This document shows, in pieces, positions 1-64,000 of a stretch of 64,000 bases of DNA (its first letter is position 1; each line of letters starts with the position of its first letter). Under the pieces are notes generated by a model. That model saw only the letters and a program-made list of their open reading frames with translations. It ran no database searches and was not told where the DNA came from. The translations under genes and the position numbers were made by a program. This stretch comes from an uncultured Myxococcales bacterium (GTDB taxonomy: Bacteria; Myxococcota_A; UBA9042), in contig CAIMLR010000028.1 of NCBI GenBank assembly GCA_903842345.1, positions 248,001 through 312,000 on the forward strand, given 5' to 3'.

Positions 1-743
1 CGGCTTTCCTTGACGACTTCGCCCACGAACGTGCGGCCCTTCTGGCTGATGGCGGCAAAGCCCAGCGTCCGACCGCCGCGATCCGCGGGCAGGTCGATGT
101 AGTCCACCACGGCAAACGTTCCGCCGCCCATGTTGTGCATCTGCACCGCGCGGTCGTAGACCTTGTGCGCCGTCGCGTTGGACGCTTCGTGCACCGCAAA
201 CCCCGGCAGGGACATGTCCAGCAGCCGCTCGCCGTCCTGCGCGTGCACCGCGATGCGCGCGATGGGCGCCATGATGTCGCGCACGATGAAGTCGCCGCGG
301 CGATCCGCCACCGTCAGCGGTCCGACTTGCGGCGTCACGTCCACCGTCGCCTTCAGCGTGTCAAAGGCGAACGTTGCGATCAGGTGGCCGTTTTGCACTT
401 CCAGGCTGTGACCGCCGGCTTTGACGGACAGGCGATCGGTCGCAACGGTGTAGTCGTCCCGGGAGAACTTCTGCTCGCCGTAGTAGGTGCCGCCCGTCGC
501 CTCCTGGCGGAACGTCACGGTCAGTTCGCCGCGCTTGAATCCGGCATTGGCCATGGAAAAGCGCACGAACAGGCCTTGGCCCGCAGCGTTGCGGCCGCTG
601 ATGGTGACGTGTTCCACCGCCTGGCCGTCGTCGTTGAAGCTGGAGCGCGCCCAGTAGAGCGGCGTATTGGGCACAGCGGCAAACGCCAAGCTGGGCAGCA
701 GCGCGGTCAGGGTCAGGAGCAGGGTGAGGATGCGGGTTTTCAT
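1..743 (-). CDS. Secreted protein of unknown function (3' end cut by the window)
   Basis: Reading the minus strand from the ATG at 743 gives an uninterrupted frame to the window edge, so the C-terminus is missing. The protein starts with a clear signal peptide (MKTRILTLLLTLTALLPSLA, with an Ala-Phe-Ala cleavage site near residue 23). The mature part is rich in beta-strand patterns (YWARSSF, VTISGRNA, LFVRFSM, LTVTFRQ) and reads like a lipocalin-type or Svf1/CrtC-like beta barrel. That family guess is weak; I do not firmly recognise the protein. It lies 61 bases downstream of the thioesterase gene on the same strand, after the lipoprotein gene, so the three may be co-transcribed. Confidence 0.7.
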   Translation of the reverse strand, partial: MKTRILTLLLTLTALLPSLAFAAVPNTPLYWARSSFNDDGQAVEHVTISGRNAAGQGLFVRFSMANAGFKRGELTVTFRQEATGGTYYGEQKFSRDDYTVATDRLSVKAGGHSLEVQNGHLIATFAFDTLKATVDVTPQVGPLTVADRRGDFIVRDIMAPIARIAVHAQDGERLLDMSLPGFAVHEASNATAHKVYDRAVQMHNMGGGTFAVVDYIDLPADRGGRTLGFAAISQKGRTFVGEVVKES

Positions 744-804
744 CGGGCGCTCGTCACGGCGTCTGGGCCGTCTGGAGGGAGAACGCGGCAGGCTGCGGCG
801 CGAT

Positions 805-1281
805 TCACGCGTGTTTGGCACGCGCGAGGCGAATCGCCCGGCGCTCCATGGCCTCCGCATGCCGCTGCCGATCGGCGTCATTGTCGAGGATCAGCCCTGG
901 CACTTCGCGCGGCTTGCGCTCGGCGTCCACCGCCACGAACGTCACGTACGCCGTGTTGGCGTGCTCGGTCGTGCCGTCGTAGCGGCCGCGCTGCACGTCG
1001 ACCCAAACTTCCATGCTGGATCGGCCGACAAGCGTGATGCGCGCGCAGATGGTGACCACGTCGCCCAAGCGAATCGGCGTGACGAAATGGACGTCGTCAA
1101 ACGCGACGGTGACGGCGGTGCAGCGCGCGTGGCGACCGGCGCAGATGCCCGCGGCGATGTCGATCCACGACAGGATCTGGCCGCCAAAGCACGTGCCGAG
1201 CGCGTTGGTGTGCTGCGGCAAGATGAGCTCCGTCATCTGCACGGTCGATTCATTCGGGTGGCGCGCCTGATATTCGCTCAT
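805..1281 (-). CDS. Acyl-CoA thioesterase, hotdog fold (YciA/BACH-like)
   Basis: This 158-residue protein is the usual size of a single hotdog-fold acyl-CoA hydrolase, which cleaves acyl-CoA to free acid and CoA in the cytoplasm. The family pattern is visible: LPQHTNALGTCFGG near residues 21-34, followed by a helix with SWIDIAAG, then FDDVHFVTPIRLGDVV and a final strand AYVTFVAVD. The conserved Asn-Ala-x-Gly-x-x-x-Gly-Gly catalytic loop is intact. An AAGGAAG ribosome-binding site lies about 6 bases before the ATG at 1281. The gene follows the alpha/beta-hydrolase lipoprotein gene by 15 bases, which suggests co-transcription. Substrate chain length cannot be read from the sequence. Confidence 0.9.
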   Translation of the reverse strand: MSEYQARHPNESTVQMTELILPQHTNALGTCFGGQILSWIDIAAGICAGRHARCTAVTVAFDDVHFVTPIRLGDVVTICARITLVGRSSMEVWVDVQRGRYDGTTEHANTAYVTFVAVDAERKPREVPGLILDNDADRQRHAEAMERRAIRLARAKHA

Positions 1282-1296
1282 CGTGAACTTCCTTGG

Positions 1297-3405
1297 TCAA
1301 TTTGGGTGGCAGCCGTCGCCGCCGCACACGTCGATGATCTCGCCGGTGTCGAGGAAATGGCCGAGCTGGTCGTTGCGCCAGTCCAGATCCTGCGGGCGGT
1401 CGTGCGGATCGTCCAGCACGCAGACGTTGCTCTCACACTGGTACCACGGCCATTTCGGGCAATCGGCGTCGCTGTCGCAGTGGCTGCCATACACCGGACC
1501 CGCGGGCGGTTGATTCCCCGGCGCGGCCCAGGCGTTGCCAAAATCGTAGATGACGATGCCTGAGCCCACGTACGGATACGCCTGCTCGACGACGCCCGCA
1601 ACCGGCTTGCCCCACCCTTGCATGAGCTTGGCGAAGCCGCCGCGGGCGACGATCTCGTTGCTCACCGGCGCAACCTGAAAATCCCCGCGCGCGGGCACCA
1701 GCAGCACGTCATGCGGCGGCGTTCCCGGGAACGGCTCCTGCTTCAAATGCACGTAGTAGCTCGCTGGATCCGCCGCGTCCCAGAGCATCTGGATGAGGGA
1801 GAGCGCGATGAGCCGATCGCCCGCATCCGGATAGCTGCCCTTGATGAGCATCAGGAACGCCTCAAAGTCGGTCGACCGCTGCAGCAGCAGCGAGTAGCTG
1901 TGACCCGGAACGCCCAAATGGCCGCGCGTCACGTCCTGGCTCAGCGCCATGTACGTTCCGCCGTAGATGCCGCCCTGGGAGATGCCGGTGTAGTACGTCC
2001 GCTTCTTGTCGACCTTCACGCCCAGCTTTTGGATCTCCGGCAGCTGGTCCAAGCGCTCGCGCATCCCGCGCATCAGGATCAGGGACTCCATCATGCCCTG
2101 CTGCAGATGGTCGCTCAGCGTGGAGAACTCGCTGAAGTCCATGATCATCTGGATGACGCCTGGCGTGTCCGGCTCGCTCATGCCGGTCCAATTGCACGCG
2201 AACGCGATGAGCTTGGACTTCTGGCCGATCTTGCCGTTGAAACTGCCGTGGACTTGCGCGCCCGTGCCGTTCAGACCGTGGCCGTACTGGTTCAGGCCAA
2301 AAGGCACGCCGTTGACCGCATCGCGCGGGATCCGCACCCAAAACGGCATGTCCACCCAGCCATTTTGCGCCGGCTTGCCGTCCGCGCCGCGGTGGATCAC
2401 GTACGCCTTGGCGCTGCCGAGCGGATGGTCGTCCATGAAGTTCGGCGCGTGAAACGTCCCGCGCACTTCAGCGGCGATGTCCGCATTCTGCTCAACGGTG
2501 TAGTTGTCGACCGCCGTCACAGTCAGCTCCGGACCTTTCTCGCCGACGATCTTCATCGCCTGATCGCGCATCGACAGCATGTCCGCGTGCATCGCGTGAT
2601 CGCTCGCGGTCACAAAGTCCCACGCGAGGAGCAGCGCGGACTTCTCCAGCCCCTGGGTCTGCAATTCCGCGAACAGCGCGTCAAACTGCGCCTGCCGCTT
2701 GCCCAGGTTGCTGCCAATGGTCATCCCGGTCAGCAGCGCGTCGAACGCCGGACTCGGTTTGAACGCCTTGCCGGTCGTGTCCTGCAGGCCGGTCATCGCC
2801 ACAACGTAGCGCGTCCCCGCATCCGGAATGACGCCGGGGCGAATGTTCATCAGCTTGCGCGCCGGATCGTCCTCGGACTGGTCCAACTCGACCCAATACG
2901 GCACGCGCGTCCACTTGCCGCCCTTGACCGACCACAGGCGGATCTTCGCATCCGCCGCCAGCGACGGCGACAGGTCCGTCTCCGACGCGATGCCCGCCAA
3001 GTCGACGTTGGCAAAGTGCACGAGGATCGCGCCGCCCACCGCGTATCCATCCATCCGCTGCCACTGCTTGCCGTCGACGAACTTGTCGCCGGCGTTCTTC
3101 GGCAACGTCGTCGCGCCAAACTGCACACGGTAGCCGGTCGCGGTCGTCTTGTCGGGCGTCAGGAATTGGCTCGACGGCCACGGCAAGGCGCAGTAGCTCG
3201 GCTGGGTGGGATCGCAGTCCGGATTGTCGTCCCAGTTGAAGGTCTGCTGCACCTCGGCCACGTCGCTGATGACGTCGATTGCCGCCGCGTCGTCGGACGT
3301 CGTCGCATCCGTCGCCGTCGCCGCAGTCTTGCTGCAGCCCGCGACCGCCAGCATCGCCAAAACGACCATCGGCGCGCGCGTCGCATTCTTCATCCAGTGT
3401 GCCAT
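1297..3405 (-). CDS. Lipoprotein with alpha/beta-hydrolase-like C-terminal domain
   Basis: The predicted protein has 702 residues. I chose the ATG at 3405 because a strong GGGAGGGG site sits just upstream; the open frame extends further but without a better start. A type II signal peptide ends in VAGC at Cys24, followed by an Ala/Thr/Asp-rich linker, so this is a lipoprotein facing the periplasm or outside. The middle carries beta-rich segments. Near residues 470-480 is a GISQGG nucleophile elbow of the Gly-x-Ser-x-Gly type followed by GGTYMALS, as in lipases and esterases. The C-terminus has a Cys-rich tail (CDSDADCPKW, CESNVC, CGGDGC) that may hold disulfides or metal. It heads a likely operon with the thioesterase. 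The substrate is unknown. Confidence 0.85.
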   Translation of the reverse strand: MAHWMKNATRAPMVVLAMLAVAGCSKTAATATDATTSDDAAAIDVISDVAEVQQTFNWDDNPDCDPTQPSYCALPWPSSQFLTPDKTTATGYRVQFGATTLPKNAGDKFVDGKQWQRMDGYAVGGAILVHFANVDLAGIASETDLSPSLAADAKIRLWSVKGGKWTRVPYWVELDQSEDDPARKLMNIRPGVIPDAGTRYVVAMTGLQDTTGKAFKPSPAFDALLTGMTIGSNLGKRQAQFDALFAELQTQGLEKSALLLAWDFVTASDHAMHADMLSMRDQAMKIVGEKGPELTVTAVDNYTVEQNADIAAEVRGTFHAPNFMDDHPLGSAKAYVIHRGADGKPAQNGWVDMPFWVRIPRDAVNGVPFGLNQYGHGLNGTGAQVHGSFNGKIGQKSKLIAFACNWTGMSEPDTPGVIQMIMDFSEFSTLSDHLQQGMMESLILMRGMRERLDQLPEIQKLGVKVDKKRTYYTGISQGGIYGGTYMALSQDVTRGHLGVPGHSYSLLLQRSTDFEAFLMLIKGSYPDAGDRLIALSLIQMLWDAADPASYYVHLKQEPFPGTPPHDVLLVPARGDFQVAPVSNEIVARGGFAKLMQGWGKPVAGVVEQAYPYVGSGIVIYDFGNAWAAPGNQPPAGPVYGSHCDSDADCPKWPWYQCESNVCVLDDPHDRPQDLDWRNDQLGHFLDTGEIIDVCGGDGCHPN

Positions 3406-3513
3406 TTTGCCCCTCCCAGGACCCACCGCGCTTCCCCTTGCGCGCGCCGACGGTAGCACATTCCGCTGTGAACTGAACGCCCGCTTGCCCGCGGCCTTGG
3501 GCGCCTGCACACT

Positions 3514-4062
3514 ATGCAAGCCGTCCTTGCGCGCCGAGGTCTCCCGTTGTCGCCTGAACTTCCGCACGACCTCGCCGCGCTCAACCTCCTGCCGCGCGCC
3601 TCGCAGCCGCAATCGCCGTTGTTTTCCTTGCCGCAGGCCATCGCCGCGAGTCCGCTCATCGCGCTCGCGACCGTGCGCGCGCCGCGTTTCGTGCGCACGG
3701 AAATCCCGATCGCGCGGGGCAACACGTTGCCCAATCCGGCCCACGCGTACATTCGCGTGCAGGAGCGATTCCACGTGGACACGGCCCTACGCGGCGCGCT
3801 GACCGGGGAGATTCGCGTGGATACCGCGTTGTGGCAGCGGGATTTGCGGGCGCATCGGACGCGCGTACTGGAACAGCGCGACCTGCCGCTGTCGGCGCCG
3901 CGGGTCATCGACGGCGATCTGGCGGCGCCGCGGCCCGACGCGCAGGTCGTGCTGTTGCTGCGCAAGACGCCGCATGGCTTGGAGTTTATCGGCCAGAACG
4001 CGGTGTTGCATCTGGAAATGCTGCCGGTGGTTCAGGCGCTCCTCGCGGCACAGCCGACTTGA
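3514..4062 (+). CDS. Conserved hypothetical protein
   Basis: A 182-residue frame on the plus strand, divergent from the lipoprotein gene and 50 bases upstream of the PHP-domain lipoprotein gene. I do not recognise the family. It has no signal peptide or membrane segment. The middle (RAPRFVRTEIPIARGNTLPNPAHAY) and the later strands (RVDTALWQRDLRAH, QVVLLLRKTPHGLEFIGQN) look like a folded alpha/beta protein. The alternation of charged and hydrophobic residues supports real coding, and no better frame overlaps it. The start is uncertain: the ATG at 3514 has no obvious ribosome-binding site. Confidence 0.6.
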   Translation: MQAVLARRGLPLSPELPHDLAALNLLPRASQPQSPLFSLPQAIAASPLIALATVRAPRFVRTEIPIARGNTLPNPAHAYIRVQERFHVDTALRGALTGEIRVDTALWQRDLRAHRTRVLEQRDLPLSAPRVIDGDLAAPRPDAQVVLLLRKTPHGLEFIGQNAVLHLEMLPVVQALLAAQPT

Positions 4063-4112
4063 CCGCGCGCCCCGCCCGGGCGCACGCTGCGCCAAAGTCG
4101 GAGGCGCAGGCA

Positions 4113-5747
4113 ATGAAATGGTTGATCTTTCTCACGGCGATCGCAGCTGCGGGCTGTCGGCAATCGTCTGCAGCAGCAGCCGACTCGGGCGTTGACGCGG
4201 TTGTTGCCGACGAACTGGCCGCAGTCGATGCCGTCGCCGCTGACGTTGCCGCCCAAGGCGAGCATGTGCGCGCGGCGTTGGCGGAGCGTCCGCCTGAGAT
4301 CCTCCGCTTTGTTGTGCACTTGCACGGACCGTTCAGCAAGGACGCCTGTGACGGAAACGGCCTGCCCGATGGCAAAACGCCCAACGCCGCGTGCGTCGCG
4401 GACCTGCGCGCGGGCCTGTGCGCGTCGGGCCTCAGCGTCGTGTTCCTGACCGACCATCCGTCGCACATGAAGGATTTCCCCTTCCAGGACCTGCTGTATT
4501 ACGACCCGGCGGCCGGCGACAAGCTGATCACGGACGCGCCCGACGCGCCCTACGCCAACATCGTCCACTGCGTCGCGACGCCGTTGCTGCCGGCCCATGA
4601 CGTGCAGCTGCTCGTGGGCTTTGAAGGCGACCATACGATGCCCGTGGGGCTGCACCATCACCTTTCCGACAAGGCGCTGTACAACGTGGCACTGAGCGAT
4701 TCCGTGCCGCTCGCGGACGTCCAGACGGTGACCGCGGAGGTCCACGCGCGCGGCGGGCTGATGGTGCTGGCGCACGCGGAGCAGGGCTTGATTTCCGCCC
4801 AGCGGGTGCACGACGCGATCGACGTCGTGGAGCTGTACAATATCCACGCCAACGTGATGCTGAGCTACATCGCCGATCCCGCGCGGCTGTTTGAGATGGA
4901 TCCGTGGCTGGCCCCGGCGGCGGAAGCCGCGCATCCGGATCTGGCGATTGTGCCAATTCTCACGACGCCGCAGGAGCAGCCGCTCACGCTGTGGCATCAG
5001 GTCCTGCAGACGCAGAAGGTGGGGACGGCGCTGGGCTCCGACGCGCACGAAAACGTGCAGTTTCCGCAGCTTTGCCAGGGCGGGCTGACCGATGAGCTGT
5101 GCGAGCAGAAGAAAGCGACGGCGCCGTACGCGTACAAGGCGTTCTCAAAAGCGGGACAGGTGACGCTGTCCGACGGCGTGCGCTACGACAACTACACGCG
5201 GATGCTGCGGTGGTATTCAAGCCGCGCGCGGCTGCCGATCAGCCAGATGATGAACTTTGCCCGCGTGCAGAAGGCGCTGCAGGAAGGGCGGACGCACCAC
5301 GTGTGGAACGTTTTTGGCGAGCCGGATCGCATCGACCTGATCGCGGTTGCCCAAGGCGAGTGGGGCTGGAAAGCGGCGGACATCGGCGAGTCGGTGAAGG
5401 CGACGCCGGACATGCTGCTGGCGATGGCGTGGCCGCACGTGCTGTCTGAGCCGTGGTCGCCGTTTACCACTGCGGATGCCGACAAAGCGCCGCGGGAAGT
5501 GCGGCTGTGGCGGGTCACGTCTGAAGGCGCGAGCGTGATCGCGACGTGGGATGGCCAAAAGGCGACAGGCGGGCTGGTGCAGGACGGCGAAGTGGCGTGG
5601 CTGCCGCTGCCCGGTCCCGGGCGCTATCACCTGGAGGTGCGCATCCAGCCCACGCACCTGGCTGCGCCGCTCAAGGCCGCCAGCGCGTTTGCCCAGAACT
5701 GGTATCGGTGGGTGCTGACGGATGTGATTGAGGTGACGGCGCCGTAG
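4113..5747 (+). CDS. PHP-domain (metal-dependent phosphoesterase-like) lipoprotein
   Basis: The 544-residue protein starts at the ATG at 4113, preceded by GGAGG at about 8 bases. A type II signal peptide ends in AAAGC at Cys15. The mature part carries the metal-ligand motifs of a PHP (polymerase and histidinol phosphatase) domain in order: HLHGPFS near residue 70, FLTDHPSH near 113, LAHAEQG near 226 and ALGSDAHEN near 307. PHP domains bind two or three metal ions and hydrolyse phosphoesters; here the enzyme would act outside the cytoplasm, which is less usual for the family. The C-terminal 150 residues form a beta-rich domain (YHLEVRIQP) seen in related secreted PHP proteins. The native substrate is unknown. 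Confidence 0.85.
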   Translation: MKWLIFLTAIAAAGCRQSSAAAADSGVDAVVADELAAVDAVAADVAAQGEHVRAALAERPPEILRFVVHLHGPFSKDACDGNGLPDGKTPNAACVADLRAGLCASGLSVVFLTDHPSHMKDFPFQDLLYYDPAAGDKLITDAPDAPYANIVHCVATPLLPAHDVQLLVGFEGDHTMPVGLHHHLSDKALYNVALSDSVPLADVQTVTAEVHARGGLMVLAHAEQGLISAQRVHDAIDVVELYNIHANVMLSYIADPARLFEMDPWLAPAAEAAHPDLAIVPILTTPQEQPLTLWHQVLQTQKVGTALGSDAHENVQFPQLCQGGLTDELCEQKKATAPYAYKAFSKAGQVTLSDGVRYDNYTRMLRWYSSRARLPISQMMNFARVQKALQEGRTHHVWNVFGEPDRIDLIAVAQGEWGWKAADIGESVKATPDMLLAMAWPHVLSEPWSPFTTADADKAPREVRLWRVTSEGASVIATWDGQKATGGLVQDGEVAWLPLPGPGRYHLEVRIQPTHLAAPLKAASAFAQNWYRWVLTDVIEVTAP

Positions 5748-5748
5748 C

Positions 5749-7011
5749 CTACTTGGTCCGGAACACGAACCCGTGGCGCACGCGCGTCGGCAGGCCGGTC
5801 GTCGCCGCCGGGAACTGCCAACTGCGGATCCGCTCGGCGATGCAATCCTCGGTCGCCGCCTGGTGCAGCGCCGATTCCTCCACCCGCGCCTGCAGCACGC
5901 CGCCATCGGGCGCGATGACAAACGCCACCCGCACGCGGCCATTGAGCTTGTCGCTGCCCAGCATTCCCAGCTCCAGGCAGTGCCGCAGCTGGCCGTGCAT
6001 CCGCTGGATGACCGTCTGCACCGTCAGCGCATCCAGGCCATTGCCTTCCACGGTCGGCCGCGGCGCCTTGACGACGACCACGTCCTGCCGCTGCGGATTC
6101 AGCTCGAGATCACCGTCCGTCGCGACCTTGTGCACCTGCGTTTGCGGCAGCGGCGGGTTCTCCGCCAGCGTCGGCCGTCGCGGGCGCGCCGCCAGATCGG
6201 CCATGTGCGGCACGTCCGTGCCATTGCGCGCTTCCGTATCGCCCGGCTGCGGATCGCCCCACAGCTTGGGCTGCGCCGACGTCGGCGTCCCCAGGTGATC
6301 CATCGCGTCCAGCGCGTGCTGCGGATCCGCCTCCGCCACGCGCGTCGTGGACTGCCGGGGGCGCGGCTGCGGGTCCGGCGCCTTGCCCTGGCTCGGCTGC
6401 GGCGGCTTCGGCTGGGTCGCGACGACTTCGACCGGCGGCTGCGGCGGCTCGATGTGCGGCGCGTCCACGACGATCTGCTCCGGCGGATACTCGATCGTCC
6501 GGTTGTTCGGCGCCGGCTCCGCGTCGGGTGGCACCTGGTCGGGATTCACCTGGTCGCCGACGATCGCCGGCAACGGAATCACCACAGCCCACTCCTGGTC
6601 CGGCGGCAACTGCGGCAGGTGGCGCCGCGCCCGCTGACCGCCCAGCCACAGCGGCATCGCCACGAGCGCCACCGCCAACGCCAGCGCCGCCGCCAATTGC
6701 CCCAGCTCGCTCGGCCAAGCCAGCGGGAGCGGCCGCGCCTCGCGCAGGGTCAGCTGGAAGTGCACGGCAAAATCGCCAAAAGTCCGCGTCATCTCCTCGC
6801 CCACCGCCAGCGCGCGCCCATCGGCGTGCAGCCACGCGCCAGCGCCAGCCGTCAGCAGCAGTACCCGCGGCGCGCCGATCGCCGTCTCCGGCGCCACCAG
6901 ATCACCGTGCTCGCCCAGCCAAATCGGCCGCGGCGTGTCCAGGCGCAACGACTGCAAGCGCTCGTCATTCCACGATAAAGTCAGCCACAGTTGGGTCTTC
7001 TTCGGCTTCAT
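5749..7011 (-). CDS. AgmX/PglI- and TonB-type C-terminal domain protein with one TM segment
   Basis: The 420-residue protein starts with GGAGGGG before the ATG at 7011. Layout: residues 1-105 form a soluble beta-rich region that resembles a degenerate FHA-type domain; about 107-128 is a transmembrane helix (LAAALALAVALVAMPLWLGG); about 140-310 is a long Pro/Gln/Asp-rich spacer; the last 90 residues are an AgmX/PglI/TonB-like domain (NGRVRVAFVIAPDGGVLQAR ... CIAERIRSWQFPA). In Myxococcota such proteins are linked to gliding motility or envelope energy transduction. The arrangement suggests a cytoplasmic domain, an inner-membrane anchor and a periplasm-spanning arm. The gene converges on the PHP lipoprotein gene with 1 base between the stops. 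No ExbB/ExbD partner is seen nearby. Confidence 0.85.
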   Translation of the reverse strand: MKPKKTQLWLTLSWNDERLQSLRLDTPRPIWLGEHGDLVAPETAIGAPRVLLLTAGAGAWLHADGRALAVGEEMTRTFGDFAVHFQLTLREARPLPLAWPSELGQLAAALALAVALVAMPLWLGGQRARRHLPQLPPDQEWAVVIPLPAIVGDQVNPDQVPPDAEPAPNNRTIEYPPEQIVVDAPHIEPPQPPVEVVATQPKPPQPSQGKAPDPQPRPRQSTTRVAEADPQHALDAMDHLGTPTSAQPKLWGDPQPGDTEARNGTDVPHMADLAARPRRPTLAENPPLPQTQVHKVATDGDLELNPQRQDVVVVKAPRPTVEGNGLDALTVQTVIQRMHGQLRHCLELGMLGSDKLNGRVRVAFVIAPDGGVLQARVEESALHQAATEDCIAERIRSWQFPAATTGLPTRVRHGFVFRTK

Positions 7012-7128
7012 GCTCCCCTCCGGATGGCCCGCGTGCGCGCGGGGTTCATGCGGTTGAGACGCAGGAAAATGGCCATCGATCTGCGGCGGATTGCGCGAAT
7101 CAGCGAATACCAGCTAAGGAGGATGGCG

Positions 7129-8769
7129 ATGGAACTGCGACCCTACCAGCAGAAGGCGATCGACGCGGTGCTCAAGGCGCGCAAGGCGGGCGTGCGGCGC
7201 ATGGTCGTGTGCCTGCCGACGGGCGCGGGGAAAACGGTGATTTTCGCCGCGCTGGCGTCGTTGGCCCGCAAGCCGGTGCTTGTGCTGGCGCACCGCGACG
7301 AGCTGCTGACGCAGGCGCGGGAGAAGCTGCAGGCGGCGCTGGGCGTGGACGGCGTCGTCGCGATTGAGCAGGGGCCGAACCGGGCGCCCGATGGCGCGCG
7401 GGTGGTGGTGGCGTCGATTCGCTCCCTGCACGAGGAGCGGCTGACGCGGCTGCTGCGCGCCCGGCAGTTTGGCCTGATCATCTATGACGAATGCCACCAC
7501 GCGACGGCGGACGACAACAAGCGCGTGCTGCGCGACCTCGGCGCGTTTGACGACGACTGGACGGGGACGCTGTTGGGCGTGACCGCGACGACGCAGCGGC
7601 GGGATGGCATCGGCTTGGGCGAAGTCTTTGAGCAGATCGTCTACCACCGCGGACTGCCGGAGATGATCCGCGAAGGCTGGATGGTGCCGCTGCGGGGGTA
7701 TCGGATCGCGACGGCGGCGGACTTGCGCGATGTGCAGGCGGCGGGCGATGACCTGCAAGTCGAGCCGCTGGCGGAAGCGGTCGATCTGGAGGAGCGCAAT
7801 GCGCTTGTGGCGCGGTCGATCCAGGAGCTGGCGCGCGATCGGCGGACCATCGTGTTTTGCGTGACGGTGCGCCACGCCCGCAACCTGGCGCACGCGCTGA
7901 ATGCCATCGGCGTGCCGTGCGGCATGGTGCACGGCGAGATGAAGCGCGATCGCCGGCAAGCGGAGCTCAAGGCGTTCCGCGAGGGCAGGGTGCGGGCGCT
8001 GACCAACGTCGCGGTGCTGACGGAAGGTTTTGACGATCCGGAAGTGAGCTGCATCGCGATGGCGCGGCCGACCCGTTCGCCGATGCTTTACGCGCAGTGC
8101 GTGGGTCGCGGCGTGCGTCTGGCTCCGGGGAAGCAGGATTGCCTGGTGCTTGATTTTGCCGACGTCTCCGAGCTGGAGCTCTGCACGCTGCCGAGCCTGC
8201 TGGGGATGCCGTACCAGATGGACCTGCAGGGCGAGGATGCGCTGGAGGCCGAGGAGCAGTGGCAGGCCATCCTCGACGCCAATCCGGGCTTTGAGATCGA
8301 CCCGGGGACGATCACGCTCAAGGAAATCCAGGACCGGGCGGCGCACTTTGACCCGTTGAGCCGGCGCGTCGATCCGGAAGTGCGGGCGATCTCACCGCTG
8401 GACTGGTTTTCGCTGGGCCGTCACGGCGTGGTGCTGCACTGGCAGGCCAAGCCCGGCTTGGTGAAAGAGGCGCTGATTCGCGTCGTGGGCGCGCGGGGCA
8501 AGCGCTGGCGCGTGGAAATGGATGGCAAAGAGCGCGCGCGGTTTTCGCAGCTGGAAGAAGCCGTCGCGGCGGTGGACTGGGAGATCGAGCAGATCGGCCG
8601 GCTCACGCACGCGAGCGCGCTTGTGGACGCGGCCTGGCGCCGTCAGCCGCCGCCGCCCGGCATGCAGGCATGGCTGAAGGACGTGACGGGGAACCGCGGC
8701 GGGCCAAAGACCTGGAGCGAGGCGCTGCGCTTTGAGGCGCTGTGGCGTGTGGAAGGTCGCAGCCGGTAG
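7129..8769 (+). CDS. DEAD/DEAH superfamily 2 helicase
   Basis: A 546-residue ATP-dependent nucleic-acid helicase of the SF2 group that includes Ssl2/RadD-like proteins. Helicase motifs are in order: motif I PTGAGKT near residues 30-36, motif II DECHH near 120, motif III-like VTATTQR near 149, and in the second RecA domain VLTEGFDDPEVSCI and QCVGRGVR (motif VI). I chose the ATG at 7129 because TAAGGAGG at 7115-7122 gives ideal spacing; an ATG at 7123 directly touches that site. The C-terminal 160 residues are less conserved. The gene stands alone, divergent from the AgmX-like gene, so its pathway is not given by context; repair or replication restart is plausible. Confidence 0.9.
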   Translation: MELRPYQQKAIDAVLKARKAGVRRMVVCLPTGAGKTVIFAALASLARKPVLVLAHRDELLTQAREKLQAALGVDGVVAIEQGPNRAPDGARVVVASIRSLHEERLTRLLRARQFGLIIYDECHHATADDNKRVLRDLGAFDDDWTGTLLGVTATTQRRDGIGLGEVFEQIVYHRGLPEMIREGWMVPLRGYRIATAADLRDVQAAGDDLQVEPLAEAVDLEERNALVARSIQELARDRRTIVFCVTVRHARNLAHALNAIGVPCGMVHGEMKRDRRQAELKAFREGRVRALTNVAVLTEGFDDPEVSCIAMARPTRSPMLYAQCVGRGVRLAPGKQDCLVLDFADVSELELCTLPSLLGMPYQMDLQGEDALEAEEQWQAILDANPGFEIDPGTITLKEIQDRAAHFDPLSRRVDPEVRAISPLDWFSLGRHGVVLHWQAKPGLVKEALIRVVGARGKRWRVEMDGKERARFSQLEEAVAAVDWEIEQIGRLTHASALVDAAWRRQPPPPGMQAWLKDVTGNRGGPKTWSEALRFEALWRVEGRSR

Positions 8770-8806
8770 CTGAACGTGTTACGCCGGGGTGAAATCGAGG
8801 TAACGC

Positions 8807-8835
8807 TTGACCCCCACCTTGCCGGTCCTTACACT
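8807..8835 (+). promoter_or_regulatory. Sigma70-type promoter for the carboxynorspermidine operon
   Basis: TTGACC at 8807-8812 and TACACT at 8830-8835 are separated by 17 bp, a near-ideal housekeeping promoter. The transcript would begin near 8842 and have a leader of about 150 nt before the start codon at 8996. A two-step inverted repeat at 8839-8870 (outer CGGCCC/GGGCCG, inner ACGG/CCGT) straddles the expected start site and could be an operator or leader hairpin. Confidence 0.55.
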
Positions 8836-8995
8836 TCGCGGCCCTAACGGAAACCCGTGTGGCGGGGCCGTTGTTTCCAGCTCCTGACGTCGCCCCCTTT
8901 GGCCGCCGTTATCCACCGTCTCCAGCCTTCTCCGGCGCTCGCGCCGACGGCCTTTCTCTGGCATCTCCAATGGCCAGCCCGGGAGGTTTCTACCC

Positions 8996-10192
8996 ATGGC
9001 ACGTGTCCTCATCATCGGCGCCGGCGGCGTCGGCAACGTCGTCATCAAGAAGTGCGCGCAGAACGCGGAAGTCTTCACGGACATTCTGATCGCGAGTCGC
9101 CGCATCATCAGCTGCGAGAAGATCGCCGCTGAGATCAAGTCAGCCGCGCGCATTACGACTGCGCAAGTTGACGCCGATGACGTCCCGCAGACGGTGGCCT
9201 TGATCCGCAAGTTCAAGCCGGATCTGGTCATCAACGTGGCGCTGCCTTACCAGGACCTGACGATCATGGACGCGTGCCTGGAAGCGGGCGTGAACTACCT
9301 GGACACGGCGAACTATGAGCCGCGCGACGTCGCCAAGTTCGAGTATTCGTGGCAGTGGGCGTACCAGGAGCGGTTCCAGAAGGCCGGCCTGATGGCGCTG
9401 CTGGGCTGCGGCTTTGACCCGGGCGTGACCAACGTGTTCACGGCGTGGATGCACAAGCACCGCTTTGACAAGGTCGAGACGCTGGACATCATCGACTGCA
9501 ATGCCGGCAGCCACGGCAAGCATTTTGCGACGAATTTCAATCCGGAGATCAACATCCGCGAGATCACGCAGAATGGCCGGTACTGGAAGGACGGCGAGTG
9601 GATCGAGACGCAGCCGCTGGAAATCCACCGCGCGATCGACTACCCGCAGGTTGGGCCAAAAGAGAGCTATCTGCTGTTCCATGAAGAGTTGGAGAGCCTG
9701 GTCAAGCACTTTCCGGACATCAAGCAGGCGCGTTTTTGGATGACGTTCGGCCAGCAGTACATCACGCATCTGACGGTCCTGCAGAACGTGGGGATGACGC
9801 GGATCGACGCGATCGATTTCAACGGCCAGAAGATCATCCCGCTGGAATTCCTGAAGGCGCTGCTGCCGGAGCCAGGTTCGCTGGGCGCTGACTACACGGG
9901 CAAGACGTGCATCGGCGTGCAGTTGAAGGGCGAGAAAGACGGCGTGGCGACGACGCATTTTGTCTACAACGTCTGCGATCACGCGGCGTGCTGGCAGGAA
10001 GTGCAGTCCCAGGCGGTGAGCTACACGACCGGCGTGCCGGCGATGATTGGCGCGGCGTTGATGCTGACCGGCCAGTGGAAGGGCGCGGGCGTGTTCAACG
10101 TGGAACAGCTCGATCCGGATCCGTTCATGACGATGCTGAACCGTTGGGGCCTGCCGTGGCAGGAGCTCGCGGGCGTTGAGCTGGTGCCGTGA
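8996..10192 (+). CDS. Carboxynorspermidine/carboxyspermidine synthase (dehydrogenase)
   Basis: The 398-residue protein has the N-terminal Rossmann motif GAGGVG at residues 8-13 and the overall pattern of the saccharopine-dehydrogenase family (LINVALPYQD, GVNYLDTANYEP, LGCGFDPGVTNVF, IDCNAGSHGK). This subgroup condenses L-aspartate beta-semialdehyde with putrescine or 1,3-diaminopropane, using NADPH, to give carboxyspermidine or carboxynorspermidine. The next gene encodes the matching decarboxylase, which makes the assignment firm. The ATG at 8996 follows GGGAGG at a good distance. The two genes overlap by four bases. The enzyme is cytoplasmic. Confidence 0.93.
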   Translation: MARVLIIGAGGVGNVVIKKCAQNAEVFTDILIASRRIISCEKIAAEIKSAARITTAQVDADDVPQTVALIRKFKPDLVINVALPYQDLTIMDACLEAGVNYLDTANYEPRDVAKFEYSWQWAYQERFQKAGLMALLGCGFDPGVTNVFTAWMHKHRFDKVETLDIIDCNAGSHGKHFATNFNPEINIREITQNGRYWKDGEWIETQPLEIHRAIDYPQVGPKESYLLFHEELESLVKHFPDIKQARFWMTFGQQYITHLTVLQNVGMTRIDAIDFNGQKIIPLEFLKALLPEPGSLGADYTGKTCIGVQLKGEKDGVATTHFVYNVCDHAACWQEVQSQAVSYTTGVPAMIGAALMLTGQWKGAGVFNVEQLDPDPFMTMLNRWGLPWQELAGVELVP

Positions 10193-11427
10193 CGCTCCAG
10201 CGGCAGCCGCCAATGGCGGCCAAACAGGCACATCCCCAGAGCGCCCACATGCAGGAAGCGGCGCAAGCGCCGAGCGTGACGCCCGCGGACGAGGTTGACT
10301 TCAGCCTCGCGCCGTCGCCGTGTTTTCTGCTCGATGAGGCGCGGCTTCACGCCAACCTGCAGTTGATGGCGCATGTCCAGGAAGCCGCGGAGTGCACGAT
10401 CATCCTCGCGCTCAAGGCGTTTTCAACCTGGAGCGCGTTCCCGATCGTCAGCCAATACCTGCGCGGGGCGACGGCCAGCAGCCTCAATGAAGCGCTGCTT
10501 GTGAACACGCAGATGCCGGGCGCGCAACTGCACGTCTACGCCCCGGCGTACACGCCTGACGAGTTCACGGCGATTTTGCCGCTCGCCAGCCACGTGACGT
10601 TCAACTCGTTTGCCCAGTGGCAGCGCTTCAAGCCGCAGATCCAGGCTTCGCTGCACAAGATTTCCTGCGGGATCCGGGTGAATCCGGAGCACGCGGAAGT
10701 GGAAGTGGGCGCGTACAACCCGTGTGTGCCGGGCAGCCGTCTGGGCGTGACCCGCGGGCAGTTCAAGCCGGACCAGTTGGACGGGATCGACGGGCTGCAT
10801 TTTCACGCGCTGTGCGAGTCGGGCTCCGAGCAGCTGGAACGCACGCTGGCGGCGTTTGAGGCGCGCTTCGGCGAGTTCCTGCCGCAGATGAAATGGGTCA
10901 ACTTTGGCGGCGGCCACCTGATGACGCGCGACGGCTATGACGTCGAGAAGCTCATTGGGCTGGTGCGCGCGTTCCGCAAGCGCTGGGGCGTTGAGGTGAT
11001 TCTGGAGCCGGGCAGTGCGGTGGCGTGGCGCACGGGCTGGCTTGTCGCAACGGTGCTGGACATCGGTGAAAACCAGATGCCGTTTGGCCTCCTGGACGTG
11101 TCCGTGTCCGCGCACATGCCGGATTGCCTGGAGATGCCGTACCGGCCGATGATCCTCGGATCAGGCGAAGCGGGCGAGAAGGCGTTTACCTACCGACTGG
11201 GCGGCAATACGTGCCTGGCGGGCGACGTGGCGGGCGACTACTCGTTTGACCAGCCGCTGCAGATCGGCGATCGCCTCGTGTTTGACGACATGATCCACTA
11301 CACGATGGTCAAAACGACGTTCTTCAACGGCGTGAAACACCCAAGCATCGCGCACCGCACGCCCGATGGCGCGGTGCGCGTGGTGCGGACGTTCGGTTTT
11401 GACGACTTCAAGCGGCGGCTTGGCTAG
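10189..11427 (+). CDS. nspC: Carboxynorspermidine decarboxylase
   Basis: The enzyme decarboxylates carboxynorspermidine or carboxyspermidine to norspermidine or spermidine, using pyridoxal phosphate. It belongs to the alanine-racemase-fold (group IV) decarboxylases: TPCFLLDE-type opening (SPCFLLDE), PLP lysine in LALKAFSTW near residue 75, GIRVNPEH, GLHFHALCE, FGGGHLMTR and LEPGSAVAW. The frame starts with GTG at 10189 overlapping the upstream TGA stop, which implies translational coupling; ATG codons at 10213 and 10249 are alternative starts and would fit the usual family length of about 380 better. It completes the two-step pathway with the gene upstream. Confidence 0.93.
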   Translation: MTLQRQPPMAAKQAHPQSAHMQEAAQAPSVTPADEVDFSLAPSPCFLLDEARLHANLQLMAHVQEAAECTIILALKAFSTWSAFPIVSQYLRGATASSLNEALLVNTQMPGAQLHVYAPAYTPDEFTAILPLASHVTFNSFAQWQRFKPQIQASLHKISCGIRVNPEHAEVEVGAYNPCVPGSRLGVTRGQFKPDQLDGIDGLHFHALCESGSEQLERTLAAFEARFGEFLPQMKWVNFGGGHLMTRDGYDVEKLIGLVRAFRKRWGVEVILEPGSAVAWRTGWLVATVLDIGENQMPFGLLDVSVSAHMPDCLEMPYRPMILGSGEAGEKAFTYRLGGNTCLAGDVAGDYSFDQPLQIGDRLVFDDMIHYTMVKTTFFNGVKHPSIAHRTPDGAVRVVRTFGFDDFKRRLG

Positions 11428-11433
11428 ACCACA

Positions 11434-11973
11434 CTAGGCAGTCGCGACTTCCGGTGCGCTCACGGACGACGTCGCCGTCGCAAAGCGCTTGCGGATGACC
11501 TTGGCGAGCTGCTGCGCGTCCCACACCGGACCGGCAACGAAGGACAGCGGGTCCTCGGCAAAAGCCGGAGCGTTCTTTTCGTACTTGTAGTGGCCGACGA
11601 GGTTCATGCCCCAGCCGCCGACGAACGCTGTCGCGGACAGGAACCACGGCGGTGAATAGCGCGGCGCCACAAGCAGCCCCAGCGCGCCGCCGACAATCAG
11701 CGGAATGCCCGCCATGTGCAGCACGCGGTTGGTCGGGTCCTGGTGCGTCTGCTCGTAGAACGACGTCGCCGCCGCCCAGCGCTGGGAGAAATCGCCGCGG
11801 AACTCCGGATGCCGGACGCGCCACTTCTTCTCCAGCCCAGACACGCCGCGGCCGAACATGATGATGGCAGTGAATTTCTGCCCGGAGAGAAGCGCGGCGC
11901 CACCGGCCGCAGCCAGCGCCTGATCGCGTTTTTCCTCGGGAACAAAGGCAACAATCTTCTGCAACATGCCCAT
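11434..11973 (-). CDS. Mpo1-like (DUF962) small membrane protein
   Basis: The 179-residue protein carries the family hallmark HQDPTNRVLHMAGIPL followed by two or three hydrophobic stretches and GHYKYEKNAPAFAEDPLSF with a final GPVWD. Yeast Mpo1, the studied member, is an Fe(II) dioxygenase in 2-hydroxy fatty-acid degradation; the conserved His residues here (HQDP, HMAG, GHYKYE) are those thought to bind iron. The bacterial role is unproven. I chose the ATG at 11973, preceded by GGAGG at about 8 bases, over an upstream TTG/GTG frame. The gene ends 6 bases from the convergent nspC stop. Confidence 0.85.
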   Translation of the reverse strand: MGMLQKIVAFVPEEKRDQALAAAGGAALLSGQKFTAIIMFGRGVSGLEKKWRVRHPEFRGDFSQRWAAATSFYEQTHQDPTNRVLHMAGIPLIVGGALGLLVAPRYSPPWFLSATAFVGGWGMNLVGHYKYEKNAPAFAEDPLSFVAGPVWDAQQLAKVIRKRFATATSSVSAPEVATA

Positions 11974-12071
11974 GACGTTTTCCTCCAGTGCGGCTGGCAA
12001 GATAGCACGCGGCCCGAGCGCGCTCAACACGACGTACGCGCAGTCGTTTCGCTGAAGTGGCGCGCAACGAC

Positions 12072-12100
12072 TTGACTTTGCGCCACGGCGACAAGAGAGT
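12072..12100 (+). promoter_or_regulatory. Possible promoter of the radical SAM/carbamoyltransferase operon
   Basis: TTGACT at 12072-12077 and GAGAGT at 12095-12100 are 17 bp apart, about 40 bases upstream of the first gene of the cluster. The -35 element is good and the -10 element weak, so an activator may be needed if the site is used. Confidence 0.3.
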
Positions 12101-12142
12101 CAGATTCGGAGGCGGTGTTTCAAGCTGCGTACTCCAGGTGGT

Positions 12143-13684
12143 ATGGAGCGGATGGACACAGGCGCAGACGCTGACGTAGTTGTGCTCCCGCTCGCGGCGG
12201 GTCGTCTCACTGTGCCCGTTGAGCTGCGGCGCCGCGATGAATCCCGGCAAGCGTGGCGGCGTCTCGCGCGCGTGCAGGTTGGCTATCGCGGGGCGTTGCC
12301 GCCGTTGACGGCCGCGGAATCGAGTGCATTTTTCGCGGAAATGGCGGCCTTGGCGGAACGCGCGGATGCTGCGTTGGCGCAAACGCCGGAGGTGTCTTTG
12401 GCGCAAGCCCTCGGCCTCCCGCCGCCGTCCGCCTCGCGTCAGGCGGTTCATCGCCAGTCGCCGCCGCCGACCCTGTGCGCGCTGCCCTTTCGCGCGCTGG
12501 ACATTGACACGCAGGGCCACGCGCGCCCCTGCTGCCTCTTTGCCGATCCGCTGCTCGACGACGCTGGCCGGCCGTTTTCCGTTCGCGAGCACGGTCTGGC
12601 GGAAATTTGGCAGTCGGCGTCGCTCGCCAAGGTGCGGCAGGATTTGCTGGACGGCACGCAGATTCCCGCGTGCGCGCGCTGTTGGCAGGCTGAAGCCGTC
12701 GGCGCCCAATCGCGCCGCGAGGTCTACTTTCATCGCCGTCCGGAGCTGCTCGCGGTCGACCTGAGCAAAACCGTGCGGCTGGAAGACCTCTCGCTCTGTC
12801 CGGGCAACCTGTGCAACCTGAGGTGCCGCACGTGCAGCCCGGCTTCAAGCTCGTCCGTGGCGCTGGAATGGCGCGACTTGCCGGACACCGCCGCGCAGTT
12901 GCCCATCGTCCAGCGGATGCGCCAGCAGGTCCTCCAGACCCAGAACTGGCTCCTGGACAACGACGTGATGCGCCCGAGCCTGCAAGCTCTGAGCGGGCAA
13001 CTGCAGCGCGTGGAGTTCGTCGGCGGCGAGCCGTCGGTCATCGACGCGCATTTTGACCTGCTCCGCGACTGGGTGGCGATGGGCCGCGCCAAGGAGATTG
13101 AGCTGGACTATACGCTCAACGGCACGCGCATTCCTGAAGCGGCGCGGGCGCTGTGGCCGGCGTTTCGCCGCGTGAATGTGCGGGTGAGCCTGGACGCGGT
13201 GGGCGCCCGCTTTGAGTACCTTCGCCATCCGGCAAAGTGGTCGGTCGTTGCGCAAAATGTCCTGCAGTTTCGCGAAATCGGCAAGAATGTTCACGTCGTT
13301 GTCAACGCGACGTTGAGCGCCTACAACGTGCTGTATCTGCATGAACTCATCGCGTGGGCTCAGGCGCAGGCGCTGATTTTGGGCCTGAGTCCGGTTTTTG
13401 ACCCGCCGTACTTTGATCCGGCGATCCTGCCTGACGCGGCCAAGCAGGCGGTGGCGGCCACGCTGGCGCCTCTGCCCTTGACCGGGGAATTGCGGCAGAA
13501 TGTGGAAGGCCTGCTGCTGGCCTTGGACCGACAGCCCGCTTCGGCGGCCGATCAGGAACTTTTCTTTGCCCACACGCACACGATTGACGCGGTGCGCGGG
13601 CAGTCGTTTGCCCAGACGTTTCCTGAGCTCGCGGCGTTTCTGGACTGGGATGACCGGCTGAAACGCAACGCGCGGCCGGTGTGA
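12143..13684 (+). CDS. Twitch-domain radical SAM protein
   Basis: The 513-residue protein has a SPASM/twitch-like iron-sulfur region placed before the radical SAM core. CALPFRALDID at about residue 112, PCCLF at 129-131 and CARCWQAEAVGAQSRR near 176-191 match the layout of twitch-type radical SAM proteins. The core follows: LCPGNLCNLRCRTCSP supplies the CX3CX2C motif for the [4Fe-4S] cluster near residues 224-231, then FVGGEPSV as the SAM-binding GGE-type motif. Such enzymes often modify peptides or other biosynthetic substrates. It is the first gene of a three-gene operon: 6 bases separate its stop from the carbamoyltransferase start. The start is ambiguous between ATG at 12143 and 12152. 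No precursor peptide gene was recognised beside it. Confidence 0.88.
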   Translation: MERMDTGADADVVVLPLAAGRLTVPVELRRRDESRQAWRRLARVQVGYRGALPPLTAAESSAFFAEMAALAERADAALAQTPEVSLAQALGLPPPSASRQAVHRQSPPPTLCALPFRALDIDTQGHARPCCLFADPLLDDAGRPFSVREHGLAEIWQSASLAKVRQDLLDGTQIPACARCWQAEAVGAQSRREVYFHRRPELLAVDLSKTVRLEDLSLCPGNLCNLRCRTCSPASSSSVALEWRDLPDTAAQLPIVQRMRQQVLQTQNWLLDNDVMRPSLQALSGQLQRVEFVGGEPSVIDAHFDLLRDWVAMGRAKEIELDYTLNGTRIPEAARALWPAFRRVNVRVSLDAVGARFEYLRHPAKWSVVAQNVLQFREIGKNVHVVVNATLSAYNVLYLHELIAWAQAQALILGLSPVFDPPYFDPAILPDAAKQAVAATLAPLPLTGELRQNVEGLLLALDRQPASAADQELFFAHTHTIDAVRGQSFAQTFPELAAFLDWDDRLKRNARPV

Positions 13685-13690
13685 GGTAGG

Positions 13691-16600
13691 ATGCGGATTC
13701 TGGGCGTCAACGTGGGCAACAAGGAGTCGTCGCTGGCGTTGATCGACAACGGCGTCATCGTCGCGGCGATGTGCGAGGAGCGCCTGAGCCGCAACCGCTA
13801 CGACGAACGGCCGCCGATGTTGGCGCTGGACCGCGCGCTGCGCTCGCGGAATTGGACGTTGGACGACGTGGACCTCGTGGTGGGCAACCGCAGCGAGAAC
13901 CGGTTCCGCGCGCTGGCTGGACTGCCGCCGCGCGCGAATCCGCTGCGGACGCCGTGGCAGGAGGACGGTCCGGAGCGCCACGGTCTGCACCATGTGAGCC
14001 ACGCGGCGGCGGCGTTCTACACCAGCGGCTTCAGCGAGGCGCTGGTCCTCACGGTCGACAACCACGGCGACGACGACACGCTCGTCGTGTTCCGCGCAGA
14101 TGCCCAAGGGCTGACCCGGATCGCCAGTATTCCGCGCGGCCAGTTGACGGTGGGCGGGATCTACGAGGAGGCCACGCTGCAGCTCGGCTTTGGTCGGGGC
14201 GGCGAGGGCAAGTTGATGGGGCTGGCGGGCTATGCGCCGGCGGATCCGGCTTGGGCGCACGGCTTTTTGCACTTGCAGGCGGACGGCGCGACGCTGGGGT
14301 CCACGTGGCGGCACGGCCATCCTGCCGATCAGGTGCTGCGCGCGCCGTGGGCGCCCATCGACTTTGACCTGCACGCCAAGGTTGCGGCGTCCGTCCAAGC
14401 GGCGATTGAGACGACGGTCCTCGCGATCCTCCGGCAGGCGCAAGCGGCGACGGGACTGACGGACGTGTGTCTGAGCGGCGGCGTGGCGCTGAATTGTTCG
14501 ATGAATGGGCGGATTGGCCGCGAGCCATGGCTGACGCGCCTGTGGGTGCCGCCGAGTCCGGCGGATCCGGGCAACGCGCTGGGGGCGGCGCTGTTGGCGG
14601 GGGCGCGGCTCGGTGAGCCCGTGCAGCAGCGGCTCGCCGACGGCGGCTTGGGCGTGGCGTGGCAACCGGAGGAGGCGCTGGCGGCGCTGCGACAGGCAGG
14701 CGAGGCGACCGATGCCATCCTGACGCGGGGCGATGCAGCGCTGCAGGCGGCGCGGGATCTCGCGCAGGGCGCGCTTGTCGGCTGGTTTGAGGGACGCAGC
14801 GAGTTTGGCCCGCGGGCGCTCGGGCATCGCTCGATCCTCGGCGATCCGCGGCGCACGGACATCCGCGACCGCCTCAACGACGCCAAGCTGCGCGAGGGTT
14901 GGCGGCCTATCGCGCCGGCGATCCTGCAATCCGCGCAGGCGGATTGGGTCGAGGACACCCAGCCGTCGCCGTTCATGCTGCTGGCGATGCAGGCCAAGCC
15001 GCGCCTGCGTGACTTGGCTCCGGCGGCCGTGCACGTGGATGGCACCGTGCGCGCACAGACCGTTACGGCGGAGGCGACGCCCTATTACCACGCGATCATC
15101 GCGGCGTTCGCGGAGGCGACCGGCGTGCCGATGGTGCTCAACACGAGCTTCAATCAGGCGGGCGAGCCGATCGTGGAGTCCCCGGCCGACGCAATCGATT
15201 GCGCCCGGCGAAGCGGCCTTGATGTGCTGTATCTGGATGGAATTCGCGTCGCGCTGCCGCCGCGCCGTCAGCCGGTGGATACGCGCAAACGGCCGCGGAA
15301 GCTGGCGATCAGCGGTCCGGTGACGTTTGGCTGGCAGTTGGTCGCCGCGCAATTGCCGGGCTGCGTTGTCGACAAGCATGAAGGGGTGGAGCCGGCGACC
15401 CGGGCGGGCGCGCTGGCGCTGGGGCTCCAGCCCAACCGCGATCCGACGCTGCCGCTGCTGGCGACGGGCGCGCCGCTGGACCGCCTGCAGGCTTTGCTGG
15501 CGGCGGGCGATCGCCCGGTCTTCGCGCTTGGGCCGCTGCCCGGACCGGCGCCGATCCTGCCGCCGAACGCGTACGTGGGCCTGGCGACGCTGGCGATGGA
15601 CGGTGTGCGCGCGCTGGAGCGACACATGCCCGCGCAGCCACAGCACGTCGCGGTAGCGCTCGCGCTGGAATCGACGCCGCTGGCCGATGCCTCGGAGACG
15701 GAGAGCCTGACGCAGCGCCTGTTCGCGCGTCTGGCCGAAGGGCTCGGGCTTGTTGCGCACCTGCTCCAGCAGGACCTGACGGCGGTGACGCTGCGTGGAG
15801 CGTGGCCGCTGCCGGGACTGGAAGCGCAAACGGCGGATGGCAAGACGACGGTGCGGGTCGCGTTGCACGGCGACGGATTCGGCGTGGACGTGAGGGTCGA
15901 TGCACCCGACGGGCGCGTCGAGCTCGCGCGCGACGGCCGTTTGTCCGTTCCGCCGCCGCCGGGTGCGACGGGCGTGCGGACCAGCGACCACGGCATGACC
16001 CCGTTTGCCTGGGGTCGCGACGTTGCCTCCACGCTGGAGGGCGCCGCTTGGCCCGTGCGGCAATCGCGCGTCCTGGCGGCTGGCGAGGCGGTTGGCGACG
16101 CACTGGCGCGATGGCTGGATGCGTTGCTCGATCACCCCGGTCGGCTGGCCAACGTGGAACGCGAGAACTTCCGCAAGGCCGGCAATCCGCACGAGCGGCA
16201 GCCTGAAGCCCCGCCGCCAGACGCAGAACTTGCCGCGTGGATCGCGTCGGCGATTGTGCTCCATCCGGGCGCCGCGCTGCTTTCAGTCGTCGATGGCGTC
16301 CGGCCCGCGGCGGGCATTGAAAACGTGGATGCGGCGCGCCTGACGACGCTGCGCGCGGCGGCGGAGGCGATGGGGCTTACGGTCGCGACAAGTCAGGCCT
16401 ATGCGACCGCCGCGCCGGCGCGTCAGGCGTTGCGTGCGGACATGGCGGCGGCGCAGAGCGTGTTTGTGGCGCGCGACCCGGCGGTTGCCGCGCGGCTGGT
16501 GCGCCTCGACGCGGAGATGGCGGCGTCCCCGGACCGTGCGACGCTGAACGCGCTGCGGCTGGAGATGGGCGCGCTGTTCGGCTATCCGTCCTGTTGTCGG

Positions 16601-17311
16601 GCAAACTGGCTCGAACTGGAGCGGTTGGCGCTCCACGAGGCCTTTACCCACGCAATTCGCGCCGCGACGTTGGGGGCGCCCCATGGCCTGCTGAACCACC
16701 GCCCCGCCGGCAAATTTACCCAGCATTTCCCGTGCAGCTACAGGTGCAGTCGCAGCATCCGGCTCGCGGAGGCTGTGCGGACGGCGGCGACGCGCGACGG
16801 TCCACGTCTCGTGCGACTGGCGCGGGCGATTTGGCCGATTGATGAACTGCCAGCCGTCCTCGTTCAAGCCGTCGACGCGCTGGGCCTGGAGCCGGACGAC
16901 GAGGTCCGCGCGCGCCAACTCTCCGCGTTGGTCTGCGCGCCGCTGATCTACGTGGATCCCACCCGTTACCTCTGTCTGGTCGGCACGCGCCTGGAATCCG
17001 TGCCGTCCGATGGCAACACGGAGGCGTGGCTCCTGCATGGCGGCCGCGTCGTGAGCAGCGCAGATTTGCGCCTCAGCCCCGGCTCGCCGGAAGAGGTGCT
17101 GCTGCAGTCGCACCTGACCGCGGAATTGGCGGGGCCGCTGGCGCGCGCGCTCGCGCATGGCCCCGTCCGCTGGCAGCAAGGGTTGCCTGGTGCGAACGTG
17201 GCGACGCAAATCGACGGTCAGGGGCTCACGCTCGCGCAGCCGTGGCAAACGGCCTTGCTCGTGCCTTTTGGCGAAGGCGACACGGCGATTCCGGTCGCGG
17301 AGCCGCGATGA
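13691..17311 (+). CDS. NodU/TobZ-type carbamoyltransferase fused to a large unusual C-terminal extension
   Basis: The 1206-residue protein begins with a complete carbamoyltransferase (about residues 1-525). Visible motifs are the N-terminal GVNVGNKESSLAL, metal-site HHVSHAAAAF near 100, EGKLMGLAGYA near 175, the YrdC-like partner motif GWFEGRSEFGPRALGHRSIL near 364-383, and LNTSFNQAGEPIV near 483. Such enzymes use carbamoyl phosphate and ATP to O-carbamoylate natural products. Family members normally end at 550-600 residues. Here a further 680 follow: about 535-860 looks like a degraded Gfo/Idh-fold, and 960-1020 holds GYPSCCRANW and PCSYRCSRS, a Cys pattern like that of DUF483 proteins. GAGGTAGG precedes the ATG. 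The gene overlaps the next by four bases (ATGA), so the product likely works with both neighbours. Confidence 0.88.
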   Translation: MRILGVNVGNKESSLALIDNGVIVAAMCEERLSRNRYDERPPMLALDRALRSRNWTLDDVDLVVGNRSENRFRALAGLPPRANPLRTPWQEDGPERHGLHHVSHAAAAFYTSGFSEALVLTVDNHGDDDTLVVFRADAQGLTRIASIPRGQLTVGGIYEEATLQLGFGRGGEGKLMGLAGYAPADPAWAHGFLHLQADGATLGSTWRHGHPADQVLRAPWAPIDFDLHAKVAASVQAAIETTVLAILRQAQAATGLTDVCLSGGVALNCSMNGRIGREPWLTRLWVPPSPADPGNALGAALLAGARLGEPVQQRLADGGLGVAWQPEEALAALRQAGEATDAILTRGDAALQAARDLAQGALVGWFEGRSEFGPRALGHRSILGDPRRTDIRDRLNDAKLREGWRPIAPAILQSAQADWVEDTQPSPFMLLAMQAKPRLRDLAPAAVHVDGTVRAQTVTAEATPYYHAIIAAFAEATGVPMVLNTSFNQAGEPIVESPADAIDCARRSGLDVLYLDGIRVALPPRRQPVDTRKRPRKLAISGPVTFGWQLVAAQLPGCVVDKHEGVEPATRAGALALGLQPNRDPTLPLLATGAPLDRLQALLAAGDRPVFALGPLPGPAPILPPNAYVGLATLAMDGVRALERHMPAQPQHVAVALALESTPLADASETESLTQRLFARLAEGLGLVAHLLQQDLTAVTLRGAWPLPGLEAQTADGKTTVRVALHGDGFGVDVRVDAPDGRVELARDGRLSVPPPPGATGVRTSDHGMTPFAWGRDVASTLEGAAWPVRQSRVLAAGEAVGDALARWLDALLDHPGRLANVERENFRKAGNPHERQPEAPPPDAELAAWIASAIVLHPGAALLSVVDGVRPAAGIENVDAARLTTLRAAAEAMGLTVATSQAYATAAPARQALRADMAAAQSVFVARDPAVAARLVRLDAEMAASPDRATLNALRLEMGALFGYPSCCRANWLELERLALHEAFTHAIRAATLGAPHGLLNHRPAGKFTQHFPCSYRCSRSIRLAEAVRTAATRDGPRLVRLARAIWPIDELPAVLVQAVDALGLEPDDEVRARQLSALVCAPLIYVDPTRYLCLVGTRLESVPSDGNTEAWLLHGGRVVSSADLRLSPGSPEEVLLQSHLTAELAGPLARALAHGPVRWQQGLPGANVATQIDGQGLTLAQPWQTALLVPFGEGDTAIPVAEPR

Positions 17312-20124
17312 CGAGCAACAACCAACGCTCCATCGTGCCCTTCTCGGTCACGGACGCGTGCAACGCCCACTGCGTCTTCTGCGCGCAGCACGTGCCGCGC
17401 ATGACGCCGGATCTGCGCGACGATCGCGTGCTCGGCCGTCTGGCGGAGCTGCTGGAGCGCGAGCAACCCGCGGGCGTCATCCTGGGCGGCGGCGAGCCGA
17501 CTTTGCACCCGTTGCTGCCGGACATCATCCGCCGCATCCGGGCGACAGGCGCGACCGCAGTCCTGCACACCAATGGCATGCGGCTGGGCGATCCGCGCTA
17601 CCTCCAGGCGCTCGTCGCGGCGGACGTCAGCGGCTTTCGCATCGGCATTTTTGGCCACGACGCGGCGACTGCTGCCGCGGCGACACGCCTGCCGCGCGCG
17701 TTTGAACTGACGGCGCACGGCATCGACAACGCGCTCGCATCGGGCCTGCCCGTGGAGCTCGAGACGCCCGTGAATCGCGCGACGCAGGCCTCGCTCCTGC
17801 CGCTTGCCCAACTGGCCGTGGCGCGCTGGCCGAGCCTGACGGCGTTTCGCTTTGTGCCGTACCGCTCGCGCGAGCCGGAGGCGCCAGATGCGCTGCACGT
17901 GCTGCCGGCGCACGCGGAGGGCGATCTGAGCAAGGCGCTGAGCCTCCTTGCCGCTGCGGGCATCGCGGTTCGGCTCGCGAGCACCGAAGGGTTCCATCCG
18001 TGCGCCTTTCGCAACGTTGCGAAGCTGACGCCGCTGTTGACCGTGGAAGGCGCGCGCGATGCTTCCGGGCGGGTTCACCTGCCGCCGTGCCAGGGTTGCG
18101 CGCTGTTTGGTCGCTGCCAGGGTGTCGAGCGGTCTTTGGCTGCGCACTTTGGCGAGGCGGCCGTCACGCCGTTCGATCCCAGCCGCTCGTTGGCGTGGCT
18201 GCCGGGCGGTCGGCGCACCAAACCGGAGGCGTCGCACATCGATCTGGACGTGCAAGCCGTCGGTGCGTCAGGCCGGAGCGCCTCGCGGGAGCACGTGATC
18301 CGCATTCTGCACGCGTGCAACCAGCGCTGCGGGTTCTGCTGGGTCGATTTCTCCGGTCCGGAGATGTCGCTCGATGCGGTGCAGGAGCGCATTCGCGGCC
18401 TCTTGGCGTCTGGCGGCGACGACCTTTCCGTGACGTTTACGGGCGGTGAACCCACGCTGCATCGCGACCTGATCGCCATGATCGCCGCTGCGCGGGAGGC
18501 GGGCGTGGCGCGGATCGGCATCCAGACCAACGCGACGCGCCTTGGCGATGGCGCGCTGGCCGGCCAATTGGCGGCCGCCGGGCTCGACCAAGCGCTGGTC
18601 GCGCTGCACCACCATGATGCCGCCGCATCCGACGCGCTGACGGCCGCGCCGGGCACGCACGCACGGACAGTCGCGGGGATCCGGCGCCTGTGTGAAGCGG
18701 GCATTTCCGTCACGCTCAATCACGTCATCACGCGGCAATCCGCAGCGGAATTCCCGGAATTCATCGCGTTTGTCGCCCGTGAGCTGGGCAGCTTCCCGGA
18801 GTTGTCGCTCAGCCTGGCGGTGGCCAGCCACATCGGCGACGGACCGCTGGACCCTGACGTCCTGCCGCGCATGGCGGAACTTGCCGCGCCGTTCCGCGTC
18901 GGCCTCCTGTTGGCGCGCGCCGAGGGCCTGGTCCTGGACAACCTGATCCACCCGTGCGGCGTGCCGCCGTGCGTCCTAGATGGCGACGTTGGCGTCTACG
19001 GCGAGGAGCAGCCGCACGCCGGCATTGGCGTGGGGGACCCGTCCTGCGTGAAGCCGGATTTCTGCCGCGACTGCCGGTTTGACGCCGTGTGCCCCGGGAT
19101 TCGCAAGGAATACGCGGCCAAGTTTGGGATTGCGGAGTTTCACGCTGTGCCGCACTTGTCGGCGGCGCGCGCGGCGGTGATTGGCCTGGGCCAGATGGGC
19201 AAGCGCCACGCTGCTGCTTGGCGGGAGCTGCTCGGGGCCGACGCCGTGACCGCGCTCGTCCGCCACGACCGCGATGCCGACGCGATGGCGCAGCTCGGGC
19301 TGACGCTGCCGCCGGTTCACGCGCTGGAGGGGTTGGTCGGGCAGGGCGTGTCGGTCGTCAGCATCGCCACGCCGACGGAAAGCCACGCGCCGCTGGCGTT
19401 GCCGCTTCTGGCGGCGGGGTTGCCTGTGCTGTGCGAGAAGCCGCTCGCGGCCGATCTCGCGGAAGCCGAACAGCTGGCGGCGTTCGGGGAACTGGCCGGG
19501 CCGCGCTGTTTCGTCGCGCATACGACGCGTGCCGAGCCGGCGGTCCAGACCCTGCACGACGCGATTGCCCGTGGGCGGATCGGCGTGCTGCAGCGGATCG
19601 ACCAGCTGCGCGTGGAGCCGAGCCTGAACGCCGGTCCGCACCCGACGCCGCATGCGATGGCGCAGCTCTACGACCTGTTGATTCACGAAGTCTCGATTTT
19701 CGGCGAGCGGCTGGCGGACGCGGTCGTCGTCAATGCCCGCTGGCTGGACGGCCACGACGCGGGGCTGAGGGCGACCGTGCGGACGCCGGAACTGGAGCTG
19801 CTGCTGACGGTCCAAATCGGCGGCGGCGAGGCGCGGCGGGAACTGCGCGCGTTCGGTTCTTCCGGCACGCTGGACTTGCACGTGAGCCGTGGGCGGTCGC
19901 GCGCGACGCTGACGCGGGACGGCCATGCCCGCGCGTTGGCGGTCGCTGAGCGCGACGCGACGCAGGCGGTGGCGGCTGAAGTGCTCGATGCGATTCGCCG
20001 GCGTCGGCCAAGCTTCCTCGACGCGCAGCATGGGCTGACCGTGATGCGGGTGGCGGGCGCGATTGCCGCCGCGGTCGCTCCTCCCCGCGGCGTGATGCCC
20101 TTTGCCTGGCCGCCGCGCGCCTGA
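17308..20124 (+). CDS. Fusion of two radical SAM domains and a Gfo/Idh/MocA-type oxidoreductase
   Basis: The 938-residue protein starts at the ATG at 17308 inside the stop of the carbamoyltransferase gene. Radical SAM domain 1 (about 1-290) has CNAHCVFC at residues 18-25, GGGEPTLHP near 60 and a C-terminal CQGCALFGRC cluster. Radical SAM domain 2 (about 330-610) has CNQRCGFC near 338-345, FTGGEPTLH near 378 and auxiliary-cluster cysteines CGVPPC and CRDCRFDAVCPG near 550-597. From about residue 622 an NAD(P)-dependent oxidoreductase domain begins with AAVIGLGQMGKRHA, followed by VSIATPTESH and CEKPLAA near 709, the standard Gfo/Idh signature. Three catalytic units in one chain suggest channelling of one substrate. 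The reaction is unknown. Confidence 0.88.
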   Translation: MTSNNQRSIVPFSVTDACNAHCVFCAQHVPRMTPDLRDDRVLGRLAELLEREQPAGVILGGGEPTLHPLLPDIIRRIRATGATAVLHTNGMRLGDPRYLQALVAADVSGFRIGIFGHDAATAAAATRLPRAFELTAHGIDNALASGLPVELETPVNRATQASLLPLAQLAVARWPSLTAFRFVPYRSREPEAPDALHVLPAHAEGDLSKALSLLAAAGIAVRLASTEGFHPCAFRNVAKLTPLLTVEGARDASGRVHLPPCQGCALFGRCQGVERSLAAHFGEAAVTPFDPSRSLAWLPGGRRTKPEASHIDLDVQAVGASGRSASREHVIRILHACNQRCGFCWVDFSGPEMSLDAVQERIRGLLASGGDDLSVTFTGGEPTLHRDLIAMIAAAREAGVARIGIQTNATRLGDGALAGQLAAAGLDQALVALHHHDAAASDALTAAPGTHARTVAGIRRLCEAGISVTLNHVITRQSAAEFPEFIAFVARELGSFPELSLSLAVASHIGDGPLDPDVLPRMAELAAPFRVGLLLARAEGLVLDNLIHPCGVPPCVLDGDVGVYGEEQPHAGIGVGDPSCVKPDFCRDCRFDAVCPGIRKEYAAKFGIAEFHAVPHLSAARAAVIGLGQMGKRHAAAWRELLGADAVTALVRHDRDADAMAQLGLTLPPVHALEGLVGQGVSVVSIATPTESHAPLALPLLAAGLPVLCEKPLAADLAEAEQLAAFGELAGPRCFVAHTTRAEPAVQTLHDAIARGRIGVLQRIDQLRVEPSLNAGPHPTPHAMAQLYDLLIHEVSIFGERLADAVVVNARWLDGHDAGLRATVRTPELELLLTVQIGGGEARRELRAFGSSGTLDLHVSRGRSRATLTRDGHARALAVAERDATQAVAAEVLDAIRRRRPSFLDAQHGLTVMRVAGAIAAAVAPPRGVMPFAWPPRA

Positions 20125-20147
20125 TTTGGGCGCCATCGTCGGTCCGC

Positions 20148-20175
20148 TTGTCGCCAACTTCAGACGCGCTACCAT
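20148..20175 (+). promoter_or_regulatory. Sigma70-type promoter for the GH92 lipoprotein gene
   Basis: TTGTCG at 20148-20153 and TACCAT at 20170-20175 are separated by 16 bp and lie about 37 bases before the ATG at 20213. The spacing and the TACnnT -10 form match other promoters in the window. Confidence 0.42.
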
Positions 20176-20212
20176 CCGCCGCGGCGGCTGAACGCCAAAG
20201 GGGCATCGCGAC

Positions 20213-22534
20213 ATGCGCAATTCTTGGATCTTCGTTCTCATCGCCGTGGCTGCGTGTGGCGCAAAAACGACCGCAGCCGTTGAGGAAGACGCGGCGACCG
20301 GCGCGGATGTCGGCGCGGATGGCAGCGATGCTGTGGACGCCGCGGGCGAGGTCACCGTCGCCGCCGATGAAGCGGCCATTGCCCACGCGGTCAATCCCAT
20401 GATCGGCACCAGCTTTGGCGGCGGCAACGTCGGATCCGCGTATCCGGCGGCTACGCGGCCATGGGGGTTGTGCAAGGTTGGTCCGGACACGCAGAACGAC
20501 GGCGGCGCCAACGGCACGCTTCACTGCAGCGGCTACCAGTACATGGACCCGTACATCTACGGCTTCACCCACAACCGCCTGGAAGGCACCGGCGCGCCGG
20601 ACTATGGCAACCTCGCCGTCATGCCGTTCACGACGCTGGACGCAGCGTCGACCTCGCGCAAGGGCCGCAACTCCACGTTCAGCCACGAGACCGAGCACGC
20701 AGAGGCGGGCTACTACGCGGTGACGCTGGACAAGCCGCACGTGCGCGCGGAGATGACCGCGACCACGCGTTGCGCGCACCACCGCTACACGTTCCAGGAC
20801 GCGCCGGCATCGGGCGGCGTGCTGATTGACCTGGGGACGTCGATTGCCAAGGGCGTGACCGGCGCGGCGAACGTGCAGCTGGACGCCAAGACCCAGACGG
20901 TCCGCGGGCAGCTCTTGAATATCGGCGATTTCTCCAGCCGTTACGGCGGCTTTCCGGTGTTCTTTGAAGCGCGCTTTGACCGGCCGTGGCAGGCTGCGGG
21001 TACGTGGAACGACGGCGCGATTCAGCAGGGCGTGGACGCGACGGCGACGACAGCGGTGCCGTCCAACATTGGCGCGTGGGCGAAGTTTGCCGATCTGGCG
21101 ACGCAGCCGGTGGAGTTGCAGCTGTGCCTCTCCTACGTCGATTCCGACGGCGCCAAGAAGGCGCTCGCGGCGGAACTGCCCAAGTTCGACTTTGCCGGCG
21201 CGCGCAAGGCGGCGCTGCTGGATTGGCAGAAAGCGCTGGGCGTCATCGAGATCGACGCGCCGACGGCCGATGAGCGGACGATTTTCTACAGCGCGCTCTA
21301 CCGCGTGATGCAAATGCCGACGATCTGGAGCGACGTGGACTTTCGCTACCGCGGTTTTGACAACCAGATCCACCAGGCCGACAACTGGAACTACGTGACG
21401 GATCTCTCGCTGTGGGACACGTTCCGCACGGAGAATCCGCTGATTGTGCTGCTGTGGCCGACGATGGCGCGCGACACGTTGCGCTCGATCGCGGCGATGA
21501 CGGCGCAGGGCAAGGGGCCGCCGCAGTGGTCGATGGGAATGGGCGACACGGGGAGCATGATTGGCTACCACTCGGCGTCGCTGGCGGCGGACGCGATTGC
21601 CAAGGGCGTGACGGATTTTGACGCGCAGACGCTGTACGCGGGGCTGCTGGCGCAGACGGCGACGGAGACGACGACGTTTGAGTGCCTGAAGGACTATATG
21701 CAGTACGGCTATTGCACGCGGGAATCGGACAGCGGCTCGGTCTCCAAGACGCTGGAGTACAGCTACGACGACGCGTGCCTGGCGACCATGGCGGCGTTCC
21801 TGAAGCACCCGGACGACGCGGCGATGTTCCAGAAGCGCAGCGCCAGCTACAAGCAGCTGTGGGACGCCAAGACGCAGTTCTTCCGCGCGCGTCACAAGGC
21901 CGATGGCGCGTTCACTGAGCCGTTTGTCGCGGAAAACTGGTCGTTCTCCAACGACGAGTACGTGGAAGGCAGCGCGTGGCAGTGGAATTTCTTTGCGCCG
22001 CACGATGTGGCGGGGCTGCGCGCGCTGTATCCGGACGACGCGGCGTTTGTGCAAAAGCTCGAGCAGTTTTTCCAGCTGGCGCAGGACAACTTCAACTTTT
22101 ACGTGCCCAACGGCTACTACTTTCAAGGCAACGAGCCGGATATCCTCTCCAGCACGCTGTTTTCCGACGCGGGGCGGCCGGAGCTGAGCGACAAGTGGAC
22201 GCGCTGGATCGCCGATTCCTGCTACACGAACGTGCCCGATGGCTTGGTCGGCAATGACGACGCGGGGACGCTGAGCGCGTGGTACGTGTTCGCGGCGGTG
22301 GGTCTGATGCCGCGGCCGGGGCTGGCCGGCTACGACGTGGTGGCGCCGCGGTTTGACAAGGCGACGCTGCACCTGCCGGGCGGCGACGTGACGGTGAATG
22401 CGCCGGGCGCGTATGCCAGGAAGCTGTCAGGGACCGCGACGTGGAATGGCGGCGCGCTCAAGAAGCGGTGGGTTGAGCATGGCCAGCTGGCGACGGGCGG
22501 CGTGATGTCCTGGGCCGCGGGCGTCAAGGAGTAG
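20213..22534 (+). CDS. GH92 alpha-mannosidase-like lipoprotein
   Basis: The 773-residue protein is a lipoprotein (lipobox VAAC, Cys15) with an Asp/Ala-rich linker, followed by a full-length glycoside hydrolase family 92 body. Signature stretches are VNPMIGTSFGGGNVGSAYP, GFTHNRLEGTGAPDYGNLAV near residues 117-136, the (alpha/alpha)6-barrel segments DFRYRGFD, LSLWDTFRTENPLI and GMGDTGSMIGYH, and near the end FQGNEPDI and GNDDAGTLSAWYVFAAVGL. GH92 enzymes are Ca2+-dependent exo-alpha-mannosidases, most often alpha-1,2, acting on glycoprotein or fungal mannans. Anchored at the cell surface it would serve glycan foraging or predation. It converges with the MopE-like gene with 23 bases between the stops. 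Confidence 0.92.
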   Translation: MRNSWIFVLIAVAACGAKTTAAVEEDAATGADVGADGSDAVDAAGEVTVAADEAAIAHAVNPMIGTSFGGGNVGSAYPAATRPWGLCKVGPDTQNDGGANGTLHCSGYQYMDPYIYGFTHNRLEGTGAPDYGNLAVMPFTTLDAASTSRKGRNSTFSHETEHAEAGYYAVTLDKPHVRAEMTATTRCAHHRYTFQDAPASGGVLIDLGTSIAKGVTGAANVQLDAKTQTVRGQLLNIGDFSSRYGGFPVFFEARFDRPWQAAGTWNDGAIQQGVDATATTAVPSNIGAWAKFADLATQPVELQLCLSYVDSDGAKKALAAELPKFDFAGARKAALLDWQKALGVIEIDAPTADERTIFYSALYRVMQMPTIWSDVDFRYRGFDNQIHQADNWNYVTDLSLWDTFRTENPLIVLLWPTMARDTLRSIAAMTAQGKGPPQWSMGMGDTGSMIGYHSASLAADAIAKGVTDFDAQTLYAGLLAQTATETTTFECLKDYMQYGYCTRESDSGSVSKTLEYSYDDACLATMAAFLKHPDDAAMFQKRSASYKQLWDAKTQFFRARHKADGAFTEPFVAENWSFSNDEYVEGSAWQWNFFAPHDVAGLRALYPDDAAFVQKLEQFFQLAQDNFNFYVPNGYYFQGNEPDILSSTLFSDAGRPELSDKWTRWIADSCYTNVPDGLVGNDDAGTLSAWYVFAAVGLMPRPGLAGYDVVAPRFDKATLHLPGGDVTVNAPGAYARKLSGTATWNGGALKKRWVEHGQLATGGVMSWAAGVKE

Positions 22535-22557
22535 CCGGGCGAAGCGGCGCTGCGGAC

Positions 22558-27075
<4,518 letters not shown>

Positions 27076-27089
27076 AGGCGACCTCTTTT

Positions 27090-27116
27090 GGGGTAGACCC
27101 CACGCGCGTTTCGCGC
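27090..27116 (-). promoter_or_regulatory. Two small hairpins in the leader of the MopE-like gene
   Basis: On the transcript of the MopE-like gene two adjacent inverted repeats lie 15-41 bases before the start: GCGCG/CGCGC with a 3-base loop (27104-27116) and GGGG/CCCC with a 4-base loop (27090-27101). The second ends just before the ribosome-binding site and could affect translation. TTGACC on the minus strand further upstream may be the -35 element, but the -10 is unclear. Confidence 0.3.
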
Positions 27117-27229
27117 ATTCGAGCAACAACCTCAATAAGAGTACAACTTACCTGCTTCGGTCAACAGATAGAAGAGTCCGAAAAGCAGAAGTTTGCATTC
27201 ATCGCGCGGGAGAGGCGCTGCGACGGCGG

Positions 27230-28240
27230 TCAGGGGGTGCCGTACGTCGAGATGCACGCGCCACTGACGCACGCGAGCGGCACCATATTCGTCGTCAGCG
27301 GCTTGCCATCTTCCAGCGTCGTCGGCTTGGGCATGCAGTCGCAGACCGACATCGTCGCGGCGCACTTCTTCTGCTCGACGTCGTACGCCGCCTTGGCGAA
27401 CTTGGCGATCCCGACGAACTGCATCGACCCGCAGCAGTCCACGGTCAGCATGGAAAAATCGCAGTCCGTCACGTCCTTGCAGGCCTTCACCGGCTTGGGC
27501 GACTGGAGGCCCTGCGCGGTGCAGTCCGCCTTGGCGTTCTTGACGAAGCTGCGGCACAAGCCCGCGTCGCACTTGGCGGCGAAATCGCTGGTGGTGAAGG
27601 AGCTGTAGCCGTCTTCCGCCTGGGTCATGAACTGCGCGCAGCCGCACCCGGGGTATTGGCTTTCGCATTGCGCCTCGGACGTGCTGAACGCCCCCATCTC
27701 GCACGCCTGGATGCCCCACGCGACCTTGGTGCCGCAGCAGTTGATCTGGTGGAACGCCACGGCGCAGTCGCTGTCCGCGCTGCACTGCTTGCTGAACGTC
27801 GGGAAGAACGCCGCACCGCTTCCTGAACACACGGGAGCCGGAATCACGTCGTCGCCGCCGTCTTTGCAGGTCACGGTCGCGTCGGTCTGCGTGACTGCAT
27901 CGGGACCGGCATCGGGGGCAATGTCCGGCGGCTGGATGTCCGGGCCCTCGCTCTGGCATGCGGGACCGTTGCCCATGTTCATGCACGTGTGCGGCGGGCA
28001 GCAGAGCGGCGCTCCGAACCCGGTCATGCACGGGGCAAATTGCGGGAGGCATTGCGCCGCGTCGTCGCCGGCGTCGGCGAGAGTGTCCGTGAGCGTGTCG
28101 GTGAGGACCGCGTCGCTGCCGGCGTCGGCGATCGCAGCGTCAGTCCCGGCATCGCTCTCCGCATCCGCGGTCGTCGCGCCGGAGTTTGAACCACAGGCCA
28201 CCAGCAACACAGTCACGCTCAAAAGGAATCGCTGCCACAT
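27230..28240 (-). CDS. Cys-rich lipoprotein of unknown function
   Basis: The 336-residue protein starts at the ATG at 28240 with GGAGG about 6 bases upstream. The signal peptide MWQRFLLSVTVLLVAC gives a lipidated Cys16. A linker of about 80 residues is rich in Ala, Asp and Thr. The rest contains some 20 cysteines in patterns such as FSKQCSADSDCAVAFHQINCC and CESQYPGCGCAQF. Two halves look alike: HQINCCGTKVAWGI versus LTVDCCGSMQFVGI, so the globular part may be an internal duplication stabilised by disulfides. I do not recognise the family. It follows the next upstream lipoprotein gene by 13 bases and is probably co-transcribed with it. Confidence 0.8.
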   Translation of the reverse strand: MWQRFLLSVTVLLVACGSNSGATTADAESDAGTDAAIADAGSDAVLTDTLTDTLADAGDDAAQCLPQFAPCMTGFGAPLCCPPHTCMNMGNGPACQSEGPDIQPPDIAPDAGPDAVTQTDATVTCKDGGDDVIPAPVCSGSGAAFFPTFSKQCSADSDCAVAFHQINCCGTKVAWGIQACEMGAFSTSEAQCESQYPGCGCAQFMTQAEDGYSSFTTSDFAAKCDAGLCRSFVKNAKADCTAQGLQSPKPVKACKDVTDCDFSMLTVDCCGSMQFVGIAKFAKAAYDVEQKKCAATMSVCDCMPKPTTLEDGKPLTTNMVPLACVSGACISTYGTP

Positions 28241-28253
28241 CAGATGCCTCCAA

Positions 28254-29363
28254 TCAGGGCGCCGCGCTCGGCGCACACGACGATACGCCCGCACCCGTCA
28301 CAGTATAGCCGATATTGCTCAGGACCTTCGTCGCCACGCCGGTCGTCGGATCCAGCTTCCACACGTTGGTGGACGGATCGGCAATGCTCTGGAAGAACAG
28401 GTAGAAGTTGCCGCCCCATTGCGCGAACGCCCACGCCTGCGTGTTGTTGAACACGCTCGCCGGGAGCGGCCAGGACTGCAGCGTCGTCGCTTTGGCGCTG
28501 GTCTTGTCGATCTGCCGCACGCTCGGCGGCGTGCCGTCGGGGAAGAAGCCGAACAGCTCGCCCTTGCCGTTGCCGGTCAGATCCGCGCCGCCGACGACGT
28601 CGATCTTGCCGACCGTGGTCAGCGCCATGCTGGGAAACGCGATCGTCGCGAGCGTGTTCTTGGTGGTCTGGAAGCTGCCGCTGCCGCCGCCGGCGACGAA
28701 CAGCGTCTCATTGGGGCTGCCGGGCAGGTCGGACGAGAAGCCCATGCCAAAGAGATCAAGGCCGCCGGAGCTCGGCAGGAACGTCGTGTTCTTGCAGGAC
28801 GCGTCAAGCGTGCTGACCTGGTACAGCTTGCCGCCGCCGCTGAAGCCGCTCTGGTACAGCACCCAAGCATTGGCGTTGCGGTCGATCGACATGGAAAACG
28901 GCGAATCGAGCGGGCCAACGGCGCACTTGAGCTTGCCCACGAGCTTGAACGTCAGCGTGTCCGGCTGGAAGCTGAGCAGGTCGTTCTGCTCCGTCACCAC
29001 GTAGACGATCTTCGCCCGCTCGTTGCAGTCGGAATTGGTCGGTCCGCCGTCGGGCGCCACGGTGCTGTCCGGATCGTCAAAGAAGCCGTCCATGGTGCCG
29101 ACGTCGTCGCCGGTCGCGCTGTCGTCCGTGACGCTGCTGCTGTCCGCGTCGCCATCGGTCGCCACGACGTCGTTGTCCGTCGCCGTTGCGTCGCCGTCGC
29201 CGGTCTTGCTGTCCGCGCCGTTGAAACCGATGCAGCCGGATGCGGTCTTGGCGTCGCAGCCCTTCGCGTCGCCCGCGTAGTACACGCCGCCCCCGCCGCC
29301 GCTGGACGTGTTGCTGCACGCAGCGCTCAGGCAGAGGACGGACAAGAGGACAAATGAACGCAT
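28254..29363 (-). CDS. Lipoprotein with beta-propeller-like body
   Basis: The 369-residue protein carries a type II signal peptide (MRSFVLLSVLCLSAAC, Cys16), a Gly/Ser stretch and an Asp-rich linker. From residue 110 on there are repeating strand-turn units: IVYVVTEQNDLLSFQPDT, FSMSIDRNANAWVLYQ, GKLYQVSTLD, ADLTGNGKGELFGFF and VWKLDPTTGVATKVL, as in bacterial cell-surface beta-propellers that bind ligands or cell-wall components. The blade count is not certain. GGAG lies 6 bases before the ATG at 29363. A well-formed promoter sits at 29390-29418. It is the first gene of a two-gene lipoprotein operon. Confidence 0.82.
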   Translation of the reverse strand: MRSFVLLSVLCLSAACSNTSSGGGGGVYYAGDAKGCDAKTASGCIGFNGADSKTGDGDATATDNDVVATDGDADSSSVTDDSATGDDVGTMDGFFDDPDSTVAPDGGPTNSDCNERAKIVYVVTEQNDLLSFQPDTLTFKLVGKLKCAVGPLDSPFSMSIDRNANAWVLYQSGFSGGGKLYQVSTLDASCKNTTFLPSSGGLDLFGMGFSSDLPGSPNETLFVAGGGSGSFQTTKNTLATIAFPSMALTTVGKIDVVGGADLTGNGKGELFGFFPDGTPPSVRQIDKTSAKATTLQSWPLPASVFNNTQAWAFAQWGGNFYLFFQSIADPSTNVWKLDPTTGVATKVLSNIGYTVTGAGVSSCAPSAAP

Positions 29364-29389
29364 GATGACTCCGCAGTGTTTCTCGCTGG

Positions 29390-29418
29390 ACGATACCCTT
29401 CACGGCGTTGCGGCACAA
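29390..29418 (-). promoter_or_regulatory. Promoter for the lipoprotein operon, back to back with a plus-strand site
   Basis: On the minus strand TTGTGC (29413-29418) and TATCGT (29390-29395) are separated by 17 bp, ending 27 bases before the ATG at 29363. The -35 element lies next to that of the divergent promoter at 29421, and the shared sequence contains GTTG...CAAC repeats that could bind a regulator. Confidence 0.45.
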
Positions 29419-29420
29419 CG

Positions 29421-29451
29421 TTGCACAACAGGCAAAAAGCTGTGGTAGGAT
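29421..29451 (+). promoter_or_regulatory. Possible divergent promoter for the DRE-TIM enzyme operon
   Basis: TTGCAC (29421-29426) and TAGGAT (29446-29451) are 19 bp apart, longer than ideal, about 35 bases before the ATG at 29486. A long spacer is often seen in promoters that need an activator. Only two bases separate its -35 element from the opposite promoter. Confidence 0.25.
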
Positions 29452-29485
29452 ACACTTTGGTGACAGCGACCGAGGGGGAGAGACG

Positions 29486-30760
29486 ATGGCAGCGCGCGAA
29501 AACGACATCATCTATGACTGGAACGAGGTCAAGCGGCACGCGCCGCCGATCAGCCACAAGTTCAAGCTGGTCGACGAGACGCTGCGCGATGGCATCCAGT
29601 CGCCGTCGATTACCAACCCGCCGATTGAAGCCAAGCTGGAAATCCTGCATTGCATGGAAGCGCTGGGCATTGAAGTGGCGGACGTTGGCCTCCCGGGCGC
29701 GGGCGCTCAGGCCGTCGCGGACGTGACGCGGCTGGTTGAGGAAATTCGCGACCAGAAGATGAAGATTGAGCCGAACTGTGCGGCGCGGACGCATCAGGCG
29801 GACGTGCAGGCGGTCGTGGATATCTCCCAGAAGACCGGCGTGCCGATTGAAGTCTGCGGTTTCCTTGGCAGCTCGCCGGTCCGGCAGTTGGTTGAGAACT
29901 GGGACGTGCCGCACATGACCAAGCTGGTCACGGACTCGGCGGATCTGGCTGTGAAGAACGGTTGTCCGTTCTCGTTTGTGACGGAAGACACGATTCGCTC
30001 GCATCCCGACACGCTCCGCACGCTGTTCAAAGCCGCGATCGACCATGGCGCCACGCGGCTGATCCTGTGCGACACGGTGGGCCATGCGACGCCGGACGGT
30101 TTGTACAACCTCCTTGAATTCACCCGCAAAGTCATCGACGAGACCGGTGCGAAGATCGAGCTGGATTGGCACGGCCACAACGACCGCGGCTTGGCGCTGA
30201 CGCTCTCGCTTTCAGCCCTGGAATTCGGCATCGATCGCGTGCATGGAACCTGCCTGGGCGTGGGCGAGCGCGTGGGCAATGCCAGCATCGACCAGACGCT
30301 GTTGAACCTGAACCTGCTGGGCGTGATTGACCGCGACCTGCGGGCGCTGCGCCGTTACGTCGACGCGGTGAGCAAGTACTACGGTGTGGAAATTCCCTAC
30401 AACTATCCGGCTTTTGGCCGCGATGCCTTCCGCACGGCCACGGGCGTACACGCTGCGGCAATCGCCAAGGCGCTCATGATGGGCCGCCGCGATCTGGCGG
30501 ACCGCGTCTATTCATCCGTGGCGGCGAGCGAAGTCGGCTGCAAGCAGTTGGTGGAAATCGGCTTCTACAGCGGCAAGGCCAACGTGCAGGTCTGGCTGAT
30601 CGAACACGAACTTGAGGTCTCAGAGGCGCGCATTCAGGCGATCCTCACGCGCGCCAAGCTCGGCACCGCGACGCTGACGGACACGGAAATCTTCCAGACG
30701 CTGGCGGATGCGGGCCTGCTGGATGTCCAGCGGCTGGCAGCGCAGCCGACGGCGATTTGA
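29486..30760 (+). CDS. 2-isopropylmalate/homocitrate synthase family enzyme (DRE-TIM metallolyase)
   Basis: The 424-residue protein has the family hallmarks: DETLRDGIQSP near residue 31 (DRE-type metal and base site), CGFLGSSPVR, LCDTVGHATPDG, and the metal-binding DWHGHNDRGL near 226, followed by GTCLGVGERVGNASIDQ. Such enzymes condense acetyl-CoA with a 2-oxo acid. A classical LeuA of about 515 residues carries a C-terminal allosteric LeuA-dimer domain; here the chain stops after the linker helices, so leucine feedback of the usual type is absent. It could be an isopropylmalate, homocitrate or citramalate synthase; the motif reading does not decide. The ATG at 29486 follows a GGGGGAG site. 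It opens a four-gene operon with unrelated envelope genes. Confidence 0.85.
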   Translation: MAARENDIIYDWNEVKRHAPPISHKFKLVDETLRDGIQSPSITNPPIEAKLEILHCMEALGIEVADVGLPGAGAQAVADVTRLVEEIRDQKMKIEPNCAARTHQADVQAVVDISQKTGVPIEVCGFLGSSPVRQLVENWDVPHMTKLVTDSADLAVKNGCPFSFVTEDTIRSHPDTLRTLFKAAIDHGATRLILCDTVGHATPDGLYNLLEFTRKVIDETGAKIELDWHGHNDRGLALTLSLSALEFGIDRVHGTCLGVGERVGNASIDQTLLNLNLLGVIDRDLRALRRYVDAVSKYYGVEIPYNYPAFGRDAFRTATGVHAAAIAKALMMGRRDLADRVYSSVAASEVGCKQLVEIGFYSGKANVQVWLIEHELEVSEARIQAILTRAKLGTATLTDTEIFQTLADAGLLDVQRLAAQPTAI

Positions 30761-30766
30761 CCGCAG

Positions 30767-32161
30767 ATGACCACCACCGGCGATTTGCCCATCCTCGTCT
30801 TTGGCCTCGACCCCGTTGGCCAGGCGATCGTGCACCGCCTGCATGCCTTGCGTGTGCCTGTTCGCGTCGCGCTCACGCCGTCTGAACGCGCGAAGCACGG
30901 CGCAATGCTGGAAGCCCTGGGCGTCGAGACGCTCGCTGTCGGCGAGGTCTGGCAGCACGATTTCTCCAAGCTGGAGCTGCCGCGTCACGGTGCGGTTGTG
31001 CTCGCGGGCGACGACGATGCCGAGAACGTCGATGCCTGCCTCGTGGCGCGTCGCTGTTGCGGCGAAGTGCCGATTGCGGTGCGCGTCTCCGATCAGACCC
31101 TCGTGCGCTTCCTGCGTATGACGGTTCCGCACGTCGACGCCTATTCGATGGGCTCGACCACGGCGCCTGTTGCGGCAGAACTCGCGATGCAGGTGATGGC
31201 CAAGCGCGGTCCGGTGCGCAACGACCAGCCGATGCCCAAGCGCGCCCGCCCGGCGACCCTGTCGCGCGCCAGCCAGCTGCTCGGCGGCGTGGCGGCGGCG
31301 TGCGGCTTGCTCGTGCCGGTTGCGGCGGCTGCGTATGCGCACGTGTTGAGCCTGACGTTCCTGCGCGCTTTTGTGCTGGCTTGGCGCAACCTCCTGGCGA
31401 CCGGTCTGGAAGACCAGTTGCTCGCTCACGGTCCGTCGGCCCTGCGCGCGACGTCACTGGTGCTCTCGATCGCGGGCCGCGTCATCCTCGCGTGCCTCAC
31501 GGGCCTCGTCGTGGATTGGCTGATCACCCGCCGGTTCGCGCCGCTGCTGGCGAGCATGCCCGTGCGGATGCGCGATCACGTTGTGGTTTTTGGCGCCGGC
31601 AACGTCGGTGCGCGCGTGGCGGAGCTGCTGCACAAGCGGAAAATCCCCGTGGCCGTCGTGGAATCGTCGGGCACGCTGCGCAACGTGCAACGGCTGCGGT
31701 CGCGCGGAATTCCGGTCGTCGTGGGCGATGCGACGGTCGACGAGACCCTGGATCTGGCCAACGCCTGGCGGGCAGGGCTTTGCCTGGCGCTGACCAACTC
31801 CGATGCGGTGAATCTGCACGTCGGACTTCAGCTCGCCGATCGCAAGTTCTCCGTGCCGGTCGTCGTTCGCCTGCTGTCGCCGGAGTTGAGCGCGCTGGTG
31901 ACCGATCAGTCGGCGATGACGCCTGTCTCGCCCGTCGCTGAAACCGCGAGCCATGTGTGTCGCACCGTCGCGCACATGCGTTCCGATCGCCTGAAGCACC
32001 GCGATCAGGCTGTGCAGTTGGCCGAGCCGGTGCGCAACACCGGACGTTACGCGGGCGCTGAATTCGAACCCGCGCCGGCCCCGGTCGAACCGGTGGTCGG
32101 TGAATCGCCCGTTCCCGCGCCGCAAGCTGTCGAGGAAGCCGATGCCAAAACGCCGTCCTGA
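30767..32161 (+). CDS. RCK-TM-RCK protein: two TrkA-type domains around a membrane segment
   Basis: The 464-residue protein starts 6 bases after the upstream stop. Residues 8-140 are a TrkA-N/RCK-type Rossmann domain (ILVFGLDPVGQAI, VVLAGDDDAENVDACLVARR). About 165-265 holds two or three hydrophobic helices (LLGGVAAACGLLVPVAAAAY, SLVLSIAGRVILACLTGLVV). About 269-390 is a second TrkA-N domain (HVVVFGAGNVGARVAELLHK, VVVGDATVDETL, ALTNSDAVNLHVGL). The tail is Pro/Ala/Glu rich. The order RCK-membrane-RCK resembles ligand-gated K+ channels, but I see no TVGYG-like selectivity filter between the helices. It may be a regulatory relative rather than a channel. Confidence 0.82.
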   Translation: MTTTGDLPILVFGLDPVGQAIVHRLHALRVPVRVALTPSERAKHGAMLEALGVETLAVGEVWQHDFSKLELPRHGAVVLAGDDDAENVDACLVARRCCGEVPIAVRVSDQTLVRFLRMTVPHVDAYSMGSTTAPVAAELAMQVMAKRGPVRNDQPMPKRARPATLSRASQLLGGVAAACGLLVPVAAAAYAHVLSLTFLRAFVLAWRNLLATGLEDQLLAHGPSALRATSLVLSIAGRVILACLTGLVVDWLITRRFAPLLASMPVRMRDHVVVFGAGNVGARVAELLHKRKIPVAVVESSGTLRNVQRLRSRGIPVVVGDATVDETLDLANAWRAGLCLALTNSDAVNLHVGLQLADRKFSVPVVVRLLSPELSALVTDQSAMTPVSPVAETASHVCRTVAHMRSDRLKHRDQAVQLAEPVRNTGRYAGAEFEPAPAPVEPVVGESPVPAPQAVEEADAKTPS

Positions 32162-33014
32162 GCTGCTCTTGCTGCTCGCGACGCTGTTGGCGCTGCCGCT
32201 GACGGCGCATGCCGTTGAGCCGGTCGCGTTGCCCCAAGCGCCGACTGTGACGCAACTGCCGACGGACGCGGACCTCGACGAAGCGTGGGCGCGCGTGCTG
32301 TTGCGCGCCAATCCCGGGCCACTTCAGTACTGCGCCTACGAAATCACGGCGCGGGGCAATGCCGGCGTCGCATCGCACGTCCGCGGCGTGATGGGGCGCA
32401 AGGACGCCGAGACGCGGACTGAGCTGCTCGCGCGGGAAGCCTTGCGCAAGATGCTGGGCCAGCTCCGGGACATCGGCGCGCTGGAGCTTGCCCACCCGGC
32501 ATTGCCGTGGCGGCAACCGGTGCCGACGCCGCCCGCCAAGCCGCTGAAGGGCAAAGCCAAGGCGCGCGCGACGGCGGAAGCGGTGCTGGCGTCGCCGGAG
32601 CCGCTGTGGACGCCGGAGACGTCTGACGTGCCCATCTATGAGCTGTCATTTCGGCTCGGCGGCAAGGAAAACACGTTCCTCGTCGTCGATCCGGCCAACC
32701 AGCCGGACCCGCGCTATGCCGCGTTCATTCGGCTGGTGCGACAGTTCGCCATCGCGTCAGCGGGTGAGATCGGCTACCACGCGCCCACGGGCGATGAAGG
32801 TCGGCAGGGCTACCTGTTTGTGGACAGCGTGCCCGGCGCCATCGTGACGGTCGATGGCGCGCCGCTGGAAGGCGAGACGCCGATCCTCGCGTATCCGGTC
32901 GCCGCGGGTCGACACACGGTGGTGCTGGAGAACAAGTTGCACAAGTTGACCAAGGAAATCAAAGTCCTTGTGCAGCCTGGCGTGACGACCTCTGTTGAAA
33001 TCGACCTGCGCTGA
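32142..33014 (+). CDS. Secreted PEGA-domain protein
   Basis: The 290-residue protein starts at the ATG at 32142, overlapping the 3' end of the RCK gene by 20 bases. It has a Sec signal peptide (LLLLLATLLALPLTAHA). The C-terminal 70 residues form a PEGA domain: GYLFVDSVPGAIVTVDGAPL, GETPILAYPVAAGRHTVVLEN and a final strand with VEIDLR. PEGA domains are found at the surfaces of Myxococcota and Firmicutes and are thought to bind other surface layers. The middle part (AYEITARGNAGV, LREL-type helices) is unrecognised. Co-transcription with the RCK-type membrane protein suggests an envelope role. Confidence 0.83.
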   Translation: MPKRRPELLLLLATLLALPLTAHAVEPVALPQAPTVTQLPTDADLDEAWARVLLRANPGPLQYCAYEITARGNAGVASHVRGVMGRKDAETRTELLAREALRKMLGQLRDIGALELAHPALPWRQPVPTPPAKPLKGKAKARATAEAVLASPEPLWTPETSDVPIYELSFRLGGKENTFLVVDPANQPDPRYAAFIRLVRQFAIASAGEIGYHAPTGDEGRQGYLFVDSVPGAIVTVDGAPLEGETPILAYPVAAGRHTVVLENKLHKLTKEIKVLVQPGVTTSVEIDLR

Positions 33015-33023
33015 GTCACGCCG

Positions 33024-34013
33024 ATGTCGCGCCACCCCGCCCACACCCTGTCCACGATGCGCGAGCCCGATGTGCGCCTGCGCTGGCTGGCGGCGTGGCT
33101 GCGCGCGACCGAACCTGAGGCGGCCGTGGCGGCGCTGGAGGAAGCCGCGCAGTTGGCGGCGGTGGGCAATGCCCGCGAGCTGCACTTGACGTTTGTCCAC
33201 CTGCTGCTGCACGTCCGGCCGCGCCCGGATCTCCCCGGCGGCCCGCTGCCGCCGCCCGATCGCCGGCTCGTCCTGCCAGACCTCGTCGTGGCGCGGCTCA
33301 TCGGCGCGGCGCACCGCCAGGGCTTGCTGTGGACTGCGTGGCTGCTGCGCGAGTCGTTCCGGCCCCCGGCGATCGTGGAAGGCCGGCTGTTGCCGCTGCA
33401 TCCGAGCGTGGAGAAAATCGCGCTCGGCGTGCGCAAGGAGCGCGCGCGGGTTCCGAACATCGACGCGCTCGCGCCGCTGCTTGTCGATTCCACGCCGGCC
33501 GTCATCCAGATCCTGTCGGAGAACCCGCGGATCCGCGAGCCGCACGCCTTGCTCATCGCAACGCTCCGGCCGACCCATCCCTACGCGCTGCAGGCGCTCC
33601 TGCTGAACCTGCATTGGTTGACAAACATCAAGGTCGTGGAGGCGGTGGCCCGCAGCGAAGCCGCGCCGCCGTGGTTGGTGCTGGCGCTGACGCCGCTGCT
33701 GGCGAAGTCAACGCAGATGGCCATTGCCAACCTGCCGCGCATCAACGTGGAGGTCCGGGAGCTGCTCGCGCAGTGGCTGGATCTGGGAGAAGTCGTCATC
33801 GCCGCTGCGCCGCGCGAGCGCCGCGACCCGAATCCCGGCATTTTCGATGTGCGCGACGAGGATCTCGCGGGCGCGCACGACCTGGCGGAAACCGAGGTGA
33901 TCCTTGCGCCTCTGGCCGTGGACTTGGCGGCTGACGCGGTGCTCAAGGCGACGAAGCTCAAGCCGAGCGCTGTGCGTCGTCGTCGGGCGCCGCGTGCGCC
34001 GGGGAAAGCGTAA
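33024..34013 (+). CDS. Hypothetical protein with helical (HEAT/LRV-like) repeats
   Basis: The 329-residue protein starts 9 bases after the PEGA gene and closes the operon. It has no signal peptide. Helical repeat-like units are visible, for example LLVDSTPAVIQILSENPRIREPHALLIAT and VVEAVARSEAAPPWLVLALTP, a spacing reminiscent of HEAT or leucine-rich-variant repeats that score positions such as NPRI. The C-terminus is basic (RRRRAPRAPGKA), which could contact nucleic acid or membrane. Function is unknown; a scaffold role is the most that can be inferred. Confidence 0.72.
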   Translation: MSRHPAHTLSTMREPDVRLRWLAAWLRATEPEAAVAALEEAAQLAAVGNARELHLTFVHLLLHVRPRPDLPGGPLPPPDRRLVLPDLVVARLIGAAHRQGLLWTAWLLRESFRPPAIVEGRLLPLHPSVEKIALGVRKERARVPNIDALAPLLVDSTPAVIQILSENPRIREPHALLIATLRPTHPYALQALLLNLHWLTNIKVVEAVARSEAAPPWLVLALTPLLAKSTQMAIANLPRINVEVRELLAQWLDLGEVVIAAAPRERRDPNPGIFDVRDEDLAGAHDLAETEVILAPLAVDLAADAVLKATKLKPSAVRRRRAPRAPGKA

Positions 34014-34050
34014 GAGTTCGAAAATTCGCACCATTTATCCGGCAGGTCGG

Positions 34051-35187
34051 CTACTCGTACACAAACCACAGCGGGCCGGGGAACAGCCAGGACAGCGCGG
34101 ACTGCTGCCGGTCGCGCCAATTCTCCCAGTTGTGGCCGTCGCGCGCCTCGTCGTAGCGCACTTCCAGCCCGTGGGACTGCAGGAACGGCACCATGGAGCG
34201 ATTTTCGTAGATGAGCGACTCGTACGTGCCGCAGGAGATGTAGACCTTCTCCGCGGGGCGGCCGGGGTTCTCGCGGAACGCGTTGACGAATTCCACGACG
34301 CGGTCAAAAGCCGGGCCGCGCTTGTTCTCCCCGATGTCCGTGAACGCAAAGGAACCGCTTTGCAGCAGCAATTTGCCGAACACGCCAGGGTACCGCCACG
34401 CGGTCGACAGGCTGGCCACGCCGCCAAAACTCGCGCCCATGAGGCAGCGCTGCGACGGCGTCCCAAAAACCGGATAGTTGCGCTCCATGAACGGCAGCAC
34501 TTGCTCGACGATGTACTGCGCGTGGTGCGGATCGTTGGGATACTCGTCCATGCGGTTCTTGGGATGCGTCAGCGCGACGATCATCGGCGCGACTTCCAGG
34601 CGGTGAATCAGGTTGTCGAGCACGGTCTTGAGCCGGGCGTAGCGCAGGTAGTCGCCGCCGTCGTGGACAATCAGCAGCGGGTAGCGCCGCGTCTCCCGGT
34701 ACCGCGCCGGCAGGTAGACCGTCAGCGGCCGTGGCCCGCCAAACGCCGTGTTGTTCAGCATCAGCTCATGCAATGTGCCCTGACGCGCGTCGGCGTCGGG
34801 CAGGCACCAGTTCGGCACCTCGTACCCCTCGGCTTGGCAAACGGAATTTGCGCCAAACGGGTCGTGGGCGATGTTCGGGTTCAGCGGATCGCGAATCCAT
34901 TGGCTGTGGCCATTGCGCACCACATCGAACTTGTATTCAAACCGCGATCCGCGCGGCAGATCGATGGTCAGGTGCCACAGATCCGTGTGTGCCAAGCGGT
35001 GAAAGGGCTGCGCGCTCGCGAGGCCAAAAACCCAATGCCGCAGATGGACGGCGTCCGCTTGGCCGCGCCAGACGAACGTGACGCGGGCGCCTTCAATGAG
35101 CGGAAACGTGTGGCTGCGGATGAACATTTCCACGACGCGGCTGTCGAGGCCGCCCCGCCGTTCCAGTTGCTGAATTGCCGGAATCAT
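34051..35187 (-). CDS. Enterochelin-esterase-like alpha/beta hydrolase
   Basis: The 378-residue protein has an N-terminal immunoglobulin-like/E-set domain (about 20-115: VTFVWRGQADAVHLRHWVFG, WHLTIDLPRGSRFEYKFDV) and a C-terminal esterase D-type catalytic domain. The nucleophile elbow GASFGG places Ser near residue 252; a likely catalytic His is in DGHNWENWR near 356. This two-domain plan is that of Fes/IroE-like esterases. It has no signal peptide, so it acts in the cytoplasm unless exported otherwise. Its ATG overlaps the stop of the S51 peptidase gene (ATGA), which implies a shared pathway. Ester-bond trimming of a product of the nearby ATP-grasp ligases is a reasonable guess only. Confidence 0.87.
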   Translation of the reverse strand: MIPAIQQLERRGGLDSRVVEMFIRSHTFPLIEGARVTFVWRGQADAVHLRHWVFGLASAQPFHRLAHTDLWHLTIDLPRGSRFEYKFDVVRNGHSQWIRDPLNPNIAHDPFGANSVCQAEGYEVPNWCLPDADARQGTLHELMLNNTAFGGPRPLTVYLPARYRETRRYPLLIVHDGGDYLRYARLKTVLDNLIHRLEVAPMIVALTHPKNRMDEYPNDPHHAQYIVEQVLPFMERNYPVFGTPSQRCLMGASFGGVASLSTAWRYPGVFGKLLLQSGSFAFTDIGENKRGPAFDRVVEFVNAFRENPGRPAEKVYISCGTYESLIYENRSMVPFLQSHGLEVRYDEARDGHNWENWRDRQQSALSWLFPGPLWFVYE

Positions 35188-36119
35188 TCAGCCTCCGGGC
35201 TAGCGGCGACGGTTGCGCCGTCGCGATCGATGCGCAGGGTGCCCGCGGTGAACGTCCAGGTCCGGTCGTCGAGGTGCCCGCGGTTGCCCGCATCGAGGCA
35301 AATGCAGTCCGCTGGAAAGAAACGCCGCGAGAACAGCGCCATGCGGGCATGGTCGTCGAGCTTGAGCCGCGTGGTCGCATGCGGAAGCGCGACGATGCCG
35401 CGGGCGATGCCCAAGCCGACGTCGAGAATCTCCGCGTTGCCCGCGCCTTCGGGTGGCCGATCGTGAAAGGCGATCACGCGGTCAGTCAGCACCATCGCCC
35501 CCGCGGACCACGCGAGAATCGGCTTGGCGACCATGCCGGCAGCCACGTCCAGCAGGCGCATCCGGCCGATCAGCGTGGAAACATGGCCGCCCGCGATCGC
35601 GACGGCGTCGCATTCTTCCAGGATGCCGTGCACTTCGGCGCGGTGCTGCGCCAAGGCGCGCCGTTCACCGGGCAACTCCTCCTGCTCAAAAGCCTCGTGC
35701 ACGTCGCGAATGCGCCGCAGGTGATGGGCGTCGAGTGCGCGCAATTGCTCAATCGTATCTTCGCGTTCCGGCTCGATCAGCTCGGGCGGTCCAGCGCGGG
35801 ACATCAACATCGTCGCCGACGCCATCAAGTGATCCAGCCGCAACCGGTAGATGTCCTGCAGCTGCCGAAGATTGTCCTGGCGGCGGCGATGTGCGGAAAA
35901 CAATTGCTGATCTTGGGCGAAAACGTCGTCCGTACGGGCATGCAAACGCAGATTGACCGAGCGATTGCCGAGCGCGGCGGACAACTCGTCGTCCTCCGCC
36001 TCACGCTCCTGCCAGCCGGCGGTAATCGTCGCGATTCGCCCGGAAAGGCCAAGCAACTTGAGCTCTTCCGTGACGGTGACAACGTGCCTCTGCGGGCCTA
36101 GAACCACGACTCTGCGCAT
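35184..36119 (-). CDS. Peptidase S51-like (PepE/cyanophycinase family) protein
   Basis: The 311-residue protein starts at the ATG at 36119 with GAGGAG 4 bases upstream. The class I glutamine-amidotransferase-like fold of family S51 is suggested by VAIAGGHVSTLIGRM followed by ILAWSAGAMVLTD, which places the nucleophile Ser at residue 205, and the later ARGIVALPHATTRL. S51 enzymes cleave Asp-X dipeptides or the Asp-Arg polymer cyanophycin. The N-terminal 110 residues (VVVLGPQRH, RVELKLLG-like) are extra relative to PepE. The gene is divergent from two ATP-grasp ligase genes, a pairing that suggests opposite activities (making and cutting an amide) in one pathway. Confidence 0.82.
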   Translation of the reverse strand: MRRVVVLGPQRHVVTVTEELKLLGLSGRIATITAGWQEREAEDDELSAALGNRSVNLRLHARTDDVFAQDQQLFSAHRRRQDNLRQLQDIYRLRLDHLMASATMLMSRAGPPELIEPEREDTIEQLRALDAHHLRRIRDVHEAFEQEELPGERRALAQHRAEVHGILEECDAVAIAGGHVSTLIGRMRLLDVAAGMVAKPILAWSAGAMVLTDRVIAFHDRPPEGAGNAEILDVGLGIARGIVALPHATTRLKLDDHARMALFSRRFFPADCICLDAGNRGHLDDRTWTFTAGTLRIDRDGATVAASPEAE

Positions 36120-36167
36120 ACTTCTCCTCGAACCGAACCGCGCCCGCATCGTCGACCCGCGCGTTCT

Positions 36168-36196
36168 TTGGCCGACGCGCCAGACTGTGCCAGACT
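36168..36196 (+). promoter_or_regulatory. Possible promoter of the ATP-grasp pair
   Basis: TTGGCC (36168-36173) and CAGACT (36191-36196) are separated by 17 bp, about 37 bases upstream of the ATG at 36234. The -10 is weak; CAGACT also appears as the candidate -10 at 51282. Confidence 0.3.
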
Positions 36197-36233
36197 CAGC
36201 GCCGGAGGGCATCTCAGTCTTTGCGGAGTTCAC

Positions 36234-37454
36234 ATGCATGTCATTCTCGTTGCGCCACATTTTCCCGCCAATCAACGTCAGTTTGCCCGCGCGCTGAAGT
36301 CGGTCGGCGCGTACGTCACCGGCATTGGCGAAGCGGCGCCCCAACATCTCGACGGTGAATTGCGTTCCTGGTTGGGGGCTTACGAGCAGGTGTCGTCCGT
36401 CTGCGACGACGACGCGATGCTGCAGGCTGTCCGGCGGATTCAGGCACGCGGTTGGGTCGACCGACTGGAGACGACCGTCGAATCGCACATCATGACCGCC
36501 GCAAGAGTGCGTGAACGAACGGGAATTCCCGGCCTTACCGTGCAGCAGGCGATTTTGTGCCGCGACAAACCGACGATGAAAGATTTCCTCCGCGACAAAG
36601 GCGTGGCCACGGCGGCGTCGGGCGCGGCAGCTACCACTGCGGAAGTGAAGGCTTTTGCCAAGCGCGTCGGCTATCCGATCATTCTGAAGCCACGCGCAGG
36701 CGCGGGCGCTCAGGACACGATCAAAGTCGACAGCGAGCGCGATCTGCCCAGCGCGGCCAAGGTGATGCAGCTCGATCGCGGCGGGTCGGTGGCGATGGAG
36801 GAGTTCATCGAGGGGCACGAAGGCTTCTACGACACGTTGACGATCGACGGCGTGGTGCAGCACGACTTCATTTCCCACTACTACCCCAATGTCCTCGACG
36901 CGATGCGCAGCCGTTCCGTGTCGCCCTACATCATCACGACCAACCGGATGAGTGCGCCGGGCTACGCGGAAGTGAAGAAGATGGGCAAGGACGTGATCGA
37001 CGCGATGGGCCTCGGGACGACGGCGACGCACATGGAGTGGTTTTTTGGACCGAAGGGCCTGAAGTTCGGTGAAATTGGCGCGCGACCGCCGGGCGTCTGC
37101 ACCTGGGACCTGTACGGGGCGGCCAACGGAATCGACCTCTACCGGGAATGGGCCGCGGCGATCACCTACGGGCGCGTTTTCGACAAGCCGAGTCGCCAGT
37201 TCGCGGCCGGGCTGATTGCGCTGCGGCCGGAACGGGACGGCCACATCACCGGCTACGAGGGCGCGGACATGCTGCAGAAGCAGCTGGGCCAGTGGGTCAT
37301 TGACGCGTATCTGCCGCCGGCGGGCACGCGGACGCAACCCGTTGAAGCGGGCTACATGGCCAACGCGTGGGTGCGCATGCGCCATCCGGACTACGACACG
37401 CTGCGCGAGATGCTCGAGCACGTTGGACGCACGCTGCGGGTGCTGGCGCGCTGA
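36234..37454 (+). CDS. ATP-grasp ligase, first of a tandem pair
   Basis: The 406-residue protein starts at the ATG at 36234 (GGAG 6 bases upstream). The ATP-grasp fold is seen as DKPTMKDFLRDKGVATAA, GYPIILKPRAGAGAQDT (nucleotide-binding lysine and glycine loop), MEEFIEGHEGFYD and, for Mg2+, GLKFGEIGARPPG. The N-terminal domain VILVAPHFPANQRQFARAL matches that of the next gene, so the two arose by duplication. Enzymes of this type activate a carboxylate as acyl phosphate and join it to an amine or thiol. The product ends in HVGRTLRVLAR. Nine bases separate it from the second ligase. Substrates cannot be read from the sequence. Confidence 0.88.
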   Translation: MHVILVAPHFPANQRQFARALKSVGAYVTGIGEAAPQHLDGELRSWLGAYEQVSSVCDDDAMLQAVRRIQARGWVDRLETTVESHIMTAARVRERTGIPGLTVQQAILCRDKPTMKDFLRDKGVATAASGAAATTAEVKAFAKRVGYPIILKPRAGAGAQDTIKVDSERDLPSAAKVMQLDRGGSVAMEEFIEGHEGFYDTLTIDGVVQHDFISHYYPNVLDAMRSRSVSPYIITTNRMSAPGYAEVKKMGKDVIDAMGLGTTATHMEWFFGPKGLKFGEIGARPPGVCTWDLYGAANGIDLYREWAAAITYGRVFDKPSRQFAAGLIALRPERDGHITGYEGADMLQKQLGQWVIDAYLPPAGTRTQPVEAGYMANAWVRMRHPDYDTLREMLEHVGRTLRVLAR

Positions 37455-37463
37455 GGGCTTGTC

Positions 37464-38681
37464 ATGAAAGTTGTCTTCATCTCGCCGCATTTTCCCTATG
37501 AAATGCCGCGTTTCACGCGCGGGCTCGCGGAAGTCGGGGCGCAAGTCTATGGTTTGGGTGACGTACCGTTGGAGCAGATGCCCGACGACACGAAGCGCTG
37601 GCTGACCGATTACATCCAGGTGCCGAGCCTCGGCGACGAGGAAAGCGTCGTTCGGCACGCGCTGTCGGCGCTGCGGCGGTTGCAGCCCGATCGCATCGAG
37701 TGCCTGTGGGAAGTGGGCGTTGAGCTGGCGGCGCGGCTGCGCGCGGAGCTGGGGATTCCGGGGCTGAGCCCGGAGGACGCCCGGGATTTCCGCGACAAGG
37801 ACCGCATGAAGGCGCGGCTCGCCAAGGCAGGACTCCGGGTGCCCAAGCACTACCGCGTACGGACGCTGGCGGACCTGCAGCATGCGGTGGGCTACATCGG
37901 CTATCCGATGATTATCAAGCCCATTGACGGCGCAGGGACGCGCGACACGTTCAAGCTGACAGGCGAAGCCGACTTGCAGGAAATCCTGCCGCGCATCAAG
38001 CACTTGCCTGAGATGATCGCCGAGGAGTTCGTCGAAGGCGATGAGTTCACTTTCGACACGGTCTGCATCAAGGGCGTGCCGGTGTTTGAATCGATTGCGC
38101 AATACCACCCGAACCCGCTGTTGTCGCGCACGCTGGAGTGGATCAGTCCGGCGCAGATTGTGCTGCGCGATCCGCACATTCCGCAGATGGCGGACGCGGT
38201 GGCGTTTGGCCGCAAGGTGCTGGGCGCGATGGGGATGGGCACGGGCTTCACCCACATGGAGTGGTTTCGCAAACCGGATGGCGAGGTCGTGTTCGGCGAG
38301 ATTGCCGCGCGCGCGCCGGGCGGACGGCTCGTGGATCAGATGAACTACGCCAACGATTTCAATGTTTACCGCGAATGGGCGCGGGCGGTCTGTTGGCACA
38401 CGTTTGAGCAGACACCGCAGCGGCGTTACCACGTGGCGGCGGTCTTCAAGCGCGCGCAGGGCCACGGGCGCATCACGCGCGTGGAGGGGCTGGACGAAGT
38501 GAAGCGCGACTTGGGGCCGGCGCTGGTTCTGGAAGAGTTGCTGCCGCTCGGCGCTCAACGGCGCGACTGGAAGCAGACGCTGCTCAGCGACGGCGTCCTC
38601 ATCGCCCGCCACCCAAACCACGAAACCATGCTCAAGATGATGGACCGACTCGTCACGGGCGTGCGGATGTTTGCGGAGTAG
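37464..38681 (+). CDS. ATP-grasp ligase, second of the tandem pair
   Basis: The 405-residue paralogue of the preceding protein shares the opening (VVFISPHFPYEMPRFTRGL versus VILVAPHFPANQRQFARAL), the ATP loop (GYPMIIKPIDGAGTRDT) and the metal site (VVFGEIAARAPGG). Differences lie in the N-terminal substrate region and in the segment after the metal site (GGRLVDQMNYANDFNVYREW), so the two may act on successive substrates or form a heterodimer. GAGGG precedes the ATG at 37464. The downstream 356 bases contain no gene. Confidence 0.88.
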   Translation: MKVVFISPHFPYEMPRFTRGLAEVGAQVYGLGDVPLEQMPDDTKRWLTDYIQVPSLGDEESVVRHALSALRRLQPDRIECLWEVGVELAARLRAELGIPGLSPEDARDFRDKDRMKARLAKAGLRVPKHYRVRTLADLQHAVGYIGYPMIIKPIDGAGTRDTFKLTGEADLQEILPRIKHLPEMIAEEFVEGDEFTFDTVCIKGVPVFESIAQYHPNPLLSRTLEWISPAQIVLRDPHIPQMADAVAFGRKVLGAMGMGTGFTHMEWFRKPDGEVVFGEIAARAPGGRLVDQMNYANDFNVYREWARAVCWHTFEQTPQRRYHVAAVFKRAQGHGRITRVEGLDEVKRDLGPALVLEELLPLGAQRRDWKQTLLSDGVLIARHPNHETMLKMMDRLVTGVRMFAE

Positions 38682-39037
38682 CGCACGGTTCGCGGGTGTG
38701 GCTCGCCCTTCGCGCCGGGCCTCCACGCCACCCAGCAAAGCCTCCCCCGCCGTGCACCCAGCTTCCGCTGGATACACCCCACCAGGAACTCCCGGCCGCT
38801 CATTGCGGCCCGGAATTCACGCGGACCCGCAGCGTTTCCGCTGCGCCGCCCTGCCATCCCCGGCGTCGCGTTGTTCGCGCGCCGATCGGCAGCCAGTTGT
38901 GGGTTCATGGCGTTGCCGACCGTACGCAGCAGCTTCGCACGTGAACAGGGGCCCAGCTCGACCCCGTACTTGGTATTCGTGCGTTCGCCAGTTTTGCCGC
39001 GGGGAGACCGGAAAAAAAAGCAATCGCGTCTGGATCC
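38682..39037. other. Gene-free region between convergent genes, with two hairpins
   Basis: No convincing reading frame with a start site was found in these 356 bases. Two strong inverted repeats are present: GGCCGC-TCATT-GCGGCC at 38794-38810 and CGCAGCG-TTTC-CGCTGCG at 38828-38845. Neither is followed by a T-run, so they are not standard intrinsic terminators. A run of eight A at about 39013-39020 is a U8 tract on the minus strand, downstream of the beta-barrel gene stop, and may help end that transcript. A small RNA or bidirectional terminator is possible but unsupported. Confidence 0.4.
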
Positions 39038-39544
39038 TCAGAGATCGAGGCCAATTCCCTTGCCCAAATACCAGTTCCAGTACACGCCGCCCACCCAGGC
39101 AAAGTCGCTGCTGCGGTTGATTTGGCCTTCCACGCCAATGCGCGCGCCGACGCCCCAATTGCGGTTGGGCCGGTAGTCCGCGCCAAAGTCGGCGTGCGCC
39201 CACGGTACGAATGTCGGCGCCATGTCGTGGCCAATGGCCGCGCCGATGCCGCCGCCGATCGACGGGACCCACTGCAGGGCGTCGACCACGAAGCGCGCCT
39301 CGAGCGTCGCGGCTTGGCGGCCGGCGGGCAGGGCGGCCCATTGGAAACGGTCATGCAGGCCCGCGCCGATTGCCCAGAAATCGGTGAGATCGTAGAGCCA
39401 GCGGGCATCTGCACCAGCCCACAGGCCGCCCGACGCGCCGCCGGCCGCGCCGAGGGACAACTCGTGCTCGCCCTGGGTGGCAAAAGCCGCGGGAGCGCAC
39501 GCCAGGACGGCGGCCGCGATGGCTGCGAGGACGACGCGTTTCAC
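39038..39544 (-). CDS. Outer-membrane beta-barrel protein
   Basis: The 168-residue protein starts at a GTG at 39544 that overlaps the ligA stop codon (GTGA), with GGAG 5 bases upstream. A Sec signal peptide (VVLAAIAAAVLACAPAAFA) precedes a body of alternating strands: HELSLGAAGGASGGLWAGADARW, AATLEARFVVDAL, HADFGADYRPNRNWGVGARI and a final VYWNWYLG. This is the pattern of an eight-stranded OmpA/OmpW-like barrel of about 145 residues. It lacks a clear terminal aromatic residue. Coupling to ligA is odd and probably only reflects a shared transcript. Confidence 0.75.
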   Translation of the reverse strand: MKRVVLAAIAAAVLACAPAAFATQGEHELSLGAAGGASGGLWAGADARWLYDLTDFWAIGAGLHDRFQWAALPAGRQAATLEARFVVDALQWVPSIGGGIGAAIGHDMAPTFVPWAHADFGADYRPNRNWGVGARIGVEGQINRSSDFAWVGGVYWNWYLGKGIGLDL

Positions 39545-41601
39545 GGGGTCTCCAGTCGCGTCCAAAACGCATCTTCGCTGAGAATCTCAATCGTCCCGCC
39601 GCCCTCTAGCAGCTTCCGCGCCTTCTTCAGTTTGGACGATGGCGTCGCCGTGGCCATTTCATCGGCGCCAACCACAAGCGTCGTCGTTTCCGCCGTCACG
39701 CTATCGCCCGCCAGTCCGCCCAGCTTGACCACTCGCGCCTGCGCATCCGAGCGCTTCATCCGCGTCAGCGTGCCCGTAAACACGACGACCTTGCCCGCCA
39801 GCGGCCCCTCGCCGACCTGCGACTCGTGCCGCTCCACCTTGATGTTTGTCAATAACCGGTCGATCAACGCGGCGTGCTTCTCCAGCCCCGCGACGATTTG
39901 CTGCGCCGTGATCTCGCCCAGCGAGTGCAGTTCAGCGATCTCCGCCACGCGCTTCGACCGCAATTCATTGAGATCCCAGCGATTGGCGAGAATCGTGGCG
40001 GCGTGCTTGCCCAGCGTCTCGATGCCCAGCGCGCGCAGGAACAGCGCCAGATCGACGACGCGCGCACGCGCCACTTCGCCCACCAGCTTCTGCGCCAGAA
40101 TCTTGCCAATGCGCGGCAGTTCCTCCAGATCGCCCGTCTGCAGCGTGTACAGGTCCGCGGCGTCCGTCACCAGCCCCGCCGACAGCAGCGTGTCGATGAC
40201 CTTCTCGCCAAAACCGTCGAGCTCCAGCGTTGCGCAAAAGTGCAGCAACTGCCGCCGCCGCGCCACGATGCACGTGTCCGGCGCCGTACAAACCAGCAGT
40301 TCCGTGGTCTTGCCCGTCGCCTTGTTGGACGTCTCCTCCAGACGCGTCGCGCTGCCACAGCTCGGACAGATCACCGGCGGCTCGATGGCCGTGTGGCCGC
40401 CGCCTTTGCTGTTTTCCACGTGCGGAATCACGCCGCCGCGCCGCACCAGTTCCACCGTGTCGCCGATCTTCAGCGCCAGTCGGCGCAGGTTGGACACGTT
40501 GTGCAGCGTCGCCCGTGTCACCGCTGCGCCGGAAAGCTGCACCGGCTCCACGATCGCCACCGGCGTGATGGTCCCCGTCCGCGCGACCGACCACTCCACA
40601 TCCACCAGCGTCGTCAGCCCGCTCTCCGCGGTGAATTTCCAGGCAATCGCGTTGCGCGGATGGTGCGCCGTCAGGCCCAGTCGCGGCCCCAGCGTCGCGT
40701 CGTCCAGCTTCAGCACCACGCCATCGGCCTCATAATCCTCGCTTGGCCGCCGATCCACCCACTCCTGGAAAGTCGTGTGCGCCTGCGTCGGGCGGATCCG
40801 CACGTGCGGGGCGGGCGTAAACCCGAGGCGTTTGATAAACGTCAACTTCGCCGACTCGCTCGTCAGCTCCGGCCCCAGCACGTCATAGGCAAAGAAACGC
40901 AGGAAGCTGGGCGCGAGCGCCGGGTTGTCCTTGGCCTTGAGCACGCCCGCGGCGAGGTTGCGCGGATTGGCAAACTGGTCCGCGACCGTCTGAAACGCGG
41001 ACAGCGGCAGGTACACCTCACCGCGCACTTCCAGTTCCCCGTGCGGCCAAAACAGCCCGTCGCGCAGCGCACCCGGTACGCCACTCACTTTTCTCAGCGC
41101 GTGCGTCACGTTCTCGCCCACTTCGCCATCGCCGCGGGTCGCCGCCAACTTGAGCTTGCCCTCGGCGTCGTAGTGAATCGCGCACGCCAGCCCGTCGATC
41201 TTCGGCGTCAGCACCAGCCACGCCATCGGCGATTCGGCCGCCCACGCGTCCACGTCCTCTTGCGGCAGCGCCTTGGCGTTGTTTGGCTTGCCCGTCAGCG
41301 TCGCGCAAATGCCGCGCAGCCAAGCGTTGAATTCGTCGGGCGTGTTGCACTTCTCCAGCGACAGCATCGGCCGCTTGTGCGTGACCTTCTCGCTTTCCAC
41401 AGCCGCCAGCGGCGCGCCAACCTGCTGGAGCACCGGATGATTCGGTTCCCGCTCGCGCAGTTCCGCGACCAGCGCGTCAAAAGCAGCATCGGTTATCTCC
41501 GGCGCGGCTTCAGCAAAATACAGGCGATTGTGGCGCAGAATCTCTTCCGCGAGCTGCGCCGTCGCCAGTTCATGGGGCTGTGGAGGATTGGTCGGCATCA
41601 T
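39541..41601 (-). CDS. ligA: NAD-dependent DNA ligase
   Basis: The 686-residue protein seals nicks in DNA during replication and repair, using NAD+. Domains in order: Ia domain (residues 1-70), nucleotidyltransferase with the AMP-accepting lysine in TPKIDG near residue 133, motif GDGEVGENVTHALRKV, EVRGEVYL, then DVEWSVARTG of the OB fold. A four-Cys zinc site (CPSC ... CTAPDTC) is followed by helix-hairpin-helix repeats (LEELPRIGKILAQKL). The last 80 residues are a BRCT domain (AGKVVVFTGTLTRMKRSDAQ). The linker between the Cys pairs is about eight residues longer than in E. coli. The start is one of two adjacent ATGs; no strong ribosome-binding site is seen. Confidence 0.95.
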   Translation of the reverse strand: MMPTNPPQPHELATAQLAEEILRHNRLYFAEAAPEITDAAFDALVAELREREPNHPVLQQVGAPLAAVESEKVTHKRPMLSLEKCNTPDEFNAWLRGICATLTGKPNNAKALPQEDVDAWAAESPMAWLVLTPKIDGLACAIHYDAEGKLKLAATRGDGEVGENVTHALRKVSGVPGALRDGLFWPHGELEVRGEVYLPLSAFQTVADQFANPRNLAAGVLKAKDNPALAPSFLRFFAYDVLGPELTSESAKLTFIKRLGFTPAPHVRIRPTQAHTTFQEWVDRRPSEDYEADGVVLKLDDATLGPRLGLTAHHPRNAIAWKFTAESGLTTLVDVEWSVARTGTITPVAIVEPVQLSGAAVTRATLHNVSNLRRLALKIGDTVELVRRGGVIPHVENSKGGGHTAIEPPVICPSCGSATRLEETSNKATGKTTELLVCTAPDTCIVARRRQLLHFCATLELDGFGEKVIDTLLSAGLVTDAADLYTLQTGDLEELPRIGKILAQKLVGEVARARVVDLALFLRALGIETLGKHAATILANRWDLNELRSKRVAEIAELHSLGEITAQQIVAGLEKHAALIDRLLTNIKVERHESQVGEGPLAGKVVVFTGTLTRMKRSDAQARVVKLGGLAGDSVTAETTTLVVGADEMATATPSSKLKKARKLLEGGGTIEILSEDAFWTRLETP

Positions 41602-41687
41602 CGCGACTTGTACGAGTGGGGATAGCCTGTTACCTTGCGCGCGTTCGGACCGTGAGACACTCAGTTTCCGCATCCGGACCGAGCCAC

Positions 41688-41764
41688 GTCCCCGTAGCTC
41701 AGTAGGATAGAGCGTTCGCCTCCTAAGCGAAAGGCCGCGCGTTCGATTCGCGCCGGGGACGCCA
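41688..41764 (+). tRNA. tRNA-Arg (anticodon CCT)
   Basis: A cloverleaf folds fully: acceptor stem GTCCCCG/CGGGGAC, D arm GCTC/GAGC, anticodon stem TTCGC/GCGAA with the loop CTCCTAA, T arm GCGCG/CGCGC with TTCGATT. The anticodon is CCT, reading AGG. The 3' CCA is encoded. It stands alone between ligA (divergent) and the DEAD-box helicase gene; a possible promoter with TTGCGC at 41635-41640 lies upstream. Confidence 0.96.
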
Positions 41765-41820
41765 GACACTTGCCCCGCCGCCGCCATCATTGCGGTGTCA
41801 ACCTCACGGAACTCCAACTC

Positions 41821-43137
41821 ATGACCGAGACCCACGACCCGATTGCTACCGAAGCCACGGACACGCCGGAAGCGAAGCCCGCCGTCACCCTCAACGCGCG
41901 CTATGTGCCGCAGACGGACGTGCTGTTCGCCGATATGCCGCTGCCTGAAGAACTGCAGCGCGGCTTGGCTGACATGGGCTTCATCTACTGCACGCCGATC
42001 CAGGCCAAGGCGCTGCCGTTTGCGCTTCAGGGTCACGACGTCGCGGGGCAGGCGCAGACCGGTACCGGCAAAACCGCCGCGTTCCTGCTGACCATCTTCA
42101 AGGAACTGCTGGAGACCGATCGCGACCACGACACGGCGCCGCGCGCGGTCATCATTGCGCCGACGCGCGAGCTCGCGATCCAGATTGCCAGCGACGCGGA
42201 GGAGCTGGGCCGTTACTGCGATTTCCGGACCGTCGCCGTCTTTGGCGGCATGGACTGGGAAAAGCAGGCCAAAGTGCTGGAAGGCACCGTGGACATCGTC
42301 GTCGGCACGCCCGGCCGTATGATGGACTACATGCGCCGCAAGATGCTGGACCTGCGCCACGTGCAGGTTGTGGTCATCGACGAAGCCGACCGCATGTTTG
42401 ACATGGGCTTTGTCGCCGACATCCAGTTCATTCTCGGCCACTGCGCGCGCGAACGGCAGACGCTGCTCTTCTCCGCGACGCTGAGCTACGACGTGATGCG
42501 GCTGGCCGCGCGCTACATGCACGAAGTCACGGAAGTGCGCATTGAGCCCGAGCAAATCACGTCCAAGACCATTGATCAGGTGCTCTACCACGTGCTGGAA
42601 CGCGACAAGCTGCCGCTGCTGCTGTGGATCCTCGAGGATCTGAAGCCCAAGCGGGCGCTCGTCTTTGTGAACACCAAGCGCGCGGGCGAATGGCTGGAAT
42701 TCAAGCTGTTCCACAACGCGTGGCAGTCCGCCTACATGTCCGGCGACATTCCGCAGAAGAAGCGGCTGCGGCTTGTCGAGGAGTTCCGCGAAGGCAAAGT
42801 GGAAGTGCTCGTGGCGACCGACGTCGCAGCGCGCGGCTTGCACGTCGATGACGTGGATCTGGTCGTGAACTACGACATTCCGCTCGATGCGGAAGACTAC
42901 GTGCACCGCATCGGTCGCACGGGCCGCGCCGGCAACAAGGGCAAGGCGATTACGCTGGCGGACGAGGGCCTCGTCGAGAAGCTCGCGCCGGTGGAGAAGT
43001 ACATCGGCATGAAGATCCCGTCGCAGCTGCCGACGCCGGAGCAGATGCTGGAGGACCTGAGTCCGTCGTTCCGCGAGACCATGCGGGCGCAGGGCAAGCT
43101 GGGTGGTCCAGCCAAAGGCAAGAAGCGCCGGCGTTAG
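41821..43137 (+). CDS. DEAD-box ATP-dependent RNA helicase
   Basis: The 438-residue protein carries all DEAD-box motifs: Q motif FADMPLPEELQRGLADMGFI with CTPIQAKALP, motif I AQTGTGKT near residue 79, Ia APTRELA, TPGR, motif II VIDEADRM near 186, motif III SATLS, and in the C-terminal RecA domain LVFVNTKR, ATDVAARGLHVDDVD and HRIGRTGRAG. It is closest in layout to RhlB/RhlE-type helicases that unwind short RNA duplexes in decay or ribosome assembly. A short basic tail (KGKKRRR) may bind RNA. I chose the ATG at 41821; an in-frame TTG at 41770 is less likely. The leader lies just downstream of the tRNA gene. Confidence 0.93.
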   Translation: MTETHDPIATEATDTPEAKPAVTLNARYVPQTDVLFADMPLPEELQRGLADMGFIYCTPIQAKALPFALQGHDVAGQAQTGTGKTAAFLLTIFKELLETDRDHDTAPRAVIIAPTRELAIQIASDAEELGRYCDFRTVAVFGGMDWEKQAKVLEGTVDIVVGTPGRMMDYMRRKMLDLRHVQVVVIDEADRMFDMGFVADIQFILGHCARERQTLLFSATLSYDVMRLAARYMHEVTEVRIEPEQITSKTIDQVLYHVLERDKLPLLLWILEDLKPKRALVFVNTKRAGEWLEFKLFHNAWQSAYMSGDIPQKKRLRLVEEFREGKVEVLVATDVAARGLHVDDVDLVVNYDIPLDAEDYVHRIGRTGRAGNKGKAITLADEGLVEKLAPVEKYIGMKIPSQLPTPEQMLEDLSPSFRETMRAQGKLGGPAKGKKRRR

Positions 43138-43147
43138 ACGTTCCGGC

Positions 43148-43175
43148 TTGACCCCCTTTCAATCCCAGCTACGCT
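43148..43175 (+). promoter_or_regulatory. Sigma70-type promoter for the GCS2-type ligase gene
   Basis: TTGACC (43148-43153) and TACGCT (43170-43175) are 16 bp apart. The 12-base palindrome CCCGGATCCGGG at 43184-43195 lies near the expected transcription start and could be an operator. Confidence 0.5.
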
Positions 43176-43215
43176 CCACGCGGCCCGGATCCGGGTGTGA
43201 GCGAGCGGAGGTACC

Positions 43216-44322
43216 ATGTCGCGCGACTTGACCCTGGGCGTAGAAGAAGAATTCCAGATCATCGACCCGGAAACGCGGGAGTTGAAAAACGTCATCTCGG
43301 AGATGATCGAGGCGCATACGCATCTCGACGAGATCACGCTTCAGCCGGAGCTGCACCAGTCGGTTGTTGAAGTGGCGACGGGCATCTGCGAGGACATCCA
43401 CGCCGTGCGTCGCGATGTCATCAAGAACCGCAAGATGGCGGCAAAGATCGCCGATCGCGTGGGCGTGAAGATCGCCGCGGCGTCGACGCACCCGTTCTCG
43501 CTGTGGGAAAACCAGGAAATCAGCGACAAAGAGCGCTACATCCAGAGCGTCGATGAGATGCAGGACGCCGCGCGCGGCAACCTGATCTTTGGCATGCACG
43601 TCCACGTCGGCATCGAGGACAAGGACCTGGCGATCGACGTCTACAATCAGGCGCGCTATTTCCTCCCGCACCTGCTGGCGCTTTCCGCGAGTTCGCCGTT
43701 CTTCAACGGTCGGCGCACCGGCATGGCCTCGTCGCGTACGCTCATCTTCAAGCGCCTGCCGCGGACCGGCATCCCGGAGCGTTTCTACTCCTACGCGGAG
43801 TTCGAGAGCTTCATCAACACGCTCGTCGAGACCGGCTGCATCGACAACGGCCGCCGCGTTTGGTGGGATCTGCGTCCGCATCCCACGTATTCCACGCTGG
43901 AATTCCGGATCTGCGACTTGCCGACGCTGGTTGAGGACGTCGTCGCCATCGCCGCGCTCGTCCAGGCGATTTGCGCCAAGATGATTCGCCTGCGCAAAGC
44001 CAACCTCTCGTTCAACCCGTATCGCGTCGGCATGCTGGAAGAGAACAAGTGGCGTGCCGCGCGCTACGGCGTCAAGGGCAAGCTCATCGACTGGGGCAAG
44101 AAGCAGGAAATCCCGTTCATGGAGATTGCCGAGCAGCTTGTTGAGTTCGTGGATGAAGTGCTGGACGAGCTGGGCTCGCGCGCGGAAGTCGAACACATCC
44201 TCAACATCGCCCGCAACGGCACGTCCGCGGATCGTCAGCTGGAAGTGTTTGAGCGCACCGGCGGCGACCTCAAGGCAGTCGTGGATTCCATCCTGGAAGA
44301 GACCATGCGCGGCGTAATCTGA
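43216..44322 (+). CDS. Carboxylate-amine ligase, GCS2/YbdK family
   Basis: The 368-residue protein starts after GGAGG at 5 bases. It matches the glutamate-cysteine ligase type 2 (COG2170) family: TLGVEEEFQIIDP at residues 6-18, LQPELHQSVVEVATG, GMHVHVGIED (catalytic region), WWDLRPHPTYSTLEFRICDLP and ANLSFNPYRVGMLEENKWRAARYG. E. coli YbdK has weak glutamate-cysteine ligase activity, and many relatives join other amino acids or carboxylates. Since related enzymes pair with ATP-grasp ligases in amide-forming pathways, a link to the ATP-grasp pair 5 kb upstream is possible but not shown. It is a single-gene unit. Confidence 0.9.
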   Translation: MSRDLTLGVEEEFQIIDPETRELKNVISEMIEAHTHLDEITLQPELHQSVVEVATGICEDIHAVRRDVIKNRKMAAKIADRVGVKIAAASTHPFSLWENQEISDKERYIQSVDEMQDAARGNLIFGMHVHVGIEDKDLAIDVYNQARYFLPHLLALSASSPFFNGRRTGMASSRTLIFKRLPRTGIPERFYSYAEFESFINTLVETGCIDNGRRVWWDLRPHPTYSTLEFRICDLPTLVEDVVAIAALVQAICAKMIRLRKANLSFNPYRVGMLEENKWRAARYGVKGKLIDWGKKQEIPFMEIAEQLVEFVDEVLDELGSRAEVEHILNIARNGTSADRQLEVFERTGGDLKAVVDSILEETMRGVI

Positions 44323-44362
44323 CGCTTCGTCGGGTATTCGCCTCGGCGCACACATTTGTCAC

Positions 44363-44390
44363 TTGCCAGCAGGCCGCGCGTCGGTAATCT
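44363..44390 (+). promoter_or_regulatory. Sigma70-type promoter for the cytochrome/copper enzyme gene
   Basis: TTGCCA (44363-44368) and TAATCT (44385-44390) are 16 bp apart, 40 bases before the TTG start at 44430. Both elements are close to consensus. Confidence 0.5.
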
Positions 44391-44429
44391 CGCCGCTCCT
44401 CCGCACCTGCGGCTTCGCTGGAGTTTGCC

Positions 44430-46133
44430 TTGAATTGCCCCGTCTTTTCCGCGTTTCGTTGTTTTCAGATTGCCGCCCTCGCGGCGTTGGCTCTCTCCTC
44501 CGCGTGCGGCAGCAGCACGGCAGCTTCGGGCGATCCGGCGGCTGACGCGTCGGCGAACACGGGCGACGTTGCGGCGATCAACGACGCGGCGAACGCGGCG
44601 GGCGTGACGTTCCACAAGGACATCGAGCCGATCTTGCAGGCGAAATGCCAGGGCTGTCACAGCGGGACGGGCATCGCGCCCTTTGCGCTTGTGACGTACG
44701 CGGACGCCCAGACGCGGGCGCCGAGCGCGGCCGCGGCGATTGCCAGCCAGACGATGCCGCCTTGGGGCGCGCGCGACACGGACGAATGCAAGCCGCGCTT
44801 TGGCTGGCAGCACGATTTGCGCGTGACCGACGCGGAGAAAGCGACGCTGGCCGCGTGGATTGCCGCGGGTGCGCCGGAAGGCAACCCCGCGGACGCGCCC
44901 AAGGTCAGCGCCGCGCCGACGCTGGGCCTCGCCAACGTGGATCTGGTCGTGAAGCCGGGCAAGCCGTATGTGACGTCGGGCAAGGGCGACCAGATGCGTT
45001 GCTTCATCATCGATCCGGGTATCAAGGACGCGACCTGGCTCAACGGTATCCAGATTCTGCCCGGCAATCCGCTCGTCGTGCACCACGCGCTTGTGTTCAT
45101 GGACCCGACCAACGAGAGCGCCAAGCTCGGCGACGCCGATGGCCAGTATGACTGCTTTGGCGGTCCGGGCATCTCTGGCAAGCTGATCGAAGCGTGGGCG
45201 CCGGGCGCCGTGCCGCTGGAATTCCCCAGCAACGTCGGTACGCCGATTCCCGCTGGCACCAAGCTGGTCATGCAGATCCACTATCACCCGGCGGGCACAA
45301 CCGCGGATCCGGACGCGTCGCAGATCCAGATGCGTTTCAACAAGGCGGCACCGGAATGGACGGGCGCGTCCGTGCTCATCGGCAATTTTGACGCGCCGCA
45401 AGGTGCGGACGCGGGCCTGCTGCCGGGCGAGGACGATGGCCCAGGTGGTCCTGAGTTCCTGATCCCGCCCGGCAAGTCCGCGCACAAGGAGTCCATGCGC
45501 TTCCGCCTGCCAGCGCAGCTGAACGGCAAGCCGCTGCCGGAGCTGCACGTCTACGGCGTCGGCACGCACATGCACTACGTTGGCCATGACATGAAGGTGT
45601 GGGTTGACCGCGCTTACGCCGAGCCCGCGTGCACCGGCGCGCAGGTGGATCCGCTGACCGCGTGCACGCAGAAGAATTGTCCCGGCGCATCGGGCGGTGA
45701 CTTGATCACCTGCGCGACGAAGTCGTGTGCGGCGGAAGCAACGGCGCTCGCGGGGCCTTGCGGCGATTGCATCAAGGCGGGCGTTCTGGCCGGTTCGGCC
45801 GTCGCGGACATCGTGACGTCCTGTGAAAAGGTGCAGCCCAAGCCGGCGACGATTACCGATCCCGTGACGGAATGCCTGGTGCAGACGCCGGCGTGGAATT
45901 TCAACTGGCAGCGCATTTACAACTACAACGTGCCGATTGAGCAGTTGCCGATCCTGCGCGCGGGCGATGCCCTCAACATGCGGTGCACGTACGACAACAC
46001 GCTGGACAATCCGTTCGTGAAAGAGGCGCTCGCGCTGAAGGGCCTGACCGATCCGGTGGCCGTCAAGCTCGGTGAAACGACGCTGGACGAGATGTGCCTG
46101 GCGATTGTGCAGGTTGTGTTCAAAGCGCCATAG
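44430..46133 (+). CDS. Lipoprotein with cytochrome c motif and copper type II monooxygenase domains
   Basis: The 567-residue protein starts at a TTG at 44430, with GGAG about 8 bases upstream. A long type II signal peptide ends in SSAC at Cys26. The heme-binding motif CQGCH at residues 73-77 with a following SQTMPPWGA is typical of short cytochrome c domains in planctomycete and myxobacterial proteins. From about residue 200 on it resembles ascorbate-dependent copper monooxygenases (PHM/DBH group): LVVHHALVFMDP (His-His), MQIHYHPAG (His-x-His) and YGVGTHMHYVGHDMKV supply copper ligands, with a Met ligand in LNMRCTYDN. A Cys-rich insert (CPGASGGDLITC, CAAEATALAGPCGDC) is unusual. The gene would encode an extracytoplasmic oxidase with built-in electron delivery. 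Confidence 0.85.
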   Translation: MNCPVFSAFRCFQIAALAALALSSACGSSTAASGDPAADASANTGDVAAINDAANAAGVTFHKDIEPILQAKCQGCHSGTGIAPFALVTYADAQTRAPSAAAAIASQTMPPWGARDTDECKPRFGWQHDLRVTDAEKATLAAWIAAGAPEGNPADAPKVSAAPTLGLANVDLVVKPGKPYVTSGKGDQMRCFIIDPGIKDATWLNGIQILPGNPLVVHHALVFMDPTNESAKLGDADGQYDCFGGPGISGKLIEAWAPGAVPLEFPSNVGTPIPAGTKLVMQIHYHPAGTTADPDASQIQMRFNKAAPEWTGASVLIGNFDAPQGADAGLLPGEDDGPGGPEFLIPPGKSAHKESMRFRLPAQLNGKPLPELHVYGVGTHMHYVGHDMKVWVDRAYAEPACTGAQVDPLTACTQKNCPGASGGDLITCATKSCAAEATALAGPCGDCIKAGVLAGSAVADIVTSCEKVQPKPATITDPVTECLVQTPAWNFNWQRIYNYNVPIEQLPILRAGDALNMRCTYDNTLDNPFVKEALALKGLTDPVAVKLGETTLDEMCLAIVQVVFKAP

Positions 46134-46157
46134 GTTGCAAAAACGCGGGGCGCGCGT

Positions 46158-48002
46158 TCAGCGGATCACGATGCTGGCCACGGAAATGCCGAGCATCCGC
46201 GAATCCGGGCCGTAGCCGATGGCGTCGGGCCGCTGCGGCCGGCCGATGCTCAGGTCGATGCGCCATTGCGGCTGCTGGGCAAGCTCCGCCGGTACGCCGA
46301 GCACGTAGCGCCCCGGCTTGGCCACCTCCCAGCGACCGATGAACGTGCCATTGACGCGTACGTCCACCGGCTGCGGCGCCCGCGATGCGCCGAGGAACGC
46401 GCTCATCTCCACTTCCAGCTTCCGCTCCTGCGCGACCGGCGGCAGCGCCAGCACCAGCGCAGCCTCCGGCGCCATCGTCCACGTGCCGTTGGCCTCGGGA
46501 TTCGCCCAGCCGCGCAGGAGGTACGGCAGCGCGTTGCCTTTCTCCGTGCAATCGATCCGCGTCCCCGGCGAGTAGGGCGCGACCGGCTGCCACAGCCCGG
46601 CCAGGAACTCCGCGCGCGGCCAATTCCACATCCGCGCCGACTCGCTTTCCGCGTGCGGCCACGTGTGCCACCGCCACGTCTCCGTGTTCCAGGCGCCATC
46701 GACGTGCAGCAGGATCGCCACCAGTGACGTGACGACAAGCCCCGCAACCGTCCCCGCGCCCCGGCGCGCGCGCCTCGCCTCCAGGTCCGCGCGCCACGCC
46801 GCCAGCGCCTGCGCGAGGAGCAGGGCGAAAACCGGCACGACGTCGGTCATCAGCCGCGGACCGTAGGAACCGCCGCCCGTCCACATCGGGTTCAGGGAGA
46901 TCAGGATCCAATGGACCGCGACGTAGGCAAGCGCCCAAACGGTCAGGCGCGGCTGGGAAATCGACTTCCGGTGGCGGATCAGCAGCCACGCCACGGGCAG
47001 CAGCCACGCGCAGTACAGCAGCGTCCCCCGCTGCGGGCTCACCAGATTGCCCGCGAGCGCCTGCAGGAACTCCGGATTGCCCAACGGGTGGCGGTAGTAC
47101 GGCGGCAGCGGATGGCCCCAGACCGTCCACGCCCACAGCCAGAACGGCGTGAGCCACACGAGCACGGTCAGCCCAAAGCGCAGCGGCAGGCGGGCCAGAA
47201 AGAGCCGCGGCCAGGACTGCCACGGTCCCGGCGCGGCGCGATGCGCGTGGTCAAGCAGGAGCAGACCGGTCGCCGCCACTGCGAGGCTGTAGCTCGGCCG
47301 GAGGAGATAGAGCCACGCCGCCAGCGTGCCCAACAACTCCGGCGACACGGACTTGCCCGCCATCAGTCGGCGCAGCTGCAGCAGCAGCAGCGTGAGCACC
47401 AGCACGCCCCACGTGTGGCTCCAGAGCGCGCGACTCGCGGTGCTGAGCAGCGGGGAGCCCAGCCCCACAACGACCGGCACCATCCAGTTCCACGGCGCCG
47501 GCAGCCACGCGCGCGCCAGCAACCAGAGCAACAGCACCGTCGCGGCCGTCAGCAGCGCCGCCAGTTCGTGCTGCAGGCGCTCGTCGTGCCACGGCGCGTA
47601 GCCATGACTCGGCGAGAGCACGGTTTGGCCGCGGGACTCCTGCCACGCCAGCAGCGGCGCGGAGAGCAGCGGCGTCCCCGGCGGATAGTGCGACACCACG
47701 TGGCCGTGCGCGGCGTCCAACTGATAGGGATAGCGCGGCTCGGGCGCGCCCGCGGCGTCCGGCACGAGCGTGAATGGCAGGTCGTACGCGTCAAGCAGGA
47801 AGGTGCCGCGATGCAGCAGCGCGTGGCTCACGAGCAACGTGTAGCGCGAGTCGGCGAGCTGCGTGACCGGCGCAGTCCAGTACAGCCAGCCCAGCAGCGC
47901 CGTCAGGAGCAGCGCGACCGGTGTCCCAAGCTGGCGCAAGCGCGCTGCGTGGCGATTCGGCTGCGGCGAATGCTTGACCGGTGTCCGGGCTTTCTGCTGC
48001 AA
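46158..48002 (-). CDS. GT-C membrane glycosyltransferase with C-terminal beta-sandwich
   Basis: The 614-residue protein is hydrophobic for most of its length, with roughly ten membrane helices between residues 22 and 400. The first luminal loop carries the GT-C pattern (DSRYTLLVSHALLHRGTF ... YPPGTPLLSAPLLAW). The helices are PMT/ArnT-like. The last 110 residues form a soluble beta-sandwich (VDVRVNGTFIGRWEVAKPGR, DSRMLGISVASIVI), as seen in several bacterial GT-C enzymes. It would transfer a sugar from a polyprenyl-phosphate donor at the periplasmic face. I chose a TTG at 48002 as start, preceded by GGGGAAG; a TTG at 48026 is an alternative. It lies convergent to the copper enzyme gene. Confidence 0.8.
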   Translation of the reverse strand: MQQKARTPVKHSPQPNRHAARLRQLGTPVALLLTALLGWLYWTAPVTQLADSRYTLLVSHALLHRGTFLLDAYDLPFTLVPDAAGAPEPRYPYQLDAAHGHVVSHYPPGTPLLSAPLLAWQESRGQTVLSPSHGYAPWHDERLQHELAALLTAATVLLLWLLARAWLPAPWNWMVPVVVGLGSPLLSTASRALWSHTWGVLVLTLLLLQLRRLMAGKSVSPELLGTLAAWLYLLRPSYSLAVAATGLLLLDHAHRAAPGPWQSWPRLFLARLPLRFGLTVLVWLTPFWLWAWTVWGHPLPPYYRHPLGNPEFLQALAGNLVSPQRGTLLYCAWLLPVAWLLIRHRKSISQPRLTVWALAYVAVHWILISLNPMWTGGGSYGPRLMTDVVPVFALLLAQALAAWRADLEARRARRGAGTVAGLVVTSLVAILLHVDGAWNTETWRWHTWPHAESESARMWNWPRAEFLAGLWQPVAPYSPGTRIDCTEKGNALPYLLRGWANPEANGTWTMAPEAALVLALPPVAQERKLEVEMSAFLGASRAPQPVDVRVNGTFIGRWEVAKPGRYVLGVPAELAQQPQWRIDLSIGRPQRPDAIGYGPDSRMLGISVASIVIR

Positions 48003-48185
48003 CTTCTTCCCCGCCGTTTCGTTCAACCCGTCTGGCCCGCGAGCATAGTCGCGCGGCCGACCGAGATCCACCCGCCCGCGCTTCGCCGTTGGCAAATGCC
48101 GGCGGTTGACAGGCCGTTGCGCCAGCGGGAGTCTACCCGCCCGACGTGGCCGCCTTTGTCGCCCGTGCTCCCGCCCTGAGGTCCC

Positions 48186-50369
48186 ATGCGCTGGCTGTCC
48201 GTTCTGCTGCTGACCCTGACCGCGCCGGTCCTCGCCGCGCCTCCGGTCGATCCGTTCCTCCAGCAGTATGCGCAGACTCGGCGGTTCAGCAGCGGGCGGC
48301 CGTTGCAGCCGCAGATTGCCCCGGACGACAAGACGATCCTGTTCCTCCGTGCGCAGCCGACCGCCAACAAGCAGACGCTCTTCGCCTTTGACGTCGCGAC
48401 CGGGGCGACGCGCGAGATCCTGACGCCGGAGGCGATTCTGCAGGGCGCCGAGGAAACGCTGTCGGCGGCGGAGAAGGCGCGGCGCGAGCGGATGCGCGTG
48501 TCGAGCCGCGGTTTTGCCGGATTCCAGCTGTCCGAAGATGGCGCGCGGATCCTGCTGTCTCTCTCCGGCAAGTCGTACGTGGTGGCGCGTGCCGATGGCC
48601 ATGTGACGGAACTCAAGGGCAGCGCTGGCGCCCTGGATCCGCAGTTTTCGCCCGATGGCGGGCACGTCGCCTATGTGCGCGACAACGATGTGTACCAGGT
48701 TGACCTCGCGACCGGCCGCGAACAGCGCGTGACGACCGGCGGAAGCGCGCAAAACGCCCACGGCGTCGCAGAATTCGTCGCGCAAGAAGAGATGAAGCGG
48801 ATGACCGGCTACTGGTGGAGTCCAGACAGCCAGTTCATCGCGTTTGCGGAAGTTGACACGTCGCCCGTGGAGAAGCTGACGATTGTCGACGTCATGCATC
48901 CCGAGAATGGCGGCGAGACCGTGGCGTATCCGCGTCCGGGCAAGGCCAACGCGGTCGTGCGGCTGGGCATCGTGCCGGCGACGGGCGGCAAGGTCACGTG
49001 GGTGCGCTGGGACGCGCAGGCGCTGCCGTACCTGGCGACCGCGACGTGGCAGAAGGGCGCGCCGTTGACGCTGGTTGTGCAGAACCGCGCGCAGACGTCC
49101 GAGCAGGTGCTGGCGGTGGAGGCGAAGACCGGCACGACCCGCACCCTCCTGACGGAGACCGACCCGGCGTGGCTGAATCTCGACCAGGATTTTCCCCGCT
49201 GGCTCGCCGATGGCCGCGGCTTTCTCTGGTACACGGAGCGCAATGGTGGGCCGGAAGTGGTGGAATATCGAGCGGATGGCGCGCTCGTGCGGACGTGGGT
49301 CAAGCCCACGGCGGGATGGCGGACATTTGCCGGATACGTCGCGCACGACCGGACCCTGTATTTTTCCGGCGACGTCGATCCGACGCAATCGCACGTTTGG
49401 CGCGTGACCGATGCCGGCGCGCCCGTGCGCATCGACACGGGCGAGCACGCGCCCGCGACGGAGATGGCGACGGCGGTGGCGAAGTCCGGTTCGCTGCTCG
49501 TGGCGACTTCGCAGACGGATCGGACGCTGCCCAAGCTGCTGGTGCTGCGGTCTGACGGCGGCAACCTCGGCGAATTGCCGTCACTCGTGCTGCCGCCGCC
49601 GTTTGCGCCGCAACTGGAGTTCTTCACGGTGGGCGGCGCGGCGTTCCACGCCATGCTCTTTCGGCCGCACGGCGCCAAGCCGGGCGTCAAATTGCCGACG
49701 ATTGTCAGCGTTTACGGCGGTCCGACGACCACGGTCGTCCGTCACGCGATGCGCGAAAACCTGCTCGACCAGTGGCTCGCGGATCAGGGGTTCCTCGTCG
49801 TGCGCGTCGATGGGCGCGGGACGCCGCTGCGCACGACCGCGTGGGAGCGCGCGGTGCACCGCGATTTTGCCACCGTGCCGCTGGACGACCAGATCGCCGG
49901 GTTGCAGGCGTTGGCGCAGCGCGTGCCGGAGATTGATCTGCAGCGCGTCGGCATCTACGGCTGGAGCTTTGGCGGCTACCTCGCGGCGCTGGCGGCGCTG
50001 AAAAGGCCGGACGTCTTCAAGGCGGCGGTGGCGGGCGCGCCGGTCGTCGATTGGGCGGACTACGACACGCACTACACCGAGCGCTACCTCGGCTTGCCGG
50101 ACGCGCATCCGGAAGCCTATGCCAGGAGTTCGCTGCTGACCTACGCCAGCGATGCGGCGCTGCCCATCGGCGCGCTGCTCTTGATCCACGGCACGGCGGA
50201 CGACAACGTGTACTTTTTTCACACGCTCAAGCTGTCCAACGCGCTCTTTCTCGCTGGCAAGCCGCATGAAATCCTGCCGCTCAGCGGCCTCACGCACATG
50301 GTCCCCGATCCGCTGGTGACGCAGCGCGAGTACGAGCGGGTGCTCTCCTTCTTCCGCGCGCGGTTGTGA
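48186..50369 (+). CDS. Dipeptidyl peptidase IV-type serine protease (S9B)
   Basis: The 727-residue protein has a Sec signal peptide (MRWLSVLLLTLTAPVLAAP) and then an eight-bladed beta-propeller (about 35-480) with the double-Glu motif GVAEFVAQEE near residue 200, which binds the substrate N-terminus in DPP4. The alpha/beta-hydrolase part has the nucleophile in GIYGWSFGGYLA (Ser594), Asp in HGTADDNVYFFHTLK near 672 and His in SGLTHMVPDP near 704. It would remove X-Pro or X-Ala dipeptides from peptides in the periplasm or outside. It is translationally coupled (GTGA) to the acyltransferase gene. A candidate promoter starts at TTGACA 48106. Confidence 0.93.
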   Translation: MRWLSVLLLTLTAPVLAAPPVDPFLQQYAQTRRFSSGRPLQPQIAPDDKTILFLRAQPTANKQTLFAFDVATGATREILTPEAILQGAEETLSAAEKARRERMRVSSRGFAGFQLSEDGARILLSLSGKSYVVARADGHVTELKGSAGALDPQFSPDGGHVAYVRDNDVYQVDLATGREQRVTTGGSAQNAHGVAEFVAQEEMKRMTGYWWSPDSQFIAFAEVDTSPVEKLTIVDVMHPENGGETVAYPRPGKANAVVRLGIVPATGGKVTWVRWDAQALPYLATATWQKGAPLTLVVQNRAQTSEQVLAVEAKTGTTRTLLTETDPAWLNLDQDFPRWLADGRGFLWYTERNGGPEVVEYRADGALVRTWVKPTAGWRTFAGYVAHDRTLYFSGDVDPTQSHVWRVTDAGAPVRIDTGEHAPATEMATAVAKSGSLLVATSQTDRTLPKLLVLRSDGGNLGELPSLVLPPPFAPQLEFFTVGGAAFHAMLFRPHGAKPGVKLPTIVSVYGGPTTTVVRHAMRENLLDQWLADQGFLVVRVDGRGTPLRTTAWERAVHRDFATVPLDDQIAGLQALAQRVPEIDLQRVGIYGWSFGGYLAALAALKRPDVFKAAVAGAPVVDWADYDTHYTERYLGLPDAHPEAYARSSLLTYASDAALPIGALLLIHGTADDNVYFFHTLKLSNALFLAGKPHEILPLSGLTHMVPDPLVTQREYERVLSFFRARL

Positions 50370-51214
50370 CGCCGATGCCGTACCATCCCGACACGCATGA
50401 TTGGTGGCTGGACGAACGGCAATTCGCCCGCTCGCTGGCTCTCGCGCGGCTGATGCGCGCGTACTTTCGGCCGATCTACAGCGGTTTTGAGGCGCTGCGG
50501 TCGACCCGGGGCATGTTGCTCGTCGCCAATCACGGCCTGTTTGGCCACGAGCTGCCGCTGCTGCAGCTCGGCGTTCACGAGGCCGCGGGTCGGTCGCTGC
50601 GGTCGTTTTCTGACCACGTGCTGTTCATCGTGCCGCCGGTTCGGGACGTCCTGATGGGCATGGGCGTCTGCGAAGGGACGCCGGCGGTCGCGCATCGTCT
50701 GCTGACGCGCGGGGAGATCGCCTACACGTGCCCGGGCGGAGCGCGCGAGGCTTTGGCGCCGGTCCGCGATCGCTACAAGCTGTATTGGGAAGGACGCTAC
50801 GGCTTTGTGCGGTCGGCGATTCGCGCCGGGGCGGCCATCGTGCCGTTGGCGATGATCGGCATCGACGAGACGTACCGCCAAGTGCTGGACGCGGAAGCGG
50901 TGCGGGCGACCCTGCCGGGCAAGGCGATTGCGCGCCTGCTGGGCGAGAAATACGTCATGCCGCTCTACCTGGGCGTGGGGCCGCTGCCGTTGCCGCAGCG
51001 CCTGCATTTTCTCGCGGGGACGCCGATTGCGGTGCCCGACGATCCGGCGGCGGCCGACGACGAAGCGCTGGTGCGGACCCTGCACGCGGCTGCCCAGCGC
51101 CAGACTGAGCAGCTGATCGACGAGGGTTTGGCGGCGCGGGAAGAGCGGCGGCGGACGGCGCAGCCCGGCGCGGCGATGGCGCTGGACGAGTTGACGCGCT
51201 GGTTGGCGGGATGA
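50366..51214 (+). CDS. PlsC/DAGAT-like lysophospholipid or glycerol acyltransferase
   Basis: The 282-residue protein starts at a GTG that overlaps the DPP4 stop. Acyltransferase block I is LLVANHGLFGHELPLL near residues 50-65 (the catalytic His-containing NHG motif; the canonical HX4D is replaced by His followed at six residues by Glu). Block III is YTCPGGAREAL near 120, the PGGxRE form typical of DAGAT/TMEM68-like enzymes rather than FPEGTRS of PlsC. The C-terminal region carries VPLAMIGIDETY and LPLPQRLHFLAGTPI. The enzyme likely esterifies a lipid acceptor at the cytoplasmic membrane; substrate not known. Confidence 0.83.
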   Translation: MTPMPYHPDTHDWWLDERQFARSLALARLMRAYFRPIYSGFEALRSTRGMLLVANHGLFGHELPLLQLGVHEAAGRSLRSFSDHVLFIVPPVRDVLMGMGVCEGTPAVAHRLLTRGEIAYTCPGGAREALAPVRDRYKLYWEGRYGFVRSAIRAGAAIVPLAMIGIDETYRQVLDAEAVRATLPGKAIARLLGEKYVMPLYLGVGPLPLPQRLHFLAGTPIAVPDDPAAADDEALVRTLHAAAQRQTEQLIDEGLAAREERRRTAQPGAAMALDELTRWLAG

Positions 51215-51258
51215 TCGCAGCCGACCTATGCGCTTAAGATATTGAAATTGTGCGGTTG

Positions 51259-51287
51259 TTGACGCGCCGATCGGGCCGGTCCAGACT
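51259..51287 (+). promoter_or_regulatory. Possible promoter of the GT-C-like membrane protein gene
   Basis: TTGACG (51259-51264) and CAGACT (51282-51287) are 17 bp apart, 30 bases before the ATG at 51317. An AT-rich patch (GATATTGAAATTG) just upstream could act as an UP element. Confidence 0.3.
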
Positions 51288-51316
51288 GCCGTAGTTGTCA
51301 GGCGCGGACGGGCGAA

Positions 51317-52927
51317 ATGGAACACACAGAGGCTGCCCGCGAGACCCCGATTGCCCCCGTGCGGTCGCCGCCGAATCGGTCGCTGTGGATCGCGCTGGCG
51401 GTGGCCACGCTCGGCTGTCTCTGGCCGCTGTGGGCCGTCGACATGCTGCCCATCGTCGACTTGCCGCAACACTTGGCGACGGTGCGCATCCTGCGCGACC
51501 TGCACACGCCGGGCTGGGGCATGGACGCCTACTACCAGCTCGATTTGGCGCGCACCCAGTACCTCGGCTGGTATGCGCTCGCCGTGCTGCTTTCGCACGT
51601 CATGGCGATTGAGACCGCGGCGAAAGTGCTGCTTTCCGCCTATGTCTTCGCGCTGCCGCTGGCGGTCTTCGTCTACCTGCGCGCGCATCGCCGCGACCCG
51701 ACGTGGGCGATTTTCGCGGTGCCGCTCGCGCTCAACGACTCCCTGTGGATGGGCTTCTGCAACTACGTGACGGCGATTCCGGTGCTGTTCCTCTGGCTGG
51801 CGGCGACCCAAGCCGCGCTGGATGCGCCGTCGCGGCGGCGTTGGGTGCTGCTGGCGTTCCTGCCCATCGCCGTCTATTTTCTCCACGCCCAAGCGCTGTT
51901 GCACGGCGTGCTGCTGGTGTTCTTGACGGTCCTCGTGCACCCCAACGGTCTGCGGACGCGCATCGGCCTGCGGACGCTCGCGCACGTGGTGCCGGCCCTG
52001 TTGCTGTTTGCCGGCTGGGCGCTGGGCTCGACGATCCTCGCCTCGCAGTCCGGCTGGGCGGCGACGCGCGCGGGTCACAATGAGCCGAGTTCGGCGCTCC
52101 TCTACTGGCCGTGGCCGGTTCGCTTTTCCCGGCTGCCCGATTCGCTCACGGACCTCTACCACGACCACATGGACCAACAAATCTTCGCCGGGCTGCTGCT
52201 GCTGGCCGTGGGCGGCGTGCTGTACGGCGTGCTGGACGAGCGCGGTCGGTCCCTGCCGGCGCCGGCGATTCAGCGCCGTTTCGCCGCGCCCGAGTGGGCC
52301 GCGTTGCTGACGCTCGTGCTCTATTTTGCCGCGCCGACGCGCTACAAGTGGATCTACGCCATCAACGCGCGGGTCGTGCCGATTCTCGCCGTCCTGCTTG
52401 TGGCGATGTGCGCCCGCGTGTGGGTGCCGCGGCGCGGGATGTTGCTGATCCCCGGCGTTGTGCTCGCCGTCGCGCTCGGCTTGCTCCACGCCGATCGGTT
52501 TGCGCTCTTCAACCTGGAAGCCAAGCCGGCGCGCGCGCTCTTGCAGACGTTGCCGCAGGGCCAGCGCGGCGTCGGCATCCTGTTCAACCCGACGAGCGTC
52601 GTGACGAGCAACGCTCCGTTCCTGCATTTTGCCCAGTACGGCGTTGTGGACCGCGGCGGCATGGCGGATTTCTCGTTTGCCAACTATCCGCAATCGCCGG
52701 TCGTGTTCACGCCGCCCGGCCCGCCGAATCTGCCGGTGCGGTTTGAAAAACACCCGGAGCGGTTCACGATGCGCGACCACGGCTGGTGGTACGACTGGTA
52801 CCTCGTGCGCGACTATGGCCCGGAAGTGCGGATGCCGCTGTTCCTGGATGGTCCGGATCAGGTCGATGGCGGCGAGCGCCGTGGGCTGTGGCAGCTCTTC
52901 AGGCGCAAGACGCCGCGCACGCAGTAG
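51317..52927 (+). CDS. Polytopic membrane protein, GT-C-like
   Basis: The 536-residue protein has about eleven hydrophobic helices (for example SLWIALAVATLGCLWPLW, WVLLAFLPIAVYF, IPGVVLAVALGLLHA). The motif VDMLPIVDLPQHLATVR in the first periplasmic loop fits the Asp-containing catalytic loop of GT-C glycosyltransferases. The last 130 residues are soluble. No close family is recognised; a role in adding sugars to a lipid-linked or cell-surface glycan fits its position facing the glycan operon, with only 9 bases between the two stops. It could also be a transporter of unknown type. Confidence 0.75.
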   Translation: MEHTEAARETPIAPVRSPPNRSLWIALAVATLGCLWPLWAVDMLPIVDLPQHLATVRILRDLHTPGWGMDAYYQLDLARTQYLGWYALAVLLSHVMAIETAAKVLLSAYVFALPLAVFVYLRAHRRDPTWAIFAVPLALNDSLWMGFCNYVTAIPVLFLWLAATQAALDAPSRRRWVLLAFLPIAVYFLHAQALLHGVLLVFLTVLVHPNGLRTRIGLRTLAHVVPALLLFAGWALGSTILASQSGWAATRAGHNEPSSALLYWPWPVRFSRLPDSLTDLYHDHMDQQIFAGLLLLAVGGVLYGVLDERGRSLPAPAIQRRFAAPEWAALLTLVLYFAAPTRYKWIYAINARVVPILAVLLVAMCARVWVPRRGMLLIPGVVLAVALGLLHADRFALFNLEAKPARALLQTLPQGQRGVGILFNPTSVVTSNAPFLHFAQYGVVDRGGMADFSFANYPQSPVVFTPPGPPNLPVRFEKHPERFTMRDHGWWYDWYLVRDYGPEVRMPLFLDGPDQVDGGERRGLWQLFRRKTPRTQ

Positions 52928-52936
52928 TCGGGTTGG

Positions 52937-53677
52937 CTACTCGCCAGTTTCCCACGGCAAGTAAATCTTCCGGTCCTGCCGGAAAGTCTCCTGCGCATCG
53001 GCATAATCCGCCGGCCGGCCAATATCCAGCCAACGGCCATGGCGCCAGTCAAACGTGCCAATCGGATCGCCGGCCTTGAGCATCGCCAGCACCAAATCGT
53101 CAAAACCGAACTTCTGGCCCGGCTTGAAGTAGTTCAGCACCCGCCGGTTCATGGCGTACACGCCCATCGACACCTGATTCTGGATGGCCGGCTTCTCCCG
53201 GAACGCCGTGACCTGGCCCGACGCATCCGTCTCCAGCACGCCGAATTCGGACCGCACCTCGCGCACGAACGTCGCCACCGTCAGCGTGCGGCCGCTCGCC
53301 GCGTGCTGCGCGCGGATGGCCGTGAAGTCGATGTCGCTCAACACGTCGCCATTGAGCACCAGAAAATTCTCCGGCAGCATGTCCTTGGCCAGCGCCAGCG
53401 GCCCCACGGTGCCCAGCGGTTCCTGTTCGCGCTGGTAGACCAGCTCCAGACCGTAGCGTGAACCGTCGCCGAGCACCGCTTCAATCAGGTGCCCCAGGTG
53501 GCCAATCGACACGATGACGCGCTGGATCCCGTGGTGCGCCAACTGCCGCAGCAGGACCTCGGCAATCGCGTCCTTGTCGATCGGCACCAGCGGCTTGGGA
53601 ATGAACGCCGTGTATGGATACAGCCGCGAGCCAACGCCGCCCGCGAGCATGACCGCAGTGACCGGAAGGGGCGCCAT
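52937..53677 (-). CDS. Nucleotidyltransferase for NDP-sugar synthesis
   Basis: The 246-residue protein has the GT-A-like nucleotidyltransferase signature: MLAGGVGSRLYPYT at residues 10-23, FIPKPLVPI, LGTVGPLALAKD, FLVLNGDVLSDID and FREKP. Such enzymes make NDP-sugars from NTP and sugar 1-phosphate (glucose-1-phosphate thymidylyl-, mannose-1-phosphate guanylyl- or heptose-type). The chain is short, lacking the C-terminal beta-helix of GlmU. Its ATG directly follows the TAG stop of the aminotransferase gene, so it is the last of six coupled genes for surface glycan synthesis. Confidence 0.9.
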   Translation of the reverse strand: MAPLPVTAVMLAGGVGSRLYPYTAFIPKPLVPIDKDAIAEVLLRQLAHHGIQRVIVSIGHLGHLIEAVLGDGSRYGLELVYQREQEPLGTVGPLALAKDMLPENFLVLNGDVLSDIDFTAIRAQHAASGRTLTVATFVREVRSEFGVLETDASGQVTAFREKPAIQNQVSMGVYAMNRRVLNYFKPGQKFGFDDLVLAMLKAGDPIGTFDWRHGRWLDIGRPADYADAQETFRQDRKIYLPWETGE

Positions 53678-54853
53678 CTAGGCCTCCGCCAGCGCGCGCC
53701 GCAGCGCATCGGCGACGAGCTGCACGTCCGCGCGCGTCATGGACGGATAGAGCGGCAAGGTCAGGATGCGCGGCGTCAAGGAATCCGTCACGGCCAGACC
53801 ATCGCGGCGCAGCATGTCCGACTGGCTGTGGTAGGCGAAGGTGTGAATCGGCCGATAGTGGATCGACGTCTGGATGCCGGCGTCGCGCAGCGCGATCTGC
53901 ACCGCCTCGCGCGCCACGCCATCGGGCAGCAGCACGGGCATGATGTGCAGCGCCTGACGCCCCTGCGCCGGTCGGTGCGCAAACGGCACCACGATGCCCG
54001 GAACCGTCGCCAGCGCCTGATTGTACCAGCCCACGACTTCCGCGCGCTTGCCGTTGTTGGCCGGCAGCCGCGCCAACTGGGTGATGCCCATCGCCGCGCG
54101 CATCTCATCGATGCGGTAGTTGAAGCCCAGCTCCACGACGTCGTAGCTGAACGCGTGACCCTTGTGGCGGTCCATCGTCAGCGTGGTCATGCCGTGCGCC
54201 CGGAGGAGCCGCAGCTTCTCCGCCAGCGCCTTGTTGCGCGTGACGACCATGCCGCCTTCGCCGGTCGTCATGTTCTTGTTGGAGAAAAACGAGAAGCAGC
54301 CGATCTCGCCAATCGTGCCCAGCGCGCGCGCGGTGTGATTCGCGTCGATCCAGCCGTCCGCCAGCGGACCGTGGGCGTTGTCCTCGACGATCGCGATGCC
54401 ATTGGAATTCGCCAGCGCCAGCAACGCCACCATGTCGCACGGCTGCCCGGCGTAGTGCACCGGGATGATCGCCTTGGTCCGCGGCGTGATCTTCGCGGCG
54501 ACGTCGGCAATGGAGAGCGTCCAGTCGTTGGGGCTCGTCACGTCGGCGAGCACGACGGTCGCGCCGCAGTACAGCGCCGCGTTGGCGGTTGCCACAAACG
54601 TCAGGCTCGGCACGATGACTTCATCGCCCGGACCCACGCCCAGCGCCACGAGCGCCATGTGCAACGCCAGCGTGCAATTGCCCACGGCAAAGCAGAACGG
54701 CGGATCGGCGCTGTCCAGGGCCTCGGCAAACAGCCGCTCAAAGTTCTGCGTGCGCTCGCCCATCGTCAGCCAGTTGCTTTCCAGCGCCGCCATCACAGCG
54801 TCGCGGTCTTCTTGCGTCAGGCGCAGATCAGACAGGGGAATTTGCCAATTCAT
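53678..54853 (-). CDS. DegT/DnrJ/EryC1-family sugar aminotransferase
   Basis: The 391-residue protein is a PLP-dependent aminotransferase acting on NDP-keto-sugars. Family motifs: IPLSDLRLTQEDRDAV at the N-terminus, VGNCTLALHMALVALGVGPGDEVIVPSLTF, ED-type cofactor site IVEDNAHGPLA, and the Schiff-base lysine at residue 193 in FFSNKNMTTGEGGM; RIDEMRAAMGITQL follows, and HYRPIHTFAYH near the C-terminus. The start ATG overlaps the stop of the upstream glycosyltransferase gene. It supplies an amino sugar for the glycan made by the operon. Confidence 0.93.
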   Translation of the reverse strand: MNWQIPLSDLRLTQEDRDAVMAALESNWLTMGERTQNFERLFAEALDSADPPFCFAVGNCTLALHMALVALGVGPGDEVIVPSLTFVATANAALYCGATVVLADVTSPNDWTLSIADVAAKITPRTKAIIPVHYAGQPCDMVALLALANSNGIAIVEDNAHGPLADGWIDANHTARALGTIGEIGCFSFFSNKNMTTGEGGMVVTRNKALAEKLRLLRAHGMTTLTMDRHKGHAFSYDVVELGFNYRIDEMRAAMGITQLARLPANNGKRAEVVGWYNQALATVPGIVVPFAHRPAQGRQALHIMPVLLPDGVAREAVQIALRDAGIQTSIHYRPIHTFAYHSQSDMLRRDGLAVTDSLTPRILTLPLYPSMTRADVQLVADALRRALAEA

Positions 54854-56145
54854 CGTTGTTTCTCCGTCACTTGGTTCAGAATCTTCGCCAGACTCGCCGC
54901 CGCTTCCGGCGCCGTCAAGCCCGCCACGCTGCGATCCACCACGCGCTGTCGTCCCGCGGCAAACGCGCGGGCAATGTACTGCGCCATGCCTTCCGTGTCC
55001 CGAATCGCGAACTGTGCGCCCGCGTCGTGTTCCTGCAAGATGCCGCCCGACTCCGGATTGTCGCTGACCGACAGGATAGGTCGCCGCGCGCCGAGGTAGT
55101 CGTAGAATTTGCTGGCAATCCGCTGATCCGCGTTTGGCTCCGCAATGTAGACGAGCAAATCCGCGGCGTGGCACAGCGCGCCGACCTTGTGATACGGCAC
55201 CGGTGGCTCCGGCTTCATCAGGTCGCGCACGCCCAGCTGTTCCGCCAACTGCAGCGCGTCGTCGCCATAGCCGCCCGTGGAGACGACCTGGATGGCATTG
55301 CGTGGCACGCCAAGCTCCAGCGCGCGCGCCAGCGCCCGCACCAGCGGATCCGCGACCCGAAAGCGCGAGAAATTGCCCAAATGCAGGAGCGTGTAGCGGT
55401 CAAACCCGGGATGCGTGCCGTGGCTGACCAGCTCAGCGTCATAGAAATTGCGGATCAGCGAGAACTTGTCGCGCGGCATCTCCGGGTAGAACGCGTGGTA
55501 GTCGTCCAGGGAAACCTGCGTGTTGATGACCATGTGCGCGGCGTTCTCCACGCAGAAGCGCTCCAATCGGTCCTCCAGCCACAGCTGCGGCTTGGGGCGC
55601 CGCGGCCGCCGCAGCTTGCACGGCGCCCAGATGTCGCGGAAATCCTGGATCAGCGGCAGCCCCGTCTTGCGGTGCAACTGCGCGCCAACGACCGACGCCG
55701 CGAACGGGTCCGCGTTCACCACGATTGCCTCGATCTGCGGATCCGCCTTGAGGATCGCCAGCGCGGCGCGGTACGCCCACGGCATGTCCGGGCTGTGTTC
55801 ACCCAGCGGCAGCAGCTCCGGGTCTTGCAGCCACTTGGGCAGCAGCCGTTCATGCAGCGGTTTGGCGCGGGCCACAGGATTGCCCTGGCGCTTTTTGGCC
55901 AGCTCGCCGGACTGCAGCGCGGCCCACGTCGGCGCCGCGCGGTGGCTGTAGTTGTAGTGCACGGGCACTTCCGGCGGCACGAACTTGGCCAGCTCGGGAT
56001 CCATCCCGTCGCTCGGCCACAGGTCGGCCAGCACCACGGGCAGCCACCCCTGCGCCGGCAGATGACGGACAAATTTCAGCGGCCGCAGCGCGCCAACTTG
56101 GCTCTGCGGCGGAAAATACGGCGTGATGAACAGGAACTTGCGCAT
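54850..56145 (-). CDS. GT4-like glycosyltransferase
   Basis: The 431-residue protein has the GT-B fold of retaining glycosyltransferases: MRKFLFITPYFPPQSQVGALRPLKF-type opening (TPYFPPQSQVGALRPLKF), PLIQDFRDIWAP, a second Rossmann domain from about residue 240 with LLHLGNFSRFR, and donor-binding AEPNADQRIASKFYDYLGA. It lacks a membrane segment and would work at the cytoplasmic face. Its start lies 3 bases after the stop of the GT32-like gene and its stop overlaps the aminotransferase start. Confidence 0.87.
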   Translation of the reverse strand: MRKFLFITPYFPPQSQVGALRPLKFVRHLPAQGWLPVVLADLWPSDGMDPELAKFVPPEVPVHYNYSHRAAPTWAALQSGELAKKRQGNPVARAKPLHERLLPKWLQDPELLPLGEHSPDMPWAYRAALAILKADPQIEAIVVNADPFAASVVGAQLHRKTGLPLIQDFRDIWAPCKLRRPRRPKPQLWLEDRLERFCVENAAHMVINTQVSLDDYHAFYPEMPRDKFSLIRNFYDAELVSHGTHPGFDRYTLLHLGNFSRFRVADPLVRALARALELGVPRNAIQVVSTGGYGDDALQLAEQLGVRDLMKPEPPVPYHKVGALCHAADLLVYIAEPNADQRIASKFYDYLGARRPILSVSDNPESGGILQEHDAGAQFAIRDTEGMAQYIARAFAAGRQRVVDRSVAGLTAPEAAASLAKILNQVTEKQR

Positions 56146-56148
56146 CGC

Positions 56149-57114
56149 TCAGTGCACTCCGACAAGTTGCGCCAATTCCGGCAGCCACGGTTCCACAAGC
56201 TCGGCGAGCCAGCTCTGGCGCCCGGGACCCAGCAGCCATTCCGCGTCGATCGGCTGGCCCAACTGCCGCGCGAGCACGGAGTCGTACAGATGCACAAGCA
56301 GCGACTGCGGCTCCGGCTGCAGCGGCTGACCGGGGTGGCGCGGACGCAACACGGCGCCGCAGATCTCCGGCGCCAGCGGGAAGAACGCGGCGGGCGGCAG
56401 GAGCGTCAGACCGGGAATCGACTGGTTCTGCGTCTCCGCCTCGAGCAGCCGCGGCCCGAGTTCGTACAACTCCAGCGCTTGGGCGGTCGGCATCGCGACG
56501 ATGCGCTCCAGCAACCGCAACAGAACCGGGGAATGCGGGGCAAAGCCGAGGACGGCGTTGTTGCACGCCTCGTCAAACAGCTGGTCAACCAGCCGGAACT
56601 GCGCCACGGCCCGCGGCGAACGGCGAACGACCTCGCGCAGGCCCATGAGCGCCCCCGCGCGTGCCCACGTGAACGGGGAACGGCTGGTCATGACCTTGGC
56701 CGGCAGGCAGACGTGCTCCAGCCCCGCGACGCCATCCAGCGCCCACAGCGGCGTGAACGGCTGCAGCGCAATCACGTCCGTGTCGACGTAGAGACCGCCG
56801 TGCTGCCAGAGGATTTGCAGACGCAGGAGGTCTGCCTTGGCGGCAGGTTTCTGCAAACGCGCCATCAGGTCGGCGAGCTGCGTCTGCATCGCGTCCGGCA
56901 GGTCGTGGAGATCCGGCGGCGTGAAATCGAGCGTGAACCGCGGCTGGCGCTTCAGATCAGCGACGAGCCGGTCCTCCGCCAGCGCGCCCGAACTGCCGTG
57001 CAGCACAACGCGCTCCGCCTGCGCCCGCGCCAATAGCGCACGCACGGCCACCCAGACGAGCGCGGGCAGGCGCGGACCGAGCCAAATCAAGTGAATAACG
57101 CGCGGAATGGCCAT
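56149..57114 (-). CDS. GT32-type glycosyltransferase with a DXD motif
   Basis: The 321-residue protein begins IPRVIHLIWLGPRLP, the 'PKxIHxxW'-like signature of GT32/OCH1-like enzymes. A DXD nucleotide-sugar motif sits at YVDTDV (Asp111, Asp113) after AKADLLRLQILWQHGGL. The later LLPPAAFFPL fits the family. The ATG at 57114 lies one base before the stop of the upstream GT gene, so it is coupled. It probably adds a hexose or amino sugar to the glycan. Confidence 0.88.
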   Translation of the reverse strand: MAIPRVIHLIWLGPRLPALVWVAVRALLARAQAERVVLHGSSGALAEDRLVADLKRQPRFTLDFTPPDLHDLPDAMQTQLADLMARLQKPAAKADLLRLQILWQHGGLYVDTDVIALQPFTPLWALDGVAGLEHVCLPAKVMTSRSPFTWARAGALMGLREVVRRSPRAVAQFRLVDQLFDEACNNAVLGFAPHSPVLLRLLERIVAMPTAQALELYELGPRLLEAETQNQSIPGLTLLPPAAFFPLAPEICGAVLRPRHPGQPLQPEPQSLLVHLYDSVLARQLGQPIDAEWLLGPGRQSWLAELVEPWLPELAQLVGVH

Positions 57115-57115
57115 G

Positions 57116-58513
57116 TCAGGGTTGCGCGGCTCCCGGGAGGGCGGGGGAATCGGGCAGCGCGTCGAGCCGGAAGCCGGTCGGAACCTGATAGTCGTCCTTG
57201 GCGCCGCGCAGCGACGACAGTGCGACAAGAGCGCCCTGCAGGCCCCACCACGGCAGCAAATGGCGGTTGACCATGCGCACCCAGTCCCTGGGCGAACGCC
57301 GGTCGAAGCGCTGCGGCGGATGCGCCGCGATGTGCGCCTGCGCCGACGCATAGGCCGCTTCATACTGCGCGTACACAACGTCTGGCGCCACGCGCTCACG
57401 CGCCCGGATGGCCGCGCGTTGGCCAAAAGCGGCGCGCTCGTCGGCGTTTGCCAGCATGTGGTACAGCGCGTCGCCGAGCCGATCGTGCGCACCTGCCCCC
57501 GACGCCACCAGAATCCCGTCGTGACCGTCCTTGACCTGAAACGCCACGCCCATCTTGTCATCGATCGCGACGACCGGCACGCCGCACCACAGCGCTTCCG
57601 AGATCACCTGGCCATACGTCTCCGTCAGCGAGGCGTAAGCGAACACGTCGGCGTGGCCGTAGTAGTGCCGCAGATCGCGGTGGGCCTTTTCACCAGGAAA
57701 ATCGCAGCGGTGGGCAATGCCCAGCCGTTCTGTCTGCTTGACCAGCGCTTTGTGCTCCTGGCCGTCGCCGACAAGCGTCAGCGACGCGTTGGGCAGGCGC
57801 GGCAGCACGTGGCTGGCAAACACCTGAATCACCTTGTCGATGTCCTTTTCACGGGCGTGGCGGCACACCACGATCACGCGTCCGCCCTTGGGAAACTCCG
57901 GCTTGAACGGATCGGGACCGAGCGGCTGGTCAAAAATCGCCACGTCGATGGGCCGCGGAATCGTGTGCAACGGCACATCCAGACCAAAATCCTTCCAGTA
58001 ATCCGCGAGCGCCTGGCATTGCACGATCAGACCGTCGCCCGAATTGTACGTCTTGGCGAACGATGCCTCCACGGCCGGCGCGAGCTTGGACCACGCGTTG
58101 CGGATCGCCTCGACCTCATACAGCTTGTTCGGCAGGAGGTGCTGGGCAAAGCCGGGCAGGTAGATCGTGTTCGTCGACAGGCAGGGAATCCCGTGCATTT
58201 CCCGCATCATCGGCGCCCAGTGCATCAGCAGGCTGTTGGCGTGCGAGTGGATGATGTCGAATTTCTGCGTGTTGTCGAACGCGCTCGGCGGCCAGGCAAA
58301 CGGCATCTGCACGCCGGGATGCGCGCGAAACGTCAGCGAGTTGAGGAACAGCGACCCCGGCGTCGCCGGCGGATCGTTCTTGCCGGGGCGCGGTCCGACA
58401 ATCGTCACGGTGTGGCCGCGATTTTCCATGTAGCGCTTCAGCGCCTGCGTCGCGAGCGACGGGCCGCAGGCAAAGCTGACGACGGGGTAGTCGGTCAAAA
58501 TCGCAATATTCAC
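57116..58513 (-). CDS. GT4-family glycosyltransferase
   Basis: The 465-residue protein starts at a GTG at 58513 (AGAGG upstream) overlapping the deacetylase stop. It has the GT4 layout: NIAILTDYPVVSFACGPSLA at the N-terminus, FDIIHSHANSLLMHW, IPRPIDVAIFDQP, RVIVVCRHAREKDIDKVIQVF, and the EX7E region with YASLTETYGQVISEALWCGVPVVA. The C-terminal 70 residues are unusual in containing a long basic segment (RRSPRDWVRMVNRHLLPWWG). It would act on a glycolipid or polyprenyl-linked acceptor. Confidence 0.9.
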   Translation of the reverse strand: MNIAILTDYPVVSFACGPSLATQALKRYMENRGHTVTIVGPRPGKNDPPATPGSLFLNSLTFRAHPGVQMPFAWPPSAFDNTQKFDIIHSHANSLLMHWAPMMREMHGIPCLSTNTIYLPGFAQHLLPNKLYEVEAIRNAWSKLAPAVEASFAKTYNSGDGLIVQCQALADYWKDFGLDVPLHTIPRPIDVAIFDQPLGPDPFKPEFPKGGRVIVVCRHAREKDIDKVIQVFASHVLPRLPNASLTLVGDGQEHKALVKQTERLGIAHRCDFPGEKAHRDLRHYYGHADVFAYASLTETYGQVISEALWCGVPVVAIDDKMGVAFQVKDGHDGILVASGAGAHDRLGDALYHMLANADERAAFGQRAAIRARERVAPDVVYAQYEAAYASAQAHIAAHPPQRFDRRSPRDWVRMVNRHLLPWWGLQGALVALSSLRGAKDDYQVPTGFRLDALPDSPALPGAAQP

Positions 58514-59349
58514 GGGAGGACCTCTTGGTAGCGACTGGGGATGGCGTTGGCCTGCCAGCGTGTGACAACGCGGGTGATGGCTTGGCGCAAGTGCGCGGAA
58601 CGGTAGTCGTTCGGGTGGATGGCGAGGCGCGAGACGGCCTGACGGGGCAGAATGCGGCTTGTCACTTCTGCGGCGCCGATGGAGCCCCACACGCGCGCGG
58701 GGGTGCGCGAGGCAAAGCTCAGCGCGGGGCTGAATAGTGCTGCGCCGCGGCTGGGCCAAATGCGCAACTGATCTTCGCAGAAGCTCAATCCGGCGTCGGC
58801 GACCGCGCGCCGGACGTCGGCGTTTTGCAGCCAAGCCGGCGCGACAAAGCCGGTCGGCCGCACGTCAAGCGCTTCCTGGAGCACGCCCAGGCCATTGGCG
58901 AGTCGCGCGGCGGCGTCGGCGTAGGACAGACCGTGGAACTCGCCCTCGCCCGCCGTCAGCATCGCGGCGGCCAGCTTGCGACCGGCGGACTGCGGCTGGG
59001 TATCGGCCAGATGGTAATAGCCGTGCAGGAGGATTTCGTCGTCCGGCGTCAGCGCCCGCCGCAGTCGCGCGCAGAACGCCGGGTAGGCGCGCAGGTCGGC
59101 GTGGCCGTGGAAATCGGGCACCACGAGCATCGCCAACCGCGTGACGCCCAGCGCACGCAGGTGGTCGATCGCCGCAAAAACCAAGTCTTCCTTGGCGGGC
59201 GTGACATCGTGCAAGCTGTAGAGCGCGCGATGCGCGGAAGCTGTAGCCATGGCCCGTCGGATGTGCAAGATGCGTGCCAGCCAGCGTTGCAGGGCAGCCA
59301 CTGTACTTACGCGAACTTGCGAGTGATGGCGGAGGACCAAGTGGAGCAC
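58510..59349 (-). CDS. Polysaccharide deacetylase-like protein (DUF2334)
   Basis: The 279-residue protein has the NodB-like metal-site motifs of the DUF2334 group: YSLHDVTP (His-Asp) near residue 45, LLHGYYHLAD (His-x3-His) near 106, and later LAIHPNDYRS. Such enzymes remove N- or O-acetyl groups from glycans. It opens the glycan operon, with the stop overlapping the next gene (GTGA). The GTG at 59349 has GGAG upstream; an ATG at 59250 just before HRALYSLHDV is the alternative start and would match the family length better. Confidence 0.82.
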   Translation of the reverse strand: MLHLVLRHHSQVRVSTVAALQRWLARILHIRRAMATASAHRALYSLHDVTPAKEDLVFAAIDHLRALGVTRLAMLVVPDFHGHADLRAYPAFCARLRRALTPDDEILLHGYYHLADTQPQSAGRKLAAAMLTAGEGEFHGLSYADAAARLANGLGVLQEALDVRPTGFVAPAWLQNADVRRAVADAGLSFCEDQLRIWPSRGAALFSPALSFASRTPARVWGSIGAAEVTSRILPRQAVSRLAIHPNDYRSAHLRQAITRVVTRWQANAIPSRYQEVLP

Positions 59350-59448
59350 GGTTGCTCCATGTGGCCGCGGACGGCGGAATCATACTCCAAGGCGCGGCAA
59401 ACGGACAGATCGACGAACGGAGCGCACATGCTGACCGCGCTTTTGGCT

Positions 59449-59477
59449 TTCAGCGCACGGGGCAGACCTGCTATCGT
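59449..59477 (+). promoter_or_regulatory. Sigma70-type promoter for the metalloprotease gene
   Basis: TTCAGC (59449-59454) and TATCGT (59472-59477) are 17 bp apart, 44 bases before the start codon at 59522. The -10 is identical to that at 29390-29395. Confidence 0.4.
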
Positions 59478-59521
59478 CCGCGCAGACTGAGCGTTCCCGG
59501 ACGGTCCGGCGGTAGGTACAC

Positions 59522-62500
59522 GTGCGCGCATTGGGCCGATTGTCAGCTTTGGGCCTCGTTGCGTTCTTCGCGAGCGTCGCACTGGGTGGCTGCGGCTTGT
59601 TGCACAAGGCCGCGGCCGACGTGGAAGAGGATCCCACCGTTGTCGACGACACAACCGACGCGGATGCTGACCTGAGCGATGCGGATGCCGCCGACGACGC
59701 GGGCGATGGCGCAGCAGACGTCCCCGATGCCACCGATGCCCACGATGCTGCGGCCGCCAAGGATGCGGGCAAAGACGCCGCCCACGATGTGGCGAAGGCC
59801 GCTGCGGATGCACTGGACGCGGGCGACGGGCAGGGCGATGCGCCAGACATCGCCGTCGATGCCGCGAGCCAGGATGTGCCGGATGCGGGGCCACCGGTAT
59901 GCACCGCCGGGCAAATCGCCGCGTGCAACGACAAGAGCGCCTGCACCGATGACACGTGCGACGCCATTTTTGGCTGCAACCACGTCTACAACGAGGCAGC
60001 CTGCGACGACGGCTCCGCATGCACCAGCGGCGACACCTGCAAGGACGGCCAATGCCTGGGCAGCGTCATCACCTGCGACGACGGCAAGGGCTGCACCAGC
60101 GACGTCTGCAAGCCGAGCTTTGGCTGCATCCATCAGAACGCGACGGGGCCTTGCGATGACGGCAACATCTGCACCACGGCGGAGAACTGCAAGGCCGGCT
60201 CGTGCATCGGTGGCTCACCGGCCGATTGCAGTGATGGCATCGCGTGCACGCTGGACACGTGCGATCCCGCGGTGGGCTGCCAGCACACCTCCGGCGACGG
60301 ACCTTGCGACGATGGCAGCTACTGCACCGTGGGCGAGACCTGCACCGGCGGCGTCTGCGGCGGCGGCAGCGCGGCGCTCTGCAACGACGGCAATGACTGC
60401 ACGAGCGACGGCTGCGACCCGCCGTCCGGCTGCACCTTCACCGTGCTTTCCGGTGCGTGCGACGACTCCGATCCGTGCTCGACCCAGGACGTGTGCAAAG
60501 GCGGCAACTGCGCCGGCGTGCCGCTCGTCTGCGTGCCCGCCGACGTGTGTCACGGCGCCGGCGTGTGCGTGTCCAAGACCGGGACGTGCAATCCGGTCAA
60601 CGCGCCCGACGGGGTGCCCTGCAACGACGGCTTCGCGTGCACGACGGGCGACACATGCACGGGCGGGGCGTGCGTTGGCGCAAACCAGTGCGACGACGAC
60701 GACGTGTGCACGCTTGACGCATGCGCGAAGGTTGGCGGCTGCAGCCACACGGCGAGCTGCACGGTCGGCGGCGCGGTGACCGGCCTGGCCAGCGCGGGCC
60801 TGACGCTGAAGAGCGGCGCCCACATCGTCGCGCTCACCCAGGATGGGCCGTTCACGCTGAGCGGCGGCTTCGGCAACGGCGGCAACTACTTCACGACGAT
60901 CGCGAGTTCACCTTTGAGCCCGCCGCAACGGTGCACGGTCGTCCGCGGCTCGGGCGCGATCCGCGGCGGCAACGTCGCCGACATCGCGGTCACGTGTTCA
61001 GGCTGTGGCGACGGCGCGGTCGGTCCCGATCCCGCAACGCGCATCGATGTGGAATGGCTGGCCAACACGGCGACGCCGGCGCCGGAGTTCATGGATTGCT
61101 CGCTCAACGGCGCGCAGCTGCTTCACGTCAACGCCGCGACGCCCGATCAGTACTGCGACACGCTGATTCACCGCGAGCTCCTCACCGATCCGCTGACCTT
61201 GGCTGCGCTGACGCCGGGCAAGAACGCGCTTTCGTGCCAATTCGCCCAGAACATGGCGTGGATCGTGGCGACGGTGCGGCACGCATCCGGGCGGAGCGAG
61301 CAGGTCGTCGTGTATGATTATCCGGGCGACGCGGGCGGCCTCACGGACGCCATCCGCCGCAACAGCGCGTGCCCCGGCTACGACACGCCAGGCAAGGTCT
61401 CCGCGATCCTGACCGTCCAGCAATCGGAGACGTGCGACGACGGCAACCTGGACGAAGGCGACGGCTGTTCGTCCGTCTGCCTGCCGGAGAGCTGCACGAC
61501 CGGCGTGGATGGCGACAAGGATGGCCTGGACGACTGCTACGAAACCGCGACTGGCGTCTTTGTCGACGAGACCCACACGGGAACTTCCCCGCTGCTCTGG
61601 GACACCGATGGCGACGGGCTCGGCGACGGCGACGAATTGCTTGGCACGGCGGGCGGCCTGAACCTGGCCGCGCTTGGCGCCAATCCGCTGCGCCAGGATG
61701 TCTTTGTCGAGGCGGATTGGATGGAGGACGACGCGGATTGCGCGCTCCACACCCATCAAATCACGCCGGGCGCCGAGGCGATGGCGGTCCAGATGTTCGC
61801 CAACGCGCCGCACGTGAACCCGGACGGCAGCACCGGCATCGCGCTCCACATTGACTACGGCCAGGGCGGCGTCTGGCAGGGCGGCGGCAAGGCGGGCACG
61901 ACGATTGAATTGCCGCCAGACATTGGCCCCGACCTCGCCGCGATCAAAGCGAGCCACTTCGCGGGGAACCGGCTCGGCTATTTCCACTACGCGCTGATGA
62001 TGCACAGCTTGGGCCCCACGGCGGGCGGGATCGGCGAGATCACGGGCGACGATTTCATCGTGGCCAGCGGCGGCTGCGACGTGTGCTACAAGTGCCAGGG
62101 CACGGCGATTCCCGGCCATCTGCCCATCGAGGCGTTCTGCCACGAACTCGGCCACAACCTCGGCTTGGGCCATGGCGGCGACAGCGCGTGCAACGGCAAG
62201 GCCAACTATCCGTCCATCATGAACTACCGCCACGCGTATTTTGGCATCGATGGCGATTGCGACGACCAGCCGGACGGGACGCTCGACTACTCGCGCGGCG
62301 ACCGCACGCCGCTGGACGAGAAAGCGCTGAACGAGGCCGATGGCGTGTGCAGCGGCTTCTGGATCGACTGGAACAATGACGGCAAGGTCACGCCCAAAGT
62401 GCTCAAGGACCTGAACGGCGAGTTCAACGCCACCTGCCCCGGCGGCATCTACAGCGCGTTCACCGACCACGACGACTGGGGCACGTTGAGCTTCAGCGGC

Positions 62501-62596
62501 GTGACCTCGGGCGTCGCTGCGGCGGTCGGCGCGGGGCGAAAGGCGCAGGTCTGCTACGACGACCCGGGCTCCGTGGCCAAGCGCCAGCCGCGGTAG
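59522..62596 (+). CDS. Cys-rich metalloprotease-like lipoprotein
   Basis: The 1024-residue protein starts at a GTG at 59522. A type II signal peptide ends in LGGC (Cys24), followed by an Asp/Ala linker of about 100 residues. From about 125 to 415 run roughly ten Cys-rich units such as CDDGSACTSGDTCKDGQC. The myxobacterial motif CDDGNLDEGDGCSSVC lies near 640, and a Ca-binding DTDGDGLGDGDE follows near 695. The catalytic zinc site HELGHNLGLGH starts at residue 874 with a Met-turn-like SIMNYRH about 25 residues on, as in metzincin proteases. The fold of the catalytic part is not determined. It would be a cell-surface protease, perhaps for prey or matrix digestion. Confidence 0.87.
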   Translation: MRALGRLSALGLVAFFASVALGGCGLLHKAAADVEEDPTVVDDTTDADADLSDADAADDAGDGAADVPDATDAHDAAAAKDAGKDAAHDVAKAAADALDAGDGQGDAPDIAVDAASQDVPDAGPPVCTAGQIAACNDKSACTDDTCDAIFGCNHVYNEAACDDGSACTSGDTCKDGQCLGSVITCDDGKGCTSDVCKPSFGCIHQNATGPCDDGNICTTAENCKAGSCIGGSPADCSDGIACTLDTCDPAVGCQHTSGDGPCDDGSYCTVGETCTGGVCGGGSAALCNDGNDCTSDGCDPPSGCTFTVLSGACDDSDPCSTQDVCKGGNCAGVPLVCVPADVCHGAGVCVSKTGTCNPVNAPDGVPCNDGFACTTGDTCTGGACVGANQCDDDDVCTLDACAKVGGCSHTASCTVGGAVTGLASAGLTLKSGAHIVALTQDGPFTLSGGFGNGGNYFTTIASSPLSPPQRCTVVRGSGAIRGGNVADIAVTCSGCGDGAVGPDPATRIDVEWLANTATPAPEFMDCSLNGAQLLHVNAATPDQYCDTLIHRELLTDPLTLAALTPGKNALSCQFAQNMAWIVATVRHASGRSEQVVVYDYPGDAGGLTDAIRRNSACPGYDTPGKVSAILTVQQSETCDDGNLDEGDGCSSVCLPESCTTGVDGDKDGLDDCYETATGVFVDETHTGTSPLLWDTDGDGLGDGDELLGTAGGLNLAALGANPLRQDVFVEADWMEDDADCALHTHQITPGAEAMAVQMFANAPHVNPDGSTGIALHIDYGQGGVWQGGGKAGTTIELPPDIGPDLAAIKASHFAGNRLGYFHYALMMHSLGPTAGGIGEITGDDFIVASGGCDVCYKCQGTAIPGHLPIEAFCHELGHNLGLGHGGDSACNGKANYPSIMNYRHAYFGIDGDCDDQPDGTLDYSRGDRTPLDEKALNEADGVCSGFWIDWNNDGKVTPKVLKDLNGEFNATCPGGIYSAFTDHDDWGTLSFSGVTSGVAAAVGAGRKAQVCYDDPGSVAKRQPR

Positions 62597-62638
62597 CGTG
62601 ACGCTTTCGCGGCGATCCTGTGACGGGGCCGTTGGCCC

Positions 62639-62667
62639 TTGCGTCACGCGCGGGTTGTCCCTACTCT
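62639..62667 (+). promoter_or_regulatory. Sigma70-type promoter for speD
   Basis: TTGCGT (62639-62644) and TACTCT (62662-62667) are 17 bp apart, 53 bases before the ATG at 62720. GAGGAG at 62705-62710 is the likely ribosome-binding site. Confidence 0.5.
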
Positions 62668-62719
62668 CGCGCCGCCCGCGTCCGGCGCGGCAACCAGACG
62701 TGATGAGGAGTTGTACGGG

Positions 62720-63559
62720 ATGCCAACGGTCAAGCCGCTCAAGAAGCTGCGCCTGCAAGGGTTCAACAACCTGACCAAGACGCTCAGCTTCAACATCTAC
62801 GACATCTGCTATGCCCGCACGGCGGCGCACCGCAACGAGTACATCGCGTACATTGACGAGGCGTACAACGCCGAGCGGCTCACGGAAATCCTCGAGAACG
62901 TCGCCAAGATCATCGGCGCGAATCTGCTGAACGTGGCGCGTCAGGACTACGATCCGCAGGGGGCGAGCGTCACGATGCTGATCTCCGAGGATCCCATCGA
63001 GAGCGACGAATCGGACGACGATGGGGAGGAGGCGCCCGGACCGCTCGTCGTGACCAAGACCAAGAAAGACTCCGTGGTTGGCCACCTGGACAAGAGCCAC
63101 ATCACGGTGCACACCTATCCCGAGAGCCATCCCGACAACGGCATTTCGACCTTTCGCGCCGACATCGACGTCTCGACCTGCGGGCGGATTTCTCCTCTGA
63201 AAGCGCTGAATTACCTGCTGCACAGCTTTGAGTCGGACATCGTCACCATCGACTACCGCGTCCGCGGCTTCACGCGCGACGTCAGCGGCAAGAAGTTCTA
63301 TATCGACCACAAGATCAACTCGATCCAGAACTTCATCGCCAAGGAAACGCGGCACCGCTACCAGATGATCGACGTCAACGTCTATCAGGAAAACATCTTT
63401 CATACCAAGATGTTGCTGAAGGATTTCAAGCTCGACACGTACCTGTTTGGCACCGGCGCGGATACGCTGACCGATGACGAGCAGAAGACGGTGGAGAAGC
63501 GGCTGACGCGCGAGATGCTGGAGATTTTCTACGGTCGGCGCATCAAGAAGGGCGCCTGA
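62720..63559 (+). CDS. speD: S-adenosylmethionine decarboxylase proenzyme
   Basis: The 279-residue protein decarboxylates S-adenosylmethionine to the aminopropyl donor for spermidine. It resembles the E. coli-type (class 1A) proenzyme closely along the chain: [75 protein letters not shown] and [16 protein letters not shown]. The Ser that becomes the pyruvoyl cofactor after self-cleavage is Ser126, in [12 protein letters not shown]. An acidic insert ([14 protein letters not shown]) lies between the two chains. No speE is seen beside it. It is a single-gene unit. Confidence 0.95.
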
Positions 63560-63574
63560 GCGTCGCGCGCCACG

Positions 63575-63889
63575 TTACTTGAACAGATAGAACTTCTCGT
63601 TTTCACCGAGCATTCCGAGTTCGGCGCGAATCGTCTGGCGGCGCACGTCCGCGCGGCCGGCAAACGCGCCGAGTCGCGACTGCAGCTCCTCGCCGCGCAT
63701 CTTCTGTTCCAGCAGCTGTTCTTCCAGGCGCACAAGCTCGGCGCGGCGGTCATCGACGCTGCCCTTGGCCGTCCACGAATGCCACAGGCCCACCGCGCTG
63801 ACGACGGCGAAAATCGTGAACAGCATCAAGCGGATGCCGTGCCACAGGACCCGAAACATCGTCGCGATTTTCTTGCGCCAGCTCGCCAT
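63575..63889 (-). CDS. FtsB/DivIC-like septum formation protein
   Basis: The 104-residue protein starts at the ATG at 63889 (GAGG about 6 bases upstream). One membrane helix (LMLFTIFAVVSAVGLW, about 20-37) is followed by a coiled coil (RRAELVRLEEQLLEQKMRGEELQSRL) and a short tail with RAELGMLGENEKFYL. This is the size and plan of FtsB/DivIC-family proteins, bitopic members of the divisome. The end motif 'E.gy/l...Ge...' is typical. It converges on speD, with 15 bases between the stops. Confidence 0.82.
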   Translation of the reverse strand: MASWRKKIATMFRVLWHGIRLMLFTIFAVVSAVGLWHSWTAKGSVDDRRAELVRLEEQLLEQKMRGEELQSRLGAFAGRADVRRQTIRAELGMLGENEKFYLFK

Positions 63890-64000
63890 TGCCGCCCTCG
63901 CACGTTGGTCCGGCAAGTTTCTGCAGGATCCATCGGGGCGGAAGATGACGCAGCTGGCGATCCCGTCAACTTTTCAACGCGAATTGCCGCGCAATCGGAT
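63890..64000. other. Window edge without a recognised gene
   Basis: This 111-base stretch upstream of the FtsB-like gene holds no supported gene in the window. On the minus strand a TTGACG (rc of 63966-63971) could be the -35 element of that gene, but the -10 is weak. Confidence 0.4.

Follow-up and report, generated by a model that had tools for sequence, protein, structure and literature searches.

Introduction

The addition of O-carbamates has precedents in the decoration of aminoglycosides and nodulation factors, and Gfo/Idh enzymes act mostly on sugars. Among the class III carbamoyltransferases (CTs), such as TobZ, GdmN, NovN and NodU, the iron ligands of GdmN are H133, H137, D156 and D333, and its H27N variant is inactive, while CTs devoid of a dimerization domain usually take polar acceptors (PMC9633730). 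In addition, a preprint describes StdF, a NodU-like CT that takes part in RiPP biosynthesis as a fusion with a peptidase, and shows that a NodU-like CT carbamoylates lysine in a RiPP (PMC13174530). In Thermus phages, a radical SAM gene adjoining a DUF483 gene constitutes a module suggested to modify DNA, and fusions of DUF483 to radical SAM proteins and to a methyltransferase were noted in the same work (PMC11437467).

At the locus described here, tailoring enzymes of known classes occur in two fusions not described before, and the three genes together form an apparently mobile cassette. A preliminary description of the sequence could not match this combination to any described pathway; a literature search agreed, yielding no account that joins radical SAM, CT and Gfo/Idh and no pathway with these fusions.

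Gene layout and conservation

The three genes are encoded on the + strand of the window, by which the whole analyzed stretch of 64,000 nucleotides is meant. The source genome is denoted G000, the genomes compared with it carry other G numbers and the loci compared carry L numbers, L002 being the copy of the cassette in G004. All comparisons draw on draft genomes, and genome-wide counts refer to the top few scored candidates per genome. The features of the locus are the following:

12028..20135 (ends approximate), + strand: whole cassette, upstream stretch and three genes, delimited by flank homology to empty sites
12143..13684, + strand: P0001, twitch-first radical SAM protein, 513 aa (NF033640)
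12476..12685, + strand: P0001 N-terminal SPASM/twitch Fe-S domain, residues 112-181 (PF13186, 31.5 bits, cut-off 21.5)
12812..12835, + strand: P0001 SAM-cluster motif CNLRCRTC, from the sequence, its three cysteines kept in 4 homologues
13691..17311, + strand: P0002, carbamoyltransferase with long C-terminal extension, 1206 aa (ORF, profiles)
13691..15247, + strand: P0002 CT domains, residues 1-519 (profiles, alignment to TobZ)
15248..17308, + strand: P0002 extension, residues 520-1206, with full-length homologues L002_4 and L056_6 only, among the matches listed
16253..16975, + strand: P0002 DUF483 module, residues 855-1095 (PF04467, invariant cysteines, structure model)
17308..20124, + strand: P0003, double radical SAM-Gfo/Idh fusion, 938 aa (ORF, profiles, alignment)
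17308..18207, + strand: P0003 radical SAM domain 1 with C18, C22 and C25 and auxiliary C261, C264 and C270 (profile, alignment)
18265..19155, + strand: P0003 radical SAM domain 2 with C337, C341 and C344 and with C550, C555, C586, C589 and C595 (profile, alignment)
19162..20076, + strand: P0003 Gfo/Idh/MocA oxidoreductase domain (PF01408, 65.5 bits, cut-off 24; motifs)

The first and second genes are spaced by 6 bases, while the second and third overlap by 4 bases (ATGA), which agrees with the tight coupling noted in the preliminary description. Profile scores likewise corroborated the enzyme types proposed there, namely a twitch-type radical SAM protein, a CT and a double radical SAM-Gfo/Idh fusion, and the long CT extension, put at ~680 residues, measures 687 aa behind CT domains that end at residue 519. 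This account of the genes thus stands, but it had overlooked DUF483 in the extension, the boundaries of the cassette and the altered CT active site.

The CxxxCxxC motifs of the trio are all intact (3/3). A relative from a separate assembly, G004, keeps the three genes with identities of 87-89%, and comparison of the genes, in order, with this copy gives dN/dS values of 0.16, 0.13 and 0.13, indicative of purifying selection; the genes are therefore regarded as real.

The radical SAM proteins P0001 and P0003

P0001 scores 287.8 bits against the N_Twi_rSAM model (NF033640; cut-off 170) and possesses both the twitch and the radical SAM cysteines, which makes it a member of this subfamily. It likewise features an N-terminal twitch domain followed by the radical SAM core, although with about 108 extra N-terminal residues, and its twitch cysteines C112, C130, C131, C177 and C180 are kept in 4 homologues. 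Affiliation with prokaryotic viperins (NF038283; cut-off 180), and with it a viperin-type defense, was rejected on scores of 21.9 bits for P0001 and 69.4 bits for P0003; the viperin-type matches returned by PADLOC are read as general radical SAM likeness.

Both radical domains of P0003 have SAM-cluster cysteines that are invariant in the 4 full-length fusions aligned, and the motifs GLGQMG, EKPL and DLLIHE of the third domain match GxGxxG, the EKP lysine and DxxxH, which places it in the Gfo/Idh family as an NAD(P) oxidoreductase domain that looks intact. The best relatives of radical domain 2 are HxsC4/HxsC of peptide systems among family models and BlsE among solved structures, from which P0003 differs by its two radical SAM domains plus Gfo/Idh and by scores far under the cut-offs. 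Membership was accordingly rejected for HxsC and HxsC4 (125.9 and 153.1 bits vs NCBIfam cut-offs of 267.9 and 500) as well as for BlsE (98 vs 400). A second double radical SAM protein of the source genome (L075_6; G000:C28:79256-81049) is encoded ~180 kb from the cassette, with neither DUF483 nor CT nearby.

The carbamoyltransferase domains of P0002

P0002 shares with the class III CTs TobZ, GdmN, NovN and NodU both characteristic domains, Carbam_trans_N with 106.1 bits (cut-off 24) and Carbam_trans_C with 209.4 bits (cut-off 27), but it differs from them by a lysine in place of the catalytic histidine and by the DUF483-bearing extension. TobZ is its best match in the PDB, and membership in the NodU family (NF041651) was rejected at 138.5 bits vs an equivalog cut-off of 1000. 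In an alignment with TobZ and 14 relatives, the iron ligands H100, H104, D123 and D292 are conserved and correspond to H114, H118, D137 and D338 of TobZ. At the position of the catalytic base, H14 in TobZ and H27 in GdmN, P0002 carries K11 instead (loop 1, NKES) and hence lacks the GdmN-type histidine, a replacement that the alignment also places in L002_4 and L056_6. The lysine is read as a probable sign of altered acceptor chemistry, not as proof of inactivity; since the H27N exchange kills GdmN, P0002 could be a weak or differently used CT, which would speak against the function favored below. Being natural, the replacement provides a handle on the acceptor chemistry of such CTs.

Loss of the loop-1 histidine, mostly to glutamine, was also observed in CTs of a radical SAM-linked clade (L057_9, L059_2, L063_2 and L058_10), the last of which has no radical SAM gene beside its own. 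The residue is kept in CTs such as L038, L046 and L048 and absent from L045; its loss is therefore not limited to radical SAM-linked CTs. An N-terminal ferredoxin-like CxxCxxC region is present in L057_9, L059_2, L063_2 and L061_5, three of the four also having a C-terminal radical SAM domain. These four belong to a supported clade separate from P0002, in which CTs are fused to, or adjoin, radical SAM proteins. A single origin of the linkage between CT and radical SAM was rejected, provisionally as regards the deep forks of the tree, as the CT-radical SAM and DUF483-CT clades are each supported and do not join. Like StdF, P0002 combines a CT with an extra domain within a tailoring gene set; unlike StdF, it is devoid of a peptidase domain, and the cassette encodes no precursor peptide, YcaO or MNIO.

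DUF483 and the extension of P0002

The full-length extension, sought in 379 genomes of the phylum, came up in G000, G004 and G018 only, among the matches listed. Its DUF483 module consists of a small alpha/beta part and a helical part that holds C968, C969, C1015 and C1019. Against PF04467 (gathering score 25) it reached 19.9 bits by hmmscan and 25.1 bits together with its neighbors in a six-frame search. All 27 sequences of one alignment share the cysteine site GxxxGxPxCC...C...C without exception, and GxPxCC...C...C is likewise invariant in a 23-sequence alignment; the latter pattern, defined in this analysis from the alignment, served as the criterion for DUF483 and is present in P0002. The structure model of the DUF483 core is fair (pTM 0.73), while that of the whole extension is poor outside the module. 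At E<=0.001, neither model matched any entry of the PDB, and the core model matched none of the viral folds in BFVD.

Unlike the full-length extension, DUF483 as such occurs widely, and it is fused to double radical SAM proteins (L096_7, L177_6), to a single radical SAM protein (L108_6), to degenerate radical SAM-like domains (L098_7, L113_3) and, in P0002, to a CT. Because it occurs with several different enzymes, either fused to them or as the product of a neighboring gene, it may act as a docking or substrate module, a role to which the fusions point. For DUF483, a role that can be tested is thereby proposed, namely a partner or substrate module that radical SAM enzymes, CTs and further tailoring enzymes have in common. 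The Thermus phage module is similar in the adjacency of radical SAM and DUF483 genes and in the fusions of the two domains, whereas it differs in being phage-borne, in the single radical SAM gene described (the comparison covers the radical SAM and DUF483 genes of a module that has a third gene) and in that CT and Gfo/Idh go unmentioned (PMC11437467).

Several further DUF483 loci were encountered. In the viral contigs L143, L146 and L151, a radical SAM gene lies closely upstream of the DUF483 match, as in Thermus phages. L107_6 (L107, 6280-8634) carries DUF483 behind a protein weakly resembling FAD-dependent halogenases (20.4 bits vs a 21-bit cut-off), with several radical SAM genes adjoining. 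Both L096_7 and L096_8 are double radical SAM proteins without CxxxCxxC in the first domain, and one half therefore looks like a pseudo-enzyme. In L099, L103, L104, L111 and L112, which represent five members of the family, the DUF483 protein measures 349-452 aa and its gene has an apparently shared neighborhood, with no radical SAM nearby.

Cassette boundaries and probable mobility

The cassette of ~8.1 kb separates an Mpo1-like gene from a GH92 gene; the two are directly adjacent, with no gene between them, in the congeneric genomes G001, G002, G003 and G004. Homology to these empty sites stops at 12027/12028 on the left and restarts on the right at 20136 (G001) or 20161 (G004), leaving margins of ~115 bp 5' of the first gene and ~11 bp 3' of the third. 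G004 thus has an empty site at this locus, yet it carries the trio elsewhere. This copy, L002, shows 85% nucleotide similarity to the cassette; the similarity ends on the right at 20125, one base past the last stop codon, and on the left it tapers off 5' of the first gene. The start that blastn sets at 11968 probably lies too far to the left, because the clear match to L002 begins near 12062. The gene upstream of the cassette in L002 has no relative among the other genomes searched.

Judged from these positions, the cassette appears to move between genomic sites as one unit; transfer as a block is suggested by location and not by a mechanism, as the ends show no terminal repeats, only chance matches of 8-9 bp, and neither mobility genes nor a phage or integrase gene are found inside. 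Loss in other genomes combined with rearrangement is a possible alternative to transfer but requires more steps. A plasmid search gave no match to P0003, and the extension of P0002 had none in the phage genomes searched. Since the block appears mobile as a unit, its whole function should be testable with three genes.

The GH92, Mpo1-like and polyamine decarboxylase genes belong to the ancestral locus and lie outside the cassette. A full biosynthetic cluster was rejected, as the cassette ends sit just beyond the three genes and the neighbors are ancestral. The cassette lacks genes for a scaffold, a carrier or a transporter as well as any obvious precursor gene, and the 5' region, when screened for a precursor peptide, contained just non-matching ORFs of 19-49 codons; the cassette would therefore at most tailor a molecule supplied by the host. 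Hence, of the specialized-metabolite interpretation put forward initially, the enzyme types, the coupling and the missing pathway match are retained, whereas the notion that the set builds a metabolite finds no support.

Distribution of the trio and its components

The components of the trio also occur apart from one another: P0001-type genes alone in G001 and G002, and a P0002-type gene alone in G018. No radical SAM gene accompanies L056_6, whose contig is short. P0003-type proteins without CT or P0001 were found in at least 7 other genomes, P0003 relatives being mostly CT-free. A Gfo/Idh domain is fused to, or adjoins, a double radical SAM protein in at least 7 genomes; among P0003-type cases without CT, it is fused in L068_10 and L071_6 and adjacent in L003, L004 and L005.

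In other Myxococcota families, islands of 5-6 radical SAM genes plus DUF483 occur within 20 kb or less (L173, L174, L176, L177, L183 and L184), radical SAM and DUF483 being the ingredients shared with the cassette. Twitch-first radical SAM, DUF483 and double radical SAM come together in L074, L173, L174 and L184 and partly in L098; the twitch-first domains were recognized by profile in L074, L098, L173 and L184, while L174_3 is the apparent counterpart of L173_9. As to sampling, L173-L178 and L183 were picked for having both features, and L184 and L185 for DUF483. DUF483 was present in none of the four loci picked for double radical SAM alone (L179-L182), and a radical SAM gene lay within the stretch in 7 of the 20 picked for DUF483 alone (L096-L115). 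The link between radical SAM and DUF483 is real but partial. One protein of these islands, L177_6 (1439 aa), unites a pseudo-radical SAM domain, two radical SAM domains and DUF483.

The proposal that the three genes are kept together consequently fares in two ways: it is supported by the two loci, by purifying selection and by the clustering of radical SAM with DUF483, but the exact trio was found, among the matches listed, in two genomes of one genus only (G000 and G004). Tentatively, the cassette may be a mobile and compact version of a Myxococcota modification machinery not described so far, composed of double radical SAM, twitch-first radical SAM and DUF483 modules. Other families would display this machinery as islands of 5-6 radical SAM genes with domains swapped between proteins, while in this genus DUF483 would have been fused to a CT, and the double radical SAM would have gained an oxidoreductase domain.

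Proposed function and alternatives

The favored reading, to which a probability of about 0.5 is assigned irrespective of the acceptor class, is that the cassette is mobile and self-contained and tailors an acceptor which the host supplies in trans. It is supported by the cassette ends and empty sites, the second locus in G004, the selection on the genes, the lack of scaffold, carrier and transporter genes inside, the fold and iron ligands of the CT, the cysteine site of DUF483 and its fusions to different enzymes, the loci that unite twitch-first radical SAM, DUF483 and double radical SAM, and the recurrence of Gfo/Idh with double radical SAM proteins. In this process, P0002 would use ATP and carbamoyl phosphate to form carbamoyl-AMP, from which the carbamoyl moiety would pass to the acceptor, while the DUF483 module of P0002 would hold the substrate or dock the radical SAM partners. 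The same acceptor would be the target of C-H chemistry by P0001 and both radical domains of P0003, and a carbonyl or hydroxyl group that this chemistry creates or exposes would be oxidized or reduced by the Gfo/Idh domain of the P0003 fusion. Against this count the precursor peptide not found in the cassette, the activity of BlsE, the nearest solved radical SAM relative, on a sugar nucleoside, the preference of Gfo/Idh enzymes for sugars, the mostly CT-free relatives of P0003 and the radical SAM-free surroundings of L056_6 on its short contig.

Regarding the acceptor, a ribosomal peptide or protein is slightly and cautiously favored, because the peptide maturases HxsC4/HxsC are among the closest relatives that family models give for the radical domains and because lysine in a RiPP is carbamoylated by a NodU-like CT according to the preprint (PMC13174530). 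A glycan or small molecule is ranked second, as a rather doubtful candidate, and a nucleic acid comes last of the three and is improbable.

Alternatively, and somewhat unlikely, the genes might tailor a sugar natural product or surface glycan, whereby the radical SAM proteins and Gfo/Idh would remodel or oxidize a sugar to which the CT adds an O-carbamate. TobZ as the top PDB hit for the CT, a Gfo/Idh domain complete with GxGxxG, EKP and DxxxH, the cytosylglucuronate decarboxylase BlsE as the closest solved radical SAM and the polar acceptors usual for CTs without a dimerization domain (PMC9633730) all conform to this; it is opposed by the lysine that replaces the histidine base of O-carbamoylation, by the low BlsE family score, by a cassette without glycosyltransferase or sugar-nucleotide gene and by the adjoining GH92 gene belonging to the ancestral flank.

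Hypermodification of DNA or tRNA would fit the mobility and the missing transport genes, and it gains from the Thermus phage module with its suggested DNA modification (PMC11437467), from a known CT that acts on 5-hydroxymethyl-dC DNA (PMC8670742) and from the radical SAM genes just upstream of DUF483 in the three viral contigs. It is nevertheless improbable, given that the cassette harbors no restriction, deazapurine or hydroxymethyl-base gene and no phage or integrase gene, that the extension was unmatched in phage genomes searched and that the closest CT matches in the genomes compared are cellular, several being CT-radical SAM-ferredoxin fusions. Finally, three unrelated passenger genes without a joint pathway, as the separate occurrence of each protein type might imply, are very improbable in view of the overlap of the second and third genes, the similar purifying selection on all three, the identical gene order at two loci and the co-clustering of radical SAM and DUF483 in other families.

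Other features of the window

A dehydrogenase and a PLP decarboxylase, the decarboxylase domain of which was checked, are encoded at 8996-11427 and presumably resemble the carboxynorspermidine route to polyamines. At 22558-27135 (- strand), a 1525-aa protein displays many CDGxDNDCDGxxD repeats resembling MopE-type metal-binding proteins. A repetitive protein encoded at 59522-62596 (+ strand) has repeats in common with two genes next to the copy of the cassette in L002; of these two, L002_7 contains Dicty_CTDC repeats.
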